Shown: positions 1-54,607 of the stretch, piece by piece
Layout of the letters: every line of letters begins with the position of its first letter
How positions within the stretch are numbered: the first letter of the stretch is position 1
Origin: Thermoplasmata archaeon
Lineage (GTDB): Archaea > Thermoplasmatota > Thermoplasmata > Thermoplasmatales > Thermoplasmataceae
Direction of reading: 5' to 3'
Length of the DNA stretch: 54,607 bases
NCBI GenBank assembly: GCA_021809755.1
Contig: JAJZJZ010000004.1
Location: 1-54,607 of the forward strand
The notes under the pieces: generated by a model
Told to the model about the DNA's origin: nothing
Seen by the model: the letters and a program-made list of their open reading frames with translations, nothing else
Database searches by the model: none
Position numbers and translations under genes: made by a program

Positions 1-2
1 CA

Positions 3-668
3 ACATCAACAACAGTCTCATTCAGTGCAGTTGACGGAACATACTCCTACACAATAGGTGCAGTCTCAGGTTATACATCCTCACCATCAAGCGGATCAGT
101 AACTGTAAACGGAGCATCAGCAGGAGTTAGCATAGCATTCTCGGCATCAACTACCAGCTACCCAGTTGGAACCTATGTTATTGTAAATGCAACCTCGTCG
201 AATATCTATCTTTACACATTGCCAGAAGCTGAGAAATTCACTGTTTCCAATACGGTTACTGTGAACAATGTTGTTCTATATCTGGGAGGTGGATCCGGTA
301 CGGTTTCATTCTCAATAGGAACATCACGTGGAGGATCTCAAACGCTGGGAACTACCGATGTAACAATTGGTTCTTCTACAGGATGGGTGAAAGTATTCTT
401 CAATGATGTCACTTTGACATCAGGCACCGATTACTTCCTTAACGTAAACCTTGTATCAGGGAGCACACAGTGGGGTTACACATCTTCGCCATCAGTTGAC
501 ACAGGAGCATTACAGGACTTCTGGTACAGTGGATCAACGCTGTATCATGACAACACATATCCGGACATTTTTTCCATTGGGTATAACACACAATCTACAG
601 CAGCGATACTGGGGCAGATGTTCTCAGACAACACAATGTCAGGTGTAAACCTACCAAATATTTTTTAA
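3..668 (+). CDS. Surface/secreted protein, 5'-truncated by window edge
   Basis: The reading frame is open from the first bases of the window, so this is the C-terminal part (about 221 residues) of a longer protein. The visible sequence is rich in Ser, Thr, Gly, Val and Asn and has almost no charged residues, as in exported beta-sandwich domains. The first part contains a YSYTIGAVSGYTSSPSSG-like segment, resembling the Ig/PEGA-like repeats that are common in Thermoplasmata surface proteins and thermopsin-like proteases. The second half (from about base 219) has alternating hydrophobic strands that suggest a carbohydrate-binding-like jelly roll. No membrane anchor is seen at the end. The function is unknown; the surface location is inferred from composition. 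A T-rich tract follows the stop. Confidence 0.6.
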   Translation, partial: TSTTVSFSAVDGTYSYTIGAVSGYTSSPSSGSVTVNGASAGVSIAFSASTTSYPVGTYVIVNATSSNIYLYTLPEAEKFTVSNTVTVNNVVLYLGGGSGTVSFSIGTSRGGSQTLGTTDVTIGSSTGWVKVFFNDVTLTSGTDYFLNVNLVSGSTQWGYTSSPSVDTGALQDFWYSGSTLYHDNTYPDIFSIGYNTQSTAAILGQMFSDNTMSGVNLPNIF

Positions 669-683
669 ATCCACAATAAATAA

Positions 684-704
684 TTTTTTTATTTTTAATT
701 TTTC
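684..704 (+). terminator. T-rich tract after surface-protein gene
   Basis: Runs of 7, 5 and 5 T residues begin about 16 bases after the stop codon on the coding strand, without a stem-loop. Oligo-T stretches are the usual intrinsic termination signal of archaeal RNA polymerase. The rest of the stretch to base 936 is AT-rich and I see no gene in it. Confidence 0.4.
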
Positions 705-936
705 TAATATAATTATTATTGTCTATTTTTAAGACCTATTATGTCAGGATATTCATTAATTAATCTCTTACGAACACAATTTCAAGCAAGCATTCTACTA
801 TCTAATTTCTGGTTGTAATGAATCAAAGAAAACTTCATTATTAGTTTCACAAATTGTAGAAACAGTATAGACCATGATAATTTAAGCTGAAAAGTAAAGT
901 AAAAAAGGGAATGTCTTATCTAATTTCTGTCTAATC

Positions 937-1305
937 TCATTTTTCTATGCTTTCTATTAAACTTAACAAGTACTCTTTTTGAGGCATTTCCTCTATGGCC
1001 TTCAATAGATTGACACTATCAACCATTCTATCTTCTTCCGGGAGTTCAAATTGAGCCTCAAGTCTGGTTGCCATTATATTTTTCAAATTTACATTTTTAA
1101 GCGAAATAAAAACTTCCATACTTACTTTACAAAATTCTATATATTTCTTATCGTCGGTATCTCTTGCAAGGTTTATTAGTAATTTCTTGAAACTTTCTAC
1201 CTGCCCTTCAAACTTTAGCTTTAAAAGATCGTTGAAGAATTTTTCCATTTCAGTCTTTTTTTCTTGCGGTGATCCATTTGCAATAAGCTCATAATTTATT
1301 TTCAT
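937..1305 (-). CDS. Hypothetical protein, 122 aa, helical
   Basis: I do not recognise this protein. It is Lys/Glu-rich, apparently all-helical and soluble, with amphipathic stretches around residues 15-50 and 60-120 and no membrane segment or cysteine cluster (a single Cys). An AT-rich TATA-like element (GTTTATTATG on the minus strand) lies about 22-31 bases upstream of the ATG, which fits leaderless transcription from this start. The next gene upstream on the same strand starts at 2330 and ends 101 bases away, so co-transcription is possible but not shown. It could be a small regulatory or adaptor protein; nothing in the sequence decides this. Confidence 0.5.
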   Translation of the reverse strand: MKINYELIANGSPQEKKTEMEKFFNDLLKLKFEGQVESFKKLLINLARDTDDKKYIEFCKVSMEVFISLKNVNLKNIMATRLEAQFELPEEDRMVDSVNLLKAIEEMPQKEYLLSLIESIEK

Positions 1306-1406
1306 TCATTTACATAGCACGAAACATAATAAACTATTTTCCTGAAGAAGGCTGAAAGGGTAAAAAAAAATTATTTGAAGTTAGAGTTTAAGTTATTATT
1401 GAAATT

Positions 1407-2330
1407 TCATTCTGGTTTGTCAACTTTATCTGCAAAAGACAGGAACATTTTCCATCTTGGGAATTTTTCAAAAGTGTTGAATAGCAGTGAGTAAAATTCT
1501 GTGCTACTGACTTCAGGAACTATAAAACCCATTGAAAACATTCGACCATCCAACTTCTGGGGCAGCGCAAGAATCGGAATACCAATTTCTGCAGCTTTCG
1601 ATGAAATATATTCAACAACTTCATTCCTAAATTTAGTTTCAAATATATGTTCCGCAGAACTAATTTCATTGATACTGGGATCGCCAACTTTCAATAAACC
1701 ATGTCTATCCCTGAAAACGGCGCTAATTTCACCATCAGTGATATACCTTATTTGTCTGTTCCACCCCATTCCAAGGATCTGAACTATTGGATCCTTCCTT
1801 ATATCGACAGCTTCTGGTGGAATTTCAGAGGTAGCTTCGATATAGTCAATGTTGGTAATCTCCGCCACTCTCCTGAACATGTCGAGTATTCCTTCAGCCT
1901 CTCCTAGGTAATTAACTTTAAAATCCTTTAATTTGGCCGATACCTCAGCAATCAGGCTAGACACAAATTTCAAATGAACGCTGTGAAATCTGAAAAAGAT
2001 GTTAGTTACCCCATTTATATTGATTAGTGCATCAATTACAACGGAGTTTGATGAAATAAGCTTCTTGTGTAAGGTAAATAGGGCAGAATTTGTTATATCT
2101 TCTGAAGAAGAGTAAAAAAGATCATGCTCCTTGAGCGTGGTCTCAGATTTTAAAAAGTCGTTTCCTTTCTTTGGAATATTTAGAATTAATATTCCCCTTT
2201 CTCCTTGCATTTTAATTCTTCCAATAGATATAATATCTTTACCGGTTAGTATGCCCGATGTATTATCTTCAGTTACAAATTTCAGTTGGCATCTTTTATC
2301 TAAAACTCTATGAAAGTCTTTTATGATCAT
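1407..2330 (-). CDS. Hypothetical protein, 307 aa
   Basis: I do not recognise a family. The protein is soluble, with a mixed alpha/beta pattern. The N-terminal part (residues 1-60) looks beta-rich with an IGRIKMQGERGILILNIP segment. A helical middle (about 110-165) is followed by an alpha/beta C-terminal region in which Trp and Gly residues (ILGMGWNRQIRYI) may form a core motif. There is no signal peptide or membrane span, and Cys is nearly absent. It lies in the same direction as the ComA-like gene (stop at 2467) but 136 bases apart, so it probably has its own promoter. Codon and base use match the neighbours, so it does not look recently acquired. Confidence 0.55.
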   Translation of the reverse strand: MIIKDFHRVLDKRCQLKFVTEDNTSGILTGKDIISIGRIKMQGERGILILNIPKKGNDFLKSETTLKEHDLFYSSSEDITNSALFTLHKKLISSNSVVIDALININGVTNIFFRFHSVHLKFVSSLIAEVSAKLKDFKVNYLGEAEGILDMFRRVAEITNIDYIEATSEIPPEAVDIRKDPIVQILGMGWNRQIRYITDGEISAVFRDRHGLLKVGDPSINEISSAEHIFETKFRNEVVEYISSKAAEIGIPILALPQKLDGRMFSMGFIVPEVSSTEFYSLLFNTFEKFPRWKMFLSFADKVDKPE

Positions 2331-2466
2331 AAACAGGTATAATCTAGAATGATATGAATCTTTTTTGTTTGAAAATGTAAACGAAAGAAAGCAGGAGTTG
2401 GTTAGTAATAAAATTACTTTCTTGATACAACTGGAAAATATTTGGTAAAAGCATTGGGTTATGTTT

Positions 2467-3444
2467 CTATCTTACGAATGAATAAATTTTTCTTCTTAGG
2501 TCTCTGATATCTGTGTTTTCCTGAATCAAATTAGCGTGCAGAAGTTCCATCAAAGCTTTTTGTACAGTTCTTCTGCTGAGTCCAGTGGCATTTATCAGGC
2601 TACCCTGGTCAATTTTGACAGAGTTCTTGATTATATGCAAGACAAATTTTGTAGCAGGGCTCCCTTCAAAAAGTTCCAGGTGTCTGTCCATACTGAATGT
2701 ATCTCCTCGTAATGATAACCTTTGACTGGCAAGGGAAGCAATGGAGTCCATTGAAATATTCCCTAAATTAATTTTTTTGCCGTATCTAAGAATGAGCTCA
2801 ACCTGCTGTTTTTCCATGGGCGCCTCAATCATTACCTTTTCATGACCGGTATATTCCACTATGGAATCAGCCCATTCCCATTTAATATTACCAAGTTCGT
2901 CATAAATTTCTACACCTTTTCCAGTCTCTCTTCCTTCTATAATAATCATCTCTGGATTAAATTCCAATGCTTCACCTATTTTGTCAATGGTCTCATTTAG
3001 GGTAAGCTGCTCCGCCTTCCTTTTTTTCCCGACTTCCATTATAAGAATCAGATCGTTAGATGATGCAAATTCTGCAGCTATTTTTCTTTCCTTCTTTGGA
3101 ATATTGCAGACGCCTTCACTTATTTCTATATAATTGAAGCCGGAACTTTTTAGTAATTTTAGCCCTTTTTCTAACTTTCCCTTTACAAAGCAAGTTTCGA
3201 GAAAAGTTCCGCCGTTACTGACACCGATTCCATAGGATTTAATCTGGGAAATTCTATTACTTAGGGAGTTCGTATCGGTTAAAAAGGAAAGCCCCCATCC
3301 TATCTTAACGTAGGTTACAAATGTAGATAGTAACTTTAGAATGCTTAAATCTCTAGACAATCTATCAATAACCATTGTTTTGCCTATACCTTCCGTTAAC
3401 TCTACTTCAATATCTGAAATATCTGATCCATAGAAATTTTGCAT
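2467..3444 (-). CDS. ComA-like phosphosulfolactate synthase with C-terminal winged helix
   Basis: ComA enzymes add sulfite to phosphoenolpyruvate to make phosphosulfolactate, the first step of coenzyme M synthesis; plant HSA32 proteins share the fold. Numbered from the upstream GTG-less frame start at 3510, the ComA signatures are VKIGWG (68-73), GVSNGGTFLE (96-105), EISEG (129-133), MEVGKK (158-163), IIEGRETGKG (190-199), EAP (229-231) and LRGDTF (267-272). ComA normally ends there. This protein continues with about 70 residues, in which 285-347 read as a winged helix-turn-helix (GLSRRTVQKAL recognition helix). I chose the ATG at 3444 (residue 23 of the longer frame) because the preceding residues have no ComA counterpart and a TATA-like stretch lies 17-26 bases before it. 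It is divergent from the sulfate-reduction genes. A methanogenic role is unlikely here; a sulfonate enzyme or a sulfite-sensing regulator are both possible. Confidence 0.75.
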   Translation of the reverse strand: MQNFYGSDISDIEVELTEGIGKTMVIDRLSRDLSILKLLSTFVTYVKIGWGLSFLTDTNSLSNRISQIKSYGIGVSNGGTFLETCFVKGKLEKGLKLLKSSGFNYIEISEGVCNIPKKERKIAAEFASSNDLILIMEVGKKRKAEQLTLNETIDKIGEALEFNPEMIIIEGRETGKGVEIYDELGNIKWEWADSIVEYTGHEKVMIEAPMEKQQVELILRYGKKINLGNISMDSIASLASQRLSLRGDTFSMDRHLELFEGSPATKFVLHIIKNSVKIDQGSLINATGLSRRTVQKALMELLHANLIQENTDIRDLRRKIYSFVR

Positions 3445-3556
3445 GTTTTCAGGGGGTCGTATACTTATATCTGTATTTAATTTTACTATAAATACGCAAA
3501 TATTACACATAAATTAACTAACAATAAGAAATTTAGGCAAGTTAAAATCAGCTTGT
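3445..3556. promoter_or_regulatory. Divergent promoter region, comA-like / cysH
   Basis: This 112-base AT-rich region separates the two divergent sulfur genes. A perfect inverted repeat TTAACT (3514-3519) / AGTTAA (3540-3545) with 20 bases between the arms lies just before the reductase start, and CAAGTT/AGCTTG (3538-3555) forms a second, imperfect dyad. A TATA-like CTATAAATAC lies at 3486-3495. These are candidate operator and promoter elements; the winged helix fused to the ComA-like protein is an obvious candidate binder, but that is inference. Confidence 0.35.
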
Positions 3557-4246
3557 ATGAATCAAGTCTATGGCGATGAAACATTGTGGAAAATCCTCGA
3601 GGCATCTAAAGATACCTTCGGAGATGATATAGTCTTTCTGTGCAGTTTCAGCAATGAAGATATGATAATCTTAGATTCACTGTGCAGAAATAAGATAAAT
3701 ATTGATACATATACAATAGATACCGGAAGATTAAACCCCGAAACATACGAATTTATTGATGAGATATCAAAGCGTTATGAAATTAAGCTGAACTATTTAG
3801 TGCCTGAGAGTGTGCCACTTCAAACAATGCTTTTACAAAACGGCCCTCAACTATTTTATGAAAGCATTGAAAAGAGAAAATTATGCTGTAAAATCAGGAA
3901 AGTAGATCCACTTTCAAAGTTGTTATGTGGTAAAAAAGCTTGGATCTCAGGAATAAGATCCACTCAGACGGAGGAAAGGAAAAGATCCAAGATGTATGAA
4001 AACACAAACGGATTGACGAAGATTAATCCACTAATAGAGTGGACAGACGAGAAGGTAAATGCAGTTATTCAAAACCTAGGAATACCCTCAAATAGACTTT
4101 ATGACAAGGGATATAGGAGCATAGGTTGCCAACCCTGTACCAGACCTGTTTTTCCTGGAGAAGGAGAAAGGGATGGAAGATGGTGGTGGGAAAATGGGTC
4201 CAAAGAATGTGGCATTCACACATCAAATTTCGGTGACTCTCAATGA
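3557..4246 (+). CDS. cysH: APS/PAPS reductase, assimilatory
   Basis: This enzyme reduces adenylylsulfate (APS) or PAPS to sulfite in the cytoplasm. It has the PP-loop nucleotide-binding fold at the N-terminus (about 20-60). The iron-sulfur type is shown by paired cysteines Cys110-Cys111 and Cys191-Cys194 and by the catalytic-tail motif ECGIH with Cys218. The CC...CxxC pattern binds a 4Fe-4S cluster and is typical of enzymes that use APS. At 229 aa it is normal for the family. The stop overlaps the start of ATP sulfurylase (ATGA), so the two are translationally coupled and act in sequence: sulfate to APS to sulfite. Only the substrate choice (APS or PAPS) is uncertain; no APS kinase is seen nearby, which favours APS. 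Confidence 0.92.
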   Translation: MNQVYGDETLWKILEASKDTFGDDIVFLCSFSNEDMIILDSLCRNKINIDTYTIDTGRLNPETYEFIDEISKRYEIKLNYLVPESVPLQTMLLQNGPQLFYESIEKRKLCCKIRKVDPLSKLLCGKKAWISGIRSTQTEERKRSKMYENTNGLTKINPLIEWTDEKVNAVIQNLGIPSNRLYDKGYRSIGCQPCTRPVFPGEGERDGRWWWENGSKECGIHTSNFGDSQ

Positions 4247-5424
4247 TACCCCCATATCATGGTGGTTCTAGGGTCAAAATTCCAGATCTGCAAAATTCAG
4301 GATTTGATGTTTTACCAAGAGTGGTTATAGATGAGCGTATCTATATTATTCTAAGTTTGTTAAAGATCGGAATTCTTAGTCCAGTCGATTCATTTCATAA
4401 TTATGAGGAAACAATGGAAATATCAAGCGAGGGGAGAATGTTGAATGGCCTGGTCTGGTCCATTCCAATTCTTCTTCCTGTCAAAGAACATGAATTATAT
4501 GGATTTATGGAAGGTGATGACATCGCACTGGAATTTAATAATAAGATCGTTGCAATCATGCGAGTAGGAGAAAAGTTTTCCCTCGATATATATGAATATT
4601 GTCAGAGAATATTTGGTACAATAAATCATGATCATCCTGGGGTAAGAAGTACACTTGAAAAGGGAAATAAATTTGTTTCTGGCCGTATTAAAGGAATCAG
4701 TAATTATGATACACATTTTTCATATTTGCAACCCGATCCAGATAAACTTAGAGAACTGTTCAATATGAGAGGTTTTAAAACGGTGACTGCATTTCAGACA
4801 AGAAATCCTCCTCATAGGGGGCACGAATTCCTTCATAAATATTCTCTACTCTCTACAGACGCCTTATTCATAAACCCTGTCTTGGGACCAAAGAAGAGTG
4901 GAGACTTTTCAGATCAGGAGATATTCCAATCTTATCGCGTATATCTCGAAAAGTATTTGCCCAGGGAGAGAACCATTCTTATGCCACTTATTTATGCAAT
5001 GCAATATGCAGGACCAAAGGAGGCAATAATGCACATGATTATGAGAAAAAATTTGGGATGTACCCATTTTGTCATAGGAAGGGATCACGCGGGAGTTGGA
5101 ACATTCTATAGTCCTTACGCTGCAAGGGATTATGTTATGACATTTACGGATATAGGAATTCAGCCAGTTTTTCTGAAGGAGGCATATTACTGTAAGGTTT
5201 GTGCAGAAATTTCAAATGATGATATATGCCCACACGATGACTCTCATAAGATCCACTTTAGTGGGACAAAGATTCGTTCCTTATTTCTAGAAAGAAAGGA
5301 ACCATTACAATTTGAAATGAGGAGTGAAATATATAACAAAATTGTTGAAATCCGATCAGTAAAGCAAAACTCTCTTGAAATACCAGAAGAAGGTCTATTT
5401 GACAGATCACCAACTGTTGAATAG
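4243..5424 (+). CDS. sat: ATP sulfurylase (sulfate adenylyltransferase)
   Basis: It makes adenylylsulfate and pyrophosphate from sulfate and ATP, the activating step for sulfate reduction. The signature motifs are QTRNPPHRGH (185-194) and GRDHAGVG (279-286). A zinc-ribbon-like CKVC...CPH cluster (317-331) is the metal site typical of archaeal and thermophilic forms. At 393 aa it matches stand-alone archaeal enzymes without a fused APS kinase domain. The ATG overlaps the cysH stop by four bases. Together with cysH it forms a two-gene operon; no sulfate transporter is seen next to it. Confidence 0.95.
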   Translation: MIPPYHGGSRVKIPDLQNSGFDVLPRVVIDERIYIILSLLKIGILSPVDSFHNYEETMEISSEGRMLNGLVWSIPILLPVKEHELYGFMEGDDIALEFNNKIVAIMRVGEKFSLDIYEYCQRIFGTINHDHPGVRSTLEKGNKFVSGRIKGISNYDTHFSYLQPDPDKLRELFNMRGFKTVTAFQTRNPPHRGHEFLHKYSLLSTDALFINPVLGPKKSGDFSDQEIFQSYRVYLEKYLPRERTILMPLIYAMQYAGPKEAIMHMIMRKNLGCTHFVIGRDHAGVGTFYSPYAARDYVMTFTDIGIQPVFLKEAYYCKVCAEISNDDICPHDDSHKIHFSGTKIRSLFLERKEPLQFEMRSEIYNKIVEIRSVKQNSLEIPEEGLFDRSPTVE

Positions 5425-5455
5425 GTTTAATAGGGATGATGGATAAATCCTTCAG

Positions 5456-5977
5456 ATGATCCTAACTTCCGTAACAACAAATACGAATAACAACCCACAA
5501 GGCTTAAACAGCGCATATTTCTTATTGATTTTTATCGTATTGATTTTAGTTTTAAGAATAAAGAGAATTGGCAGAAATAGAAGCATTAGCCCTCAAAGGA
5601 TGGCAGGGATTATAGTTTTATATTCAATACTTGCTTATATAACATTAATTGGGGCTCCAACACTTGGTGGTTACCTATATTATATTTTGGTTCTTGCTAC
5701 AATCTGTGGAGTCTTACTGGGAATTCAAATAACCAATAAAATTGAAATAAAATATGTTTCTGGAAAAATTACATATCAAAGACCATACATCCTCAGTATT
5801 CTGTTTTTAAGTCTGTTTGTTGTAAGAGAAATTGCGTATCTCATCATAAGCCAGCCTTGGATATTTTCATATATTGCCATAGCCATATTTATCTCTCTGG
5901 GTTTAATTGTAGGGGAGATGGTAACGATTTTCAAAAAGGGAAGAGTCAATGGAAGTAAACAGCCCGAAATAAGCTAA
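5456..5977 (+). CDS. Small integral membrane protein, 173 aa (CcdC/DUF1453-like?)
   Basis: The protein has about five hydrophobic helices (near 18-36, 48-66, 70-90, 110-128 and 134-156). A basic loop after the first helix reads RIKRIGRNRSISPQR. This helix-basic loop-SPxR arrangement resembles the CcdC/DUF1453 family of small membrane proteins, which have no firm biochemical role. The ATG at 5456 has a weak TATA-like element (TTTAATA) about 29 bases upstream and lies 31 bases after sat, so it may be transcribed alone or by readthrough from the sulfur operon. The family assignment is tentative. Confidence 0.55.
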   Translation: MILTSVTTNTNNNPQGLNSAYFLLIFIVLILVLRIKRIGRNRSISPQRMAGIIVLYSILAYITLIGAPTLGGYLYYILVLATICGVLLGIQITNKIEIKYVSGKITYQRPYILSILFLSLFVVREIAYLIISQPWIFSYIAIAIFISLGLIVGEMVTIFKKGRVNGSKQPEIS

Positions 5978-6032
5978 TTTTGAAATTCAATAACAATGAA
6001 AGTTTTTAATTCAACTCTAACATAAAGACTAA

Positions 6033-6398
6033 ATGAAGTTGGATGAAAAGAGAAGTTTTGAAATTTTATCCTCTCTAAGGGTTATGGGAGATCCTGAATA
6101 CGGTGGAACTGGATCAATTAGTGAAAATATATTAGTTGGATATCTTTATGGCTTATTAAGCGAAAAGTCAAGTGCAGTAATCAGGGTTGACCGGGAAGAT
6201 ATGAAAGTCATTAAGTATGGTGTCAATTCCTATATAATATGGTTCGACGACATTATAGATGATCTTGATGAGAATGAGGTTCAGGAAGAATCATACGAAG
6301 AGCCAGAACTTGATGATATTATGCTAATGCCGGTAGCAATAGAAGGTCCATTTAATGACCGTGAAATTATGGAATTGATACATGAAGGAGCAATTTAG
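6033..6398 (+). CDS. Hypothetical acidic protein, 121 aa
   Basis: I do not recognise this protein. It is strongly acidic, with a run of Asp/Glu around residues 72-95, and has no membrane segment or cysteine. The first half seems to be a small alpha/beta domain, the acidic stretch may be a linker, and a short helix follows. A TATA-like TTTTTAATTC lies about 27 bases before the ATG, consistent with a leaderless transcript. The 200 bases after it contain no gene that I can see. Confidence 0.5.
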   Translation: MKLDEKRSFEILSSLRVMGDPEYGGTGSISENILVGYLYGLLSEKSSAVIRVDREDMKVIKYGVNSYIIWFDDIIDDLDENEVQEESYEEPELDDIMLMPVAIEGPFNDREIMELIHEGAI

Positions 6399-6598
6399 TT
6401 CGATTCAAGAGTTATTTCCATTCTCAATCTCATAACCGCCCAATCTCAAACTATACTTTTTTCACTTCACCCAAAATAGCATTATCTAAATATTTGAGAA
6501 TATCCCACTTGTGGTTGCACTATAATCCATCTAAATTAAACGAAAAGTCCATAAGTTATTCTTTTTGAAGTAATAGATTGTAAAGAATTAAATTGATA

Positions 6599-7228
6599 CT
6601 AACGGTTACCCATTTCACTCATTATTGCGGCCATAATCAACACGAGAAGTCTGTCTGCATTTCCGGTAAATTCCAGCTTCCATCTATCTCTCATTGATAA
6701 AATTGGGGCATGTAAATTAGCTGTTATGTTTCCATCTTTGTCCAGAACTTCAATAAGTTTTTTGTACCCTCTATACTCACTTCTAAGTAGGATTGTTCCG
6801 TCAAGTTCCGTTATCTCAATATATTCCTTTGCTAATGCCATCATCTTATGTTTAGCTGAGTACATCTCATTTTTTCCATCGCCATCCATTATTTTGAAAA
6901 TATGAGTATTGGATAGAAGGTTTCCATCTGTAACGGTATAAAAGAAATTGCCTCCAGTATCTCCTATTTTGAAATTTAGCAATCCTGATAGAGTTTGAGC
7001 TATCTTAGCAAATCCTCTTGCAGGCTCTGCTGATGGATCTGGTGAAGTATCGTAATTTACAGTCAATATTACTTCGTCCTGTTCATTCTTTACCATCTTG
7101 GTTCGATATCTTTCGAAATTGATTGGTACCCCTTCTATCTGAGGGCGTACAATTTTCTGGTCCATTAGATATAAAGTATTTTGTTCGATCAGCGATTCAC
7201 TTATTTTACGAACATCTTCCTGATTCAT
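6599..7228 (-). CDS. LURP-one-related / tubby-C-like fold protein
   Basis: The N-terminal YLMDQKIV motif and the following series of beta-strands, with a central hydrophobic helix near the C-terminus (DRLLVLIMAAIM), resemble the LURP-one-related/phospholipid-scramblase-like family, which folds as a 12-stranded barrel around one helix. These prokaryotic members have no defined function; membrane-lipid or signal binding has been suggested for relatives. The frame extends upstream to 7300. I chose the ATG at 7228 because a clear TATA box (ATTAAATAT on the minus strand) lies 20-28 bases before it and the 24 preceding residues look non-coding. The assignment rests on pattern recognition only. Confidence 0.55.
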   Translation of the reverse strand: MNQEDVRKISESLIEQNTLYLMDQKIVRPQIEGVPINFERYRTKMVKNEQDEVILTVNYDTSPDPSAEPARGFAKIAQTLSGLLNFKIGDTGGNFFYTVTDGNLLSNTHIFKIMDGDGKNEMYSAKHKMMALAKEYIEITELDGTILLRSEYRGYKKLIEVLDKDGNITANLHAPILSMRDRWKLEFTGNADRLLVLIMAAIMSEMGNR

Positions 7229-7441
7229 TTGTGTACTAATAAAAAAATATTTAATAATTTTTCCACATGTGTAATTTTGCAACTGAAAGCCTTCATACAA
7301 ATATAATTTCGGTGAACGATAACATATTAAATTTTTAGAGCAGTTTCTTAGGAAGAGAAGCTAAGTTAGGGAAGATCAGTCCATTGAAATAACTACTATT
7401 TTATATGGCGAAAAGCAAATTCTAATCACATTATAAAAGAT

Positions 7442-7515
7442 GCTCCGGCCGGGATTTGGACCCGAGTCGAGGGATTGAGAGTCCCTTATGCTTGACCTGG
7501 CTACACCACCGGAGC
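7442..7515 (-). tRNA. tRNA-Glu (anticodon CTC)
   Basis: On the minus strand the 74 bases fold as a cloverleaf. The acceptor stem is GCTCCGG/CCGGAGC. The D stem starts GTGT. The anticodon stem AGGGA/TCCCT encloses the loop CTCTCAA with anticodon CTC, and the T stem is TCGGG/CCCGG. There is no intron and no encoded CCA. An AT-rich TATA-like element lies about 26 bases upstream (near 7541). Confidence 0.93.
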
Positions 7516-7581
7516 TTCACACCTCATTCTTTTTCCTGATTTATTATTTGTTATTGTTTCTCTCAATAATCTTTAATGCCT

Positions 7582-8034
7582 CTAATTGGATTTGATTGCA
7601 TTCTCAATAGTATTAAGAACCTCTAAAAACTGCTCTTTCGTTTCAAGATCAATTGGAGCAAAAATCTTTGAAATATTCTCTTCATATTTCCTCTTCAGTT
7701 CGTTATAGAGAACTATTCCAGCAGGCTTAAGTTCAATATTAATAATTCTTCTATCGCTAGAGGAACGTACTCTCTCCACAAATCCTTTTTTTTCAAGTTT
7801 ATCGATTATGCCTGTAATCCATGGTTGTGTTATGAGATTTAATTCTGCCAATTTCACCATTGGGCAGGCTCCTAATGATGAGAGTGTTTTCAGAATTCTA
7901 AATTCGATTATGCCTATTCCGTATTTATTTAGGAAAGCTTCAAGGTTCTTGTATAAAATCTTGTAGACAGAAGAGAATTCTTTCCATATCTTGAAATCTA
8001 TATTACTGTCTAGATCGTTATTTTCCGCTTCCAT
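7582..8034 (-). CDS. MarR-family transcriptional regulator
   Basis: At 150 aa it has the size and layout of MarR proteins. An N-terminal dimerisation helix is followed by a winged helix (about 55-115) with [20 protein letters not shown] as the DNA-binding helices and the wing motif [13 protein letters not shown]. It is acidic near the N-terminus. The start overlaps the end of the MFS transporter gene by 17 bases, so both are read from the promoter before the transporter. MarR proteins commonly repress an adjacent exporter and release DNA when they bind an aromatic or drug ligand; that this one controls its own operon is inferred from the arrangement. Confidence 0.88.
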
Positions 8035-9799
8035 AATCTACCATCTCCTTTGCTTCTGCTTTATTCTCAGTTGAATGACTAGTTATGTTCGTAGGATCAT
8101 TCTCATTAAAAATACTCTTCGCTCCCTCATGGACGTATTTTTTTCCTCTCATACTGGAGACGAATGCAGCTATAAGTGACATTATGATTCCAAGAATGAA
8201 TGCAATTCTCAGTGAAGACATAAATGCCCCCGCTAGAGCATCAGGGAACCACTGTTTACCAGCTATGGTCAACTGTGCTGAGGATGGAAGAAGTGAATAA
8301 ACACCAGTTGCCTGTAATATTGGAACCACGGGATTCTGACCAAGGAATGCAGAGAATAAAAGTATGGTAGGTGACGTTCCAGATATTATGCCTGAAACTT
8401 GGGACGAAAGTGCCGGCCCTATGTTGAGTGCTGCTATGGATGTACCTATTGAAGCAGGGATATTAGCACTGAGGCCTGTTAACACTATGGTGAAGAAAAG
8501 CCCAAGACTTGCTGTTTGTGCTGCATTCTGTAATGTAGCTCTCATTCCAGAGGCTGCCCCACGAGTCTCTGCGGGAACTGAATTCATAATGGCTGCAGCA
8601 TTTGGGGCTGCGAACATACCACTTCCAGTTCCCATTAAAAACAATATTGCCGCAAAATATGGGTAATAGAAATTATACGGTAACAAAGCTAGAAGGGTAA
8701 ATGCAAGCGCCACAAGAAGCATACCCAATGTTGCAAGGAGTTTTGCTCCATGTTTATCACTTAACCTTCCGGAAAGAGGACCCATAAACAAAAATCCTGC
8801 TGTCATAGGTAGCATGTATACTCCGGCCCAGAATGGAGTTGAAGCAAAAGAGTATCCATGTATGGGAAGCCAAATTCCCTGTAAAAGAATAATTAACATT
8901 AGCATAACCCCTCCTCTTCCCAGAGCTCCAAGTAATGCTGCAAAATTTCCAGCTGCAAAGGCCCTTATTTTGAACAATTCCATCTTGAACATAGGTTGCT
9001 TTACTTTAGTTTCAACGAATGGGAAAAGTACAAGCAAAAACGCACCTACACCAAGGGCTGTATCAACCCATGGATTTGTCCAACCATACATACTTGTTCC
9101 GTATGGGAGCAATCCGTAAGTAACACCAACTAGCAGTATGGTTAATCCTACTCCGAAGGTTGCATTGCCAATATAATCGATTTTCTGGTCTTTCTGCTTT
9201 ATTCCAGTTTCCTTCATTTTCCAGTATGACCAAACGGTCCCAATTGCACCAACAGGAACGCTGACCAGGAAAACATAACCCCAGTCAAAAACGGCAAGAA
9301 TACCGCCCAATACAAGTCCTATAAATGAACCAGCAAGCGCAGCTACCATGTTAAGACCTAGAGCCATCCCCCTCTCATCCACCGGAAAGGCGTCAGTGAG
9401 AATTGCAGAGCTATTTGAAAACAGAAACGCAGCCCCCACTCCTTGAACCAATCTGAATATAATCAATTCAAGTGCTGCGGTATCTCCCATAACGCCAAAC
9501 ACGGAAGTTAGGTATAATAATATTGAACCAAAAGTGAAAAGCATGAAACCAAAATTAAATAACCTAACTCTGCCATAAATATCTGAGAGCCTTCCAAAGG
9601 AAACCAGCAGAGTTGCTGTAACAATATTGTAACCCATTAAGAGCCATAAGAGATAAACAAGGGAACTGGACTGAAGGAAGTTTATGTGGATTCCATTAAA
9701 TATAGCCGGAATAGATATTAGAATAATTGTTCCGTTTATGGAAGCCATCATAATTCCTATGGTAGTGTTTGATAATGCCACCCATTTGTATTGTACCAT
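8018..9799 (-). CDS. MFS drug/solute exporter, DHA2-like (14 TM)
   Basis: This 593-residue membrane protein has about 14 hydrophobic helices. The major-facilitator signature between helices 2 and 3 is [14 protein letters not shown], and helix 5 carries the Gly-rich antiporter-like stretch [12 protein letters not shown]. Length and helix count fit the DHA2 (EmrB/QacA) family of proton-driven multidrug or metabolite exporters. The long extracellular loop near the C-terminal end is Ser/Gly-rich. A TATA box on the minus strand lies 22-32 bases before the ATG. It is the first gene of an operon with the MarR regulator. The substrate is unknown. Confidence 0.88.
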
Positions 9800-9820
9800 A
9801 TTATCGATCCAGCATTTAAT

Positions 9821-9855
9821 AAATATATAAAAGGTTTACAACTTAAGCATTAAGC
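9821..9855 (-). promoter_or_regulatory. Promoter and candidate operator of MFS-marR operon
   Basis: Read on the minus strand, a TATA box (TTTATATATTT, 9821-9831) lies 22-32 bases upstream of the transporter ATG. Just upstream of it is the perfect dyad CTTAAGCATTAAG (9842-9854; arms CTTAA/TTAAG). The position beside the TATA/BRE would suit a repressor or activator; assigning it to the operon's MarR protein is inference. Confidence 0.4.
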
Positions 9856-10021
9856 ACAATATCTTTACAGTTATACAGAAACATATCTATAAAAAAAGAT
9901 TAAAATGTTTTTAATTAGAAAGCCTGTGATCTCGTAATGTTAATGAATTATGACAATGTCTAAATTTTTCTTAATATATTCTCGGTAAACAACCATTTTA
10001 TACCAATTTAAATTGTTCCTC

Positions 10022-10888
10022 ATGGATAAGTCGGAACTCTCAGAGGTTTTACTTCAAATAACGACTGAGAGGAAGGGTAAGACAAAATTTCATCTTATTC
10101 TTCTTAGAGGAAACAACGAAGCATTTTTCATATCAGGGGAGAATTCTGTCTTTACAAAGTCAATTCCCGTAATAAACAACTACCGCCTATTTCTTCTTAG
10201 AAATAATAAAGTGAACGTAACTCAATTTCTTTACGCAAAGGGTGGGGTAGAACAACTTACCATATTTAATGGAACCTTCCTAAAAATTTGCGAATATTGT
10301 AATGAAAAAAATATGAAAATAGTGGGAATTAATTTAACAGGTTCAGACGGATCTGTCATTAATCTTCTATATAGGGATGGTACTACAATAGATCTGGATA
10401 CAATCCATACTTTTCGAACCAGGGCTTACAGGATTAATTATATAGTTATTAAAGGGGAAGAGGCAGAAATTTATTTGAGAAAAGATTTCTCCATTGAAGC
10501 ATTGGGAAAAAGGCAGGAAGCTTCAAAAATCATTTCAGAAATAGTCTATGAAGCACTCTTACTTTCTCTGGAAGCTTTTGAAAGAATGAGCAAATGCATT
10601 TTCAGAAGAGGCGGGAACTTAGAAGAAAGACCAATACCTGTAAGATTTCTAATAAGTAATCAGCAAGCATGGCACCAATTTCTTTCCAACAAGCTTATTA
10701 CATGGAGATTAAAATATTCCGGCGGATCCGAAATGGTGATATTTCGCAAAACGGACAGCCAAAATATGGCTAGAGCGTTTATCACAGATAACAAAATCTC
10801 CATATTTCCAATGGCAAGTACCACAATAGGGTTGATCGGAAAATTGGCTGAAGAGATTGAGGATATGGGGGGAGTTTTTATTGCCTGA
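10022..10888 (+). CDS. Hypothetical protein, 288 aa
   Basis: I do not recognise a family. The protein is soluble, basic and alternates beta-rich stretches with short helices; a longer helix (about residues 160-190) precedes an RGGNLEERPIPV segment. There is no signal peptide, membrane helix or cysteine motif. A longer frame begins at a TTG (10013), but I chose the ATG at 10022 because TTTTATACC lies about 25 bases upstream, giving a leaderless start. Its 3' end overlaps the next gene, so the two unknown proteins are translated from one message and may work together. Confidence 0.55.
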   Translation: MDKSELSEVLLQITTERKGKTKFHLILLRGNNEAFFISGENSVFTKSIPVINNYRLFLLRNNKVNVTQFLYAKGGVEQLTIFNGTFLKICEYCNEKNMKIVGINLTGSDGSVINLLYRDGTTIDLDTIHTFRTRAYRINYIVIKGEEAEIYLRKDFSIEALGKRQEASKIISEIVYEALLLSLEAFERMSKCIFRRGGNLEERPIPVRFLISNQQAWHQFLSNKLITWRLKYSGGSEMVIFRKTDSQNMARAFITDNKISIFPMASTTIGLIGKLAEEIEDMGGVFIA

Positions 10889-11615
10889 ATTAGAAAAAAG
10901 ATACTTGTCACCTCAAAATAGGAAAGATGGAATACATCTTCATAAACTTATTAGTCTGGTTTATTCTGCAATAAAATCAGAAGATCAATTCCTTGACATA
11001 GACCAAGTTGAAGAACCAATAATTTCAGATGGTTTTGCTCTTCTTAAGTTTAACGAAAGAAAGGGGGCCTCTATTAGATTTTTTATATGCGTTGATGGAA
11101 GATACATCGGATTTTTAAATAAGTACAATTATTCAGGCTTTGAAAGAAAAGTAGTGGTAACATATGCCAATCACAGAAAAGCTTTTGATGGCATAAAGGG
11201 TGAAAAGTGGTATTCCGGAAGGGATGGAAATGAAGCTGTGATGATTCTAGCAGATTCAGAAGTACACAGATCTTTAATTCCACAAGCACCCTTTCCAATT
11301 TATGTTGGTATGGATCCAGTTTCTTTTTTCGAATGTATCCGGGCTATTCTGGGCTATAGGAAAGGTTATGGGTACTCAGTGGCTCGTTTTATTCTGTTAA
11401 GTGAGTTTATGCCTTTCAGGCTCGGAATAAGTGGAGAAGATCTTTCAAGGGCCATAGACGTTTATCTTGAAACAGGAATAAAGTCAGGTATAATCATATC
11501 AAGGCAAGGCAAATTAACCATCAATGGTAAAGCTTTCAGGTCAACATCTGTTACTGCAAAATACTATTATGGGTATATAGAAAGGGCCAGAAAGAAATCA
11601 TTATATGATTTCTAG
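10881..11615 (+). CDS. Hypothetical protein, 244 aa, coupled to upstream gene
   Basis: I do not recognise this protein. It appears soluble and mixed alpha/beta, with a C-terminal basic end (RARKKSLYDF). The open frame runs back to a TTG at 10857. I prefer the TTG at 10881 because GGGGGGAG, a strong Shine-Dalgarno match, lies about six bases before it, while the earlier TTG has none. The preceding stop (10886-10888) is inside the start region, an 8-base overlap that implies translational coupling. Its convergent neighbour, a PiT-like transporter, ends seven bases away. A helix-rich part near residues 165-235 might be DNA-binding, but this is not supported by a clear motif. Confidence 0.55.
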   Translation: MPELEKRYLSPQNRKDGIHLHKLISLVYSAIKSEDQFLDIDQVEEPIISDGFALLKFNERKGASIRFFICVDGRYIGFLNKYNYSGFERKVVVTYANHRKAFDGIKGEKWYSGRDGNEAVMILADSEVHRSLIPQAPFPIYVGMDPVSFFECIRAILGYRKGYGYSVARFILLSEFMPFRLGISGEDLSRAIDVYLETGIKSGIIISRQGKLTINGKAFRSTSVTAKYYYGYIERARKKSLYDF

Positions 11616-11622
11616 AAAATAT

Positions 11623-12522
11623 TTATAGTGCATAGCCAAGTAGCAGACCAACCAGAGGAGAAATTATCCACATTACGACAACGATCATAAAGGGCTTAAG
11701 GAAAATAGCCTTTATTTTATAAGATATCCCAGAACCAAGGATGCTAGAAGTCAGGGTCTGAGTGTTGGATAATGGAACGGAAAAAAAAGTCGCAGTTTCC
11801 ACAAGCAATGAAGATACAAGAAGCGAAACGAAAGCGCTCACATATCTCATTGAATACATCTCCTGTGATACACGCTTTATAACACCTTTGCTTAAAAAAA
11901 TAGATCCAAAAATAATCCCAAATGTCATTATAGCTAGATCCGAAAGGTTATCACCGGTAAGCGCTGCTATGAGTCCTAGGGTATTTGCCCCAAGTGTGAA
12001 GGCTGTGAGAAAAGATACGATAACAAGGAGCGGTTTTAACACCTTTGGAACAGCCCAGGGATTTATTGATGATTTCTTCAGCATAATTCTGTTCAACACT
12101 ATGGAAAGTATTATGGATATCAAAGGGGCAAAAACCCATGCTGCGATAACCAGGTATATATAACCAGTGTTAAAATGATATCCATACCTCAAAGAAATAC
12201 CCAATCCGGTACCTACAAGAGCCATTGTAAGTGAGAGAGGAATCCTTGCCCATGTTGCGAAGATAAAAATGAATAGGGAAACTGCAAGGGCAAATATTAT
12301 GAAAATTGGTGTCTGCGGCATTATTTTTCCTATGGAATCCTTAAGCAAATGACCCTCGATAAGTAATCCAAGGGAAAACCCGGCAATGCCAATAATTAAC
12401 CCCATCTCTCTGCTAACTATCCTCGAACCTATTATATTTCCCACAGCGGCACTGAGATTATTTCCTGATACGAAGCCGGATAACATTCCGGAAAGAACAA
12501 GGATAGTTATGAAATAAATCAT
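11623..12522 (-). CDS. PiT-family anion permease, altered signature motifs
   Basis: The PiT family moves phosphate (some members sulfate) with protons or sodium. This 299-residue membrane protein has about ten hydrophobic helices and the two-fold repeat of the family. The second repeat ends in VPLSNTQTL...GSGIS, the counterpart of the PVSTTHTL...GVG motif. The diagnostic GANDxAN loops are degenerate: SGNNLSAAVGN near residue 19 and LGANTLGL near 182, so both conserved Asp residues seem to be replaced. Length is at the short end for the family. It overlaps the DUF47 gene by four bases. Phosphate transport is probable from the pairing, but a different anion such as sulfate is possible. Confidence 0.8.
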   Translation of the reverse strand: MIYFITILVLSGMLSGFVSGNNLSAAVGNIIGSRIVSREMGLIIGIAGFSLGLLIEGHLLKDSIGKIMPQTPIFIIFALAVSLFIFIFATWARIPLSLTMALVGTGLGISLRYGYHFNTGYIYLVIAAWVFAPLISIILSIVLNRIMLKKSSINPWAVPKVLKPLLVIVSFLTAFTLGANTLGLIAALTGDNLSDLAIMTFGIIFGSIFLSKGVIKRVSQEMYSMRYVSAFVSLLVSSLLVETATFFSVPLSNTQTLTSSILGSGISYKIKAIFLKPFMIVVVMWIISPLVGLLLGYAL

Positions 12523-13199
12523 TTTGAAACGGATTGAACAATAGTAAGGACAATATCTGATACATCTTCACAGCCATCAAGCATATCATCAAGTATGTGA
12601 ACCATAGAATTAAGATGATTGAAAGCCAGATAAGAAATAGAATCTGATTTTTTATAAAGCAGGTCGATGATACCATCTTTCATTTCATCTACCTCTTGTT
12701 CCAGTCTTTCTATCTCTTCTCTTTTACTCCTGATCTCTTCAAGGTTGTTTGCCTCAAGAATTTGCTTGATCAATTTTGATGCCGAAATGTTTGAGTTTAT
12801 AATATCGATGAAGTTTGAATACACATTTCTAATAAATTTTTCCCTTTCATCCTTAAAAAGTGGGCTATTCCTTGCTCTAACTATCTCTCTTGATATCCAG
12901 TAAGTTTTATCAAGGATATCATCGAATGTTTCCGCAAGCTCCAGAAAATTATCCATGAGATTAGAACCTATTGCGCCTGAAGTAATGATATTCTTAAGAT
13001 TGAAAGTAAGTGAATCCCCTTCCTTTTCCTTTTCATAAACATTCTCAGCAAGAGTTTCTAAATTCTCATTCTCTCCTGATATCATCTCCATAATGTATGT
13101 GCTTGAAGACTCGATCAATTCGGCATAATAAGTCATTTTCTGAAGGACCTGCCTTTCTCCAACAACCATTAATCTCTTCAGAAAACTGTAGTTTACCAT
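12519..13199 (-). CDS. DUF47/PhoU-like accessory protein of PiT transporter
   Basis: The 226-residue protein is almost entirely helical and acidic, with the heptad-like EERxxxEREIERLEQEVDEMK-type stretch near residues 155-175 and a C-terminal HLNSMVHILDDMLDGCEDVSDIV helix. This is the layout of DUF47 proteins, structural relatives of PhoU that bind metals and regulate PiT permeases. It is the first gene of the operon and overlaps the permease start (ATGA-type overlap on the minus strand). A TATA box (CTTTTTATATTC) lies 21-30 bases before the ATG, so the operon message should be leaderless. Confidence 0.85.
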   Translation of the reverse strand: MVNYSFLKRLMVVGERQVLQKMTYYAELIESSSTYIMEMISGENENLETLAENVYEKEKEGDSLTFNLKNIITSGAIGSNLMDNFLELAETFDDILDKTYWISREIVRARNSPLFKDEREKFIRNVYSNFIDIINSNISASKLIKQILEANNLEEIRSKREEIERLEQEVDEMKDGIIDLLYKKSDSISYLAFNHLNSMVHILDDMLDGCEDVSDIVLTIVQSVSK

Positions 13200-13302
13200 T
13201 TTTTTAAATCGTTAAAGAATATAAAAAGCTCTCTCATATGTGAATGAATTTGTACACCATGGAAAGGATACAAATATTAACTCATGATTAATAACTATCA
13301 AT

Positions 13303-14169
13303 ATGATAGTTAATAGAAAATTATTGAAGGTAATTCAAGCGCAGAACACCTTGGACGGGGCTGGTGTAAAATTAAATAGAGCATTTTCTTATTATGTCGA
13401 GCCACTTATCGATCCTTTCCTGATGATGGATAATTTTAATTCTGTTGATCCTGAATCATACATGGCAGGGTTCCCCTGGCATCCTCACAGGGGTATTGAG
13501 ACCGTAACTTATATTCTTAATGGGGAAATTCAACATGAGGACAGCACGGGAAACACTGGAAAGATCAGCTCTGGAGATACTCAGTGGATGTCAGCGGGCA
13601 GTGGAATTATTCATCAGGAAATGCCTCAACTAAATAGAGACGGAATCAGTGGTTTTCAGATTTGGGTTAATCTTCCTGCGGCTAAAAAAATGTCAACGCC
13701 CAGATATAAAGATTTGAAAAGGGATAGTATTCCTGAGTCATACATGGAGGACGTGACATTCAAAATCATAACCGGTAGCCTGAATAATGAATCTAATCTT
13801 GCCTTTGCAATTAAAGCTGACACAGCCATATTTGACGTGAACGTTCCACCCGAACGTGAAATATCTATACCAATAAAATCCGGCTACACAGCTCTCATTT
13901 ATGTATACGAAGGGGCAATCAATATTGGTGACGAACATCGGAGAATAATTAAAAATTCAACGGGAGTTCTTGATAGAATCGGGGAAAATATATTATTATC
14001 TACCGGTGAGGAAGGAGGTAAATTTGTCCTGCTTACTGGAAAGCCACTAAATGAGCCAGTTGCTTGGAGAGGGCCAATTGTGATGAATTCATGGAATCAA
14101 ATAGAATCCGCTTATAGGGAACTTAACAACGGTACATTTCTGAAACATAAGGATGTGGAAAACGAATAG
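13303..14169 (+). CDS. Pirin-family cupin protein
   Basis: Pirins are bicupin metalloproteins; some bacterial members are quercetinases or bind regulators. The N-terminal cupin contains the metal ligands in HPHRGIE (about 63-69) and IQHEDSTG (about 83-90), plus SAGSGIIHQE that closes the site, all typical of pirins. The C-terminal half (about 150-288) is the second, degenerate cupin ending with GKPLNEPVAWRGP. The length of 288 aa is normal. A TATA-like CAAATATTAAC lies about 27 bases upstream of the ATG. It stands alone between divergent and convergent genes. The cellular substrate is unknown. Confidence 0.9.
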   Translation: MIVNRKLLKVIQAQNTLDGAGVKLNRAFSYYVEPLIDPFLMMDNFNSVDPESYMAGFPWHPHRGIETVTYILNGEIQHEDSTGNTGKISSGDTQWMSAGSGIIHQEMPQLNRDGISGFQIWVNLPAAKKMSTPRYKDLKRDSIPESYMEDVTFKIITGSLNNESNLAFAIKADTAIFDVNVPPEREISIPIKSGYTALIYVYEGAINIGDEHRRIIKNSTGVLDRIGENILLSTGEEGGKFVLLTGKPLNEPVAWRGPIVMNSWNQIESAYRELNNGTFLKHKDVENE

Positions 14170-14194
14170 GTCTGACTTCACAAAATCATTGGAA

Positions 14195-14875
14195 TTATTC
14201 ATATAGCAGATCAATTATTTTTAACATAGAATCATATTTTAATTGCCCTTCCCCAGTTTCCCCCTCAAATTTTGTATATGTAAAATCAGAAACGGTCAAC
14301 GAAGAGATAAGTCTCTGTGTACCGGAATTCTTTCCCATTGGAACAAGGGAAAATATGATATTTTCTCTTTTAAAGTTGGATATATCTCTGCATAATCCGA
14401 AGAATGCATTTTCAGATTCAGTTCTAATTGCTACTTTAACAGCCCTGAATCCATCTTTGAAAATGCCGTCTATAATATCCAGAACAGGGGTACGCTCATT
14501 AATATGAAATGAAACCAGAGTTCTATCAGGAGGAAGCTTTAGATCCATTTTGTGAATTAATGAATAGTCAACATCTATTATATTTTCTTTGTTATTTAAC
14601 GCCTGCGAATAGAAAATTGCTGCTTTATCGATATTTGTCTCTCTAAATGTGGTAATCATGTTTGAAAAAGAACCGTTCAACTCATCTAGAATATGTATTC
14701 TATCATTCATCTTCGCATTTTTTATTAAATCATAACGTATTTCTGGAATAACATTCTTTAAAGAATTAAGTTGCTGTAAGATATCCATGGTTAATCGAGA
14801 AGATTCTGGAATAACAGAAACTATTACAACAGGAAACTTTCCTCTTTTTTTTAGGATTTCAATCGATGCACACAT
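14195..14875 (-). CDS. aroD: 3-dehydroquinate dehydratase, type I (probable)
   Basis: This enzyme dehydrates 3-dehydroquinate in the shikimate pathway by Schiff-base chemistry. The overall similarity to the family looks low, but the expected active-site pieces occur in order: PEIRYD (44-49, Glu and Arg), SFHINERTP (122-130, catalytic His124), AVKVA (145-149, Schiff-base Lys147), PMGKNSG (179-185) and GEGQ (208-211). The TIM-barrel periodicity and the 226-aa length fit type I enzymes. No other shikimate gene is adjacent. It lies upstream of nothing and 71 bases downstream of carB's start-distal end, so it may follow carAB in the same transcript. A divergent Schiff-base aldolase is the main alternative. 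Confidence 0.75.
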   Translation of the reverse strand: MCASIEILKKRGKFPVVIVSVIPESSRLTMDILQQLNSLKNVIPEIRYDLIKNAKMNDRIHILDELNGSFSNMITTFRETNIDKAAIFYSQALNNKENIIDVDYSLIHKMDLKLPPDRTLVSFHINERTPVLDIIDGIFKDGFRAVKVAIRTESENAFFGLCRDISNFKRENIIFSLVPMGKNSGTQRLISSLTVSDFTYTKFEGETGEGQLKYDSMLKIIDLLYE

Positions 14876-14945
14876 TTACACACCATGATCATAACTAGAA
14901 ATAAAGCTTCCGCGTAAGTGGGTTTTTATGCCTAAAAAATTAAAC

Positions 14946-17900
14946 TTAATTATGATAAGAAGCAAGCTCTCTTGCCTTCATTACAACCTGTTGTGATGAT
15001 ATTAATCTCATGAAAAGCCGTTCATTGAGAATAATTGGAGAGCCTCTTCTGAGCAATATCCTTTTTATATCTTCCACTCTAGGGTCAGTTTCCTTGCAAA
15101 TATCTACAAAAGTAGGGTTTTTCAGGAACTCAATCCTCTCCACCATTTCCTCATATTGATCTGAGTCAAATACCTCTACCCTGTTAAATTCCGCAGTTAA
15201 GCGTTTGATTCGCTCCATAGAATTTTTATCTGAATAAATAACCGCCGGCCGATCAAGGTTCATTCCATAATACTTAGCTATTTTAGACCACATCTCTTTC
15301 TCTGTTTTTCCGGATACCATCATTTCCCCGGTTGATCTCATCTCAGGCCCGATTCGCATATCTTCACCAGAGAAAATTCTAAAGGGGAAAACTGGAATTT
15401 TCGCAGAATATGTTTTTGGGTTCCATTGAAAATCTGGAAGGATTCCAAATAGAATTGAATCTATCCCATATTTGATCCAGTTTATTCCATTAGATTTGCA
15501 GATAAATGAAAATGATCTGCTAAGCCTTGCATTCAGTTCAATTATTCTTATTTGATCTTCCTTTACAGCCAACTGAAGATTGCTAAAACCTTTTAGCTCA
15601 TAATAAGAAGTCAATTTAAGCAAAATATGCTTGATATTGTTTAATATATCTTCACTGATTAAACATGGGCCGGTAATTCCAATAGCATCTCCTGAATGGA
15701 TACCAGCTTCCTCGACATGAATTGATATTCCTGCGATTCTCATATCTTTACCGTTGGAAATAAAATCAACATCAAATTCATCGTAATTTTCAAGAAATCT
15801 GTTTACTAAAACCTCCCCTTTGATTCCAATTCTGTTATAATGAGGCAAAAGTTCTTCCAGCTCCTTCCTATTTCTTATAACTTTAACTGAGCTGCCCCCT
15901 ATTATGAAGCTTGTTCTTAATATTACAGGGTATCCCAATTGTTCAATCTTTTCCGGTAGATCTTCCAAGGTATCAGAATAAACAAATTCTGTCTGGGGAA
16001 GTCCCAGTTTATCCAAATCACTACTAAATCTTATTCTATTTTCAATATTCTCTATACTTTCACGAGATGTTCCCAATATTATATCTTCTCCAAAAATGGC
16101 AGCCAAGCTGCTAGCCATATTCTGGCCAGTCTGACCGCTGAATTGTATAATCACACCCTTTGGTTTTTCAAATTCTATTATATTCGCTATGTATTCCAAC
16201 TTTAAAGGCTCAAAATAAAGTCTTCCAGAAACATCATAATCAGTTGAAACCGTTTCGGGATTAGAGTTGATCATTATTGTTGGAACATTGATATGTTTAA
16301 GGTGAAGCAGGGTTTTTACCGAACCAAAATCATATTCGAGGCCCTGAGATATTCTGTTGGGTCCAGAACCTATTATTAATATAGAATTTCCAATTGAAAG
16401 CGGGGTTGCATCGTAATTTTCAAAATAGGTCGAATAGAAATATCCGGACCTTGAAGCAAATTCATTGGATGATGTGTCTATAACTCTAAAGCCGGGCTTT
16501 AAGTCCAGTTTCTTTCTTAATTTAAATAGTTCTGTTTCAGTAAGTGAATTTTCACTTGCAATAAAATAATCGGGTATTCCTAATTCTTTCATTTGTCTCA
16601 ATTTATCAAGTGCGAAATCTGAATGGTTTAAAATTCCAAATAGGGAATGTAATCTATGAAGGATCTCTCTATCCCATCCTGTCAAAGAAGCTATGGTTTC
16701 AACGTCATATCCTTCTTTAAGTGCCTGGAAAATGGCCCTTAGTCTAAGATGGGTTGGCCTCCTGAGATATTCTTCCAAGTTATCCAAATCTGTATTTAAT
16801 GAAATTCCAAATTGCTGTCCCTCTTCAAGCGATGCCACAGCTTTTAACATTGCCTCTTCAAAAGTTCTCCCTATGCCCATTACCTCTCCGGTAGACTTCA
16901 TCGCAACACCCAGAGTTATGTCAGTGGGAAATTTTTCAAAGGGCCACTTAGGAATCTTAACGGTTACATAATCAAGTGACGGTTCAAATGCTGCGGAACT
17001 GTTGCCCGTGATTGGGTTCTTCAATTCACTGAGTAAATATCCCATGCATAATTTTGTGGCTATTCGTGCAATAGGGTATCCACTGGCTTTCGAAGCAAGA
17101 GCAGATGATCTGGATGTTCTTGGATTTACCTCAACAACGTAGAATGTTTCGTTTTCAGAATCAAGGGCAAATTGAACGTTGCATGCACCAATAATGTTCA
17201 GTGAATTTGCAATCTTCAATGCATGCTCTCTCATACTGTAATATTCAATATCGTTTAGAGTAAGAGAAGGAGTAACAACTATACTCTCGCCTGTGTGCAC
17301 CCCCATAGGGTCCAGATTCTCCATATTACATATACAGATGGCATTTCCTGATTGGTCGCGAAGCACCTCATATTCAAGTTCTTTCAGACCCAACAACGAT
17401 GATTCAATCTCTACTTCCCATATATCGTTTCCACTGAATACTTCTGCAAAGAAGGTAACAGCTTCCTCCCTACTCCTAATTATTCTGCCTGCCTTTCCAC
17501 CCAGACTGAACGATGTTCTTGCGATGAATGGATAAAATCGTATGGAATCAATCTCATCGGCCCATTTGGAGGAATGGATTATGGCAGAATTTGGTATATT
17601 TTCACCTATGGATATCATTTTTTTGTGGAATTCATTTCTGTCTTCTGCCACTCTTATATTTTCGGGTCTTGTTCCCAGGACGTTCAATTGATATTTATTT
17701 ATAATGCCGGATTTCTCTATCTCCATGAGAAGATTCAACGCAGTTTGCCCACCCATCGAGCATAGCAGAGAATCGACAGTTTCATTCTCTATTATCTCTT
17801 CAACTACTTCAAGCGTCATAGGTTCTATGTATATTCTGTCTGCTATTTCCAAATCAGTTTGAATTGTAGCCGGATTTGAATTAAGAAGAATTGTAAAAAC

Positions 17901-18023
17901 TCCCTCCTCTCTCAATGATCTGGCAGCCTGTGAACCGGCATAATCAAATTCTGCTGATTGTCCTATGACTACCGGACCAGATCCTATAATAAGGACTCTA
18001 TTTATTCCATGTGTTTTTGGCAT
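14946..18023 (-). CDS. carB: Carbamoyl-phosphate synthase large subunit
   Basis: CarB uses two ATP, bicarbonate and ammonia from CarA to form carbamoyl phosphate for arginine and pyrimidines. Both ATP-grasp halves are visible: the first opens with VLIIGSGPVVIGQSAEFDYAG and carries VVEVNPRTSRSSALASKA, and the second opens with ILIIGSGPNRISQGLEYDFG with IIELNARLSRSF. The C-terminal MGS-like allosteric part is short, about 90 residues. I chose the ATG at 18023 (PKTHGINRVLIIG start) and not the longer frame from 18128, because GGAGGTG lies three bases before it and the extra residues only read through carA in another frame. It overlaps the carA end by 26 bases; 1025 aa is near the family norm of about 1070. 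Confidence 0.96.
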   Translation of the reverse strand: MPKTHGINRVLIIGSGPVVIGQSAEFDYAGSQAARSLREEGVFTILLNSNPATIQTDLEIADRIYIEPMTLEVVEEIIENETVDSLLCSMGGQTALNLLMEIEKSGIINKYQLNVLGTRPENIRVAEDRNEFHKKMISIGENIPNSAIIHSSKWADEIDSIRFYPFIARTSFSLGGKAGRIIRSREEAVTFFAEVFSGNDIWEVEIESSLLGLKELEYEVLRDQSGNAICICNMENLDPMGVHTGESIVVTPSLTLNDIEYYSMREHALKIANSLNIIGACNVQFALDSENETFYVVEVNPRTSRSSALASKASGYPIARIATKLCMGYLLSELKNPITGNSSAAFEPSLDYVTVKIPKWPFEKFPTDITLGVAMKSTGEVMGIGRTFEEAMLKAVASLEEGQQFGISLNTDLDNLEEYLRRPTHLRLRAIFQALKEGYDVETIASLTGWDREILHRLHSLFGILNHSDFALDKLRQMKELGIPDYFIASENSLTETELFKLRKKLDLKPGFRVIDTSSNEFASRSGYFYSTYFENYDATPLSIGNSILIIGSGPNRISQGLEYDFGSVKTLLHLKHINVPTIMINSNPETVSTDYDVSGRLYFEPLKLEYIANIIEFEKPKGVIIQFSGQTGQNMASSLAAIFGEDIILGTSRESIENIENRIRFSSDLDKLGLPQTEFVYSDTLEDLPEKIEQLGYPVILRTSFIIGGSSVKVIRNRKELEELLPHYNRIGIKGEVLVNRFLENYDEFDVDFISNGKDMRIAGISIHVEEAGIHSGDAIGITGPCLISEDILNNIKHILLKLTSYYELKGFSNLQLAVKEDQIRIIELNARLSRSFSFICKSNGINWIKYGIDSILFGILPDFQWNPKTYSAKIPVFPFRIFSGEDMRIGPEMRSTGEMMVSGKTEKEMWSKIAKYYGMNLDRPAVIYSDKNSMERIKRLTAEFNRVEVFDSDQYEEMVERIEFLKNPTFVDICKETDPRVEDIKRILLRRGSPIILNERLFMRLISSQQVVMKARELASYHN

Positions 18024-19065
18024 AGACACCTCCAATAGTCTTCTGCATTTCACCGAAAAAGTTGCATGGATCCTTAGGTCCCGGTGCTCCTTCAGGATGA
18101 TATTGTACAGACACTGCAAATTTTTCACTATCAGATACCATTTCTACGGCTCCGTCATTTGCATCTCTCTGGATTACTTCCAGAGGAGTTCCAAAAAGGC
18201 TCTCTTCAAGAACCTGATAATTATGATTGTGTGAGGTAATGAAACATCTATCCTCCTCTATAACTGAGTGATTTGTGCCATGATGGCCGTATAACATTTT
18301 TTCCGTTGACGCACCAAGAGCCATGCTTAGAACCTGATGACCCAGGCACACACCGAATATTGGAATCTTCCCATAGTTCCGTCTGATCAGTTCTCTTACG
18401 CCATCAAGGCTTTCATCCGATGGATCTCCAGGCCCATTTGATAAAAATATTGCCGCATAGGATCCGTTTATTGCATGAAGTGGAAAATCAAAGGGAATAA
18501 CATGTAAAGAAGCTATTTTTGAAACTTGATTTATGAGGGATATCTTAGTTCCCATATCAACGAATAACACTTCTTCATTTGTGCCGTTATTGAGATGATA
18601 GTCAGTTGTGGTTGCGAATCTTCTGAGAAGATCTCGGGTATTCATGGTTCCAAATTCAATTTCAGGGTTTCTTGTACTGGAAAGTATACCCCTCATGTTT
18701 CCTTTTTTCCTTATAAGTTCGATAATCTTTCTGGTATCCACGCCTTTAATGCCTGGCACACCGCTGTTATGCAAAAGCATGTCGAGTTCACGAAAGGCTT
18801 CAGAATTCAATCCAGCCGTTTCCTTTATTATTACCCCGGAAGCAGAAATTTCTTTGCTTTGTGGAATGCTTCTTCTCAGGTTATATGTTATAACCGATGG
18901 AAAAGCAAAAAGTACGATCTGACCCCCATATGAGGGGTCTGTGAGTACTTCCAGATATCCTGTTGGTGATGTTGTAAAAATTAATTCCCCTGAAACATCA
19001 ATAGATGCCCCAAATGCCTCCCCCTCAAAGACGTTTCCATCTTCAAGGAGAAGGTATCTCTTCAA
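17998..19065 (-). CDS. carA: Carbamoyl-phosphate synthase small (glutaminase) subunit
   Basis: CarA hydrolyses glutamine and channels ammonia to CarB. The N-terminal CarA domain (about 1-165) begins with LLEDGNVFEGEAFGA and contains the substrate-binding GVDTRKI motif. The C-terminal class I amidotransferase domain shows LSNGPGDP, the nucleophile in FGVCLGHQ and the His-Glu pair in VQYHPEG. Length (355 aa) is standard. The start is a TTG with AGGTGG on the minus strand just upstream. A TATA box (TTTTATATATTTTAAAAC) lies near 19167-19185, which implies a leader of about 85-100 bases, unlike the leaderless neighbours. Whether that leader is regulatory cannot be seen. Confidence 0.95.
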   Translation of the reverse strand: MKRYLLLEDGNVFEGEAFGASIDVSGELIFTTSPTGYLEVLTDPSYGGQIVLFAFPSVITYNLRRSIPQSKEISASGVIIKETAGLNSEAFRELDMLLHNSGVPGIKGVDTRKIIELIRKKGNMRGILSSTRNPEIEFGTMNTRDLLRRFATTTDYHLNNGTNEEVLFVDMGTKISLINQVSKIASLHVIPFDFPLHAINGSYAAIFLSNGPGDPSDESLDGVRELIRRNYGKIPIFGVCLGHQVLSMALGASTEKMLYGHHGTNHSVIEEDRCFITSHNHNYQVLEESLFGTPLEVIQRDANDGAVEMVSDSEKFAVSVQYHPEGAPGPKDPCNFFGEMQKTIGGVYAKNTWNK

Positions 19066-19315
19066 ATATCCACCTTCCCTCTATTGTAACATTTGAATTC
19101 CTTTTTGAATAATTTCATTTCCACAAGACTTTTCAAATTGTCACCACTCTAAACTTATAGGATAGTTTTAAAATATATAAAACCATTTTTGTTATCAGAT
19201 TTGATTACTATTACTATTTAGACAAACATTAATTGGATTTCATTCGTAATTTGATATGAAACTGTAGCAAAACTGGGTTTAAAACCGTTATATATTCTGG
19301 CTCCATCGTATATAT

Positions 19316-20137
19316 GTGTCAAATACAGGAATTCAAAACACCACTAACCCTGAAGCGGAGGGAATAGAATTTTTTAAAAAAAATTCAGATGCATTTGCTC
19401 ATAGCTTATCGCATAAAACTGGAGAAGATTTGAATGTTCTGATTGAACATTTGCCAACTTCCAAAAGAAATAAGGCGCTGGACGTGGCAACTGGGACCGG
19501 TTTCACGGCTATGAGACTTGCCGAACTATATGATATTGTAATTGGTCTCGATGCTACAAAAGAAATGCTTAACGAGGGATTAATACTTTCAAACCAGAGA
19601 CATATTAAGAATCTGATTTTTATCATTGGAAAGTCTGAGAAAATGCCGTTTATGGATTATACTTTCGATGTAGTCACTTGTAGGCGTGCAGCCCATCATT
19701 TCAATGACCGTGAGGGATTTATAGGCGAGGTTAAGCGGGTTTTGAAGGAATTTGGAACATTTGGTTTTGTAGATATGCTATCCCCTGATGATGACATTAA
19801 CGATTCATTTAATCAGTTTGAGAGGTTGAGAGACGAGACTCACCTATCTGCAGGGACAAAAAAGTATTGGGAGGAAACAATTGTTAAAGCTGGTTTTAGA
19901 GTAGAATTTTCAGAGGTAACAAAAGAGAAGATGACATTTGAAAGATGGCTTTCACCGGTAAAGCCGGATTCGCCACAGGGTAGAAGATGCAGAGAATACC
20001 TTGAGAGTAATGATCACCTCAAGGCCATACTCTCGTATAATGAGGACGATGATTCGCTGATTAAACAAAGGCTTGTTCTCACAGCTACCTCTATGGATAG
20101 AGTAAATAACCATCCATCAGAAGAGAGGAAGCCTTGA
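19316..20137 (+). CDS. SAM-dependent methyltransferase, UbiE-like class I
   Basis: The protein carries the class I Rossmann methyltransferase signature: motif I ALDVATGTGFTAMRLAE (about 55-71), the acidic end of beta-2 in GLDATKEML, and a motif IV-like region FDVVTCRRAAHHF. The best family resemblance is to UbiE/Coq5-type C-methyltransferases, but the substrate cannot be read from the sequence. The start is GTG at 19316, with a TATA box (TTATATATTC) about 28 bases upstream, so the mRNA should be leaderless. An out-of-frame ATG begins two bases earlier. The stop TGA overlaps the TTG start of the DUF72 gene, so the pair forms an operon. Confidence 0.85.
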   Translation: MSNTGIQNTTNPEAEGIEFFKKNSDAFAHSLSHKTGEDLNVLIEHLPTSKRNKALDVATGTGFTAMRLAELYDIVIGLDATKEMLNEGLILSNQRHIKNLIFIIGKSEKMPFMDYTFDVVTCRRAAHHFNDREGFIGEVKRVLKEFGTFGFVDMLSPDDDINDSFNQFERLRDETHLSAGTKKYWEETIVKAGFRVEFSEVTKEKMTFERWLSPVKPDSPQGRRCREYLESNDHLKAILSYNEDDDSLIKQRLVLTATSMDRVNNHPSEERKP

Positions 20138-20934
20138 ATATTTATACAGGTACCTCAGGCTGGAGTTATGACCATTGGGTTGATACCTTCTATCCTCACG
20201 GTTTAAAACCTGAACAATACCTTAGATACTATTCATCTGTATATAAAGCCGTGGAAATTGATTCAACTTTCTATAGGATTCCGGATGAAAGAACAATATG
20301 GAATTGGGATAAATCAACGGATGAAAAGTTTAAATTCTGCCCTAAAATGTTCAGAAAAGTAACTCATGAGTTCAAACTTGCTGAAACTGGAGAGGTCATT
20401 GAAACATTCATGAAAAAAGTCAGACTTCTGGGAAAAAAACTTGGAGTAATATTGGTTCAAATGCCCCCCACATTAAAATACAAGAATAGTAAATTGATTC
20501 ATGAATTTATTGAAAGTTTGCCTCAAAATATCAAATTCGCTTTTGAATTCAGGGATGATTCTTGGTTCAATGACGAGATATATGCTCTCCTTAGAGATTA
20601 TGGAATGGGATTATCTTGGGCTGACACGCCTTTTGCCAAGAAACATTATGAACTAACTAATAATTTCTTATATCTCAGACTCGTTGGAGACAGAGCGATT
20701 ACTGATGGAAACCTCGGAAAGACTTCAATTGACAGGAGCAAACAAATAGAATCATGGGCTTCAAAGGTAGAGGAAGTAAGTGGCAAAATAGAAAGTGGTT
20801 TTATTTTTGCCAACAATCATTATGAAGGGTTTGCTCCTGCAACAATAAATGTGTTTATGAAAAAACTTGGAATATTTGAAACATATCCTATTAACAAAGG
20901 ACGTCAGGGAGACTATCAGAGCAAATTATTTTGA
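20134..20934 (+). CDS. DUF72 TIM-barrel-like protein
   Basis: DUF72 proteins (YecE family) form a TIM-barrel of unknown function, some with nucleic-acid links. The N-terminal YTGTSGWSYDHW...FYPHGL and EIDSTFYRIP motifs, FAFEFRDDSWF in the middle and YLRLVGD near residue 190 are all family hallmarks, as is the C-terminal FANNHYEGFAP. At 266 aa it is full length. The start is TTG (TTGA overlap with the methyltransferase stop), preceded by GAGAGGAAG as ribosome site. A second member of the family is at 38535. The catalytic activity is unknown. Confidence 0.92.
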   Translation: MNIYTGTSGWSYDHWVDTFYPHGLKPEQYLRYYSSVYKAVEIDSTFYRIPDERTIWNWDKSTDEKFKFCPKMFRKVTHEFKLAETGEVIETFMKKVRLLGKKLGVILVQMPPTLKYKNSKLIHEFIESLPQNIKFAFEFRDDSWFNDEIYALLRDYGMGLSWADTPFAKKHYELTNNFLYLRLVGDRAITDGNLGKTSIDRSKQIESWASKVEEVSGKIESGFIFANNHYEGFAPATINVFMKKLGIFETYPINKGRQGDYQSKLF

Positions 20935-20959
20935 CAATATGTCTCTTTGCGGGTAACTT

Positions 20960-21364
20960 TCATTTAATAAGATCAATAAGCTTTGACGCCTCAGGAACGG
21001 AAAGTTCTTCTATAGATCCCTTTTTATTGTCCTTTAGGTATTTTTCCAACTTTTCCTTGGACGCAGGGTTTCTTGAAAGCAGGCTGTTTATGAAACTGAT
21101 CTGCTTTGGTGTTGCGTTTCTTCCTCCACCCTGAGTCTGAGCACCTTCTATTTTTGGAAGCGTTTTCAGCTTGTCTATTAACTCCGATGCCTCTCTGGAT
21201 GTCAACTCAGACACACTACCTTTCCTTTTGTCTGAAAGGTAATCTTTGAGAGTTTTTTCTCCCCCCTTTGAATTTTTCTCAAGATTTGTAATAAATTCTA
21301 TTTGCTTTGGAGATATATTCCTAGCATCTCTGGAACCCTCGTTTCCATCCCTGTTATTCATCAT
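20960..21364 (-). CDS. Tandem-duplicated small-domain protein, 134 aa
   Basis: The protein consists of two copies of a ~45-residue unit joined by a Gly/Gln-rich linker. Each copy reads (S/T)PKQI-(E/S)FI-(T/N)-(N/S)L, then a Lys-rich helix with a K-x-x-(L)xYL-D-K-(R/K)KGS motif, then an (S/V)xEASxLID-L(K) helix. Copy 1 covers about residues 18-66 and copy 2 about 84-134. Similar helix-loop-helix units occur at the ends of some phage and bacterial DNA-processing proteins (DUF3072-like), but I cannot name a function. It is basic and soluble. A TATA-like GTTTTATG is about 24 bases before the ATG. Confidence 0.65.
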   Translation of the reverse strand: MMNNRDGNEGSRDARNISPKQIEFITNLEKNSKGGEKTLKDYLSDKRKGSVSELTSREASELIDKLKTLPKIEGAQTQGGGRNATPKQISFINSLLSRNPASKEKLEKYLKDNKKGSIEELSVPEASKLIDLIK

Positions 21365-21443
21365 TGCAATTCCTTCAACATAAAACTTAAAGCTATTTTA
21401 TGTTAACTGTTTCGGGAATTGAAACAAAGATTGAATCCTGTTT

Positions 21444-22877
21444 CTAATCCATAGAAAAGTCGATGTATGTGTTTTTAATGTGGAGATACTCCTCTATACC
21501 GTGTACACTTCCTTCTCCTGCTTGGCCGGTTAACCTAAATCCCGTATGATACCCCTGGCTGCTTTCCGGTCCGGGCATATTAAGATACAATTCACCAAAT
21601 CTAATCTTTTCAGAAATCCTCATTCCAAGCCCAATATCTTTAGTGAAAAGGTATGAAGCAAGACCGTATTTCGAATCGTTAGCTAATTTTAGCATCTCAT
21701 CCTCATCATTAACGCTCATTGCAGGGAGAACGGGGGCGAATATTTCCTCCTGAAATATACTTGAACTTTGCTCTGCACCTTCCACAAGAACAGGATTATA
21801 AAAGAATCCTTTCTGGAATTCTCTGTCTAAGGTATCAGAACCCATTTTTGATATCGTTGATCCGTTTTCTTCAGCCTGAGTAAGAATTTTTGAAGTATTC
21901 GATATGGCTTTACTATTGATAAGGGGTCCCATGGATGCTTTCAAAGGTGACCCTAAAGTGATTTGCTTTGAAGCATCTCTGAACATTTGCAGAAACTTGC
22001 CGTAAATATCCTCGTGGACATAGAGTCTTTCTGCGGCTATACATGATTGTCCCGCATTGCTATATTTAGCCCAAATAAGCGTATCTATTGCATTCTTAAG
22101 ATCGGCATCTTTCCATACCATAAATGGTGCTTTTCCCCCGAGTTCAAGTATAAGCTTGGCCATATTTGATGAAGCCTTATTCATGATATGTTGGCCAACT
22201 TCTGTAGAACCTGTCATTGTTATCAGCGAAACCTTCCTATTTTCAACAAGATAATCTCCTATTGTTGAACCGGATCCTGTTATAAAGTTGATAACTCCCT
22301 TTGGGAAACCTGCCTCTGAGAACTTCCTTACTATCCAGTTGGCAGAACCTGGAGTATCGCTGCTTGGTTTTAAAACAACAGTATTCCCGCTTAGTATTGC
22401 AGGGGCAAGCTTTCTTATTACCATAGCTGCAGGGAAGTTCCATGGAGTTAAAGCAAGTACGACACCATAAGGAACCCTGGCCTGAATGATTCTTCGTGTG
22501 TTGGTATCTCCTTCAACATAATCCCCGTTTAGCTTTCTCTCGAATCCTAAATAGTACCATAGTTGATCCAGTACTCCATCGACCTCTCCTTTAGCTTCAG
22601 ATATAATTTTCCCATTTTCACTCATAAGAATATCTTCAAGTTCAGATCTGTTGTTTTCAATCAGATTGAAGACTTTGAGCAATAGTATCGATCTTTCTTT
22701 ACTATTTACTGAGGACCAAACAGGAAAAGCATCCAATGCAGAATCTACAGCGCTCTGTGCTTCAGCTTTCGTGGCAGAAGGAAACCTGTACAATAACTGT
22801 CCTGTTACTGGTGAAAATTTGGCAATCTCATTTTGATTTTCAGGCTTAACAAATTGCCCATCAATGTAGAATTCCAT
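21444..22877 (-). CDS. NAD(P)-dependent aldehyde dehydrogenase, succinate-semialdehyde type
   Basis: This is a full-length (477 aa) aldehyde dehydrogenase. It shows the cofactor-binding ALTPWNFPAAMVIRK, the GSTEVG loop, the catalytic base in LELGGKAPF and the nucleophile in AGQSCIAAERLYV. Sequence flavour (SSADH/glyceraldehyde-DH-like) matches enzymes that Thermoplasmata use in the non-phosphorylative Entner-Doudoroff pathway as glyceraldehyde dehydrogenase, but succinate semialdehyde or other aldehydes are equally possible. A TATA-like GTTTTAAC is 22-29 bases before the ATG. The HxlR regulator lies just upstream on the same strand, with only 38 bases between them. Confidence 0.9.
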   Translation of the reverse strand: MEFYIDGQFVKPENQNEIAKFSPVTGQLLYRFPSATKAEAQSAVDSALDAFPVWSSVNSKERSILLLKVFNLIENNRSELEDILMSENGKIISEAKGEVDGVLDQLWYYLGFERKLNGDYVEGDTNTRRIIQARVPYGVVLALTPWNFPAAMVIRKLAPAILSGNTVVLKPSSDTPGSANWIVRKFSEAGFPKGVINFITGSGSTIGDYLVENRKVSLITMTGSTEVGQHIMNKASSNMAKLILELGGKAPFMVWKDADLKNAIDTLIWAKYSNAGQSCIAAERLYVHEDIYGKFLQMFRDASKQITLGSPLKASMGPLINSKAISNTSKILTQAEENGSTISKMGSDTLDREFQKGFFYNPVLVEGAEQSSSIFQEEIFAPVLPAMSVNDEDEMLKLANDSKYGLASYLFTKDIGLGMRISEKIRFGELYLNMPGPESSQGYHTGFRLTGQAGEGSVHGIEEYLHIKNTYIDFSMD

Positions 22878-22915
22878 GCTTTTAAAAGGTAATCATAAGT
22901 TAAAACCTTTCGCAG

Positions 22916-23263
22916 CTATTCAGTATTTGGAACAGCCCAACGTTCGCCCCATTGTTTAAGGTCATTCAGCGCAAATTTTAGTGCTTTTCCTTTTTCAGTC
23001 AACTCATATTTCACTCGGAATGGGCGCGTTGACAATATACTTCTGGATACAAGTTGAACGTCTTCAAGATATTTTAAAGTTCTTGAAAGGGTTCTGGGGC
23101 TTATATTTTTTGCATCTCTCAATAGATCGTTGAATCCTTTTGGACCATCACTTAAATGTCTTATAATAATTAGATTCCATTCACCGCCAATCAACCTTAT
23201 AGATTCCACGATTGGGCAATCTGGAGACTTTTCTTCCTTGTCTTGTATATGCTCAATATTCAC
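22916..23263 (-). CDS. HxlR-family winged-helix regulator
   Basis: HxlR proteins are dimeric winged-helix regulators, often for redox or aldehyde stress. The protein opens with CPIVESIRLIGGEWNLIIIRHL, including the N-terminal Cys that several members use for sensing, followed by the recognition helix SPRTLSRTLKYLED. At 115 aa it is normal. The start is GTG. It lies between the aldehyde dehydrogenase (downstream) and yceI (upstream), all on the minus strand, so all three may respond to the same signal. A dyad in front of its start (23267-23290) may be an autoregulatory site. Confidence 0.9.
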   Translation of the reverse strand: MNIEHIQDKEEKSPDCPIVESIRLIGGEWNLIIIRHLSDGPKGFNDLLRDAKNISPRTLSRTLKYLEDVQLVSRSILSTRPFRVKYELTEKGKALKFALNDLKQWGERWAVPNTE

Positions 23264-23266
23264 TAT

Positions 23267-23290
23267 TTCACTACATTAAAGATAGTAAAT
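23267..23290. promoter_or_regulatory. Candidate operator before HxlR gene
   Basis: A near-perfect dyad TTCACTA...TAGTAAA (6 of 7 paired) surrounds a 9-base AT-rich centre immediately upstream of the GTG. Its size and symmetry suit a dimeric winged-helix protein. It shares an ACTAC/GTAGT core with the palindromes before yceI. Binding is inferred. Confidence 0.35.
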
Positions 23291-23331
23291 AACGTTATTT
23301 AAGCTTTATAAAAAAAAGTAGATGGAAAGTA

Positions 23332-23883
23332 TTATTTCACTTGGACAAGCTCAAGGTTTATATTGATTTTAATACCATCGCCCACCATGACTCCCCCACC
23401 CTCAAGAACCATGTTCCATACGAGACCATAGTCTTTTCTGTTTATTGTTCCAGTGAGAGATATCCCTTGTCTTAAATTTCCATAGGGGTCCTTAATTGGG
23501 CCGCTTCTTTCAACGTCAAAGGTATAAGGTTTCTCAACATCTCTGATCTTGAGGTTCCCGGCAACTTTAAAGTTATCTCCATTTTTCTTTATAGAGGTAC
23601 TTCTAAATACAATTTCAGGAAACTCATCAACTTTAAGGAAATCTGGAGATTTCAGGTGATTATCTCTATCCATGTTTCCCGTTTCTATACTGGAAGAATC
23701 TATCTTAACTATAACTGTAGACTTCTCTACATTTGAGAGATCCTCCTTTCCTTCAACGGAGAATTTTTTAAACCTCCCGTTGACGTGAGAAATCATCATG
23801 TGTCTAACGGAGAACTCTATGCCTGAATGCTCTTTGTCTATTTCCCAATTTCTTGGTTCTATATTTTCTGTAACTATATCCAT
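23332..23883 (-). CDS. YceI-family lipocalin-like protein (cytoplasmic form)
   Basis: YceI proteins bind isoprenoid-like lipids in a beta-barrel. The opening WEIDKEHSGIEFSVRHMMIS, the FPEIVFRST segment and VAGNLKIRDVEKPYTFDVE are family hallmarks, and the C-terminal DGIKININLELVQ closes the barrel. It lacks a signal peptide, so it should stay in the cytoplasm, unlike the periplasmic E. coli protein. A TATA box (TTATATATCA) is 18-27 bases before the ATG, with a strong palindromic cluster further upstream. The isoprenoid ligand (perhaps a quinone or lipid precursor) is inferred. Confidence 0.9.
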   Translation of the reverse strand: MDIVTENIEPRNWEIDKEHSGIEFSVRHMMISHVNGRFKKFSVEGKEDLSNVEKSTVIVKIDSSSIETGNMDRDNHLKSPDFLKVDEFPEIVFRSTSIKKNGDNFKVAGNLKIRDVEKPYTFDVERSGPIKDPYGNLRQGISLTGTINRKDYGLVWNMVLEGGGVMVGDGIKININLELVQVK

Positions 23884-23921
23884 GATACTAAATATTAAAT
23901 TGATATATAACTATACAATAA

Positions 23922-23952
23922 CATGGTAGTTAGTTGATATCTACCATGGTAG
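23922..23952. promoter_or_regulatory. Triple half-site palindrome upstream of yceI
   Basis: CATGGTAG (23922-23929) and CTACCATG (23941-23948) form a perfect 8-base inverted repeat with an 11-base centre. The second arm overlaps a perfect 12-base palindrome CTACCATGGTAG (23941-23952), which adds a third half-site. The cluster lies 39-69 bases before the yceI ATG, upstream of its TATA box, in the gap after the acetyltransferase gene. It is a probable binding site for a dimeric regulator; the neighbouring HxlR protein is the prime candidate. Confidence 0.6.
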
Positions 23953-23966
23953 TCTCATATTCGTAA

Positions 23967-24506
23967 CTAATTTCTGAAGGTAATTCCAAAATTTAACATG
24001 TCAAAATACGTGCCATTAAGAAGTAACGAATCCCTTTCAATTCCCTCTATTGAAAAACCACATTTGAGGAGCACTCTCATGGATGAAGGATTATTATGCA
24101 TGACCTTAGTATAAAGTCTATGCAAATTCATCGTTTTCTTGGAATATTCAACAACTAGTCCTAAAGCACTAGTGGCAATCCCCCTTTTCCTGTATTGGGA
24201 ATTTATCCAGTAACCTATGTGGGCACTTTTATTCTCATAATCTATATTGCTGAGACCAATGATACCCACTTTCTTACCTTCAAAGGCTATAAACCAGTCT
24301 ATGATGAATGGTTTTCCGTTATCCTCTCTATTTTTTGTGATAAAGCTTTCTGCATCATCTATGGTATAGGGATAAGGAAAAGCTCTGATTCCAATGGTTT
24401 TTCCTATACTCTCATCGTTTGCCAATGTTGATAGTTCGCTTGCATTATCAATTTCAAGCGGAGTTTCAAGTGAAATTTTCCCAGAAGTAAGAATAACCTT
24501 GTCCAC
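23967..24506 (-). CDS. GNAT N-acetyltransferase, RimJ/RimL-like
   Basis: The 179-residue protein has the GNAT fold. It begins with a substrate part, then shows the beta4 strand KVGIIGLSNIDYENKSAHIGYWI, the acetyl-CoA pyrophosphate loop in QYRKRGIATSALG and the C-terminal NPSSMRVLLKCGF motif typical of the RimJ/RimL subgroup (acetylating ribosomal proteins, sugars or small molecules). The substrate is unknown. It lies upstream of yceI in the same direction, separated by 83 bases that hold the yceI operator cluster, so it is probably separately transcribed. It lacks unusual features. Confidence 0.85.
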   Translation of the reverse strand: MDKVILTSGKISLETPLEIDNASELSTLANDESIGKTIGIRAFPYPYTIDDAESFITKNREDNGKPFIIDWFIAFEGKKVGIIGLSNIDYENKSAHIGYWINSQYRKRGIATSALGLVVEYSKKTMNLHRLYTKVMHNNPSSMRVLLKCGFSIEGIERDSLLLNGTYFDMLNFGITFRN

Positions 24507-24885
24507 ATCAACAGGAAATACTCTTCTTATTTTAATGTATGTCGATCAAAATTATGATTCTTTACATAAAAAAAAGAGATAGTTCAATTTTATTTTACGA
24601 TAGCATAGAAAGAAATGCCTTTTGTTGCATGAGTATCAGTATATGGTGTTCAAATTTTTATCTGCATTTTCAACTTCATCGAACCCTTCTTCATGTAAGA
24701 AAGGGTGGATAAATTTTCAGCGAACTTTTAGATTCATAATGAACATGGATTATCCCATCAATTGGCAATATTCATTTGGATAGCAGTTAGCATGCATACG
24801 ATACTAATCAATTTGAAAGCCCATATCAAGACTTATTTATGTCAAAAGTGTTCCTCCTTAAATAAGAATTCTTGTTTCCTCAATA
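24507..24885. other. Intergenic region between GNAT and DNA methyltransferase genes
   Basis: This 379-base AT-rich stretch contains no gene I can support. At its end, TTAAATAAG (24858-24866) lies about 27 bases before the methyltransferase ATG and is probably that gene's TATA box. The minus-strand end carries the promoter region of the acetyltransferase. Confidence 0.5.
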
Positions 24886-25947
24886 ATGTCTTCAGATGGA
24901 ACAACACTTCATAAAATCTATGGGGCGGATTCAAGAAATTTATCAATGATCAAAGACCGTAGCGTGAATTTGATCGTAACATCTCCACCGTACCCAATGA
25001 TAGAGATGTGGGACAAGTTATTTTTTTCGCTCAACAATAAAATTGAAGAAAAAATGAATCTCCACGAAACTATGCAAGCATTTGAATTGATGCATGAAGA
25101 ATTAGATAAGGTATGGGAAGAATGTCATCGTGTTCTAAAAGAGGGAGGAATCATGTGCATTGTCATAGGAGATGCCGTGAGAACCCTTGATGAAACATTT
25201 CAATTATTCTCTTCACATTCAAGAATCTTGGCAAAAGCAATGCAAATAGGATTTTATATTCTCCCATCTATTATTTGGAATAAGCCTACAAATGCACCCA
25301 ATAAGTTTCTAGGTTCTGGTACTCTCCCAATTGGGGCATACGTTAAAATGGAACATGAGCACATTCTTGTATTCAGAAAGGGCAACAAAAGAAAATTTAC
25401 AGGAGATGAAATAGAATTAAGGAGAATTAGTTCCATTTTTTGGGAAGAAAGGAACGAATGGTATTCTGATATATGGAAAGGTATTAACGGGAAACGGCAG
25501 ACAATAAATAATACAGGTTCAAGGAATAGAAGTGCAGGATTTCCAATAGAAATACCTATGAGACTCATTTCTATGTTTTCTTCCATTGAAGATACAGTGC
25601 TTGACCCATTCCTTGGAGAAGGAACTACGGTCACAGCTTCAATATTACTAGAAAGAAACAGTGTGTCTGTTGAGATTGACTATAAACTTGTGGAAGAATA
25701 CAGTAAAAACATAGCTTTTAAAGTTAGCACTATTAATAATTTAATTGATGAACGGATATTAAGGCACAGAAAATTTATTCAAAACATGGGGGAGAGACAG
25801 TGGAAATATTTTAACAATTCTTTAAAAATGCCAGTGGTTTCCGCAAACGAGAGATGGATTAAATTTAATCACATCAAAGCTATTGATTTAAGGGAAATTG
25901 AAAAAATCATAGGAAAAGAGCTGGTTATATCATATGAACTGGAATAA
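24886..25947 (+). CDS. DNA methyltransferase, N4-cytosine/beta-class type (orphan)
   Basis: The protein transfers a methyl group to an exocyclic amino group in DNA. Motif IV TSPPYP (32-37) comes before the SAM-binding motif LDPFLGEGTT (239-248), the permuted order of beta-class enzymes; SPPY is usual for m4C enzymes. Between them lies a variable target-recognition region (about 100-230). The C-terminal ~70 residues are extra and have no clear motif. No restriction endonuclease is next to it, so it is an orphan by context. A TATA box about 27 bases before the ATG implies leaderless transcription. The target sequence cannot be read from the protein. Confidence 0.88.
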   Translation: MSSDGTTLHKIYGADSRNLSMIKDRSVNLIVTSPPYPMIEMWDKLFFSLNNKIEEKMNLHETMQAFELMHEELDKVWEECHRVLKEGGIMCIVIGDAVRTLDETFQLFSSHSRILAKAMQIGFYILPSIIWNKPTNAPNKFLGSGTLPIGAYVKMEHEHILVFRKGNKRKFTGDEIELRRISSIFWEERNEWYSDIWKGINGKRQTINNTGSRNRSAGFPIEIPMRLISMFSSIEDTVLDPFLGEGTTVTASILLERNSVSVEIDYKLVEEYSKNIAFKVSTINNLIDERILRHRKFIQNMGERQWKYFNNSLKMPVVSANERWIKFNHIKAIDLREIEKIIGKELVISYELE

Positions 25948-25989
25948 TTAATTCTCTCATATGGATTATTCTGGTCTTAGGGTATTTCC

Positions 25990-26491
25990 AAACCGATTTA
26001 ACTTTCCAGACAGCATAATGCTATTCGAGATCGGAGAAATGGAAAGAATGGTCTTCCTTAAACAGTCTTTATTCAGAACAGTTTGCGATTACTTTCCTTT
26101 CTTTCCATGCTATTGACCATTGTTGTGCATGCTTCACAAAGTTCCATGAGATATTACTTGAAACTTGCAGCTCCATGAAAAAAATGATGCCGGATTGGTT
26201 AAACACACTTCTCTTATGCGAAGAGGAAATATCTGACGCGGATATCCTTCCCCTTTATCTTTATCCCTCCCTCATCATGACCCTGAACATGGTTTCTATA
26301 CGATTGCGGAACTTGAATTTCGCAATGACATGTTCACGAGTCAATTTCAGATGCGTTCGTTGCAAAGCGCAGGTCTTAATATTTTTCCGATCTGGGGGTC
26401 GAAGATCTCCTTCAGGAATGCATGGTGTCGCCAAGCACAGTTGAGAAAAGACTAGAACTGAAGGGATAAGAGTTAGGATCTGGAATGTCAA
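25990..26491 (-). pseudogene. Decayed transposase remnant (C-terminal part)
   Basis: On the minus strand a 76-residue open stretch (26491-26261) contains KFKFRNRIETMFRVMM, which resembles the end of the catalytic domain of IS4/ISH-like DDE transposases (R-x-x-IE-x-x-F-R-x-M, with the catalytic Glu). In a shifted frame directly after it comes IKIKGKDIRVRYFLFA, like the usual (S)KDPxVRLFLFA segment. Two in-frame stops follow and a last open piece ends at about 26000. The frame changes and stops indicate an inactive gene. The GC content is a bit higher than in the flanks. The family call is tentative; I found no terminal repeats. Confidence 0.4.
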
Positions 26492-27160
26492 TTGTGATTA
26501 ATGCAATACCCTATCCTTTTTAATAACGATGTTAAACAGAGCAAAGAACACTCACGTAATAACAAACGATAATATGCTAACCAATGCTTCATAATGAGTC
26601 AGAAAAATAGAAGGGAAAGAAAGTATTATGATGAACCCAATAACAACTGGCAGCGTTTTTCACGGGAATATATATTTTCCACAGTGATGTATCAAGGTTT
26701 TTTAGGCTTTTGGTCTTAGGGAATCAATGTCGGAGCCTATGATTTAACCAATAAAGTCATAGATTACTATTTTTGTTATTGTAAAGGCTTCTTATAATTC
26801 TAAATAAAAACCTCGTTTCAGGGGATTGCCATATAATTTCATTTGTCCATCTTTTGTAAAATATATGATTGAACATAAGTATAACACCTTCAAAGATTAT
26901 TCAAACTATCCTTATATACAAGGAATAAGCCGGTATGAAGAGGGGTTCGAATGAATTACTTACTTTTTCTTAGGAATTTTCTTAGGAATATTCAAATATA
27001 CGACATAATATGGCACAATCTATATTTTATTTTATAGCCCCTCAGTGTCCTATCCATAGTTCCACTTATTCTTTTGGGTTCACGAACTACAATTATGTAT
27101 ACAATTAAGGGAGGGTAGATCAGTAAACACTCATAAGTTGAACTCATAACGAGAGTGAAA
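26492..27160. other. Gene-free AT-rich stretch
   Basis: No open frame in this stretch looks like a protein and I see no RNA gene. It separates the decayed transposase from the zinc-ribbon gene. It may be scar sequence from mobile elements. Confidence 0.4.
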
Positions 27161-27188
27161 TTTATAAATTAAATTGGGTTCAGTTATC

Positions 27189-27344
27189 GTGGCAAAATGC
27201 CCTAAATGTGGAAATAAACTTAGTCCTGAAGATTATGTATTAGAAGAGGATACCAGAATCCCATCATATTTCACAATGGGAAACAGGGCAATACCAATAT
27301 CTTGCAAGCATTGTGGAGCTCTCTTAGGGTTCAAATCAGGATAG
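27189..27344 (+). CDS. Mini zinc-ribbon protein, 51 aa
   Basis: A GTG-started frame encodes a 51-residue protein with two CxxC pairs: CPKC at residues 4-7 and CKHC at 39-42. It would bind one zinc as a treble-clef or ribbon. Such small proteins act in nucleic-acid or protein interactions, but none is recognised here. The GTG is supported by a strong TATA box TTTATAAA at 27161-27168, 21-28 bases upstream, giving a leaderless message. It ends 31 bases before the 3' end of the convergent tRNA-Leu. It is easily missed by gene callers because of its length and start codon. Confidence 0.7.
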   Translation: MAKCPKCGNKLSPEDYVLEEDTRIPSYFTMGNRAIPISCKHCGALLGFKSG

Positions 27345-27375
27345 AAGTAAAATAACATCAAACTTTTATAATAGT

Positions 27376-27459
27376 GCGAGGGATGGGATTTGAACCCACG
27401 AACCCCAACGGGACAGAATCTTAAGTCCTGCACATTTGACCAGACTCTGCAACCCTCGC
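27376..27459 (-). tRNA. tRNA-Leu (anticodon TAA)
   Basis: On the minus strand, 84 bases form a class II tRNA: acceptor GCGAGGG/CCCTCGC, anticodon stem CAGGA/TTCTG with loop CTTAAGA (anticodon TAA), a long variable arm and the T loop GGTTCAAATCC. There is no intron and no encoded CCA. A TATA-like element (CCTTTAATATATT) lies 24-35 bases upstream (27483-27494). Confidence 0.93.
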
Positions 27460-27536
27460 AATGTATCGGATTATAACTCGGCAATATATTAAAGGTGCTG
27501 AAATAGAAAGTGGAAAGGTGTTTCCTGTCTTGGGAA

Positions 27537-27627
27537 GTGAATATGAAAGAACGATTTACAATATTCGGCAGAACCCCCTCGATAGTTTGCTGAATCTGCC
27601 GAAAAATTGGCAGGGAAATTCACAATA
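27537..27627. other. Stem-loop element, candidate small RNA
   Basis: A perfect 9-base inverted repeat TTCGGCAGA (27564-27572) / TCTGCCGAA (27595-27603) encloses a 22-base loop. An outer arm GTGAAT (27537-27542) can pair with ATTCAC (27618-27623), and ACA follows within the end of that arm. It lies between tRNA-Leu and the next gene, upstream of that gene's TATA box, so it is not part of its leader. An H/ACA-like guide RNA is possible, but the internal loops are longer than usual; function and transcription are unproven. Confidence 0.35.
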
Positions 27628-27711
27628 TTCAAGTGGAGTTTACTTGAAACATGGGAAAATCCTAAGCGATATAAACGATGTCTGTTAAATACTCTTAATG
27701 AATTTAGTCTC

Positions 27712-27990
27712 ATGGTATATCAGGGTGGATTTCCGGACAGCGGAGAGATAGTTAATTTTACTGTTGAAGATGAACCAAAATGGGTGAAAGTCAAGCTCGG
27801 CGATGGTTCAGAAATACAGATAAAGATGGAAATCGTTGCCATAATGAAAAATGGTAACGATCCAAACACAGGTTTGCCAATTTATATGGTGCAAGCAACA
27901 AATATTATCAGACTTAATAATATCCCCAAGGAACTAATCAGTAAGAAGCCTAAGGAGGGAGATAAAGGCCAGAGTGGCCTCTACAGATAG
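27712..27990 (+). CDS. Small hypothetical protein, 92 aa, beta-rich
   Basis: I do not recognise the protein. It seems to be a compact beta-domain (repeated strands such as EIVNFTVEDEPKWVKVKLGDGSEIQIKMEIVAI), followed by a Lys-rich C-terminal tail. The frame continues upstream to 27607, but the ATG at 27712 is better because TTAAATAC lies about 27 bases before it and the stem-loop element covers the earlier part. The next gene, an Lrp-type regulator, begins 18 bases later with its own ribosome site, so the two are likely co-transcribed. It might be a partner of the regulator. Confidence 0.6.
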   Translation: MVYQGGFPDSGEIVNFTVEDEPKWVKVKLGDGSEIQIKMEIVAIMKNGNDPNTGLPIYMVQATNIIRLNNIPKELISKKPKEGDKGQSGLYR

Positions 27991-28008
27991 TTCTAAAGGT
28001 GTATTCTT

Positions 28009-28413
28009 ATGGACCCTACCATTGATGAGAGGGATCGAAAGATTCTGGAAATTCTTCAAAACAATAGTAGATTATCAAACACAGAAATAGCTAAAGTATT
28101 AGGGGTTTCTGAAGGGACTATAAGGAAAAGAATAAAAAGACTGGTCGACGAAGGGATCATTGAAAAATTTACAACTATAACAAGAAAAGAGGGCCAAGAT
28201 GCCATAATTCTTGTGAGAGTTGATACCAGAGAGTCTGGTAGAACCATAAAGAACCTCAAAGAAAAATTCAAAGAGGTCTATGAATTTTCAGGCAAAGCAG
28301 ACTTAGCAATTCGTATACGATGCGCGTCCATAGATGAGATTAACTTAACCGTTGACGAAATCAGAATGTTCTCAGGAGTTAGGTCAACAGAAACCCTGAT
28401 ACGATTAAAATAG
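28009..28413 (+). CDS. Lrp/AsnC-family transcriptional regulator
   Basis: The 134-residue protein begins with a typical Lrp helix-turn-helix (DRKILEILQNNSRLSNTEIAKVLGVS and GTIRKRIKRLVDEGII, residues 6-55). The RAM/ACT ligand-binding domain follows (about 62-134), with the usual GxADLAIRI strand. At 134 aa the protein is close to the short end of the family. AAGGTG lies just before the ATG as a ribosome site, so it is read with the preceding small gene. Ligands of the family are mostly amino acids; the specific ligand and targets are unknown. Confidence 0.88.
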   Translation: MDPTIDERDRKILEILQNNSRLSNTEIAKVLGVSEGTIRKRIKRLVDEGIIEKFTTITRKEGQDAIILVRVDTRESGRTIKNLKEKFKEVYEFSGKADLAIRIRCASIDEINLTVDEIRMFSGVRSTETLIRLK

Positions 28414-28622
28414 TTATTTATCTTTGATTTTGCAAAGGTAAAGATACAAATTGGTATGAAAAAGGATTTATATCATAATATGATGTAAACTCTCTGGTAT
28501 AAATACCGGAATAAGCCTGTATAACATACAAAGAAATCTGGCATAAAAATAATGCTGATTTTTCATGTATCTCAGGTCCCCCAATCACGAGACAGACGGG
28601 AGAAAAAACAAGGTGAGCAAAG

Positions 28623-28895
28623 ATGACAGAAGCAAATATTATCTATGTCGGAAAGAAACCAACTATGAATTACGTGCTTGCAGTGGTTACCCAATTCAAT
28701 AATAATATTGAGAAGGTTACCATAAAGGCGAGGGGAAAGGCCATAAGCAAGGCAGTGGACATTGCAGAAATAGCTAAGAGAAAATTCGTTCAAACAGCTA
28801 ATTATGACAATATCACTCTGTCTACAGAAGTAGTGGAGGGAGAGAGAGGGGAATCCAACGTCTCTTCAATTGAAATCGTAATGTCAAGAAATTAA
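28623..28895 (+). CDS. albA: Alba DNA/RNA-binding chromatin protein
   Basis: Alba dimers coat archaeal DNA and RNA. The 90-residue protein matches the family from its NIIYVGKKPTMNYVLAVVTQF start through the conserved RGKAISKAVDIAEIAKRKF helix; the Lys of the first motif is the site acetylated in Sulfolobus. The ATG has a good ribosome site (AAGGTGAG) six bases before it. TATA-like elements are 70-120 bases upstream, so the mRNA seems to have a leader, unlike many neighbours, and the gap 28414-28622 is a promoter and leader region. An overlapping out-of-frame ATG at 28565 exists in the leader but is probably chance. Confidence 0.95.
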   Translation: MTEANIIYVGKKPTMNYVLAVVTQFNNNIEKVTIKARGKAISKAVDIAEIAKRKFVQTANYDNITLSTEVVEGERGESNVSSIEIVMSRN

Positions 28896-28982
28896 ATAAT
28901 CAAGAAGTAAAACAATTCACTTCAACAATTTTTTACTAATAATTAAATTAAAAGTTGTAATCATGAATAAGCCTGATTTAAT

Positions 28983-29963
28983 ATGAAGGAACCATTTTTG
29001 ATAAATTCAGGGCTCAATAAAAGAGTCGAACAAATAAACGCAAGAATTAATGAAATTCTTGTTAGTGAAAGTCCTGATTTGGATGAGATGGCCAAATACA
29101 CATCTCTTGCGGGAGGCAAAAGGCTAAGGCCCCTTATGGCAATCTTGGCATATCAAATATCTTCCCAGTATGAGGACATTGAAAGAATTCTAGACTTGGC
29201 AATAGCATATGAGCTAATTCATACTGCAAGTCTTGTTCATGATGATATAATTGATGGAGCAATTACAAGAAGAGGAAAACCATCTTTAAACTATAAGTAT
29301 GGTATGGCAAACGCAATTGTTGTAGCTGATTATTTATTTGCCGTAGCTTATGGCTTAGGATCTAAATACGGCACGGAAATTTCTCAAATAATGGCCTCTG
29401 CAGCAACGAAACTGGCCGAAGGGCAGATAAATGAATCAATAAATCTTGGTAATCTAAACATCTCGGAGGAAAAATATTTTGAGATTATCTCCGGCAAAAC
29501 TGCATTTTTCTTTGGAGCGGGTGCCAAATGTGCTGCTCTGGCGGCTAATGCTGATGTTATAACTGTAAATTCAATGTTTCAATTTGCGTACAATGTAGGA
29601 ATGGCTTTTCAGATAACTGATGATATTCTGGACATCGTCGGATCTGAAGAGGCAATGGGAAAACCAATTTTTACTGATATAAAACACAATGCAATAACTC
29701 TTCCTGTAATATTCGCTTTAAAATCAAATGATGAGAAACTGGTTAATCATTTGAAATTAGTCATCAATGGCCAGAGACAGGATGAGGAAAGCGTAGACAT
29801 AGCAAGAGCTTTTATACTTAAATCGGGAGGAATCGATTATTCTATTTCCAAGGCGAAGTGGTTTATGGATCAAGCAATGGCTGCCCTTAAAAACACAAAG
29901 AAAACGCCAGATCTTGAAATCCTTCTTGAACTTGCAAGTTCGATCATAAGCAGGATATCTTGA
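28983..29963 (+). CDS. Polyprenyl (geranylgeranyl) diphosphate synthase
   Basis: The enzyme condenses isopentenyl diphosphate with allylic diphosphates to make C15-C20 chains for archaeal ether lipids. Both aspartate-rich motifs are present: DDIID (87-91) and DDILD (213-217), along with GGKRLRP (44-50) and the KTA motif in SGKTAFFF. The length of 326 aa is normal. It is the likely GGPP synthase for membrane lipids; exact chain length cannot be decided from the sequence. An AT-rich TATA-like stretch lies about 28 bases before the ATG. It is not linked to other isoprenoid genes here. Confidence 0.93.
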   Translation: MKEPFLINSGLNKRVEQINARINEILVSESPDLDEMAKYTSLAGGKRLRPLMAILAYQISSQYEDIERILDLAIAYELIHTASLVHDDIIDGAITRRGKPSLNYKYGMANAIVVADYLFAVAYGLGSKYGTEISQIMASAATKLAEGQINESINLGNLNISEEKYFEIISGKTAFFFGAGAKCAALAANADVITVNSMFQFAYNVGMAFQITDDILDIVGSEEAMGKPIFTDIKHNAITLPVIFALKSNDEKLVNHLKLVINGQRQDEESVDIARAFILKSGGIDYSISKAKWFMDQAMAALKNTKKTPDLEILLELASSIISRIS

Positions 29964-30059
29964 TCCAATAGTTGTTTTTATCCTGAGGATAGAATTTTTT
30001 GAGTTATTTAGTTTAATGTTCAACCGATATACATATTAGTATAGTTTTCATAAACGACA

Positions 30060-31616
30060 ATGGACGTTTCGCAAGTAGAGAAAGTAAAGGAAGATGTATT
30101 CAATAGACTTGGAATAAACGCAACAGAGAATGGTATATTTTCAGGATCATGGAAAAAGGGAAAATCAAGCAGAATGATTAAGTCAATATCCCCAATAGAT
30201 GGTACCAATCTGTGTACTATTGACCAGGCAACAGAAAATGACTATAATTCAGTTGTTAGTAAATCCATAAAAGCTTTTGAGGAGTGGTCACAGGTACCCG
30301 CTCCCAAGAGAGGGGAGTTTATCAAAAAGGTATCAGATGCTCTAGAAATTTCAAAAAAGGATTTGGGTCTGATCGTATCGCTCGAAGTTGGTAAGGTAAT
30401 ATCTGAAGGGCAGGGAGAAATTCAAGAAATGATCGATATTGGCCACTATGCCATGGGGCTCTCAAGGCAATTATTTGGTCTCACAATGGCCAGTGAAAGA
30501 CCATTTCATAGAATGTATGAACAATGGTTACCGGTAGGCCCAGTTGGGGTAATTTCCGCTTTCAACTTTCCTTCTTCAGTCTGGTCATGGAATTCATTTA
30601 TTGCTGCTGTATGCGGGGATTCTGTGATATGGAAACCATCAAGCAAAGCTGCCCTATCAGCTATAGCTGTAACAAAAGTTGTCGCTTCCGTAATGGAAAA
30701 GGAATCAGTTCCGCCTATATTTTCAACCATATGTGGCGGTGGTGCAGAGATTGGGGAGCTTCTAAGCAAGGATCCGAAGATACCTGTTCTATCATTCACA
30801 GGATCGGTAGCGACTGGGAAAATAATAAGCAAAAATGTGGCGGAGAGATTGGGAAGATCCATTCTGGAACTTGGTGGAAATAATGGAGTTATAATCTCGT
30901 CCAAAGCAGATCGATCGATTTCAATGAAAGGGCTACTATTCGGGGCACTTGCCACTGCTGGTCAAAGATGCACAACGACGAGAAGAGCAATAATAGAAAG
31001 CACAATTTATAAGAGCTTCATATCAGAGTTGATTCAGGCATATTCCAATGTGAATATAGGCAATCCCCTTAACAGTGATACCCTTGTTGGCCCGCTCATA
31101 GATGAGGCAGGCGTAAAAGCATATCAGAAAACAATCTCTGAGGCTGTGAAGCAGGGAGGGAAAGTACTTTCCGGGGGTAATGTATTAAAAATAAAGGGAC
31201 TTGAAAACGGATACTACGTGGAACCCACAATCATAGAGGCAAACGATAAAGTGACAATCTCGAAGGAGGAAACTTTTGCGCCCATATTATATGTTTTCAA
31301 GTATGACAAAATAGAGGAGGCTATAACGATACACAACTCTGTGCCTCAAGGGCTCTCATCAGCCATTTTCACAAACGATATTAGAGAAGAGGAAGCCTTC
31401 CTTTCCTCATCCGGGTCAGATTGCGGCATAGCGAATGTGAATACAAGCACTGCTGGTGCGGAAATAGGAGGAGCTTTCGGAGGAGAAAAAAACACCGGTG
31501 GAGGAAGAGAGAGTGGCAGTGACGCATGGAAAGGATATATGAGGAGACAAACTGTCTCCAAGAATTATGGTAAAACATTGCCGCTTTCGCAAAATGTTGA
31601 ATTCAGGTTATCCTGA
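30060..31616 (+). CDS. Aldehyde dehydrogenase, ALDH7-like
   Basis: This 518-residue member of the aldehyde dehydrogenase family shows GVISAFNFPSSVWSWN for cofactor binding, the GSVATGK loop, LELGGNNGVI with the base Glu and the nucleophile Cys in AGQRCTTTRR. The GGNN and QRCTTTRR versions are typical of the ALDH7 (alpha-aminoadipic semialdehyde / piperideine-6-carboxylate dehydrogenase) group, so a role in lysine catabolism or a related osmolyte pathway is possible. A TATA-like GATATACATATTAG lies about 27 bases upstream. It converges with the sedolisin gene, separated by two bases, and has no partner that would fix the substrate. Confidence 0.88.
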   Translation: MDVSQVEKVKEDVFNRLGINATENGIFSGSWKKGKSSRMIKSISPIDGTNLCTIDQATENDYNSVVSKSIKAFEEWSQVPAPKRGEFIKKVSDALEISKKDLGLIVSLEVGKVISEGQGEIQEMIDIGHYAMGLSRQLFGLTMASERPFHRMYEQWLPVGPVGVISAFNFPSSVWSWNSFIAAVCGDSVIWKPSSKAALSAIAVTKVVASVMEKESVPPIFSTICGGGAEIGELLSKDPKIPVLSFTGSVATGKIISKNVAERLGRSILELGGNNGVIISSKADRSISMKGLLFGALATAGQRCTTTRRAIIESTIYKSFISELIQAYSNVNIGNPLNSDTLVGPLIDEAGVKAYQKTISEAVKQGGKVLSGGNVLKIKGLENGYYVEPTIIEANDKVTISKEETFAPILYVFKYDKIEEAITIHNSVPQGLSSAIFTNDIREEEAFLSSSGSDCGIANVNTSTAGAEIGGAFGGEKNTGGGRESGSDAWKGYMRRQTVSKNYGKTLPLSQNVEFRLS

Positions 31617-31618
31617 AA

Positions 31619-34600
31619 TCATTTCCATTTTTTACTACTTCCATAGGTTTCTTCCAGTAATTTATTAAACGCCTTCTTCCGTCTTGACCTCTTTCTTGCA
31701 GAAATAGCAAGCGAATAAGAACCTAGGGCTATAAATGATGCTATGGAAATATTCAAGGCTAAAAACGATATGTTTGAATAGGATACTTCCGCTCCTTTTG
31801 AGAATATGTATTGACCATCAGTGAGGATTACCTCAATATAAACGACATATTTACTCCCTGGAAGAATTCCATTCACAAAAGCAAATGTTGAACCAGCACT
31901 CATCCTTACAGTATGGTTGTGGGTTGTTCCTAATTGATAATAATGAATTTCCAAATAGCTAACGGAGCTTTGACTGGATAGAGTCCAGCTCAGGAATAGT
32001 GTGTAAAATAATAATGGAATTGCTCTATCCAGAGTTATTGTTGGGTTGCTTATACTTGAAGGATTCAGGAAAAATGAGAGATTTACGTCGATGGTACTAT
32101 CTTTTGTAGAATTTTCAGAAATTACATATTGGGTATAGAAAGTAGCGTTAAAAGTAAGATTTGCAGACCCGACAGGCACATAGGTCAGATAGTATCCACT
32201 GCTGTCAGAATATGAATAATCAGAATTGTTATATTGTACTTTAACTGAGGAAACCCCAAAATGATATTTAGAATTCCTTATAATTCCACTTATGGCAATC
32301 ATCTTATTATTTGGCGTAAGGGCAACGTTCAGAGTTTTATTTTGTCCAGGGAAAATATATTGTGTGGCATTAACTGTAAGAAAACCGGAGTGAGATATTG
32401 AAACGAAGGTCTTTCCTGGGAAGATAAGAAAAGATGCTGTTCCATTGACTTCAATCTTTGTTTGATTATTTACTTTCACCGTTGCATTTCCAGGGCTAGA
32501 AGTTATGCTCAATTTAACCTCATCGGGAATGAGTTTTACTGTTAAATTTCCAATGCTGGCATTCACATTTGAATTGAACGGTTTAAATCCTTCCATAATA
32601 ATGGAAATATAATTATTGTCATCAAGAACATACAAATTTGAGCCATTATGCTCTTCAAGATGTAAGTAATAGTCTAAGATAAGACTGGAGTTGAAATTAT
32701 CTGATGAATTCACTATTGAAGATATGTTAAGTTTAGCGGATAGACTTGATGGAACCAATATGTCTATGTAAGTATTCAGACTATTTGAAGAAAAAGATAC
32801 GTTATAGGTTCCAGATGGACTAAAATTAAACACATTGGAACTTATGACATTCCCATTTTCATAAAATGTTCCGTTATTGGTTTCTTGCGAAAGGATACCA
32901 GAAATTCTACCTGAAGTCTGATTAAGAGTCAAAATTATTTGAACACTATCTTTTAGAACACTCTCTATGGGATTGATCGAAGGAGTTGTGGGGTTTCCAT
33001 ATGAAAAATTCATCCCTCTTTGATCTGAAGAAACGTTTACCATAGAATAATTTTCTGGGGCAGAGTTGTTAATGTATAAATCATAGTAAGTATCTGAAAC
33101 ATAATTTGAATTTCCAATTATATTCGGATACGTGAATGAAGCACCGGGGAAGCCATAAAGATTTCCGTAAATTCCTGTTCTTTCAACCCCAATTGCTATG
33201 TAGGAGTCATACAGAAATTCCGGGAATATATTAAATAAATGGTAATAACTGTCAACTCCTGCTTTTATAATACCACCGTTTACACTGATCCACAACTTAA
33301 TATTCATACGAGCTGTAATATTGAAGAAATAGGAATAATTCCCATATGATGTTGAAAGTTTTATGAGCGCTCCATAGCTATTGTTTACTTCCTGTATACC
33401 GCTATAAATTCCCAATGTTGGAGTGTATTGGAGTGAAAGAAAGTTATAGGTTGAACCATTTTCAATGGGAATATTTGAGCTTGTAAGATTAAGATTGGTT
33501 GTAATATTAAAATTTGTCATATCTTTCGGAGGGGAAAATATTGCTTCATTCCCAGCAGGACCTGTCAATTTGAGAACCGCCTTTATCATTAATCCAAGAT
33601 TAGGGGTTCCCAGGCCGGTCACCGGGTTCCATCCGTAATTAGCATGATAATATCCATTTGTTCCATTAGAAACGCTTTCAAGAGCCTTTCCATAGTATTT
33701 GGTTCTAGATATTTGGTAGAGCAATGGATTAATGAACCCTAAACTATGGCCTGTCATCTGGTCAAGTATGGCAATCATTCCAGCCCACATTGGGGCTGCA
33801 ATGCTTGTTCCACCAACAGTATATTCATAGTTTCCATCAACTACTACAACTCCTGTCTGGGTGTTTGCATCAAGTGAAACATCAGGAACCCCTCTCATTG
33901 TATTATTGTAGCCATAAGGGTCCTGCCATGGAGGGGCACTAAAGACACTGCTGAATCCACCACCGCTTCCAAAACTTGTCTTTCCCGAACCACCACCCCA
34001 GGCAGTTTGGGAAAAGACACCGTCAGTGGCATGCAAAGTAGTTCCACCAACACCTGTCACGTATGGTGATGATGCTGGGAAATTAACCTGAAGGCTGTTT
34101 CCCCCATTGTATGCCCCGTGGTCTCCGCTGGCCGCTACCACTGTTATATGATCAAGAGCTGCCATTTCAAACGAATCAGAATATTCAGCTAGAAGACCAG
34201 GAGACATCTGGTTTTCAGATAGACCCCAGCTAAGAGATATGACATTAGCCATTCCATGCTCTATTGTCAAATTTATTGCCTCCTGAAGGAATTGGGAGCT
34301 AGGGGTAGGAACCAGAACGAGCAATATATGTGCCTTCTGAGCCATCGCGTGGACCCATTCCACATCAGTAGATGTCTCTATTGACCAGTTAAAATTATTC
34401 TGGGTAATCGGTCCCAGAGGTTCATATATTGATACATTTGCAGGTAGCAAATTATTTGTACTATCAAAAACAGATAGATCGTACGAAAGATAAGGAGACC
34501 CATACGCATCTACTATCGCAACTGTCTCCCCGGAACCACCATAACTTGTTGAATAATTTGTAAGATTGTATGCATTCCAGATGTTTTGGGGAACATATGT

Positions 34601-34987
34601 ATAGTCTCCATTGTTAGTGGTGGTGGGCACATAGTCAATTAATGGTGTAGCCATTTGTGAGTTCGTGTTATTAAGCATTGTGAATGTGCTCTTATATTTT
34701 TCAAGTGAGGCTATAGAACCTTCTGATAAATTCCCATAAATATCGATATAATTCTTACCTCCCTGAAAGTTAATCTTGTATGCATTCAGGCATTTTTCAA
34801 CGGCTTCAATATACTTTCCATTATTAAAATATATAACATGACTGAGGTTAGTGCTTTCATTGACCCTATTTCCTATTCCATTGAAATATAATGGGATGGA
34901 ATTTGCATGTAAATCATTGTGTGATACTATTGAGATCGGCATCGTTACCAGAAGCGCAAATAAAAATGCAATTGCGATGCCTTTCAT
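31619..34987 (-). CDS. Sedolisin (S53) family secreted protease, membrane-anchored
   Basis: Sedolisins are acid serine-carboxyl proteases. A signal peptide (about residues 1-25 from the ATG) is followed by a propeptide and the S53 catalytic domain. With the ATG at 34987 as residue 1, Glu204 and Asp208 (IETSTDVEW), Asp289 (AASGDHG) and Ser395 (GGTSIAAP) are the expected active-site residues, and the GWNPVTGLGTP calcium region follows at about 452-462. About 600 residues of Asn/Ser-rich beta-domains follow, including a PEGA-like repeat, a carboxypeptidase-regulatory-like domain and a fibronectin III-like domain near the end. A last transmembrane helix and a basic tail (KRSRRKK) anchor the protein. 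The ATG has a TATA box at 35006-35018; an upstream TTG (35002) gives no signal sequence advantage. It likely degrades external protein at low pH. Confidence 0.93.
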   Translation of the reverse strand: MKGIAIAFLFALLVTMPISIVSHNDLHANSIPLYFNGIGNRVNESTNLSHVIYFNNGKYIEAVEKCLNAYKINFQGGKNYIDIYGNLSEGSIASLEKYKSTFTMLNNTNSQMATPLIDYVPTTTNNGDYTYVPQNIWNAYNLTNYSTSYGGSGETVAIVDAYGSPYLSYDLSVFDSTNNLLPANVSIYEPLGPITQNNFNWSIETSTDVEWVHAMAQKAHILLVLVPTPSSQFLQEAINLTIEHGMANVISLSWGLSENQMSPGLLAEYSDSFEMAALDHITVVAASGDHGAYNGGNSLQVNFPASSPYVTGVGGTTLHATDGVFSQTAWGGGSGKTSFGSGGGFSSVFSAPPWQDPYGYNNTMRGVPDVSLDANTQTGVVVVDGNYEYTVGGTSIAAPMWAGMIAILDQMTGHSLGFINPLLYQISRTKYYGKALESVSNGTNGYYHANYGWNPVTGLGTPNLGLMIKAVLKLTGPAGNEAIFSPPKDMTNFNITTNLNLTSSNIPIENGSTYNFLSLQYTPTLGIYSGIQEVNNSYGALIKLSTSYGNYSYFFNITARMNIKLWISVNGGIIKAGVDSYYHLFNIFPEFLYDSYIAIGVERTGIYGNLYGFPGASFTYPNIIGNSNYVSDTYYDLYINNSAPENYSMVNVSSDQRGMNFSYGNPTTPSINPIESVLKDSVQIILTLNQTSGRISGILSQETNNGTFYENGNVISSNVFNFSPSGTYNVSFSSNSLNTYIDILVPSSLSAKLNISSIVNSSDNFNSSLILDYYLHLEEHNGSNLYVLDDNNYISIIMEGFKPFNSNVNASIGNLTVKLIPDEVKLSITSSPGNATVKVNNQTKIEVNGTASFLIFPGKTFVSISHSGFLTVNATQYIFPGQNKTLNVALTPNNKMIAISGIIRNSKYHFGVSSVKVQYNNSDYSYSDSSGYYLTYVPVGSANLTFNATFYTQYVISENSTKDSTIDVNLSFFLNPSSISNPTITLDRAIPLLFYTLFLSWTLSSQSSVSYLEIHYYQLGTTHNHTVRMSAGSTFAFVNGILPGSKYVVYIEVILTDGQYIFSKGAEVSYSNISFLALNISIASFIALGSYSLAISARKRSRRKKAFNKLLEETYGSSKKWK

Positions 34988-35053
34988 AATTCGTAAATAC
35001 AACTTTTATTAATATATCTATCATGGGTAATCATAACAGGCGAACAGGAATTT
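34988..35053. promoter_or_regulatory. Shared divergent promoter, sedolisin / priS
   Basis: TTATTAATATAT (35006-35018 region) is an AT-rich near-palindrome. On the minus strand its centre is about 25 bases before the sedolisin ATG, as expected of a leaderless promoter. Because it is nearly symmetric it could also direct transcription to the right towards priS, with a start around 35033-35045. GTAAATAC at 34993-35000 is another candidate for the rightward direction. Confidence 0.5.
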
Positions 35054-35098
35054 CTGAGGAGAGAATTTAAAAATTACTATGAAAAGGCACAACTACAA
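35030..35098 (+). other. N-terminal extension of priS without canonical start
   Basis: From a stop at 34994 to the TTG at 35099 the frame has no ATG, GTG or TTG. It encodes the family-like GEQEFLRREFKNYYEKAQLQ. Possible starts are ATA (35033), ATC (35030) and CTG (35054), or a frameshift from the out-of-frame ATG at 35023. A single-base sequence error would also explain it. Confidence 0.6.
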
Positions 35099-36181
35099 TT
35101 GCCGGACAAGTTTAATTCTAGAGAGATAGGTTATATCCCGTTTAATGGACCGATGACCCGGCATGGCGGCATATCGTCAATAATTGAGTTTAGTAATTTT
35201 ATCAGGAGACTGGTTCCAAAGCATCTTTACTATTCAATAGCATATTATAGAGACCCTCTGGAAAGGGTCATGGCAGAAAAGGGGTGGGAGGGCGCAGAAC
35301 TTATTTTCGACCTTGATGCAGATCACATAGAGGGGGCCAATAATATGTCCTATGAAGAGATACTTGCAGAGGTCAAAAAGCATACTATAAGACTGATTGA
35401 AAAGTATCTAATGGGGATGATGCACTTTAAGGAAAATGAAATATCTCTATACTTTTCAGGAGGACGAGGATATCATGTTCACATTAAAAGTGAGAGAGTC
35501 TATGGTCTTTCCTCCGACTCAAGGCGAGAAATCGCAAATCTTGTGAGAGGGGAAGGCATTACAGCCAAAGAAATAAAGCAGAATCCAACGCTCATAAAGC
35601 ATGATGGGGAAGGATGGCTCGTAGAAATAGATGATCTTTTTTGCAGTGTAATAAATGATTGTTTAAACGGAAATGGTGACGAAAGTTTAAAGGATATATT
35701 TACAGATGGGCGTGTAAGAAACGGTTATATCACAGGAATGAAAAGGCCTGCGGGAAAATCCGGTAGCAATAGAAACCGTGGTTCTATTCTGTCAAAGAAA
35801 GGACCAGAAAAATACAAGTTTTTTGAGGAAAATGATATGATTGTTCTAGAGCACGCTGTAAAACTTATAAAAAATAGAAACGCATGCGAAATAGATGAGC
35901 CTGTGAGTACAGATATTCATAGATTAATTCGTTTTCCGGGAAGTCTTCATGGGAAAACTGGTTTAAAAGTAGTTCCCGTAGAGCTTAAAGATATCAGATC
36001 ATTCGATCCATTAAGGGATGCAATTCCAGATGAGTTTAAAAATGGAGAAATACGTATCAATACACAGAAAAAAACGGAGATAAAATTTGATGGAGAACTA
36101 TTTAAATTAGAGGGTGCTCAGAGCGTAAGAAGAGATCTTGCTATATTCTTGATTAGTTCGGGCAGGTCTATATTGGAATAA
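35099..36181 (+). CDS. priS: DNA primase small (catalytic) subunit
   Basis: PriS makes RNA/DNA primers for replication with PriL. The protein contains the catalytic metal site ELIFDLDADH (about 62-71 from the TTG) and the YFSGGRGYHVHI motif of archaeo-eukaryotic primases, as well as RRFPGSLHGKTGLKV near the end. The given start, TTG at 35099, is the first canonical one, but the same frame clearly continues upstream with FLRREFKNYYEKAQLQLPDK, which looks like the normal PriS N-terminus. So the real protein probably starts near 35030-35054 with a non-standard codon. The 3' end is secure. It is transcribed divergently from the sedolisin gene. Confidence 0.9.
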   Translation: MPDKFNSREIGYIPFNGPMTRHGGISSIIEFSNFIRRLVPKHLYYSIAYYRDPLERVMAEKGWEGAELIFDLDADHIEGANNMSYEEILAEVKKHTIRLIEKYLMGMMHFKENEISLYFSGGRGYHVHIKSERVYGLSSDSRREIANLVRGEGITAKEIKQNPTLIKHDGEGWLVEIDDLFCSVINDCLNGNGDESLKDIFTDGRVRNGYITGMKRPAGKSGSNRNRGSILSKKGPEKYKFFEENDMIVLEHAVKLIKNRNACEIDEPVSTDIHRLIRFPGSLHGKTGLKVVPVELKDIRSFDPLRDAIPDEFKNGEIRINTQKKTEIKFDGELFKLEGAQSVRRDLAIFLISSGRSILE

Positions 36182-36247
36182 TTATTATATAATAATTAGT
36201 GCACCAAAGATTATTATATTTTAAAGAAATGCAAAATCAGTGATATA

Positions 36248-36670
36248 ATGGAATTTAAAAAGTCGAAAACACTGGAAAATTTAAAGGCAGGATTTGCTGG
36301 AGAAAGTCAGGCGAACAGGAGATACTTATATTTCTCACTGAAAGCAGACGAAGAGGGACAACAGGAGATTTCGCAGGTATTCAGATCTACTGCAGATGGT
36401 GAAACAGCACACGCCTTCGGTCATCTTAAATATCTTGCAACAGTAGGAGACCCTGTAACCGGCGAGCCAATAGGGACAACCGAGCAAAATCTAAAATCTG
36501 CAATAGCTGGGGAGACCTATGAATATTCGCAGATGTACCCGGGATTTGCAAAGGTAGCAAGGGAAGAAGGATTTGAAGATATTGCTCACTGGTTTGAGAT
36601 CCTGTCAAAGGCTGAGAAATCCCACGCAAAGAAATACGAAGAGACTCTTGCCAAACTCAAGACAAACTGA
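36248..36670 (+). CDS. Rubrerythrin-like diiron protein without rubredoxin domain
   Basis: Rubrerythrins use a diiron site in a four-helix bundle to reduce peroxide. The ligands are visible in the repeated motifs ENLKAGFAGESQANRRY (near 9-25), DGETAHAFGHLKYL (about 49-62) and the second pair AGETYEYSQMYPGFAKVAREEGFEDI and AEKSHAKKYEE. The protein is 140 aa and ends after the bundle, so the C-terminal rubredoxin-like iron site is missing, as in sulerythrin. It would need a separate electron donor. It is followed after eight bases by a DUF3501 gene, so they form an operon, perhaps for oxygen or metal stress. A TATA-like stretch lies near 36220. Confidence 0.92.
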   Translation: MEFKKSKTLENLKAGFAGESQANRRYLYFSLKADEEGQQEISQVFRSTADGETAHAFGHLKYLATVGDPVTGEPIGTTEQNLKSAIAGETYEYSQMYPGFAKVAREEGFEDIAHWFEILSKAEKSHAKKYEETLAKLKTN

Positions 36671-36678
36671 GTGGCAGG

Positions 36679-37251
36679 ATGAAACCCATAACAAGGGAGG
36701 AGATATCTTCTCCCGAAGACTTTTCAAAAATCGTAGAGAAGAACAGAAAAGATATAATCAAACTCAAGGCAATACGAAGGATATCTTCTAAAACGTTTAG
36801 CTTTCTTTTCGAATGCAGAGAAACCCTTCTTAATCAGATAAATGAAATGGTATTTGTTGAAAACGTTCACGATGAAGATGAAATAAACCGGCTTATGAGG
36901 GTATATAATGAACAAATTCCTGCAAATAATGAATTTAGCGTTACCATGTTCATAGAGATAACCGATGAGAAGGAGTTGGTTAGAGAACTTCCTAAACTGG
37001 CTGGAATAGAGGAGCATATAGTATTGATATTTGATGGAAATGAAAACAGAGCCATCCCGGAAGAGGGGAGATCGACAGATGTTCTGGAATCAACGGTACA
37101 ATATTTAAAATTCAGATTCAGCAAAGATGAGATCACATCATTCAAAAATTCAAAAAATGCGTTTATCAGTACAGATCATAAAACCTACAAGGAAACTGTT
37201 AAAATACCTGATGATCTCATGTTAGAATTGAAAAGTGAACTTTCAATTTAG
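36679..37251 (+). CDS. DUF3501 protein, partner of rubrerythrin
   Basis: The 190-residue protein starts with MKPITREEISSPEDF and continues with KAIRRISSKTFSFLFECRETLLNQINEM, the signature of DUF3501. Members have no known function but are frequently encoded beside rubrerythrin, as here, where the gap is only eight bases. It is soluble, acidic overall and contains one Cys. The pairing suggests a role in the same peroxide or oxygen response, for instance electron supply or iron handling. That role is inferred from gene context only. Confidence 0.8.
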   Translation: MKPITREEISSPEDFSKIVEKNRKDIIKLKAIRRISSKTFSFLFECRETLLNQINEMVFVENVHDEDEINRLMRVYNEQIPANNEFSVTMFIEITDEKELVRELPKLAGIEEHIVLIFDGNENRAIPEEGRSTDVLESTVQYLKFRFSKDEITSFKNSKNAFISTDHKTYKETVKIPDDLMLELKSELSI

Positions 37252-37392
37252 ATAGATATAGTAGCTAAATATTTGGGGAATCGAACTTTTCATAAGTATA
37301 GCTATATACAATTTCAAAATATTTAGAAACTTATTAGTACAAATTTCTGACGAAACAGATATTTACCGCTGAGGATTTAGGATATGATTTAA

Positions 37393-38538
37393 ATGAGCAA
37401 TCTTTCAGCAGATGAATTGGAGGTAATTCAATACGTTAAACGCTTTGCAAATGATGAGGTTAAACCACTGGCAAAAGAAATTGATTTAAAAATGGAGGTC
37501 CCTGATAAATTAATTAAGAGGATGCATGAACTCGGCCTCTTTGCAAGTTACATTCCAAAGGAATATGGCGGGTACGGAATGTCTTTCAGTTTTTTGGTCA
37601 ATGTGATCGAGGAATTATCCAAGGCATGCCCAAGTACCGCCCTGGTACTTGACGGAGCGTTAACCCTTTTTGCTGAACCGGTATTAATGTTTGGATCAGA
37701 AGATATAAAAAAGAGATACCTTCCCAGAGTTGTGAACGGGGAAGTAGGTGGTCTCGCATTAACCGAACCGGGAGCAGGAAGCGACGCAGCAGCGATCAAA
37801 ACTATGGCCACAAAGGAAGGATCTGAATATATTATTAATGGCTCAAAAATCTTCATCAGCAATGGAAGATTGGCAAAATTCTATGTTGTTGATGTTGTAA
37901 CGGATGCATCGAAAAAACACAAGGGAATTTCCACATTTGTTGTTGACGCAGACACCCCCGGTCTAAAAATAAGCAGGGACATTCACAAACTTGGGATAAG
38001 AGGGTCAAGCACAGTGGAACTGGTTTTTGAAAATGTCAGAGTGCCGGAAAAGAATATTGTTGGAACATTGAATGAAGGATTCAAGGTTGTAATGGAAACT
38101 CTTGATGCGGGAAGAATTGGAATAGCTGCACAGGCTCTTGGTATTGCCGAAGGGGCTTTTGATGAGGCCGTAAAATATGCTGCTCAAAGAAAGCAATTTG
38201 GTAAGGCGATCACGGAATTTGAGGGTATTCAATTCATGATTGCAGATATGGCAACTAAGATAGAAGCTGCGAGACTTTTGGTCTATGAGGCTGCAGGCAA
38301 ATGGGACAGGCATGAAGACTGCATTAAAATATCATCGATGGCAAAACTCTTTGCTTCAGATGCAGCAATGGATATTACCACAGAAAGTTTGCAACTATTC
38401 GGAGGGTATGGTTATACAACCGATATGGATGCAGAAAGGCATATGAGAGATGCAAAGATAACTCAGATATACGAAGGTACAAATCAGATCCAGAGAGTAA
38501 TAATAGCACGGAAAATATTGGAGGAATTTGGAATTTGA
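37393..38538 (+). CDS. Acyl-CoA dehydrogenase
   Basis: The FAD enzyme introduces a double bond into acyl-CoA and passes electrons to ETF. The signatures are LALTEPGAGSDAAAI (FAD/substrate), GSKIFISNG, the AQALGIAEGAFDEAV helix, RKQFGKAI and the catalytic-base region QIYEGTNQIQRVIIAR. The length of 381 aa is typical. A TATA-like GATATTTACC is about 26 bases before the ATG. The stop overlaps the TTG of a DUF72 gene (TTGA), and gatDE follow, so an operon of four functionally mixed genes is likely. The chain-length preference cannot be judged. Confidence 0.94.
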   Translation: MSNLSADELEVIQYVKRFANDEVKPLAKEIDLKMEVPDKLIKRMHELGLFASYIPKEYGGYGMSFSFLVNVIEELSKACPSTALVLDGALTLFAEPVLMFGSEDIKKRYLPRVVNGEVGGLALTEPGAGSDAAAIKTMATKEGSEYIINGSKIFISNGRLAKFYVVDVVTDASKKHKGISTFVVDADTPGLKISRDIHKLGIRGSSTVELVFENVRVPEKNIVGTLNEGFKVVMETLDAGRIGIAAQALGIAEGAFDEAVKYAAQRKQFGKAITEFEGIQFMIADMATKIEAARLLVYEAAGKWDRHEDCIKISSMAKLFASDAAMDITTESLQLFGGYGYTTDMDAERHMRDAKITQIYEGTNQIQRVIIARKILEEFGI

Positions 38539-39344
38539 ATATAAGTATAGGATGTTCCGGGTGGTCCTATCCAGAATGGTCTGGGGCATTCTATCCTAAA
38601 TCTACAAGACCGTCTTTACGGTTATATTCGGGTTTCTTCAACACGGTTGAGGTTAATAGTACCTTTTACAAAGTTCCGCCAAAGGAAAATGTGGAATCGT
38701 GGTTAAAGCAGCTTACAAAGAACTCTGAATTCACATTCAGCGTAAAAGCACCGGCTGAATTTACACATCCATTTAAATCAGATGATATGAAAAGAAGACT
38801 TGACTCCTTTAACCTTTTTGCGGAGAATGTTCTTACACCAATAAAAAATTCTGGTAGACTTGCATTTACAATGTTTGGGCTGCCACCATGGATCGGAAAA
38901 ACAAATTTTGTATCTGAACTTAAATTAATCCAGGAGGTCACAGAGGGATGGATGAACCCATTTGTGGAACCCAGAAATAGAGTTTTAGTCTCTGGAAATG
39001 AGTTCTTAAATGCCTGCACACAATTAGATCTAGGGGCAATATCCGTGGACAGTCCGGATCACTTATTAACAGAAATTCTTGATTCAAACAAGACGTCCTA
39101 TGTTCGTTTCCATGGAAGAAACAGGAAAAAGTGGGGGGAAAAGGGAGCTGGAATGGAAAAGTATGATTATAAATATACAGACAAGGAATTAGAAGAAATA
39201 GCAAATATTCTTCAAAGAAAGGAAGATTCTAAAGTCATGGTTTATTTCAATAATCATCCTTGGGGAAATGCACCAGTTAATGCAATTACTCTAGGAAACT
39301 TGTTGGGCATTAAAATTAAGACATACCAGAGTATGCTGTCATAG
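38535..39344 (+). CDS. DUF72 TIM-barrel-like protein, second copy
   Basis: It shows the same family hallmarks as the protein at 20134: a CSGWSYPEWSGAFYP start, EVNSTFYKVP, FTFSVKAPAEFTH and a late YVRFHGRNRK-YDYKYTDKEL region, the latter being the classic YecE pattern. The two copies are only distantly alike, so they are not a recent duplication. The TTG start overlaps the acyl-CoA dehydrogenase stop, and the gene ends one base before gatD. The activity is unknown; its place before gatDE might indicate a link to RNA metabolism, but operons of this kind also join unrelated genes. Confidence 0.9.
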   Translation: MNISIGCSGWSYPEWSGAFYPKSTRPSLRLYSGFFNTVEVNSTFYKVPPKENVESWLKQLTKNSEFTFSVKAPAEFTHPFKSDDMKRRLDSFNLFAENVLTPIKNSGRLAFTMFGLPPWIGKTNFVSELKLIQEVTEGWMNPFVEPRNRVLVSGNEFLNACTQLDLGAISVDSPDHLLTEILDSNKTSYVRFHGRNRKKWGEKGAGMEKYDYKYTDKELEEIANILQRKEDSKVMVYFNNHPWGNAPVNAITLGNLLGIKIKTYQSMLS

Positions 39345-39345
39345 G

Positions 39346-40587
39346 GTGGTACAAACGGAATTCGTAAGGGGAACAAAACTTAAGATCACATATAATGGAA
39401 ACGAATTGGATGTTACATACATCTCAAAAGAGGAAGGTTATTTAACAGTAAAATTACAGAATGGATACAATATTACAATTCCTGAGAATAAAATTACCGT
39501 TCTAAAATCAAGCGAGCCACAACCTGTGAAAAAGAAAAGCATTACCTTGAAACATGGAAATGGAATTCCAATATCTTTAATTACCACTGGAGGAACCATA
39601 GTAAGCGCTATCGACTACGACACAGGTGCTGTGCATCCTTCCACTGATATTCGCAAAATAATAGACCGCTATCCGTATATGGAAGAAAAGTACGCCATAT
39701 CTGTAAGAGAATTTGATAACATTTTAAGCGAAAATATGCAACCAAATATGTGGATAAAACTGGCAGCTGTGATAAAAGAAGAACTATCAAAATCAAAAGG
39801 AGTTCTGGTTTCACATGGAACTGATACAATGTCATATACAGCATCCGCACTTGCATTTATGTTCGAAAAACTTACGGGGCCAGTGGTCATGGTAGGTTCA
39901 CAGAGAAGTTCTGACCGACCCAGCAGTGATTCATTTGGAAATATGGAAGGAGCCATGGCATTTTCCTCAACGAATGTTGGGGAAATTTGTATATCAATGC
40001 ATTCTGGAACTTCAGATGATAGTATAAGTCTTCACAGAGGTACAAGAACTAGGAAAATGCATTCCACAAGGAGAGACGCGTTCAGATCAGTTTCAGGTAC
40101 CCCCATTGCAAAGTTCAGGAATAAGAATATTGAATTCCTATCTGAATATAAAGAAAAATCCGATGAAATCTTACTTACAGGCAAACTTGAAGAGGAGATA
40201 TCAATGATTTATTTTCACCCCGGTTTAAAAGGGGAGGACATTGAAAAAATCAGTGAAGGCAAGAAAGCTATCATAATAATGGGTAGTGGTTTAGGGCACA
40301 TCTCTCAATCATTATTTCCATCTGTCAAGAAAGTAATAGGCACGGGCACAAAAATAGTAATGACAACTCAGTGTATGTCTGGAATTGTGGATTTAAACGT
40401 ATATTCTACCGGGCGTGAACTCAAGAAATTGGGAGTTGTTTCAGCTGAAAATATGCTTCCCGAGGTTGCTTTAACAAAGAGCATGTATCTATTGGGAAAT
40501 TATCCGCATGAAGATTTTGAACAGATGATGAAGGTGAATATGCGTGGCGAAATTCTGGAAAGAGAATTTTTAGGTGATTGTTATTAA
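39346..40587 (+). CDS. gatD: Glu-tRNA(Gln) amidotransferase subunit D
   Basis: GatD is the asparaginase-like subunit that frees ammonia for conversion of Glu-tRNA(Gln) to Gln-tRNA(Gln) in archaea. An N-terminal ~65-residue AnPRS-like domain precedes the asparaginase domain, which carries TTGGTI (about 80-85) with the nucleophile Thr, SHGTDTM with the second Thr-Asp pair, and VGSQR. At 413 aa it is typical. The GTG start is one base after the preceding stop, so translation is coupled. Its 3' end overlaps gatE by 14 bases, consistent with equal production of the two subunits. Confidence 0.95.
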   Translation: MVQTEFVRGTKLKITYNGNELDVTYISKEEGYLTVKLQNGYNITIPENKITVLKSSEPQPVKKKSITLKHGNGIPISLITTGGTIVSAIDYDTGAVHPSTDIRKIIDRYPYMEEKYAISVREFDNILSENMQPNMWIKLAAVIKEELSKSKGVLVSHGTDTMSYTASALAFMFEKLTGPVVMVGSQRSSDRPSSDSFGNMEGAMAFSSTNVGEICISMHSGTSDDSISLHRGTRTRKMHSTRRDAFRSVSGTPIAKFRNKNIEFLSEYKEKSDEILLTGKLEEEISMIYFHPGLKGEDIEKISEGKKAIIIMGSGLGHISQSLFPSVKKVIGTGTKIVMTTQCMSGIVDLNVYSTGRELKKLGVVSAENMLPEVALTKSMYLLGNYPHEDFEQMMKVNMRGEILEREFLGDCY

Positions 40588-42388
40588 CAGCAAAGATAAG
40601 AGAATAAAAATAGGTCTCGAAATTCACCTGCAGTTATCGACCGGAAAATTATTCTGTAAGTGTCCAGATATAAATAGTACTGGAATTAAAGGAAAGTTTA
40701 CCAGAAAATTATTTCCAACAGAAAATGAATCGGGGGATGTTGATGTTGCAGCACTGCAAGAAGAGCGAAAAAACGTTATCTATGAATATCAGGTAACGGA
40801 CAATAGTTGTCTTGTTGAAGCTGATGAAGAGCCACCTCATGAGATCAATGCGGAAGCTCTCGAAACAGCTCTTTCAATTGCTTTTTCTTTAAATTCTGAA
40901 GTTCTCAATGCAGTTTCTGTTATGAGAAAAGTTGTAGTGGACGGATCGAACACGTCAGGTTTCCAGAGAACAGCGGTCGTTTCTACGGGGGGTTACATTA
41001 CAATTAATGGCAAGAAAGTAGGATTGACGACAATCTGTATCGAGGAAGATTCAGCAAGGAGAGTTGAATCTGGGAATAATTACACTGCATTTTCTCTTGA
41101 TAGACTTGGAATTCCTCTTGTAGAAATTTCCACTGCTCCAGATATTGAAACGTTTCAGGAAGCCGTAGATGTTGCACGGGAAATAGGTATGAGAGCTATG
41201 CTCACCGGTAACATAAGAAGAGATAGCGATGCAATCAGACAGGATGTTAATTTTTCAATGGGTTATGGCAGGGTTGAAATAAAGGGGATTTCCAAACTAT
41301 CACTGATTTCAGAAGCACTCATTGCGGAAGAAAAACGCCAAAAATATCTTGCGGAAGCTGTAGGAATTCTTGTGGAACGAGGAGGGTTCAATGGAACGGT
41401 TCTTATTGATTACACAGAGAAAATAGGAAAATCTGAGTCTAAAATTATTCAGAAAGGTATTGCCTCAGGAAATAGAATTTATATAGGAAAACTTGAAAAT
41501 CTTGGGGGAATTTTGAAGGCTGGTGATTACAGGATAGGCAAGGAGATAGCGGATGCGTTAAAATTATTCTCCATTGGAGGTTTTATTCATTCAGACGAAC
41601 TTCCTGGATACGGCTTAACTGAAGATGAGGTTAATAATATTAAAAAGTTCCTTAAATGTGAAGAAAAAGACGCAATTATATTGATATCAATTCCAGAGTC
41701 AAAAAAAGATCTCGCTCAGGATGCAATCAATAAAAGGATTGAGAAGCTATCGTCTCTTAATTTTTCTGAAACAAGAGCTGCGAATGAGGATGGAACATCA
41801 AGATTTCTCAGACCAATATCTGGCTCTGGGAGAATGTATCCAGAGACAGACATTCCTACAATCAAAATCAATGAAGGAACGCTGAATAGGTTAAATTTGG
41901 ATTCACCAAAATCATTTGATCAGTCACTTTTATCTTTTACTAAAGAATGGGATATATCAAGGCAGGAAGCTGAGATAATCTTGGCTACAGGGAGAAAAAA
42001 GGAATTTATTGAACTCTCCAGATTATGGGAAAAACCAAGAGAAGTATCGAGAATACTCCTTCAATTTGTTCCAGAAATGGAAAGAAAATACAAGAGGAAG
42101 CTCGATTACAACGACCTCAAGAGATTGACCGAAAAGATAGCAACAAAAAATTACGGGAGAATCTCTCTTGAGATCGCCATAGAACAATGTATTTCAGGGA
42201 AGAACATAGAGACGGTTTTGATGTCTGACGACATTAGACCATTGGACAGAAGTGAATTGAAGTCTATAGTTGAAAATCTAAGGAAAAGCGGGGATGTAAA
42301 AAAGGAAAATATAATCGCGAAGGTGAAAAACGAAACTCCCAGGCCCGTTGATCCTAAGATAGTAATGGAATTATATCAAAACACATAA
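40574..42388 (+). CDS. gatE: Glu-tRNA(Gln) amidotransferase subunit E
   Basis: GatE phosphorylates and amidates the Glu on mischarged tRNA(Gln). It begins with the GatB/GatE hallmark IKIGLEIHLQLSTGKLFCKCP, followed by ADEEPPHEIN, VDGSNTSGFQRTA, and EEDSARRVE. An inserted AspRS-like domain occupies the middle (about 300-420), and a helical C-terminal tail (from about 440) binds tRNA. The length of 604 aa is normal for archaeal GatE. It starts with GTG within gatD (14-base overlap). Gln-tRNA(Gln) formation by this route implies that the organism relies on indirect glutamine charging. Confidence 0.95.
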   Translation: MIVINSKDKRIKIGLEIHLQLSTGKLFCKCPDINSTGIKGKFTRKLFPTENESGDVDVAALQEERKNVIYEYQVTDNSCLVEADEEPPHEINAEALETALSIAFSLNSEVLNAVSVMRKVVVDGSNTSGFQRTAVVSTGGYITINGKKVGLTTICIEEDSARRVESGNNYTAFSLDRLGIPLVEISTAPDIETFQEAVDVAREIGMRAMLTGNIRRDSDAIRQDVNFSMGYGRVEIKGISKLSLISEALIAEEKRQKYLAEAVGILVERGGFNGTVLIDYTEKIGKSESKIIQKGIASGNRIYIGKLENLGGILKAGDYRIGKEIADALKLFSIGGFIHSDELPGYGLTEDEVNNIKKFLKCEEKDAIILISIPESKKDLAQDAINKRIEKLSSLNFSETRAANEDGTSRFLRPISGSGRMYPETDIPTIKINEGTLNRLNLDSPKSFDQSLLSFTKEWDISRQEAEIILATGRKKEFIELSRLWEKPREVSRILLQFVPEMERKYKRKLDYNDLKRLTEKIATKNYGRISLEIAIEQCISGKNIETVLMSDDIRPLDRSELKSIVENLRKSGDVKKENIIAKVKNETPRPVDPKIVMELYQNT

Positions 42389-42541
42389 AAATGATGATCT
42401 TTTTAGACTGATTTAATGGTGATTTGAAATTCACTTCACTCAATTCAATTATCTATTATACACAATAAACGTTGGAATTATTGATGGGTGTTAAATATAG
42501 GAGAGGCAATAATTTCTTAGTTTTTTCTGCTATTCTAAAAA

Positions 42542-42553
42542 ATTATTAAATAT
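42542..42553 (+). promoter_or_regulatory. TATA box of the nuo operon
   Basis: ATTATTAAATATC lies 21-32 bases before the nuoA ATG, centred near -27, so the long nuo mRNA is expected to be leaderless at its 5' end. The 185 bases between gatE and nuoA contain no other feature. Confidence 0.6.
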
Positions 42554-42573
42554 CTTCTTAGCATACTCGTTTA

Positions 42574-43011
42574 ATGTTGCTATATGGATACATCCCGCTC
42601 TTCATTACCTTCATTTTGATGGCAATAGGGATGTTTTTGATATTCACGCTGCTTCCTACTCTGTCGGAGTCCAGGGCTAATCGCGGGAAAAAATTATCCT
42701 TTAAACCATCAGACATCATTAAAAATCTTTCGAGAGAATCATCTCCTGTCAGTGGTTCGAGTTATACTGAAACATATGAATCTGGTGAGATTTCAAGAGG
42801 TTCCTACAATTCATTCGTGAGAGTTCAATATTATTTCATAATTCTACTTTTTATATTATTTGATGTAGATATGGCTCTCCTTGTTCCTTGGGCATTTGAT
42901 TTTAAGACTCTTGGAATCTATCCTTTTATTGAAACAATAATATTCATATTGATGCCTATGTTTGCAGTGTTTTATGGCTATAAGAAAGGATATATGAGGT
43001 GGATAAAATGA
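42574..43011 (+). CDS. nuoA: NADH-quinone oxidoreductase subunit A
   Basis: NuoA is a three-helix membrane subunit of complex I that lies near the quinone channel. The helices are at about 5-28, 88-108 and 115-136, with the conserved acidic [13 protein letters not shown] segment in the second. At 145 aa it is slightly long because of a polar loop (about 35-80). It is the first gene of a twelve-gene nuo run. The last four bases overlap nuoB (ATGA), so the subunits are translationally coupled. Confidence 0.92.
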
Positions 43012-43472
43012 AAACTGGAGACACCGGTATCTTGACTACAACCATGGAAAAAGCCATGGAATGGGGAAGAAGCAATTCCATCTGGCCACTTACGTTTGGA
43101 TTAGCTTGCTGCGCCATAGAGATGATGGCAGTACAAGCCTCAAAAGCAGATGTATCTAGATTTGGTAGTGAGGTCTTTAGAAATTCACCAAGACAGTCAG
43201 ATCTCATGATCGTGTCGGGTACAGTTACTAAAAAAATGGCTCCCAGAGTAAGGAGGCTTTATGATGAAATGCCATATCCCAAATATGTCATAGCCATGGG
43301 CGTGTGTGTTATTCAGGGTGGCCCATATAATCAGGGTTATTCAGTTGTTCTCGGAGTCGATCGTGTTATTCCGGTTGACGTGTATGTCCCCGGATGCCCG
43401 CCCACTCCTGAAGCTCTAATTAACGGACTGATAACTCTTCAGAAGAAGATAAGAGGAGAAACAGACAGGTGA
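43008..43472 (+). CDS. nuoB: NADH-quinone oxidoreductase subunit B
   Basis: NuoB holds the last iron-sulfur cluster (N2), which reduces quinone. The cluster-binding residues are in [11 protein letters not shown] (adjacent Cys pair), [11 protein letters not shown] and [12 protein letters not shown]. The protein has about 154 aa. I chose the ATG at 43008 and not the GTG at 42999, because GAGGTGG lies five bases before this ATG and it overlaps the nuoA stop as ATGA. Archaeal and bacterial NuoB proteins start similarly. It connects to NuoCD and to the membrane arm. Confidence 0.94.
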
Positions 43473-43476
43473 GATT

Positions 43477-43935
43477 ATGGTTGAAATCGTTGAAGAACCT
43501 GCCGGGAAAGATAAGAGAAAAATTTTCAGAGTTAAAAAAGAGGATCTTATACCTGCCATGAAATCCTTTTATGATCAGGGTTATGATCATCTATCACTTA
43601 TTACGGGGATAGACAGGAGGGATAAAATCGAGGTTGTATATCATCTCCATTCATTTCAGAAGAATGAATACATTGTAGTGAAGACAGAAACTCTAAATGA
43701 TACTGTTCCCAGTGTTACTTCAATATGGAAGAGTGCCGATTGGGATGAGAGAGAACAGTACGATATGCTCGGAATAACGTTTGAAGGGCATCCTGATTTG
43801 AGAAGAATTCTGCTACCAGAGGGATGGTCCGGATATCCACTGAGAAAGAACTACGATTTGAGCAAAGTTCAATTCGTAAACATGGACGAGGATGGTAATG
43901 ATTATGCCAGTTTTGATCCAGGAGATGGTTGGTAA
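43477..43935 (+). CDS. nuoC: NADH-quinone oxidoreductase subunit C
   Basis: NuoC (30 kDa type) helps hold NuoD and NuoB. The C-terminal signature is present: DWDEREQYDMLGITFEGHPDLRRILLP with the following WSGYPLRKNY. At 152 aa it is a compact version, a stand-alone NuoC and not fused to NuoD. AGGTGAG precedes the ATG by a few bases, directly after the nuoB stop. Its last base overlaps the nuoD ATG (TAATG). Confidence 0.93.
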   Translation: MVEIVEEPAGKDKRKIFRVKKEDLIPAMKSFYDQGYDHLSLITGIDRRDKIEVVYHLHSFQKNEYIVVKTETLNDTVPSVTSIWKSADWDEREQYDMLGITFEGHPDLRRILLPEGWSGYPLRKNYDLSKVQFVNMDEDGNDYASFDPGDGW

Positions 43936-45056
43936 TGGAGACGACAAAACCGGTAAACAAATATGTTGAACTCAATATGGGTCCTCAACATCCTTCAACA
44001 CATGGAGTTTTAAGATTAAAATTGCTGCTGGATGGAGAAACGGTAAAGAGAGTTGAACCTGTAATTGGTTATCTTCATCGTAATGCAGAAAAGATTTGTG
44101 AACTTGACTATTACTGTGATTCACTTTTGTATTTTGACAGAATGGATTATGTCAACTCACTATCAATGGAAGCGGGATTCCTGGAAGCAGCCGAAAAATT
44201 ACTGGGGATAGAACCTCCAGAGAGAGCGAAATGGATCAGAACAATAATGGCTGAGCTAAGCAGAATTGCTTCGCACCTTGTGTGGGCTGGGGCCTATGGT
44301 CTTGATTTAGGAATGCTTACACCTTTCTTTTATGTATTTGACTTGAGGGAACAGCTCTTGAATATATTCACTGAGGCAAGCGGATCAAGGCTGCTCACTA
44401 ATTATATGAGTATTGGCGGAGTTTATCAGGATTTTAACGATAAAATAATTTACATGATAAAAGATTTTATCAATAGTTTCCCAAAGAAACTGGAAGAAGT
44501 ATTCAATCTATTTGTAAAAAATGACATTTTTATTTCCAGAACCAAAGGAATTGGCATATTGGAAAAAGATGTCGCCATTAGCTATGGGGTAACCGGCCCT
44601 ATGCTTAGGGGTTCAGGTGTGGATTATGATGTGAGAAAAGCTGAACCTTATTTAATGTATGACAAGGTAAATTTCGACATTCCTGTTTCTTACGCTAAAG
44701 ATTGCCTGGGAAGGTTTCTTGTGAGATATGAAGAAATGAGGCAGTCAGTAAAGATAGTAAAACAAGCCATAAATAAAATTCCAGATGGCCCATACTTTAA
44801 TCCAAAGGCAAAAAAATCACTTATGATCAGGTTGAGGGGAGAGGGAGAAGCCTACGGTCGAACTGAATCCAGTAAGGGTGAATTTGGTGTGTATCTTGTT
44901 GGCGACGGAACAGTAAAGCCCTATAGAGTAAGGGTTAGAAGTCCAACTTTTAAAAATCTTTCAGTTCTGAGGGAGCTTGGTAAAGACGTTATGATAGCAG
45001 ATCTTGTTGCAATTTCAGGTTCAATAGATCTGGTTTTTGGAGAGGTTGATCGATGA
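43935..45056 (+). CDS. nuoD: NADH-quinone oxidoreductase subunit D
   Basis: NuoD (49 kDa type) forms the quinone pocket with NuoB. It starts with the hallmark NMGPQHPSTHGVLRLKLLLDGE and contains the YCDSLLYFDRMDYVNS and IMAELSRIASHLVW motifs and the RGEGEAYGRTESSKGEFGVYLV region near the end, related to the large subunit of hydrogenases. The ATG at 43935 (TAATG overlap with nuoC) is preferred over the upstream TTG at 43929, which would add only two residues. The length of 373 aa is typical. Confidence 0.95.
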   Translation: METTKPVNKYVELNMGPQHPSTHGVLRLKLLLDGETVKRVEPVIGYLHRNAEKICELDYYCDSLLYFDRMDYVNSLSMEAGFLEAAEKLLGIEPPERAKWIRTIMAELSRIASHLVWAGAYGLDLGMLTPFFYVFDLREQLLNIFTEASGSRLLTNYMSIGGVYQDFNDKIIYMIKDFINSFPKKLEEVFNLFVKNDIFISRTKGIGILEKDVAISYGVTGPMLRGSGVDYDVRKAEPYLMYDKVNFDIPVSYAKDCLGRFLVRYEEMRQSVKIVKQAINKIPDGPYFNPKAKKSLMIRLRGEGEAYGRTESSKGEFGVYLVGDGTVKPYRVRVRSPTFKNLSVLRELGKDVMIADLVAISGSIDLVFGEVDR

Positions 45057-46093
45057 ACATTCTAAACAGAATTCAAGGAATTCTTTCGCCACTTGGTCAC
45101 GACCTTTCATTTGCTGGAGCGTATTTAATTGAAACACTAATAGCATTAATCTTTGCAGTAACCGTTGTTGCAGGAATGGTATATTTTTTCAGGAAATATA
45201 TGGCAAGAGTACAGAACAGAATAGGTCCAAACAGGGTAGGAAAGTTTGGTGTGTTACAGGTAATGGCAGACGGACTTAAACTAATGCAGAAAGAGTCAAT
45301 ATTCCCTGACGGCCGAGATGATCTTCCCTATAAGATTGCACCAATAATAGTGTTTCTGGGGCTGATACTTGCATTTATCATTGTACCATATAGTAATCTC
45401 TACTGGTTTGGTTCGTTGACAGTAACCCATTCAAATGTAGGAATAATCTTAATTTTTGCAATTCTGGCAATAATGCCCATAGGTGAGATATTTGCGGGAA
45501 TAAGTTCCAATAATAAATATGCCATGCTTGGGGCACTCAGGGCAGTAGCCAAAGATATATCATTTGAGGTTCCTATGATGCTATCTATTTTAGCAATAAT
45601 TATGATTGCATCAGTAAATACTTCCCAACCTTTGAATCTTCAAAACATTGTATCCGTTCAGAATATTCCATTTGGAATTCTTGAACCTATCGGGCTTTTC
45701 ATATTCTTTATATCAATGATTGCACGAGCATCTTATTCGCCATTTGATATGGGCGAAAGTGACAGTGAACTTGTAACAGGGGATACAACTGAATACGGAG
45801 GTTTAAGATTTGGTTTATTCTATATGGGATTATTTGGAACAATCTTTCTTGGATCTATGCTGGTAAGCGTGCTTTATCTTGGCGGTGGAAGTGGTCCTTA
45901 TGAAAGTTCAATCGGCTTTATCTGGTTTCTTATAAAAACAATAGTCTTAGTTGTTATATCCTTAACAGTGTGGCTTTCCATGCCCAGAGTTAGGATTGAC
46001 AAATTCGTTAACTTTGGATGGAAGATACTATTGCCCCTTTCTTTCATTAATCTGGTGATAACTGGCATAATTATACTAGGAGGTATAGCATGA
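45053..46093 (+). CDS. nuoH: NADH-quinone oxidoreductase subunit H
   Basis: NuoH (ND1) links the hydrophilic arm to the membrane arm and lines the quinone tunnel. About eight hydrophobic helices are seen, with the family motifs QNRIGPNRVGKFG (near 57-69), ADGLKLMQKES and the charged loop SPFDMGESDSELVTGDTTEY, which carries the acidic residues conserved in the family. The length of 346 aa is normal. It overlaps nuoD (ATGA) and nuoI (ATGA). Confidence 0.95.
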   Translation: MNILNRIQGILSPLGHDLSFAGAYLIETLIALIFAVTVVAGMVYFFRKYMARVQNRIGPNRVGKFGVLQVMADGLKLMQKESIFPDGRDDLPYKIAPIIVFLGLILAFIIVPYSNLYWFGSLTVTHSNVGIILIFAILAIMPIGEIFAGISSNNKYAMLGALRAVAKDISFEVPMMLSILAIIMIASVNTSQPLNLQNIVSVQNIPFGILEPIGLFIFFISMIARASYSPFDMGESDSELVTGDTTEYGGLRFGLFYMGLFGTIFLGSMLVSVLYLGGGSGPYESSIGFIWFLIKTIVLVVISLTVWLSMPRVRIDKFVNFGWKILLPLSFINLVITGIIILGGIA

Positions 46094-46521
46094 TAGAGGT
46101 AAAACAACCAAAAAGGATCCCGTTTATTGGAATGCTCCAAGGAATGCTTACAGTATTCAAACATGGTTTTCAGAAACCGGTAACCGTTCAATATCCAGAA
46201 GAGAAGGAAACATTACCTGACAGGTTCAAATACAGAATTTTTCTTTCAATGGATGATTGTGTTGGCTGTACTTTGTGTGAGCAGGTTTGCCCAAACCTTA
46301 CAATCTCAATGCAGCATGTGGAAAGGGAAAACCCAAGAAACAAGAGGAAACTTTATCCTGATGTGAATTTTGGAACATGCACTGTTTGTAGGAATTGTGA
46401 GGAAATTTGTCCTACCGATGCAATTTATCTCACACATGTATTTGAAACAGCAAGAACTAGAAATTCCTTTACTTACAATCCTGAAGAGCTGGAAAAGCAC
46501 GAAGAAGAGGTAAAGAGATGA
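46090..46521 (+). CDS. nuoI: NADH-quinone oxidoreductase subunit I (two 4Fe-4S)
   Basis: NuoI carries electrons to NuoB through two 4Fe-4S clusters. Both binding motifs are visible: CVGCTLCEQVCP (about 57-68) and CTVCRNCEEICP (about 97-108). At 143 aa it is the short archaeal-like form. It is also the entry point for a soluble donor such as ferredoxin in complexes that lack NuoEFG, as in this operon. The ATG overlaps the nuoH stop, and its own stop overlaps the nuoJ start. Confidence 0.95.
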   Translation: MIEVKQPKRIPFIGMLQGMLTVFKHGFQKPVTVQYPEEKETLPDRFKYRIFLSMDDCVGCTLCEQVCPNLTISMQHVERENPRNKRKLYPDVNFGTCTVCRNCEEICPTDAIYLTHVFETARTRNSFTYNPEELEKHEEEVKR

Positions 46522-46766
46522 TTTTTGACATTATTCTGGTTATATTCGGAATCATTTTGGCACTATTTGCCATCAAAGCAATTTCTGAAAAGGATATCCT
46601 CAGGGCTATAATTTGGCTCATGGTATTTCTTTTTACCATATCTGCTTCATTTATATATCTGGGTGCTACACTTATTGGCGCCATAGAATTATTGGTTTAT
46701 GTAGGGGCAGTTTCATCGTTGCTAGTATTCACAATAATGTTGACAGGGGGTAGAGAGATTGAATAA
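46518..46766 (+). CDS. nuoJ: NADH-quinone oxidoreductase subunit J, N-terminal half
   Basis: This 82-residue protein corresponds to the first three helices of NuoJ (ND6), including the conserved pi-bulge helix YLGATLIGAIELLVYVGAVSSLLVFTIMLT. A normal NuoJ has about 160-200 residues with five helices; here the reading frame ends after the third. The remaining part is supplied by the next gene. It overlaps nuoI by four bases (ATGA) and the next gene by eight. Both halves look intact, so this is a split gene, not a broken one. Confidence 0.85.
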   Translation: MIFDIILVIFGIILALFAIKAISEKDILRAIIWLMVFLFTISASFIYLGATLIGAIELLVYVGAVSSLLVFTIMLTGGREIE

Positions 46767-46974
46767 AATCGCAGCCGTCGTAGCATCCATATTCTTTTTT
46801 TTAGTTACTGCAGTTGAAGTATTCCAGATACCAGGGACATTCATCCCCAAGGAGCAGTCAATAGGAAATATCGGAATTCTACTAATGAATCAGTATCTTA
46901 TACCGTTTGAATTGCTTTCCATAATACTCGTCATGGGTATACTTGGAATGATGCATATTTCGGAGGACGAGTAA
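46759..46974 (+). CDS. NADH-quinone oxidoreductase subunit J, C-terminal half
   Basis: This 71-residue protein has two hydrophobic helices (about 4-22 and 43-63), the second being IPFELLSIILVMGILGMM, which looks like the last helix of NuoJ with its conserved acidic residue (Glu). Between them is a Pro/Gly-rich extracellular-type loop. The start is TTG, overlapping the stop of the first half by eight bases. The two halves would assemble in the membrane as one NuoJ. It ends two bases before nuoK. Confidence 0.8.
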   Translation: MNKIAAVVASIFFFLVTAVEVFQIPGTFIPKEQSIGNIGILLMNQYLIPFELLSIILVMGILGMMHISEDE

Positions 46975-46976
46975 TA

Positions 46977-47276
46977 ATGTTTCTTTATATTGCAGAATTA
47001 ATATCACTTTTGTTATTTACAATAGGTTTAGCAGGTGTAATGACATCGAACATTGGAATAAAGATGCTCATATCAATCGAACTGATGCTAAACGCATCCA
47101 TATTCAGCCTAGTTGCAATTGGTATATCCAGTGGGAGTGTGTCGCCACTCATCCTTGCTCTATTTGCAATAGCTATCGGAGCTGCAGAATCGGTTGTCGG
47201 AATTAGTCTCCTTGTGTCAATATATAAAAAATATGGGAAGATCACGATTTCACTCCTAAAGGAGATCAGGTGGTAA
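46977..47276 (+). CDS. nuoK: NADH-quinone oxidoreductase subunit K
   Basis: NuoK (ND4L) is a three-helix proton-channel subunit. Its helices lie at about 4-22, 29-50 and 60-80. The two functionally important Glu residues of the family are seen in SIELMLNASIF and in GAAESVVGISLLVSIYK. At 99 aa it is exactly the usual length. It follows the second nuoJ half after two bases. Confidence 0.94.
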   Translation: MFLYIAELISLLLFTIGLAGVMTSNIGIKMLISIELMLNASIFSLVAIGISSGSVSPLILALFAIAIGAAESVVGISLLVSIYKKYGKITISLLKEIRW

Positions 47277-47277
47277 C

Positions 47278-49170
47278 ATGATTGATTATGAATGGTTCAT
47301 CTTTCTAAGTCCAATAATCGCTTTCCCAATATCTTACACAGTTGGAAGATATAAGAGAAACCTTGCAGGATATATAGCAACAATTTCGATCCTCATATCG
47401 TTCATTCTTTCCTTTATGGTATATTTGCAAATCAGAGGTACTTCATCACCCATATATCAGTCTTTCAACTGGTTCGGGGATATTAATGCAGGTATCTACA
47501 TAGATCATCTTGCCCTTGTTATGATCTTAATGGTATCATTTGTCTCACTTATGATCCATCTCTTTGCATTATATTATATGGGAAAGGACCCAAACAAGCA
47601 CGTCTATTTCGCAGAGACAGCTCTTTTTACTGGGGGAATGTTGGGATTATCAGTATCATCAAATCTTGTAGAGTTTTTCCTTTTTTGGGAACTTGTAGGA
47701 GTATGTTCCTATCTTTTGATAGGTTTCTGGTATTTCAAACCAAATGCTTCATCAGCTGCTAAGAAAGCGTTCATTGTCACAAGGGTAGGCGATCTTCTAT
47801 TTCTCATAGGTCTAAGTATTTTGTATGTTACTCTTGCTGATAAAGTGGCGTCACCGCTCAGCATTGCATACATTGTTAATCCGGCCAGCTGGCCTCAGAT
47901 TCTCAATTATGTGGGAACAACAAATTTGACCATAATAGGGCTTCTTTTCATGGGAGGGGCCGCAGGCAAATCAGCACAATTTCCCCTGCATGTATGGATT
48001 CCTGATGCAATGGAGGGCCCAACTACCGTTTCTGCTTTAATCCATGCAGCCACAATGGTAACGGCAGGTGTCTATCTGGTGGCAAGGGTATATCCAATTT
48101 ATCTCCACTCAACTGCTGCCCTAGATTTTGTTTTATTTATAGGAGCATTCACAGCGCTATTTGCGGGAACAATAGGTATGGTGGTAAACGATCTCAAGCG
48201 TATACTTGCATATTCAACAATCAGTCAGTTGGGATACATGTTTGCAGCTCTTGGTATAGGAAGTATAATTGGAGATAGTGCAATCTCATTTGCTCTGTTC
48301 CATACAATGGTTCACGCCGTGTTTAAAGCACTTCTATTCCTTGCTGCCGGTGCAATACTTCTAACAATGATGGAATTAAGAGATGTAAAAAAAATGGGTG
48401 GTTTGTGGAGGAGAATGCCTGCTACAATGACACTCATGTTCATAGGAGCAATAACTTTGTCAGCTCTTCCATTCACGGCTTCATACTATTCAAAGGATAC
48501 TATAATAGACGCAAGTTGGAAATTCTTTAGTTCTAACGGCTACTCGCTCTTTTCATTCCTGCCATGGTTAATGTTGATTCTTGGAGCTCTAACAACAACA
48601 ATATATACATTCAGATTCTTTTTCCTTGCTGCACTGGGAAAGCCCAGATCTGAATTGGCAAGCAAGGCCAAAGATCCATCCAAAATAGTATTAATTCCAC
48701 TTATAATTCTAGCTATTATCGCGCTGGTAATGGGGCAATTTCAATACCTCTTCTATGATTTCATCTATGCAAACACTATTCATATATCGATTCCATATAT
48801 CGTATCATTAGCGCCTTCCATGATGGTTCTTCTCGGCCTTCTAATAACAATACCGCTTTATGCAACAAGTGGATGGATGTCTTTGGATTTGAGAAAGAGC
48901 AGATTATATAGAATTGTCAAGAACAAATACTATCTGGATACGCTCTTTACTAATGATATTGCGGAAAGGGGAATTATACCATTATCTTCTGGTTTTTCAA
49001 CGTTCGAATCATACTTTAGTAGATCCATAGAGGCCTTAGGAACTGGAACATTAAGATTGGGTTCATTTTTTAGAAGACTGCAAAACGGTATAATTGAATA
49101 TTATTTTGTTGTTCTCGTTATAGGAATCTCCATAATTCTGTTGATCGTGGAACTGCTGGGGGGATTTTAA
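47278..49170 (+). CDS. nuoL: NADH-quinone oxidoreductase subunit L
   Basis: NuoL (ND5) is the distal antiporter-like subunit. It has about 16 hydrophobic helices, the channel motif FWELVGVCSYLLIGFWYFKPNA, the Lys-containing GAAGKSAQFPLHVWIPDAMEGPTTVSALIHAATMV motif and HTMVHAVFKALLFLAAGA. The long C-terminal amphipathic helix with its anchoring helix is present at the end. At 630 aa it is typical. The start is ATG after nuoK; its stop is adjacent to nuoM. Confidence 0.95.
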   Translation: MIDYEWFIFLSPIIAFPISYTVGRYKRNLAGYIATISILISFILSFMVYLQIRGTSSPIYQSFNWFGDINAGIYIDHLALVMILMVSFVSLMIHLFALYYMGKDPNKHVYFAETALFTGGMLGLSVSSNLVEFFLFWELVGVCSYLLIGFWYFKPNASSAAKKAFIVTRVGDLLFLIGLSILYVTLADKVASPLSIAYIVNPASWPQILNYVGTTNLTIIGLLFMGGAAGKSAQFPLHVWIPDAMEGPTTVSALIHAATMVTAGVYLVARVYPIYLHSTAALDFVLFIGAFTALFAGTIGMVVNDLKRILAYSTISQLGYMFAALGIGSIIGDSAISFALFHTMVHAVFKALLFLAAGAILLTMMELRDVKKMGGLWRRMPATMTLMFIGAITLSALPFTASYYSKDTIIDASWKFFSSNGYSLFSFLPWLMLILGALTTTIYTFRFFFLAALGKPRSELASKAKDPSKIVLIPLIILAIIALVMGQFQYLFYDFIYANTIHISIPYIVSLAPSMMVLLGLLITIPLYATSGWMSLDLRKSRLYRIVKNKYYLDTLFTNDIAERGIIPLSSGFSTFESYFSRSIEALGTGTLRLGSFFRRLQNGIIEYYFVVLVIGISIILLIVELLGGF

Positions 49171-50652
49171 ATGTTTATGGTTTCCATATTTTTATTGCTG
49201 ATTATACTTTCAATTTCAGCATTTTTTGTGAAGAAAAAATCCTGGGAAATATCAATGATTTCCTCTCTCATAATATTATTGCTGGTTTTCATATATGCTC
49301 TTTTAAATTTCTGGTCCGGCTACGACGGCGGTATTATTTCCAATTACAGGCTTTCACTTGTACCCTCAATTGGAATAAACTTTACTTCTGGCGTATCTTC
49401 GTTGACTCTTGCATTGCTCTTCCTGACAACCATAATAATGCCAGTTGCATTATATACATCCAAAAATGGAAAATATGGAAGTCTTTTCTACGGTTTAATG
49501 ATGCTTACAGAAGTTGGGTTATTCGGGCTTCTCATTTCGAGGAATTTTATATTTTTCTACATTTTTTGGGAAGTAGTAATTATACCTGTTTTCCTTCTAA
49601 TAGCAATATACGGTGGGGAGAAAAGAGAGTCAGCATCACTTAAGTTCTTTATTTACACTCAGCTGGGTTCAGTGTTTCTTCTTCTTTCAATACTTACATT
49701 ATTTGCATTTTACTATAGCCTGAACAATGTATTTACGCTTAATATGACCACTCTTCTTTCAGGTCAGTTCATCGATGGGACAGCAATTCCAGTATTCTGG
49801 AAATATTTCGTTATATTCGGCTTTCTCTTCGCGTTTCTTGTTAAAATGCCATCATTCCCATTGCATTCATGGTTACCAGACGCTTATAATTCTGCTCCTT
49901 ATCCGGTTACAGTAATACTTGCGGGCGGTCTCTCTTTAATGGGCGGATATGGATTTTTCGCGATTCTGCTTCCTTTAGCTTCCATCATTCCGTCATCAGT
50001 TTCATGGATTATCATCTCCCTTGGAATTATCAGCCTGGTATACTTTGCACTGGTTGCAATGATGCAAAATAATCTGAAGAAAATGTTAGCATTTGCAAGC
50101 GCAGCTTCAATGGGTTTTGTAAACATCTCCTTTGGGGTTGGTATTATGGAAACTGGTTCTTATGGTATTCAGGAACTCACCGGCGGCATATATCAGATTT
50201 TAGCTCACGGTCTTATAATTGCACTCTTATTTGCAACTCTATTTGCAATTAAAAGTAAAACGGGAAAGGAGAATATACACAGTTTAGGTGGAATACACAG
50301 GGAAGTGCCCATACTTTCATCAATATTCCTTGGGGGACTCCTAGCTTCGCTTGGTCTTCCAGGATTTGCTGGCTTTATTTCAGAATTCTCTGTGGTTGCA
50401 GCATCTTATGCCATACTGGGTCCATTAATATTCCTTGTAATTTTTGGTATGATAATAACAGCTTCATATCATGTATGGGCCGCTCAAAGAGCTCTTTATG
50501 GCCCTTACAATGAAACACTTGGATCAATTAAGGATATTGGAAGGCACGACATAATGGTCCTTGGGTCACTATTAATACTAATCTTTGTTTTGGGTATATA
50601 TCCCAATCTTATCTTCGGTGCAATTTCAAAATATGTTGGGGTGTTCCTTTAA
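49171..50652 (+). CDS. nuoM: NADH-quinone oxidoreductase subunit M
   Basis: NuoM (ND4) is an antiporter-like proton channel with about 14 helices. It carries FYIFWEVVIIPVFLLIAIYGG and the Lys motif VKMPSFPLHSWLPDAYNSAPYPVTVILAG, and later HGLIIALLFATLFA. The length of 493 aa is standard. It begins at the base after the nuoL stop with a G-rich ribosome site in the end of nuoL. The order L-M-N follows the usual nuo operon. Confidence 0.95.
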   Translation: MFMVSIFLLLIILSISAFFVKKKSWEISMISSLIILLLVFIYALLNFWSGYDGGIISNYRLSLVPSIGINFTSGVSSLTLALLFLTTIIMPVALYTSKNGKYGSLFYGLMMLTEVGLFGLLISRNFIFFYIFWEVVIIPVFLLIAIYGGEKRESASLKFFIYTQLGSVFLLLSILTLFAFYYSLNNVFTLNMTTLLSGQFIDGTAIPVFWKYFVIFGFLFAFLVKMPSFPLHSWLPDAYNSAPYPVTVILAGGLSLMGGYGFFAILLPLASIIPSSVSWIIISLGIISLVYFALVAMMQNNLKKMLAFASAASMGFVNISFGVGIMETGSYGIQELTGGIYQILAHGLIIALLFATLFAIKSKTGKENIHSLGGIHREVPILSSIFLGGLLASLGLPGFAGFISEFSVVAASYAILGPLIFLVIFGMIITASYHVWAAQRALYGPYNETLGSIKDIGRHDIMVLGSLLILIFVLGIYPNLIFGAISKYVGVFL

Positions 50653-52083
50653 ATGAATTTTATAAACATGCTGCAAACCGTGGATTTTACCACGCTATAT
50701 CCGGAGCTATTCTTGGGCGTAATGGCATTCCTAATGCTCTTAATGGGTCTAAGATATAAGAATCCTAGAATATATTCCGTAATATCTTTCGTTTCCCTGA
50801 TCATTGCAATATTCCTTCTGCTCATATTTGACTCATCCACTTCTTCCATATTCTCTGGAATTTTACAGATAAATGACTTTGGGTTATACTTTGCAATAAT
50901 AATGCTTATTTCTTCAATTTATATGGTTCTTCCTTCTACAAGGGAGGTACACGAGAAGCCAGAGTTGTTTTATGCTACGCTGTTGTTTGTTAATATTTCT
51001 ATGTTAGTGGCTGCTTTCAGCTTGAATCTTATAGTAATTTTCATTGCATTTGAGGGTGTTAGTATTGGAACATACATCCTGACGGCATTTGGAAAATCCA
51101 GAAGGAATCTTGAAGCAGCGACTAAATACTTTTTCACAGGCACAATTGCAACTTCCTTCATCCTCTTTGGTTCTGCATTCTATTACATTTCAGCCGGAAC
51201 GTTTAGCATGGAGAATGTAGTTTCTCTACAATCCCATTCAGTTCTGATTGCAATGATATTTCTTTTCGTGGGATACGGGTTTAAACTTGCACTTGTTCCG
51301 ATGCATCAATGGGCGGTCGATACATATGACGGCTCACCCAACTCTGTGTCGGCATTTCTTTCCACCGGGACCAAAGTTCTTGCCTTTCTTATTATAATGA
51401 GAATATTCCTTGTAGGGTTTTCTCCAGATCATACGGATATTTTCTATCTGTTCGTTATTATATCTATAATAACTATGACCTATGGTAACATAGCTGCCTT
51501 ATCCGAAACAAATCTCAAGAGGGTATTTGCATATTCCAGTGTTGCTCAGGCAGGTTACCTTATCTTGGTGCTTGCTGTTGTATCAAACAATTATTCTTCA
51601 AGTTCAGTTGATCTTGCCATACTTGCAGGAATGTTCTATGCATTGGTATACATTTTTATGAAAGGTGGGGCATTCTTCTCCGTAGGTCTTGTGAAGAAGG
51701 AAAATGCAAACATTGATGATCTTTCCGGGTTGGCTTGGAAATCCCCGGTTATTGCTGTCTCTATAATCATTCTACTCATAAGCTTGGCAGGAGTGCCACC
51801 AACTGCTGGATTCTTTGCTAAGTACTACCTGTTTCTCTCATTGATAAGTGGACAGCTATGGTGGCTTGCGGTGATAGCCATAGTCAACAGTGCTTTGTCC
51901 GTTTTCTATTATTTGAGGTTGATAGTCATAATGTTTAGGAGAAACAGTGATAATGAGTTTGATCTCTCACCGTCTGTATATTATCCAATAGTAATAGCCG
52001 CAATTCTTATGTTTGTCCTTGTAGCACTCATCTATGAATTTCCAACAATTCAAACCTATGTTTCTGGTTTATTTGGGGTGTGA
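50653..52083 (+). CDS. nuoN: NADH-quinone oxidoreductase subunit N
   Basis: NuoN (ND2) is the third antiporter-like subunit, with about 14 helices. The motifs FIAFEGVSIGTYILTAFGKS, FKLALVPMHQWAVDTYDGSPNSVSAFLSTGTKV and FMKGGAFFSVGLVKKE are diagnostic. At 476 aa it is normal. Its start is the base after the nuoM stop, and its own stop overlaps the start region of an unknown gene, so the operon continues. It is the last recognisable complex I subunit; no nuoE, nuoF or nuoG is present. Confidence 0.95.
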   Translation: MNFINMLQTVDFTTLYPELFLGVMAFLMLLMGLRYKNPRIYSVISFVSLIIAIFLLLIFDSSTSSIFSGILQINDFGLYFAIIMLISSIYMVLPSTREVHEKPELFYATLLFVNISMLVAAFSLNLIVIFIAFEGVSIGTYILTAFGKSRRNLEAATKYFFTGTIATSFILFGSAFYYISAGTFSMENVVSLQSHSVLIAMIFLFVGYGFKLALVPMHQWAVDTYDGSPNSVSAFLSTGTKVLAFLIIMRIFLVGFSPDHTDIFYLFVIISIITMTYGNIAALSETNLKRVFAYSSVAQAGYLILVLAVVSNNYSSSSVDLAILAGMFYALVYIFMKGGAFFSVGLVKKENANIDDLSGLAWKSPVIAVSIIILLISLAGVPPTAGFFAKYYLFLSLISGQLWWLAVIAIVNSALSVFYYLRLIVIMFRRNSDNEFDLSPSVYYPIVIAAILMFVLVALIYEFPTIQTYVSGLFGV

Positions 52084-52085
52084 AT

Positions 52086-52433
52086 ATGAATCCTGTTGTT
52101 GATCTTGAAATAATAAAATCAGCGCTTCTATATGGAGAACCCACTGACGCAATGGAGAGGATAGAATCAAGCTTAAGGAGACTGAAGAGATTTGCAGACA
52201 TTGGGGGAAAACAGTATCCTGATCATATCCTCTTTCTAACAAAAATGAAGGAATATTTACAGGGAAATATCAGTTCTTCTGATCTGGGGGAGTTTTTGAT
52301 GGAAAAAAATATTTTTCAGATTGAGGATTACAAATCATTCGTTGAAAATTTTGTCTATTATTGTGAATATTCAAGGGACAGATATAACTTAAAGTTTCCG
52401 GATTTTGACTCAAAGAGGTGTGATGACCTTTGA
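52086..52433 (+). CDS. Hypothetical protein in nuo operon, 115 aa
   Basis: I do not recognise this protein. It is helical, charged and soluble, with three Cys-poor helices (about 6-30, 35-55 and 75-110); it has one CEYSRDRYNLKFP-like segment near the end. The start may be the GTG at 52080 or the ATG at 52086; I chose the latter because GGGGTG sits five bases upstream of it. It overlaps the nuoN stop closely and its own end overlaps the next gene, so it is in the nuo transcript. It could help assemble or regulate the complex or provide a docking site for the missing electron input module. Confidence 0.6.
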   Translation: MNPVVDLEIIKSALLYGEPTDAMERIESSLRRLKRFADIGGKQYPDHILFLTKMKEYLQGNISSSDLGEFLMEKNIFQIEDYKSFVENFVYYCEYSRDRYNLKFPDFDSKRCDDL

Positions 52434-52705
52434 AAACAGAAGAAATAATAATGGAACTATCTCGAGGGCTTGATGAAGAGAAGGCTGCAGAGGTAATCCA
52501 TGAGCTAAGGAAAAACGGAGAACAATTTCTGTATAATGAACGTGCCAAACGAATAATAATTGGTAGGGAATGGAATCAGGTTAGGAGGGGAGAATTAACT
52601 ACAGAATTCTCTAAGGAAATGGAGAGAATCTCAAAGGTTCTCAACATTAGCAATAGGAAAACGTTCGAGGAGGCAGACTACCGATTTAATCTAACAATGT
52701 ATTAA
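52430..52705 (+). CDS. Hypothetical protein in nuo operon, 91 aa
   Basis: The function is unknown. The small soluble protein is rich in Glu, Arg and Lys and seems fully helical, with a possible coiled region at about 10-30 and a conserved-looking IGREWNQVRRGEL in the middle. The TTG start overlaps the previous stop by four bases (TTGA), the same coupling seen elsewhere in this window. Downstream, the crotonase-like gene starts 11 bases later. A partner of the preceding protein is likely, based on location. Confidence 0.55.
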   Translation: MKTEEIIMELSRGLDEEKAAEVIHELRKNGEQFLYNERAKRIIIGREWNQVRRGELTTEFSKEMERISKVLNISNRKTFEEADYRFNLTMY

Positions 52706-52716
52706 TAAGGCATTCA

Positions 52717-53451
52717 ATGATGAATGAAAAAGTTGTAAAGGAGGAGCTTGACGATATTGGGATCATAGAAATTTCCAACCCAGATCAGAACGTTATAGAT
52801 ATAGAGGTTTTGATGGGCATTGCTTCTGCAGTATCTGGATTTATATCAGAAGATTCAATAAGAGGGATCTTAATAAAAACCAGGGGGAAAGACTTTTCAG
52901 TTGGTTATGACGGTTCCTGTAAACGACTAAGGGATAACTCATGGCTTCTAACAGTTTTCGATACTTCATCAGCAATATATAACATGATTCGAAGTTCAGG
53001 GAAGCCATTTTTCGTTTCAGTTAAGGGTAGATGCCTTGGTCTCGGTATGGAACTTGCTCTGGCAAATGATTTTATGCAGGTAAATCAGAATGTCAGAATG
53101 GGGTTCCCAGATTATGAATTCGGAATCCCGTCCTTAATGATCCCACCAGCCATTATGGAGGAAAGGTTGGGTAACAGGATCGCATACAGAAATATATTGA
53201 CTTCAAGAATATTAACCGGTGAAGAAGCTTTTAAACTTGGAATTGCAGACATCATTGATCCTGATACTAACGATCCAGTTAAGTGGGTCAAAAATGTAAT
53301 GGCGGGATTAAATTTTCAAATCTTTTCCATCGCAAAACTGCAGAGATTCCCAGATCCAGCCATAATGAGGGAGTATAGATCGTTCATAAAAAGTTATGAT
53401 ACTTCTACAGTGCGTATAAAGGAACTTGAATCAAAGAGATCATTGATTTGA
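52717..53451 (+). CDS. Crotonase-fold (enoyl-CoA hydratase/isomerase-like) protein
   Basis: The protein has the crotonase fold. RGILIKTRGKDFSVGYD resembles the first oxyanion-hole strand, and KGRCLGLGMELALANDFMQV the second, with GRCLGLGMELA as the Gly-rich loop. The region that usually holds the catalytic Glu (xPEIxLGIxP) reads FPDYEFGIPS, so the normal Glu is Asp here and the chemistry may differ. The length of 244 aa is normal. It probably closes the nuo operon and overlaps the 3' end of tatC by 12 bases on the opposite strand. The substrate is unknown. Confidence 0.8.
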   Translation: MMNEKVVKEELDDIGIIEISNPDQNVIDIEVLMGIASAVSGFISEDSIRGILIKTRGKDFSVGYDGSCKRLRDNSWLLTVFDTSSAIYNMIRSSGKPFFVSVKGRCLGLGMELALANDFMQVNQNVRMGFPDYEFGIPSLMIPPAIMEERLGNRIAYRNILTSRILTGEEAFKLGIADIIDPDTNDPVKWVKNVMAGLNFQIFSIAKLQRFPDPAIMREYRSFIKSYDTSTVRIKELESKRSLI

Positions 53452-54261
53452 TGGAATATCTATTACATTCTCATCTTTTTTCTTCTCAAATTTCCTTGAA
53501 ACATATGCCCCAACAAAGTATAGAAGGATTATTGGAATTGCAAGAAGCATCATAGTGAAGCCAATCATACCCGGAGAGAAAATAACTCCAAATATTAGTG
53601 CTCCAACAACGGCATATCTCCAGTTCTTGAACCAATAATCTGAAGGAACGAGTCCAGCCCTCGTTACTCCAATCATTACTATGGGGGTCTCAAAGGCCAT
53701 TCCGAACGTAAGAACATAGATAAGAAAAAATGATACAAAACTGGTTATGCTCATTGTTGGTTGTGCCCCAAGCCCAGAATCGTAGTAATACAATATTGTA
53801 AAAACGTCTGGGGCAACATAATAAAGGCCTATGAACGATCCAAATATGAATAGGAGAACTGCCGGTATTAAAACCTGTTTAATTGCTGCCTTTTCATTTG
53901 CCTTCAGTGCAGGGGATATAAAAGAAGAAAGCTGGTACGTGATCCAAGGTGAACTGCAAATAAGGGTTAGGAATAAACAGGAGTAAAGATCTGCAACGAC
54001 ACCATCTGTAGAGTTTATTAAAATCAGTGTAAATTCTTTATGGATAAGATGATACCTTATTGCACCAAAAAGTTGGTCGCCCATGTTGAAATATGGTGAT
54101 GGATATATGAAGGGAATGTTATAACCATAAATTATTATTGGTTGTTCCTTGAAAAAAAAGAACAGGAGAAAGAACGCAAAAAAAACCTTTAATATATTGA
54201 TTAAAACTTTCCTTAGTTCTTCCAAATTTGAAGTTATGAGCCTTAAAGGGCTCTCTTCCAT
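53440..54261 (-). CDS. tatC: Twin-arginine translocase subunit TatC
   Basis: TatC recognises twin-arginine signal peptides and forms the export complex with TatA. It has six hydrophobic helices. The N-terminal part is LEELRKVLINILKVF; the FxSPALKANEKAAIK loop and FGMAFETPIVMIGVTRAGLV (with the conserved Phe-Glu) are hallmarks. The length of 273 aa is normal. Its ATG overlaps the tatA stop by one base, so both are translated together. It converges with the crotonase-like gene. Confidence 0.95.
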   Translation of the reverse strand: MEESPLRLITSNLEELRKVLINILKVFFAFFLLFFFFKEQPIIIYGYNIPFIYPSPYFNMGDQLFGAIRYHLIHKEFTLILINSTDGVVADLYSCLFLTLICSSPWITYQLSSFISPALKANEKAAIKQVLIPAVLLFIFGSFIGLYYVAPDVFTILYYYDSGLGAQPTMSITSFVSFFLIYVLTFGMAFETPIVMIGVTRAGLVPSDYWFKNWRYAVVGALIFGVIFSPGMIGFTMMLLAIPIILLYFVGAYVSRKFEKKKDENVIDIPSNQ

Positions 54262-54554
54262 TAATGACCACTCTTTAGCTTCTCAGCTACCTCATTTCTG
54301 ATCTGGCTTATATCCTTGTTTTCTGTTGAAATTCCGAGAGTTTTAGCGAAGCTTGTAACATCTGCGTCTTTCGGCTCAGGTGCGGTTCCATTTACATAAC
54401 CTTTAATCTCTTTTTCTATTTCAGCCTGTCCCCTCTTGAATTCGCCAGTAGCCCGTCCCAAGTTTCTGGAGAACTCCGGTATTTTCTTTGCACTACCGAA
54501 AAGCAGGACTATTACCAGACCTACTATGAGCCATTCCCATGGTGAATCAAACAT
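54261..54554 (-). CDS. tatA: Twin-arginine translocase subunit TatA
   Basis: TatA forms the pore-like part of the Tat exporter. The 97-residue protein has one N-terminal membrane helix (WEWLIVGLVIVLLFGSAKKIPE) and an amphipathic helix (FSRNLGRATGEFKRGQAEI) followed by a charged tail. The FGxxKIPE hinge is diagnostic. A TATA-like GATTAAATAG on the minus strand lies 21-28 bases before the ATG, so the tatAC mRNA is probably leaderless. No TatB-like second copy is nearby. Confidence 0.94.
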   Translation of the reverse strand: MFDSPWEWLIVGLVIVLLFGSAKKIPEFSRNLGRATGEFKRGQAEIEKEIKGYVNGTAPEPKDADVTSFAKTLGISTENKDISQIRNEVAEKLKSGH

Positions 54555-54607
54555 ACATAATAATTGGAAGAGTCTATTTAATCATTTTGAATTGGAATTA
54601 AGTAGCC

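Follow-up and report, generated by a model that had tools for sequence, protein, structure and literature searches.

A ComA-like enzyme fused to a winged helix beside cysH and sat is probably a built-in sensor and switch for sulfite production in acid-loving archaea

The window analyzed here, a stretch of 54,607 nucleotides from a Thermoplasmata archaeon, contains a gene in which a ComA-like barrel is joined to a C-terminal winged helix-turn-helix (wHTH), transcribed divergently from cysH and sat. We consider it likely that the product is an enzyme-derived regulator that has its PEP/sulfite site intact and binds a dyad between comA and cysH; DNA binding, the ligand, the sign of the control and catalysis are all inferred. 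In these acid-loving archaea, the fusion would probably be the built-in sensor and switch that governs how much sulfite is made. A first-pass annotation of this DNA had claimed a ComA enzyme with a winged helix, facing cysH and sat across 112 bases. The domain order, a ComA barrel and then a wHTH-like tail of ~63 residues, was borne out and is conserved in relatives, and both the gap and the identities of the two facing genes (Pfam, PRK02090) were likewise recovered (Table 1).

The gene lies in a minus-strand open reading frame of 347 aa at 2467-3510. Since relatives align from M23, the start is likely at 3444, giving a protein of 325 aa and a gap of 112 bases to cysH at 3557. The nearest named relative is E-plasma, with 84% protein identity to the window fusion. 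Downstream of comA lies a Ta1207-family gene (PF19020, window 1407-2330), which at that place the window has in common with E-plasma alone.

Table 1 Features of the comA/cysH/sat locus, in window coordinates
Feature	Position	Strand	Basis
ComA-wHTH fusion protein, 325 aa	2470..3444	-	Pfam, NCBIfam and PDB matches; frame open from 3510; stop codon 2467-2469
ComA-like (beta/alpha)8 barrel domain	2698..3384	-	PF02679 match, residues 43-270 of the 347-aa frame
C-terminal winged helix-turn-helix, about residues 284-347	2470..2660	-	Recognition helix with RRTVQ; profile and fold matches
comA/cysH divergent intergenic region	3445..3556	.	112 bases
Predicted operator, imperfect dyad TACGCAAATATTACACATA	3493..3511	.	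Motif search, leave-one-out scan; no binding data
cysH, APS/PAPS reductase, 4Fe-4S type	3557..4246	+	PF01507 6.5e-39, PRK02090 5.2e-68; CC, CxxC and ECGIH motifs
sat, ATP sulfurylase	4243..5424	+	PF01747 6.6e-75 and PUA_2; 4-base overlap with cysH

The ComA identity of the N-terminal part was confirmed by domain family, structure and active-site residues. The barrel matched PF02679 with an E-value of 1.1e-57 (195.7 bits against a gathering score of 25.2), and its closest PDB match was the crystal structure of M. jannaschii ComA (1QWG, E 7e-43), to which it has 39% identity across 217 aligned residues; the equivalog cut-off of TIGR03849 (arch_ComA) was not reached (206 bits vs 280). At 27 of the 33 residues that are invariant among 31 fusions, the M. 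jannaschii enzyme is identical, including Lys137, which corresponds to Lys163 of the 347-aa frame and is the catalytic lysine proposed in the 1QWG work. Four residues in the numbering of that frame, W211, W213, E233 and G250, are invariant in the fusions and differ from M. jannaschii ComA. Judged from sequence, the PEP/sulfite active site is kept in the fusion barrel and catalysis itself is inferred; with the site kept, sensing of the former substrates by the protein would be the simplest explanation.

For the C-terminal domain, the window protein matched the NCBIfam MsvR model at 2e-5, the best match being to the N-terminal wHTH of MsvR, and a PDB profile search returned MarR-family regulators. 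Curated cut-offs were not reached by the window domain (28 bits vs 220 for MsvR, 16 vs 24.6 for MarR), and across the homologues 28 of 31 matched MsvR and 29 of 31 matched Pfam MarR_2. The wHTH identity rests on individual E-values that are weak, yet consistent across 31 homologues, and on a predicted fold. An AF2 model of the C-terminal domain, built with four homologues, gave a three-helix HTH core at pLDDT 77-90 with a poorly resolved wing, so that the winged-helix reading was not refuted, as the lack of a predicted fold would have done. The nearest folds to this model were MarR/ArsR structures, with a best E of 0.2 and none reaching 0.001; the full-length protein modeled without an alignment had a mean pLDDT of 37 and was unusable. 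The recognition helix has the form R(R/K)T(V/T/L/I)Q in every full-length family homologue, RRTVQ and its flanking residues are nearly invariant, and few parts of the protein are as conserved as this predicted helix.

Homologues were sought in 101 relatives, 61 of them genomes of the window's own family. The fusion was found in 31 of these 61, 30 times near full length (some of these interrupted in draft contigs) and once only as the C-terminal part, where a contig ends, and the wHTH is present in every full-length family homologue. Class- and phylum-wide searches added two further families of the same class (f14 and f15), whose examined members have the same extension, and a single fusion outside it, L164 (G409), from another class of the same phylum; the ComA proteins of families f27 and f38 and of one f14 genus do not have the extension. 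Absence of the extension from all close homologues, together with a comA/cysH pairing that is not conserved, would have overturned the original reading; those close homologues that were inspected have the extension, and the pair is conserved. A second ComA-HTH copy in G325 (L120:6703-7689) lies away from cysH, adjoins a small Ras-like GTPase gene and reads AGENV in place of RGDTF.

In L164, catalytic-site residues have been lost (EVGKK to KAGRK, EGRE to EAAD, and RGDT altogether) and the HTH is intact, from which it seems that the DNA-binding part can persist after catalysis is lost and that this protein may be a pure regulator. This raises the question of whether the barrel of the fusion is catalytically dead throughout, a ligand sensor only (for sulfite, PEP or another sulfonate) within a regulator, which we regard as unlikely. 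Besides L164, such a reading can draw on the four invariants that set the fusions apart from M. jannaschii ComA and on the altered RGDTF motif of the second G325 copy. It has to contend with the proposed catalytic lysine and most active-site residues being invariant in 31 diverse fusions, and the L164 sequence is just one 2.4-kb piece from one MAG.

The 112-base divergent gap contains a conserved site, TAYGYAAATATTRC, to which nothing else in the 54.6-kb window is equal. A motif search of 27 non-redundant intergenic regions returned TAYGYAAATWTTRC-like sites with a log-likelihood of 100.8, compared to 49.5 +/- 2.5 for dinucleotide-shuffled sets, which take no account of shared descent. When the site was learned from the other loci only (leave-one-out), the best site in the window gap fell at 3493-3506, with the dyad extending to 3511, and was unmatched in the remaining 54 kb; the best intergenic site was likewise unequalled in about half of the loci, and the number of sites of equal quality expected by chance was below 0.1 for 24 of 26 loci. 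In two genomes, G033 and G035, the motif is kept upstream of a solitary comA that cysH no longer adjoins, having moved away or disappeared; an autoregulator would be expected to show this. In f15, the family motif was not found consistently in front of comA and mostly not found at all.

The window site lies between both promoters, just upstream of an AT-rich stretch that, read from its letters, resembles the cysH TATA region; the motif is itself rich in A and T, and one clade has it overlapping the likely TATA region of comA. Repression and activation are both possible. The inverted repeat TTAACT/AGTTAA, which had been pointed out in this gap at the outset, does exist (3514-3519 and 3540-3545), but the 84%-identical E-plasma locus no longer has the second arm, and the repeat is not significant because 121 bases contain eight short inverted repeats of comparable quality, this one included. 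It was rejected as the operator, being not conserved; the conserved element is the dyad at 3493-3511. Elsewhere in the window, a TTAACT-N25-AGTTAA inverted repeat occurs at 13277-13313, for which the chance expectation in the window is 0.01.

Presence of comA and the 4Fe-4S-type CysH is tightly coupled: of the 61 family genomes, 29 have both, two have comA only, none has cysH only and 30 have neither (Fisher 2e-15, not corrected for descent). Exceptions to the side-by-side arrangement are G033, with cysH-sat on another contig, and G035, where this CysH was not found. Carriers and non-carriers are mixed in eight genera, so the cassette has been gained or lost as a block. Conservation of the neighborhood is confined to comA, cysH and sat (32, 30 and 27 loci), any flanking gene family being present at no more than 5, and no dedicated partner gene besides cysH and sat was found around the family loci. 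In G009 (L064:9357-13821), cysH and sat, divergent from an interrupted ComA-HTH gene, are followed by genes for an NIR_SIR protein and for a tetrapyrrole methylase, which in this family look like a set leading from sulfate to sulfide. As the cassette there takes in a sulfite reductase along with the methylase, the association tracks the pathway.

Of the f14/f15 carriers that were checked, about half have a CysH match, and among the carriers of f15 about half are without this CysH. Several f15 genomes have the fusion next to cysH, and in others its neighbor is sat, APS kinase, a phosphodiesterase or a TauE-type gene; at L108:8483-9445, L105:6405-7043 and L114:7673-8839, the place of cysH is taken by an exporter of the TauE type, an APS kinase or an ATP sulfurylase. 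TauE-type proteins are a sulfite exporter family. The frequent lack of cysH in carriers of the f15 fusion is what would be expected if the fusion controlled other genes, such as sulfosugar or redox genes, and its proximity to cysH-sat were merely historical. We give this very little credence against the joint presence and absence with cysH, the eight mixed genera and the lack of any other conserved family neighbor.

The cassette is predicted to turn sulfate into sulfite via Sat and CysH. CC/CxxC pairs mark APS-type reductases, and because this CysH has them, APS kinase would not be needed. No sulfite reductase (PF01077, NIR_SIR) was found in 27 of the 31 carriers, several of them >95% complete; where a MAG is incomplete, such a gap carries less weight than it does in a complete genome. 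The other four have one, as paired DsrAB-like subunits in G002, G035 and G041 and downstream of sat in G009. The sulfate assimilation named in the first-pass annotation is therefore, in most of these genomes, not the classical route to sulfide, and reduction of sulfite to sulfide was rejected for most carriers. Coenzyme M synthesis was also rejected as the role of ComA, since no ComD (TIGR03845) scored over the cut-off in the 61 family genomes, whereas 2 of 14 control genomes did.

Of 37 family genomes searched for UDP-sulfoquinovose synthase (SQD1/Agl3), 35 have it, whether or not they also carry the cassette; that of the window genome is at L150:1195-2370 (G000:C106; SQD1 match E 8e-110). 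Sulfite is the donor for this enzyme (PMC4388408), and a sulfosugar in Thermoplasma glycans is cited in PMC12421959. As most carriers have UDP-sulfoquinovose synthase and lack sulfite reductase and ComDE, the sulfite from CysH would feed sulfosugars, and the role of CysH is probably, by inference, to supply sulfite for sulfonates and sulfosugars and not for cysteine.

This setting also bears on whether the fusion is a plain metabolic enzyme that turns CysH sulfite into (R)-phosphosulfolactate for a sulfonate product, its HTH being an oligomerization or protein-interaction module that does not bind DNA. All key ComA residues are kept, comA adjoins its sulfite source and a ComB-family phosphatase (PF04029) is found in nearly all family genomes. 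However, the search of 101 genomes found the phosphatase equally often in genomes without ComA, and its role in the family is therefore probably a different one. The ComD result counts against such an enzyme too, with two control genomes over the cut-off as noted, and so do the highly conserved predicted recognition helix and the conserved site in the shared promoter. We therefore doubt this reading, although a working enzyme without any regulatory role could equally be expected beside cysH, which counts against the regulator model.

In the regulator model, which we prefer, the C-terminal winged helix would bind the dyad between comA and cysH and control both promoters, and sulfite from Sat and CysH (with PEP), or the adduct phosphosulfolactate, would fill the barrel and change DNA binding. 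With a sulfite-consuming enzyme opposite sulfite-making genes, feedback repression by sulfite (and PEP) would be the most economical circuit, and we lean slightly towards it over activation. The barrel may still catalyze, draining excess sulfite as phosphosulfolactate, which would make the protein a true trigger enzyme. The sulfite-responsive switch first suggested for this locus has gained support from the locus-specific site, the strict co-occurrence and the site kept upstream of comA, but its role is still inferred and its operator is a different one. More tentatively, and short of an expectation, the fusion may be a direct archaeal sulfite sensor, in which a coenzyme M biosynthesis enzyme with a winged helix controls a pathway that ends at sulfite for sulfonates and sulfosugars, the barrel both reading and removing sulfite.

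Enzymes acting as regulators are already known, as with the fungal PAPS reductase A of Tuber (PMC4848566), and no published description of a ComA-HTH fusion was found in the literature searched; ComA is not mentioned in a survey of archaeal fusions (PMC11237513). Nor was a transcription regulator that senses sulfite directly reported in the literature searched. A 2023 study of E-plasma described sat and cysH, which provide two of the four steps of assimilation, as acquired and did not settle whether the genes are functional (PMC10354927); the cassette gives a testable answer, that the pathway is meant to end at sulfite. Sulfite is toxic and must be dosed, and the cassette would come with a controller of its own, an enzyme that reads sulfite. 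Because intact active sites occur alongside apparently decayed ones, it also offers a compact system for the study of enzyme-to-regulator evolution.

Compared to methanogen ComA, the (2R)-phospho-3-sulfolactate synthase, the fusion has the same barrel with Lys137 kept, but it adds the C-terminal wHTH, does not reach the TIGR03849 cut-off, and no ComD partner was found for it. Its predicted wHTH best matches those of MsvR and MarR regulators, below the curated cut-offs, and sits behind an enzyme barrel, while theirs are combined with V4R or a MarR dimer domain. Agl3/SQD1 also consumes sulfite and is near-universal in the family; it is not linked to the cassette, is the likely sink for CysH sulfite and is no relative of the fusion. 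BirA, PutA and NadR are trigger enzymes, in which an enzyme is combined with a DNA-binding or transactivation part and controls its own pathway. The fusion differs from them in fold and substrate, in its fused archaeal wHTH and in having no experiment behind it, and on the evidence of sequence alone it would show two traits of the class, an intact enzyme domain fused to a DNA-binding domain and a conserved candidate site, at which binding is inferred, at the promoter of its own pathway.
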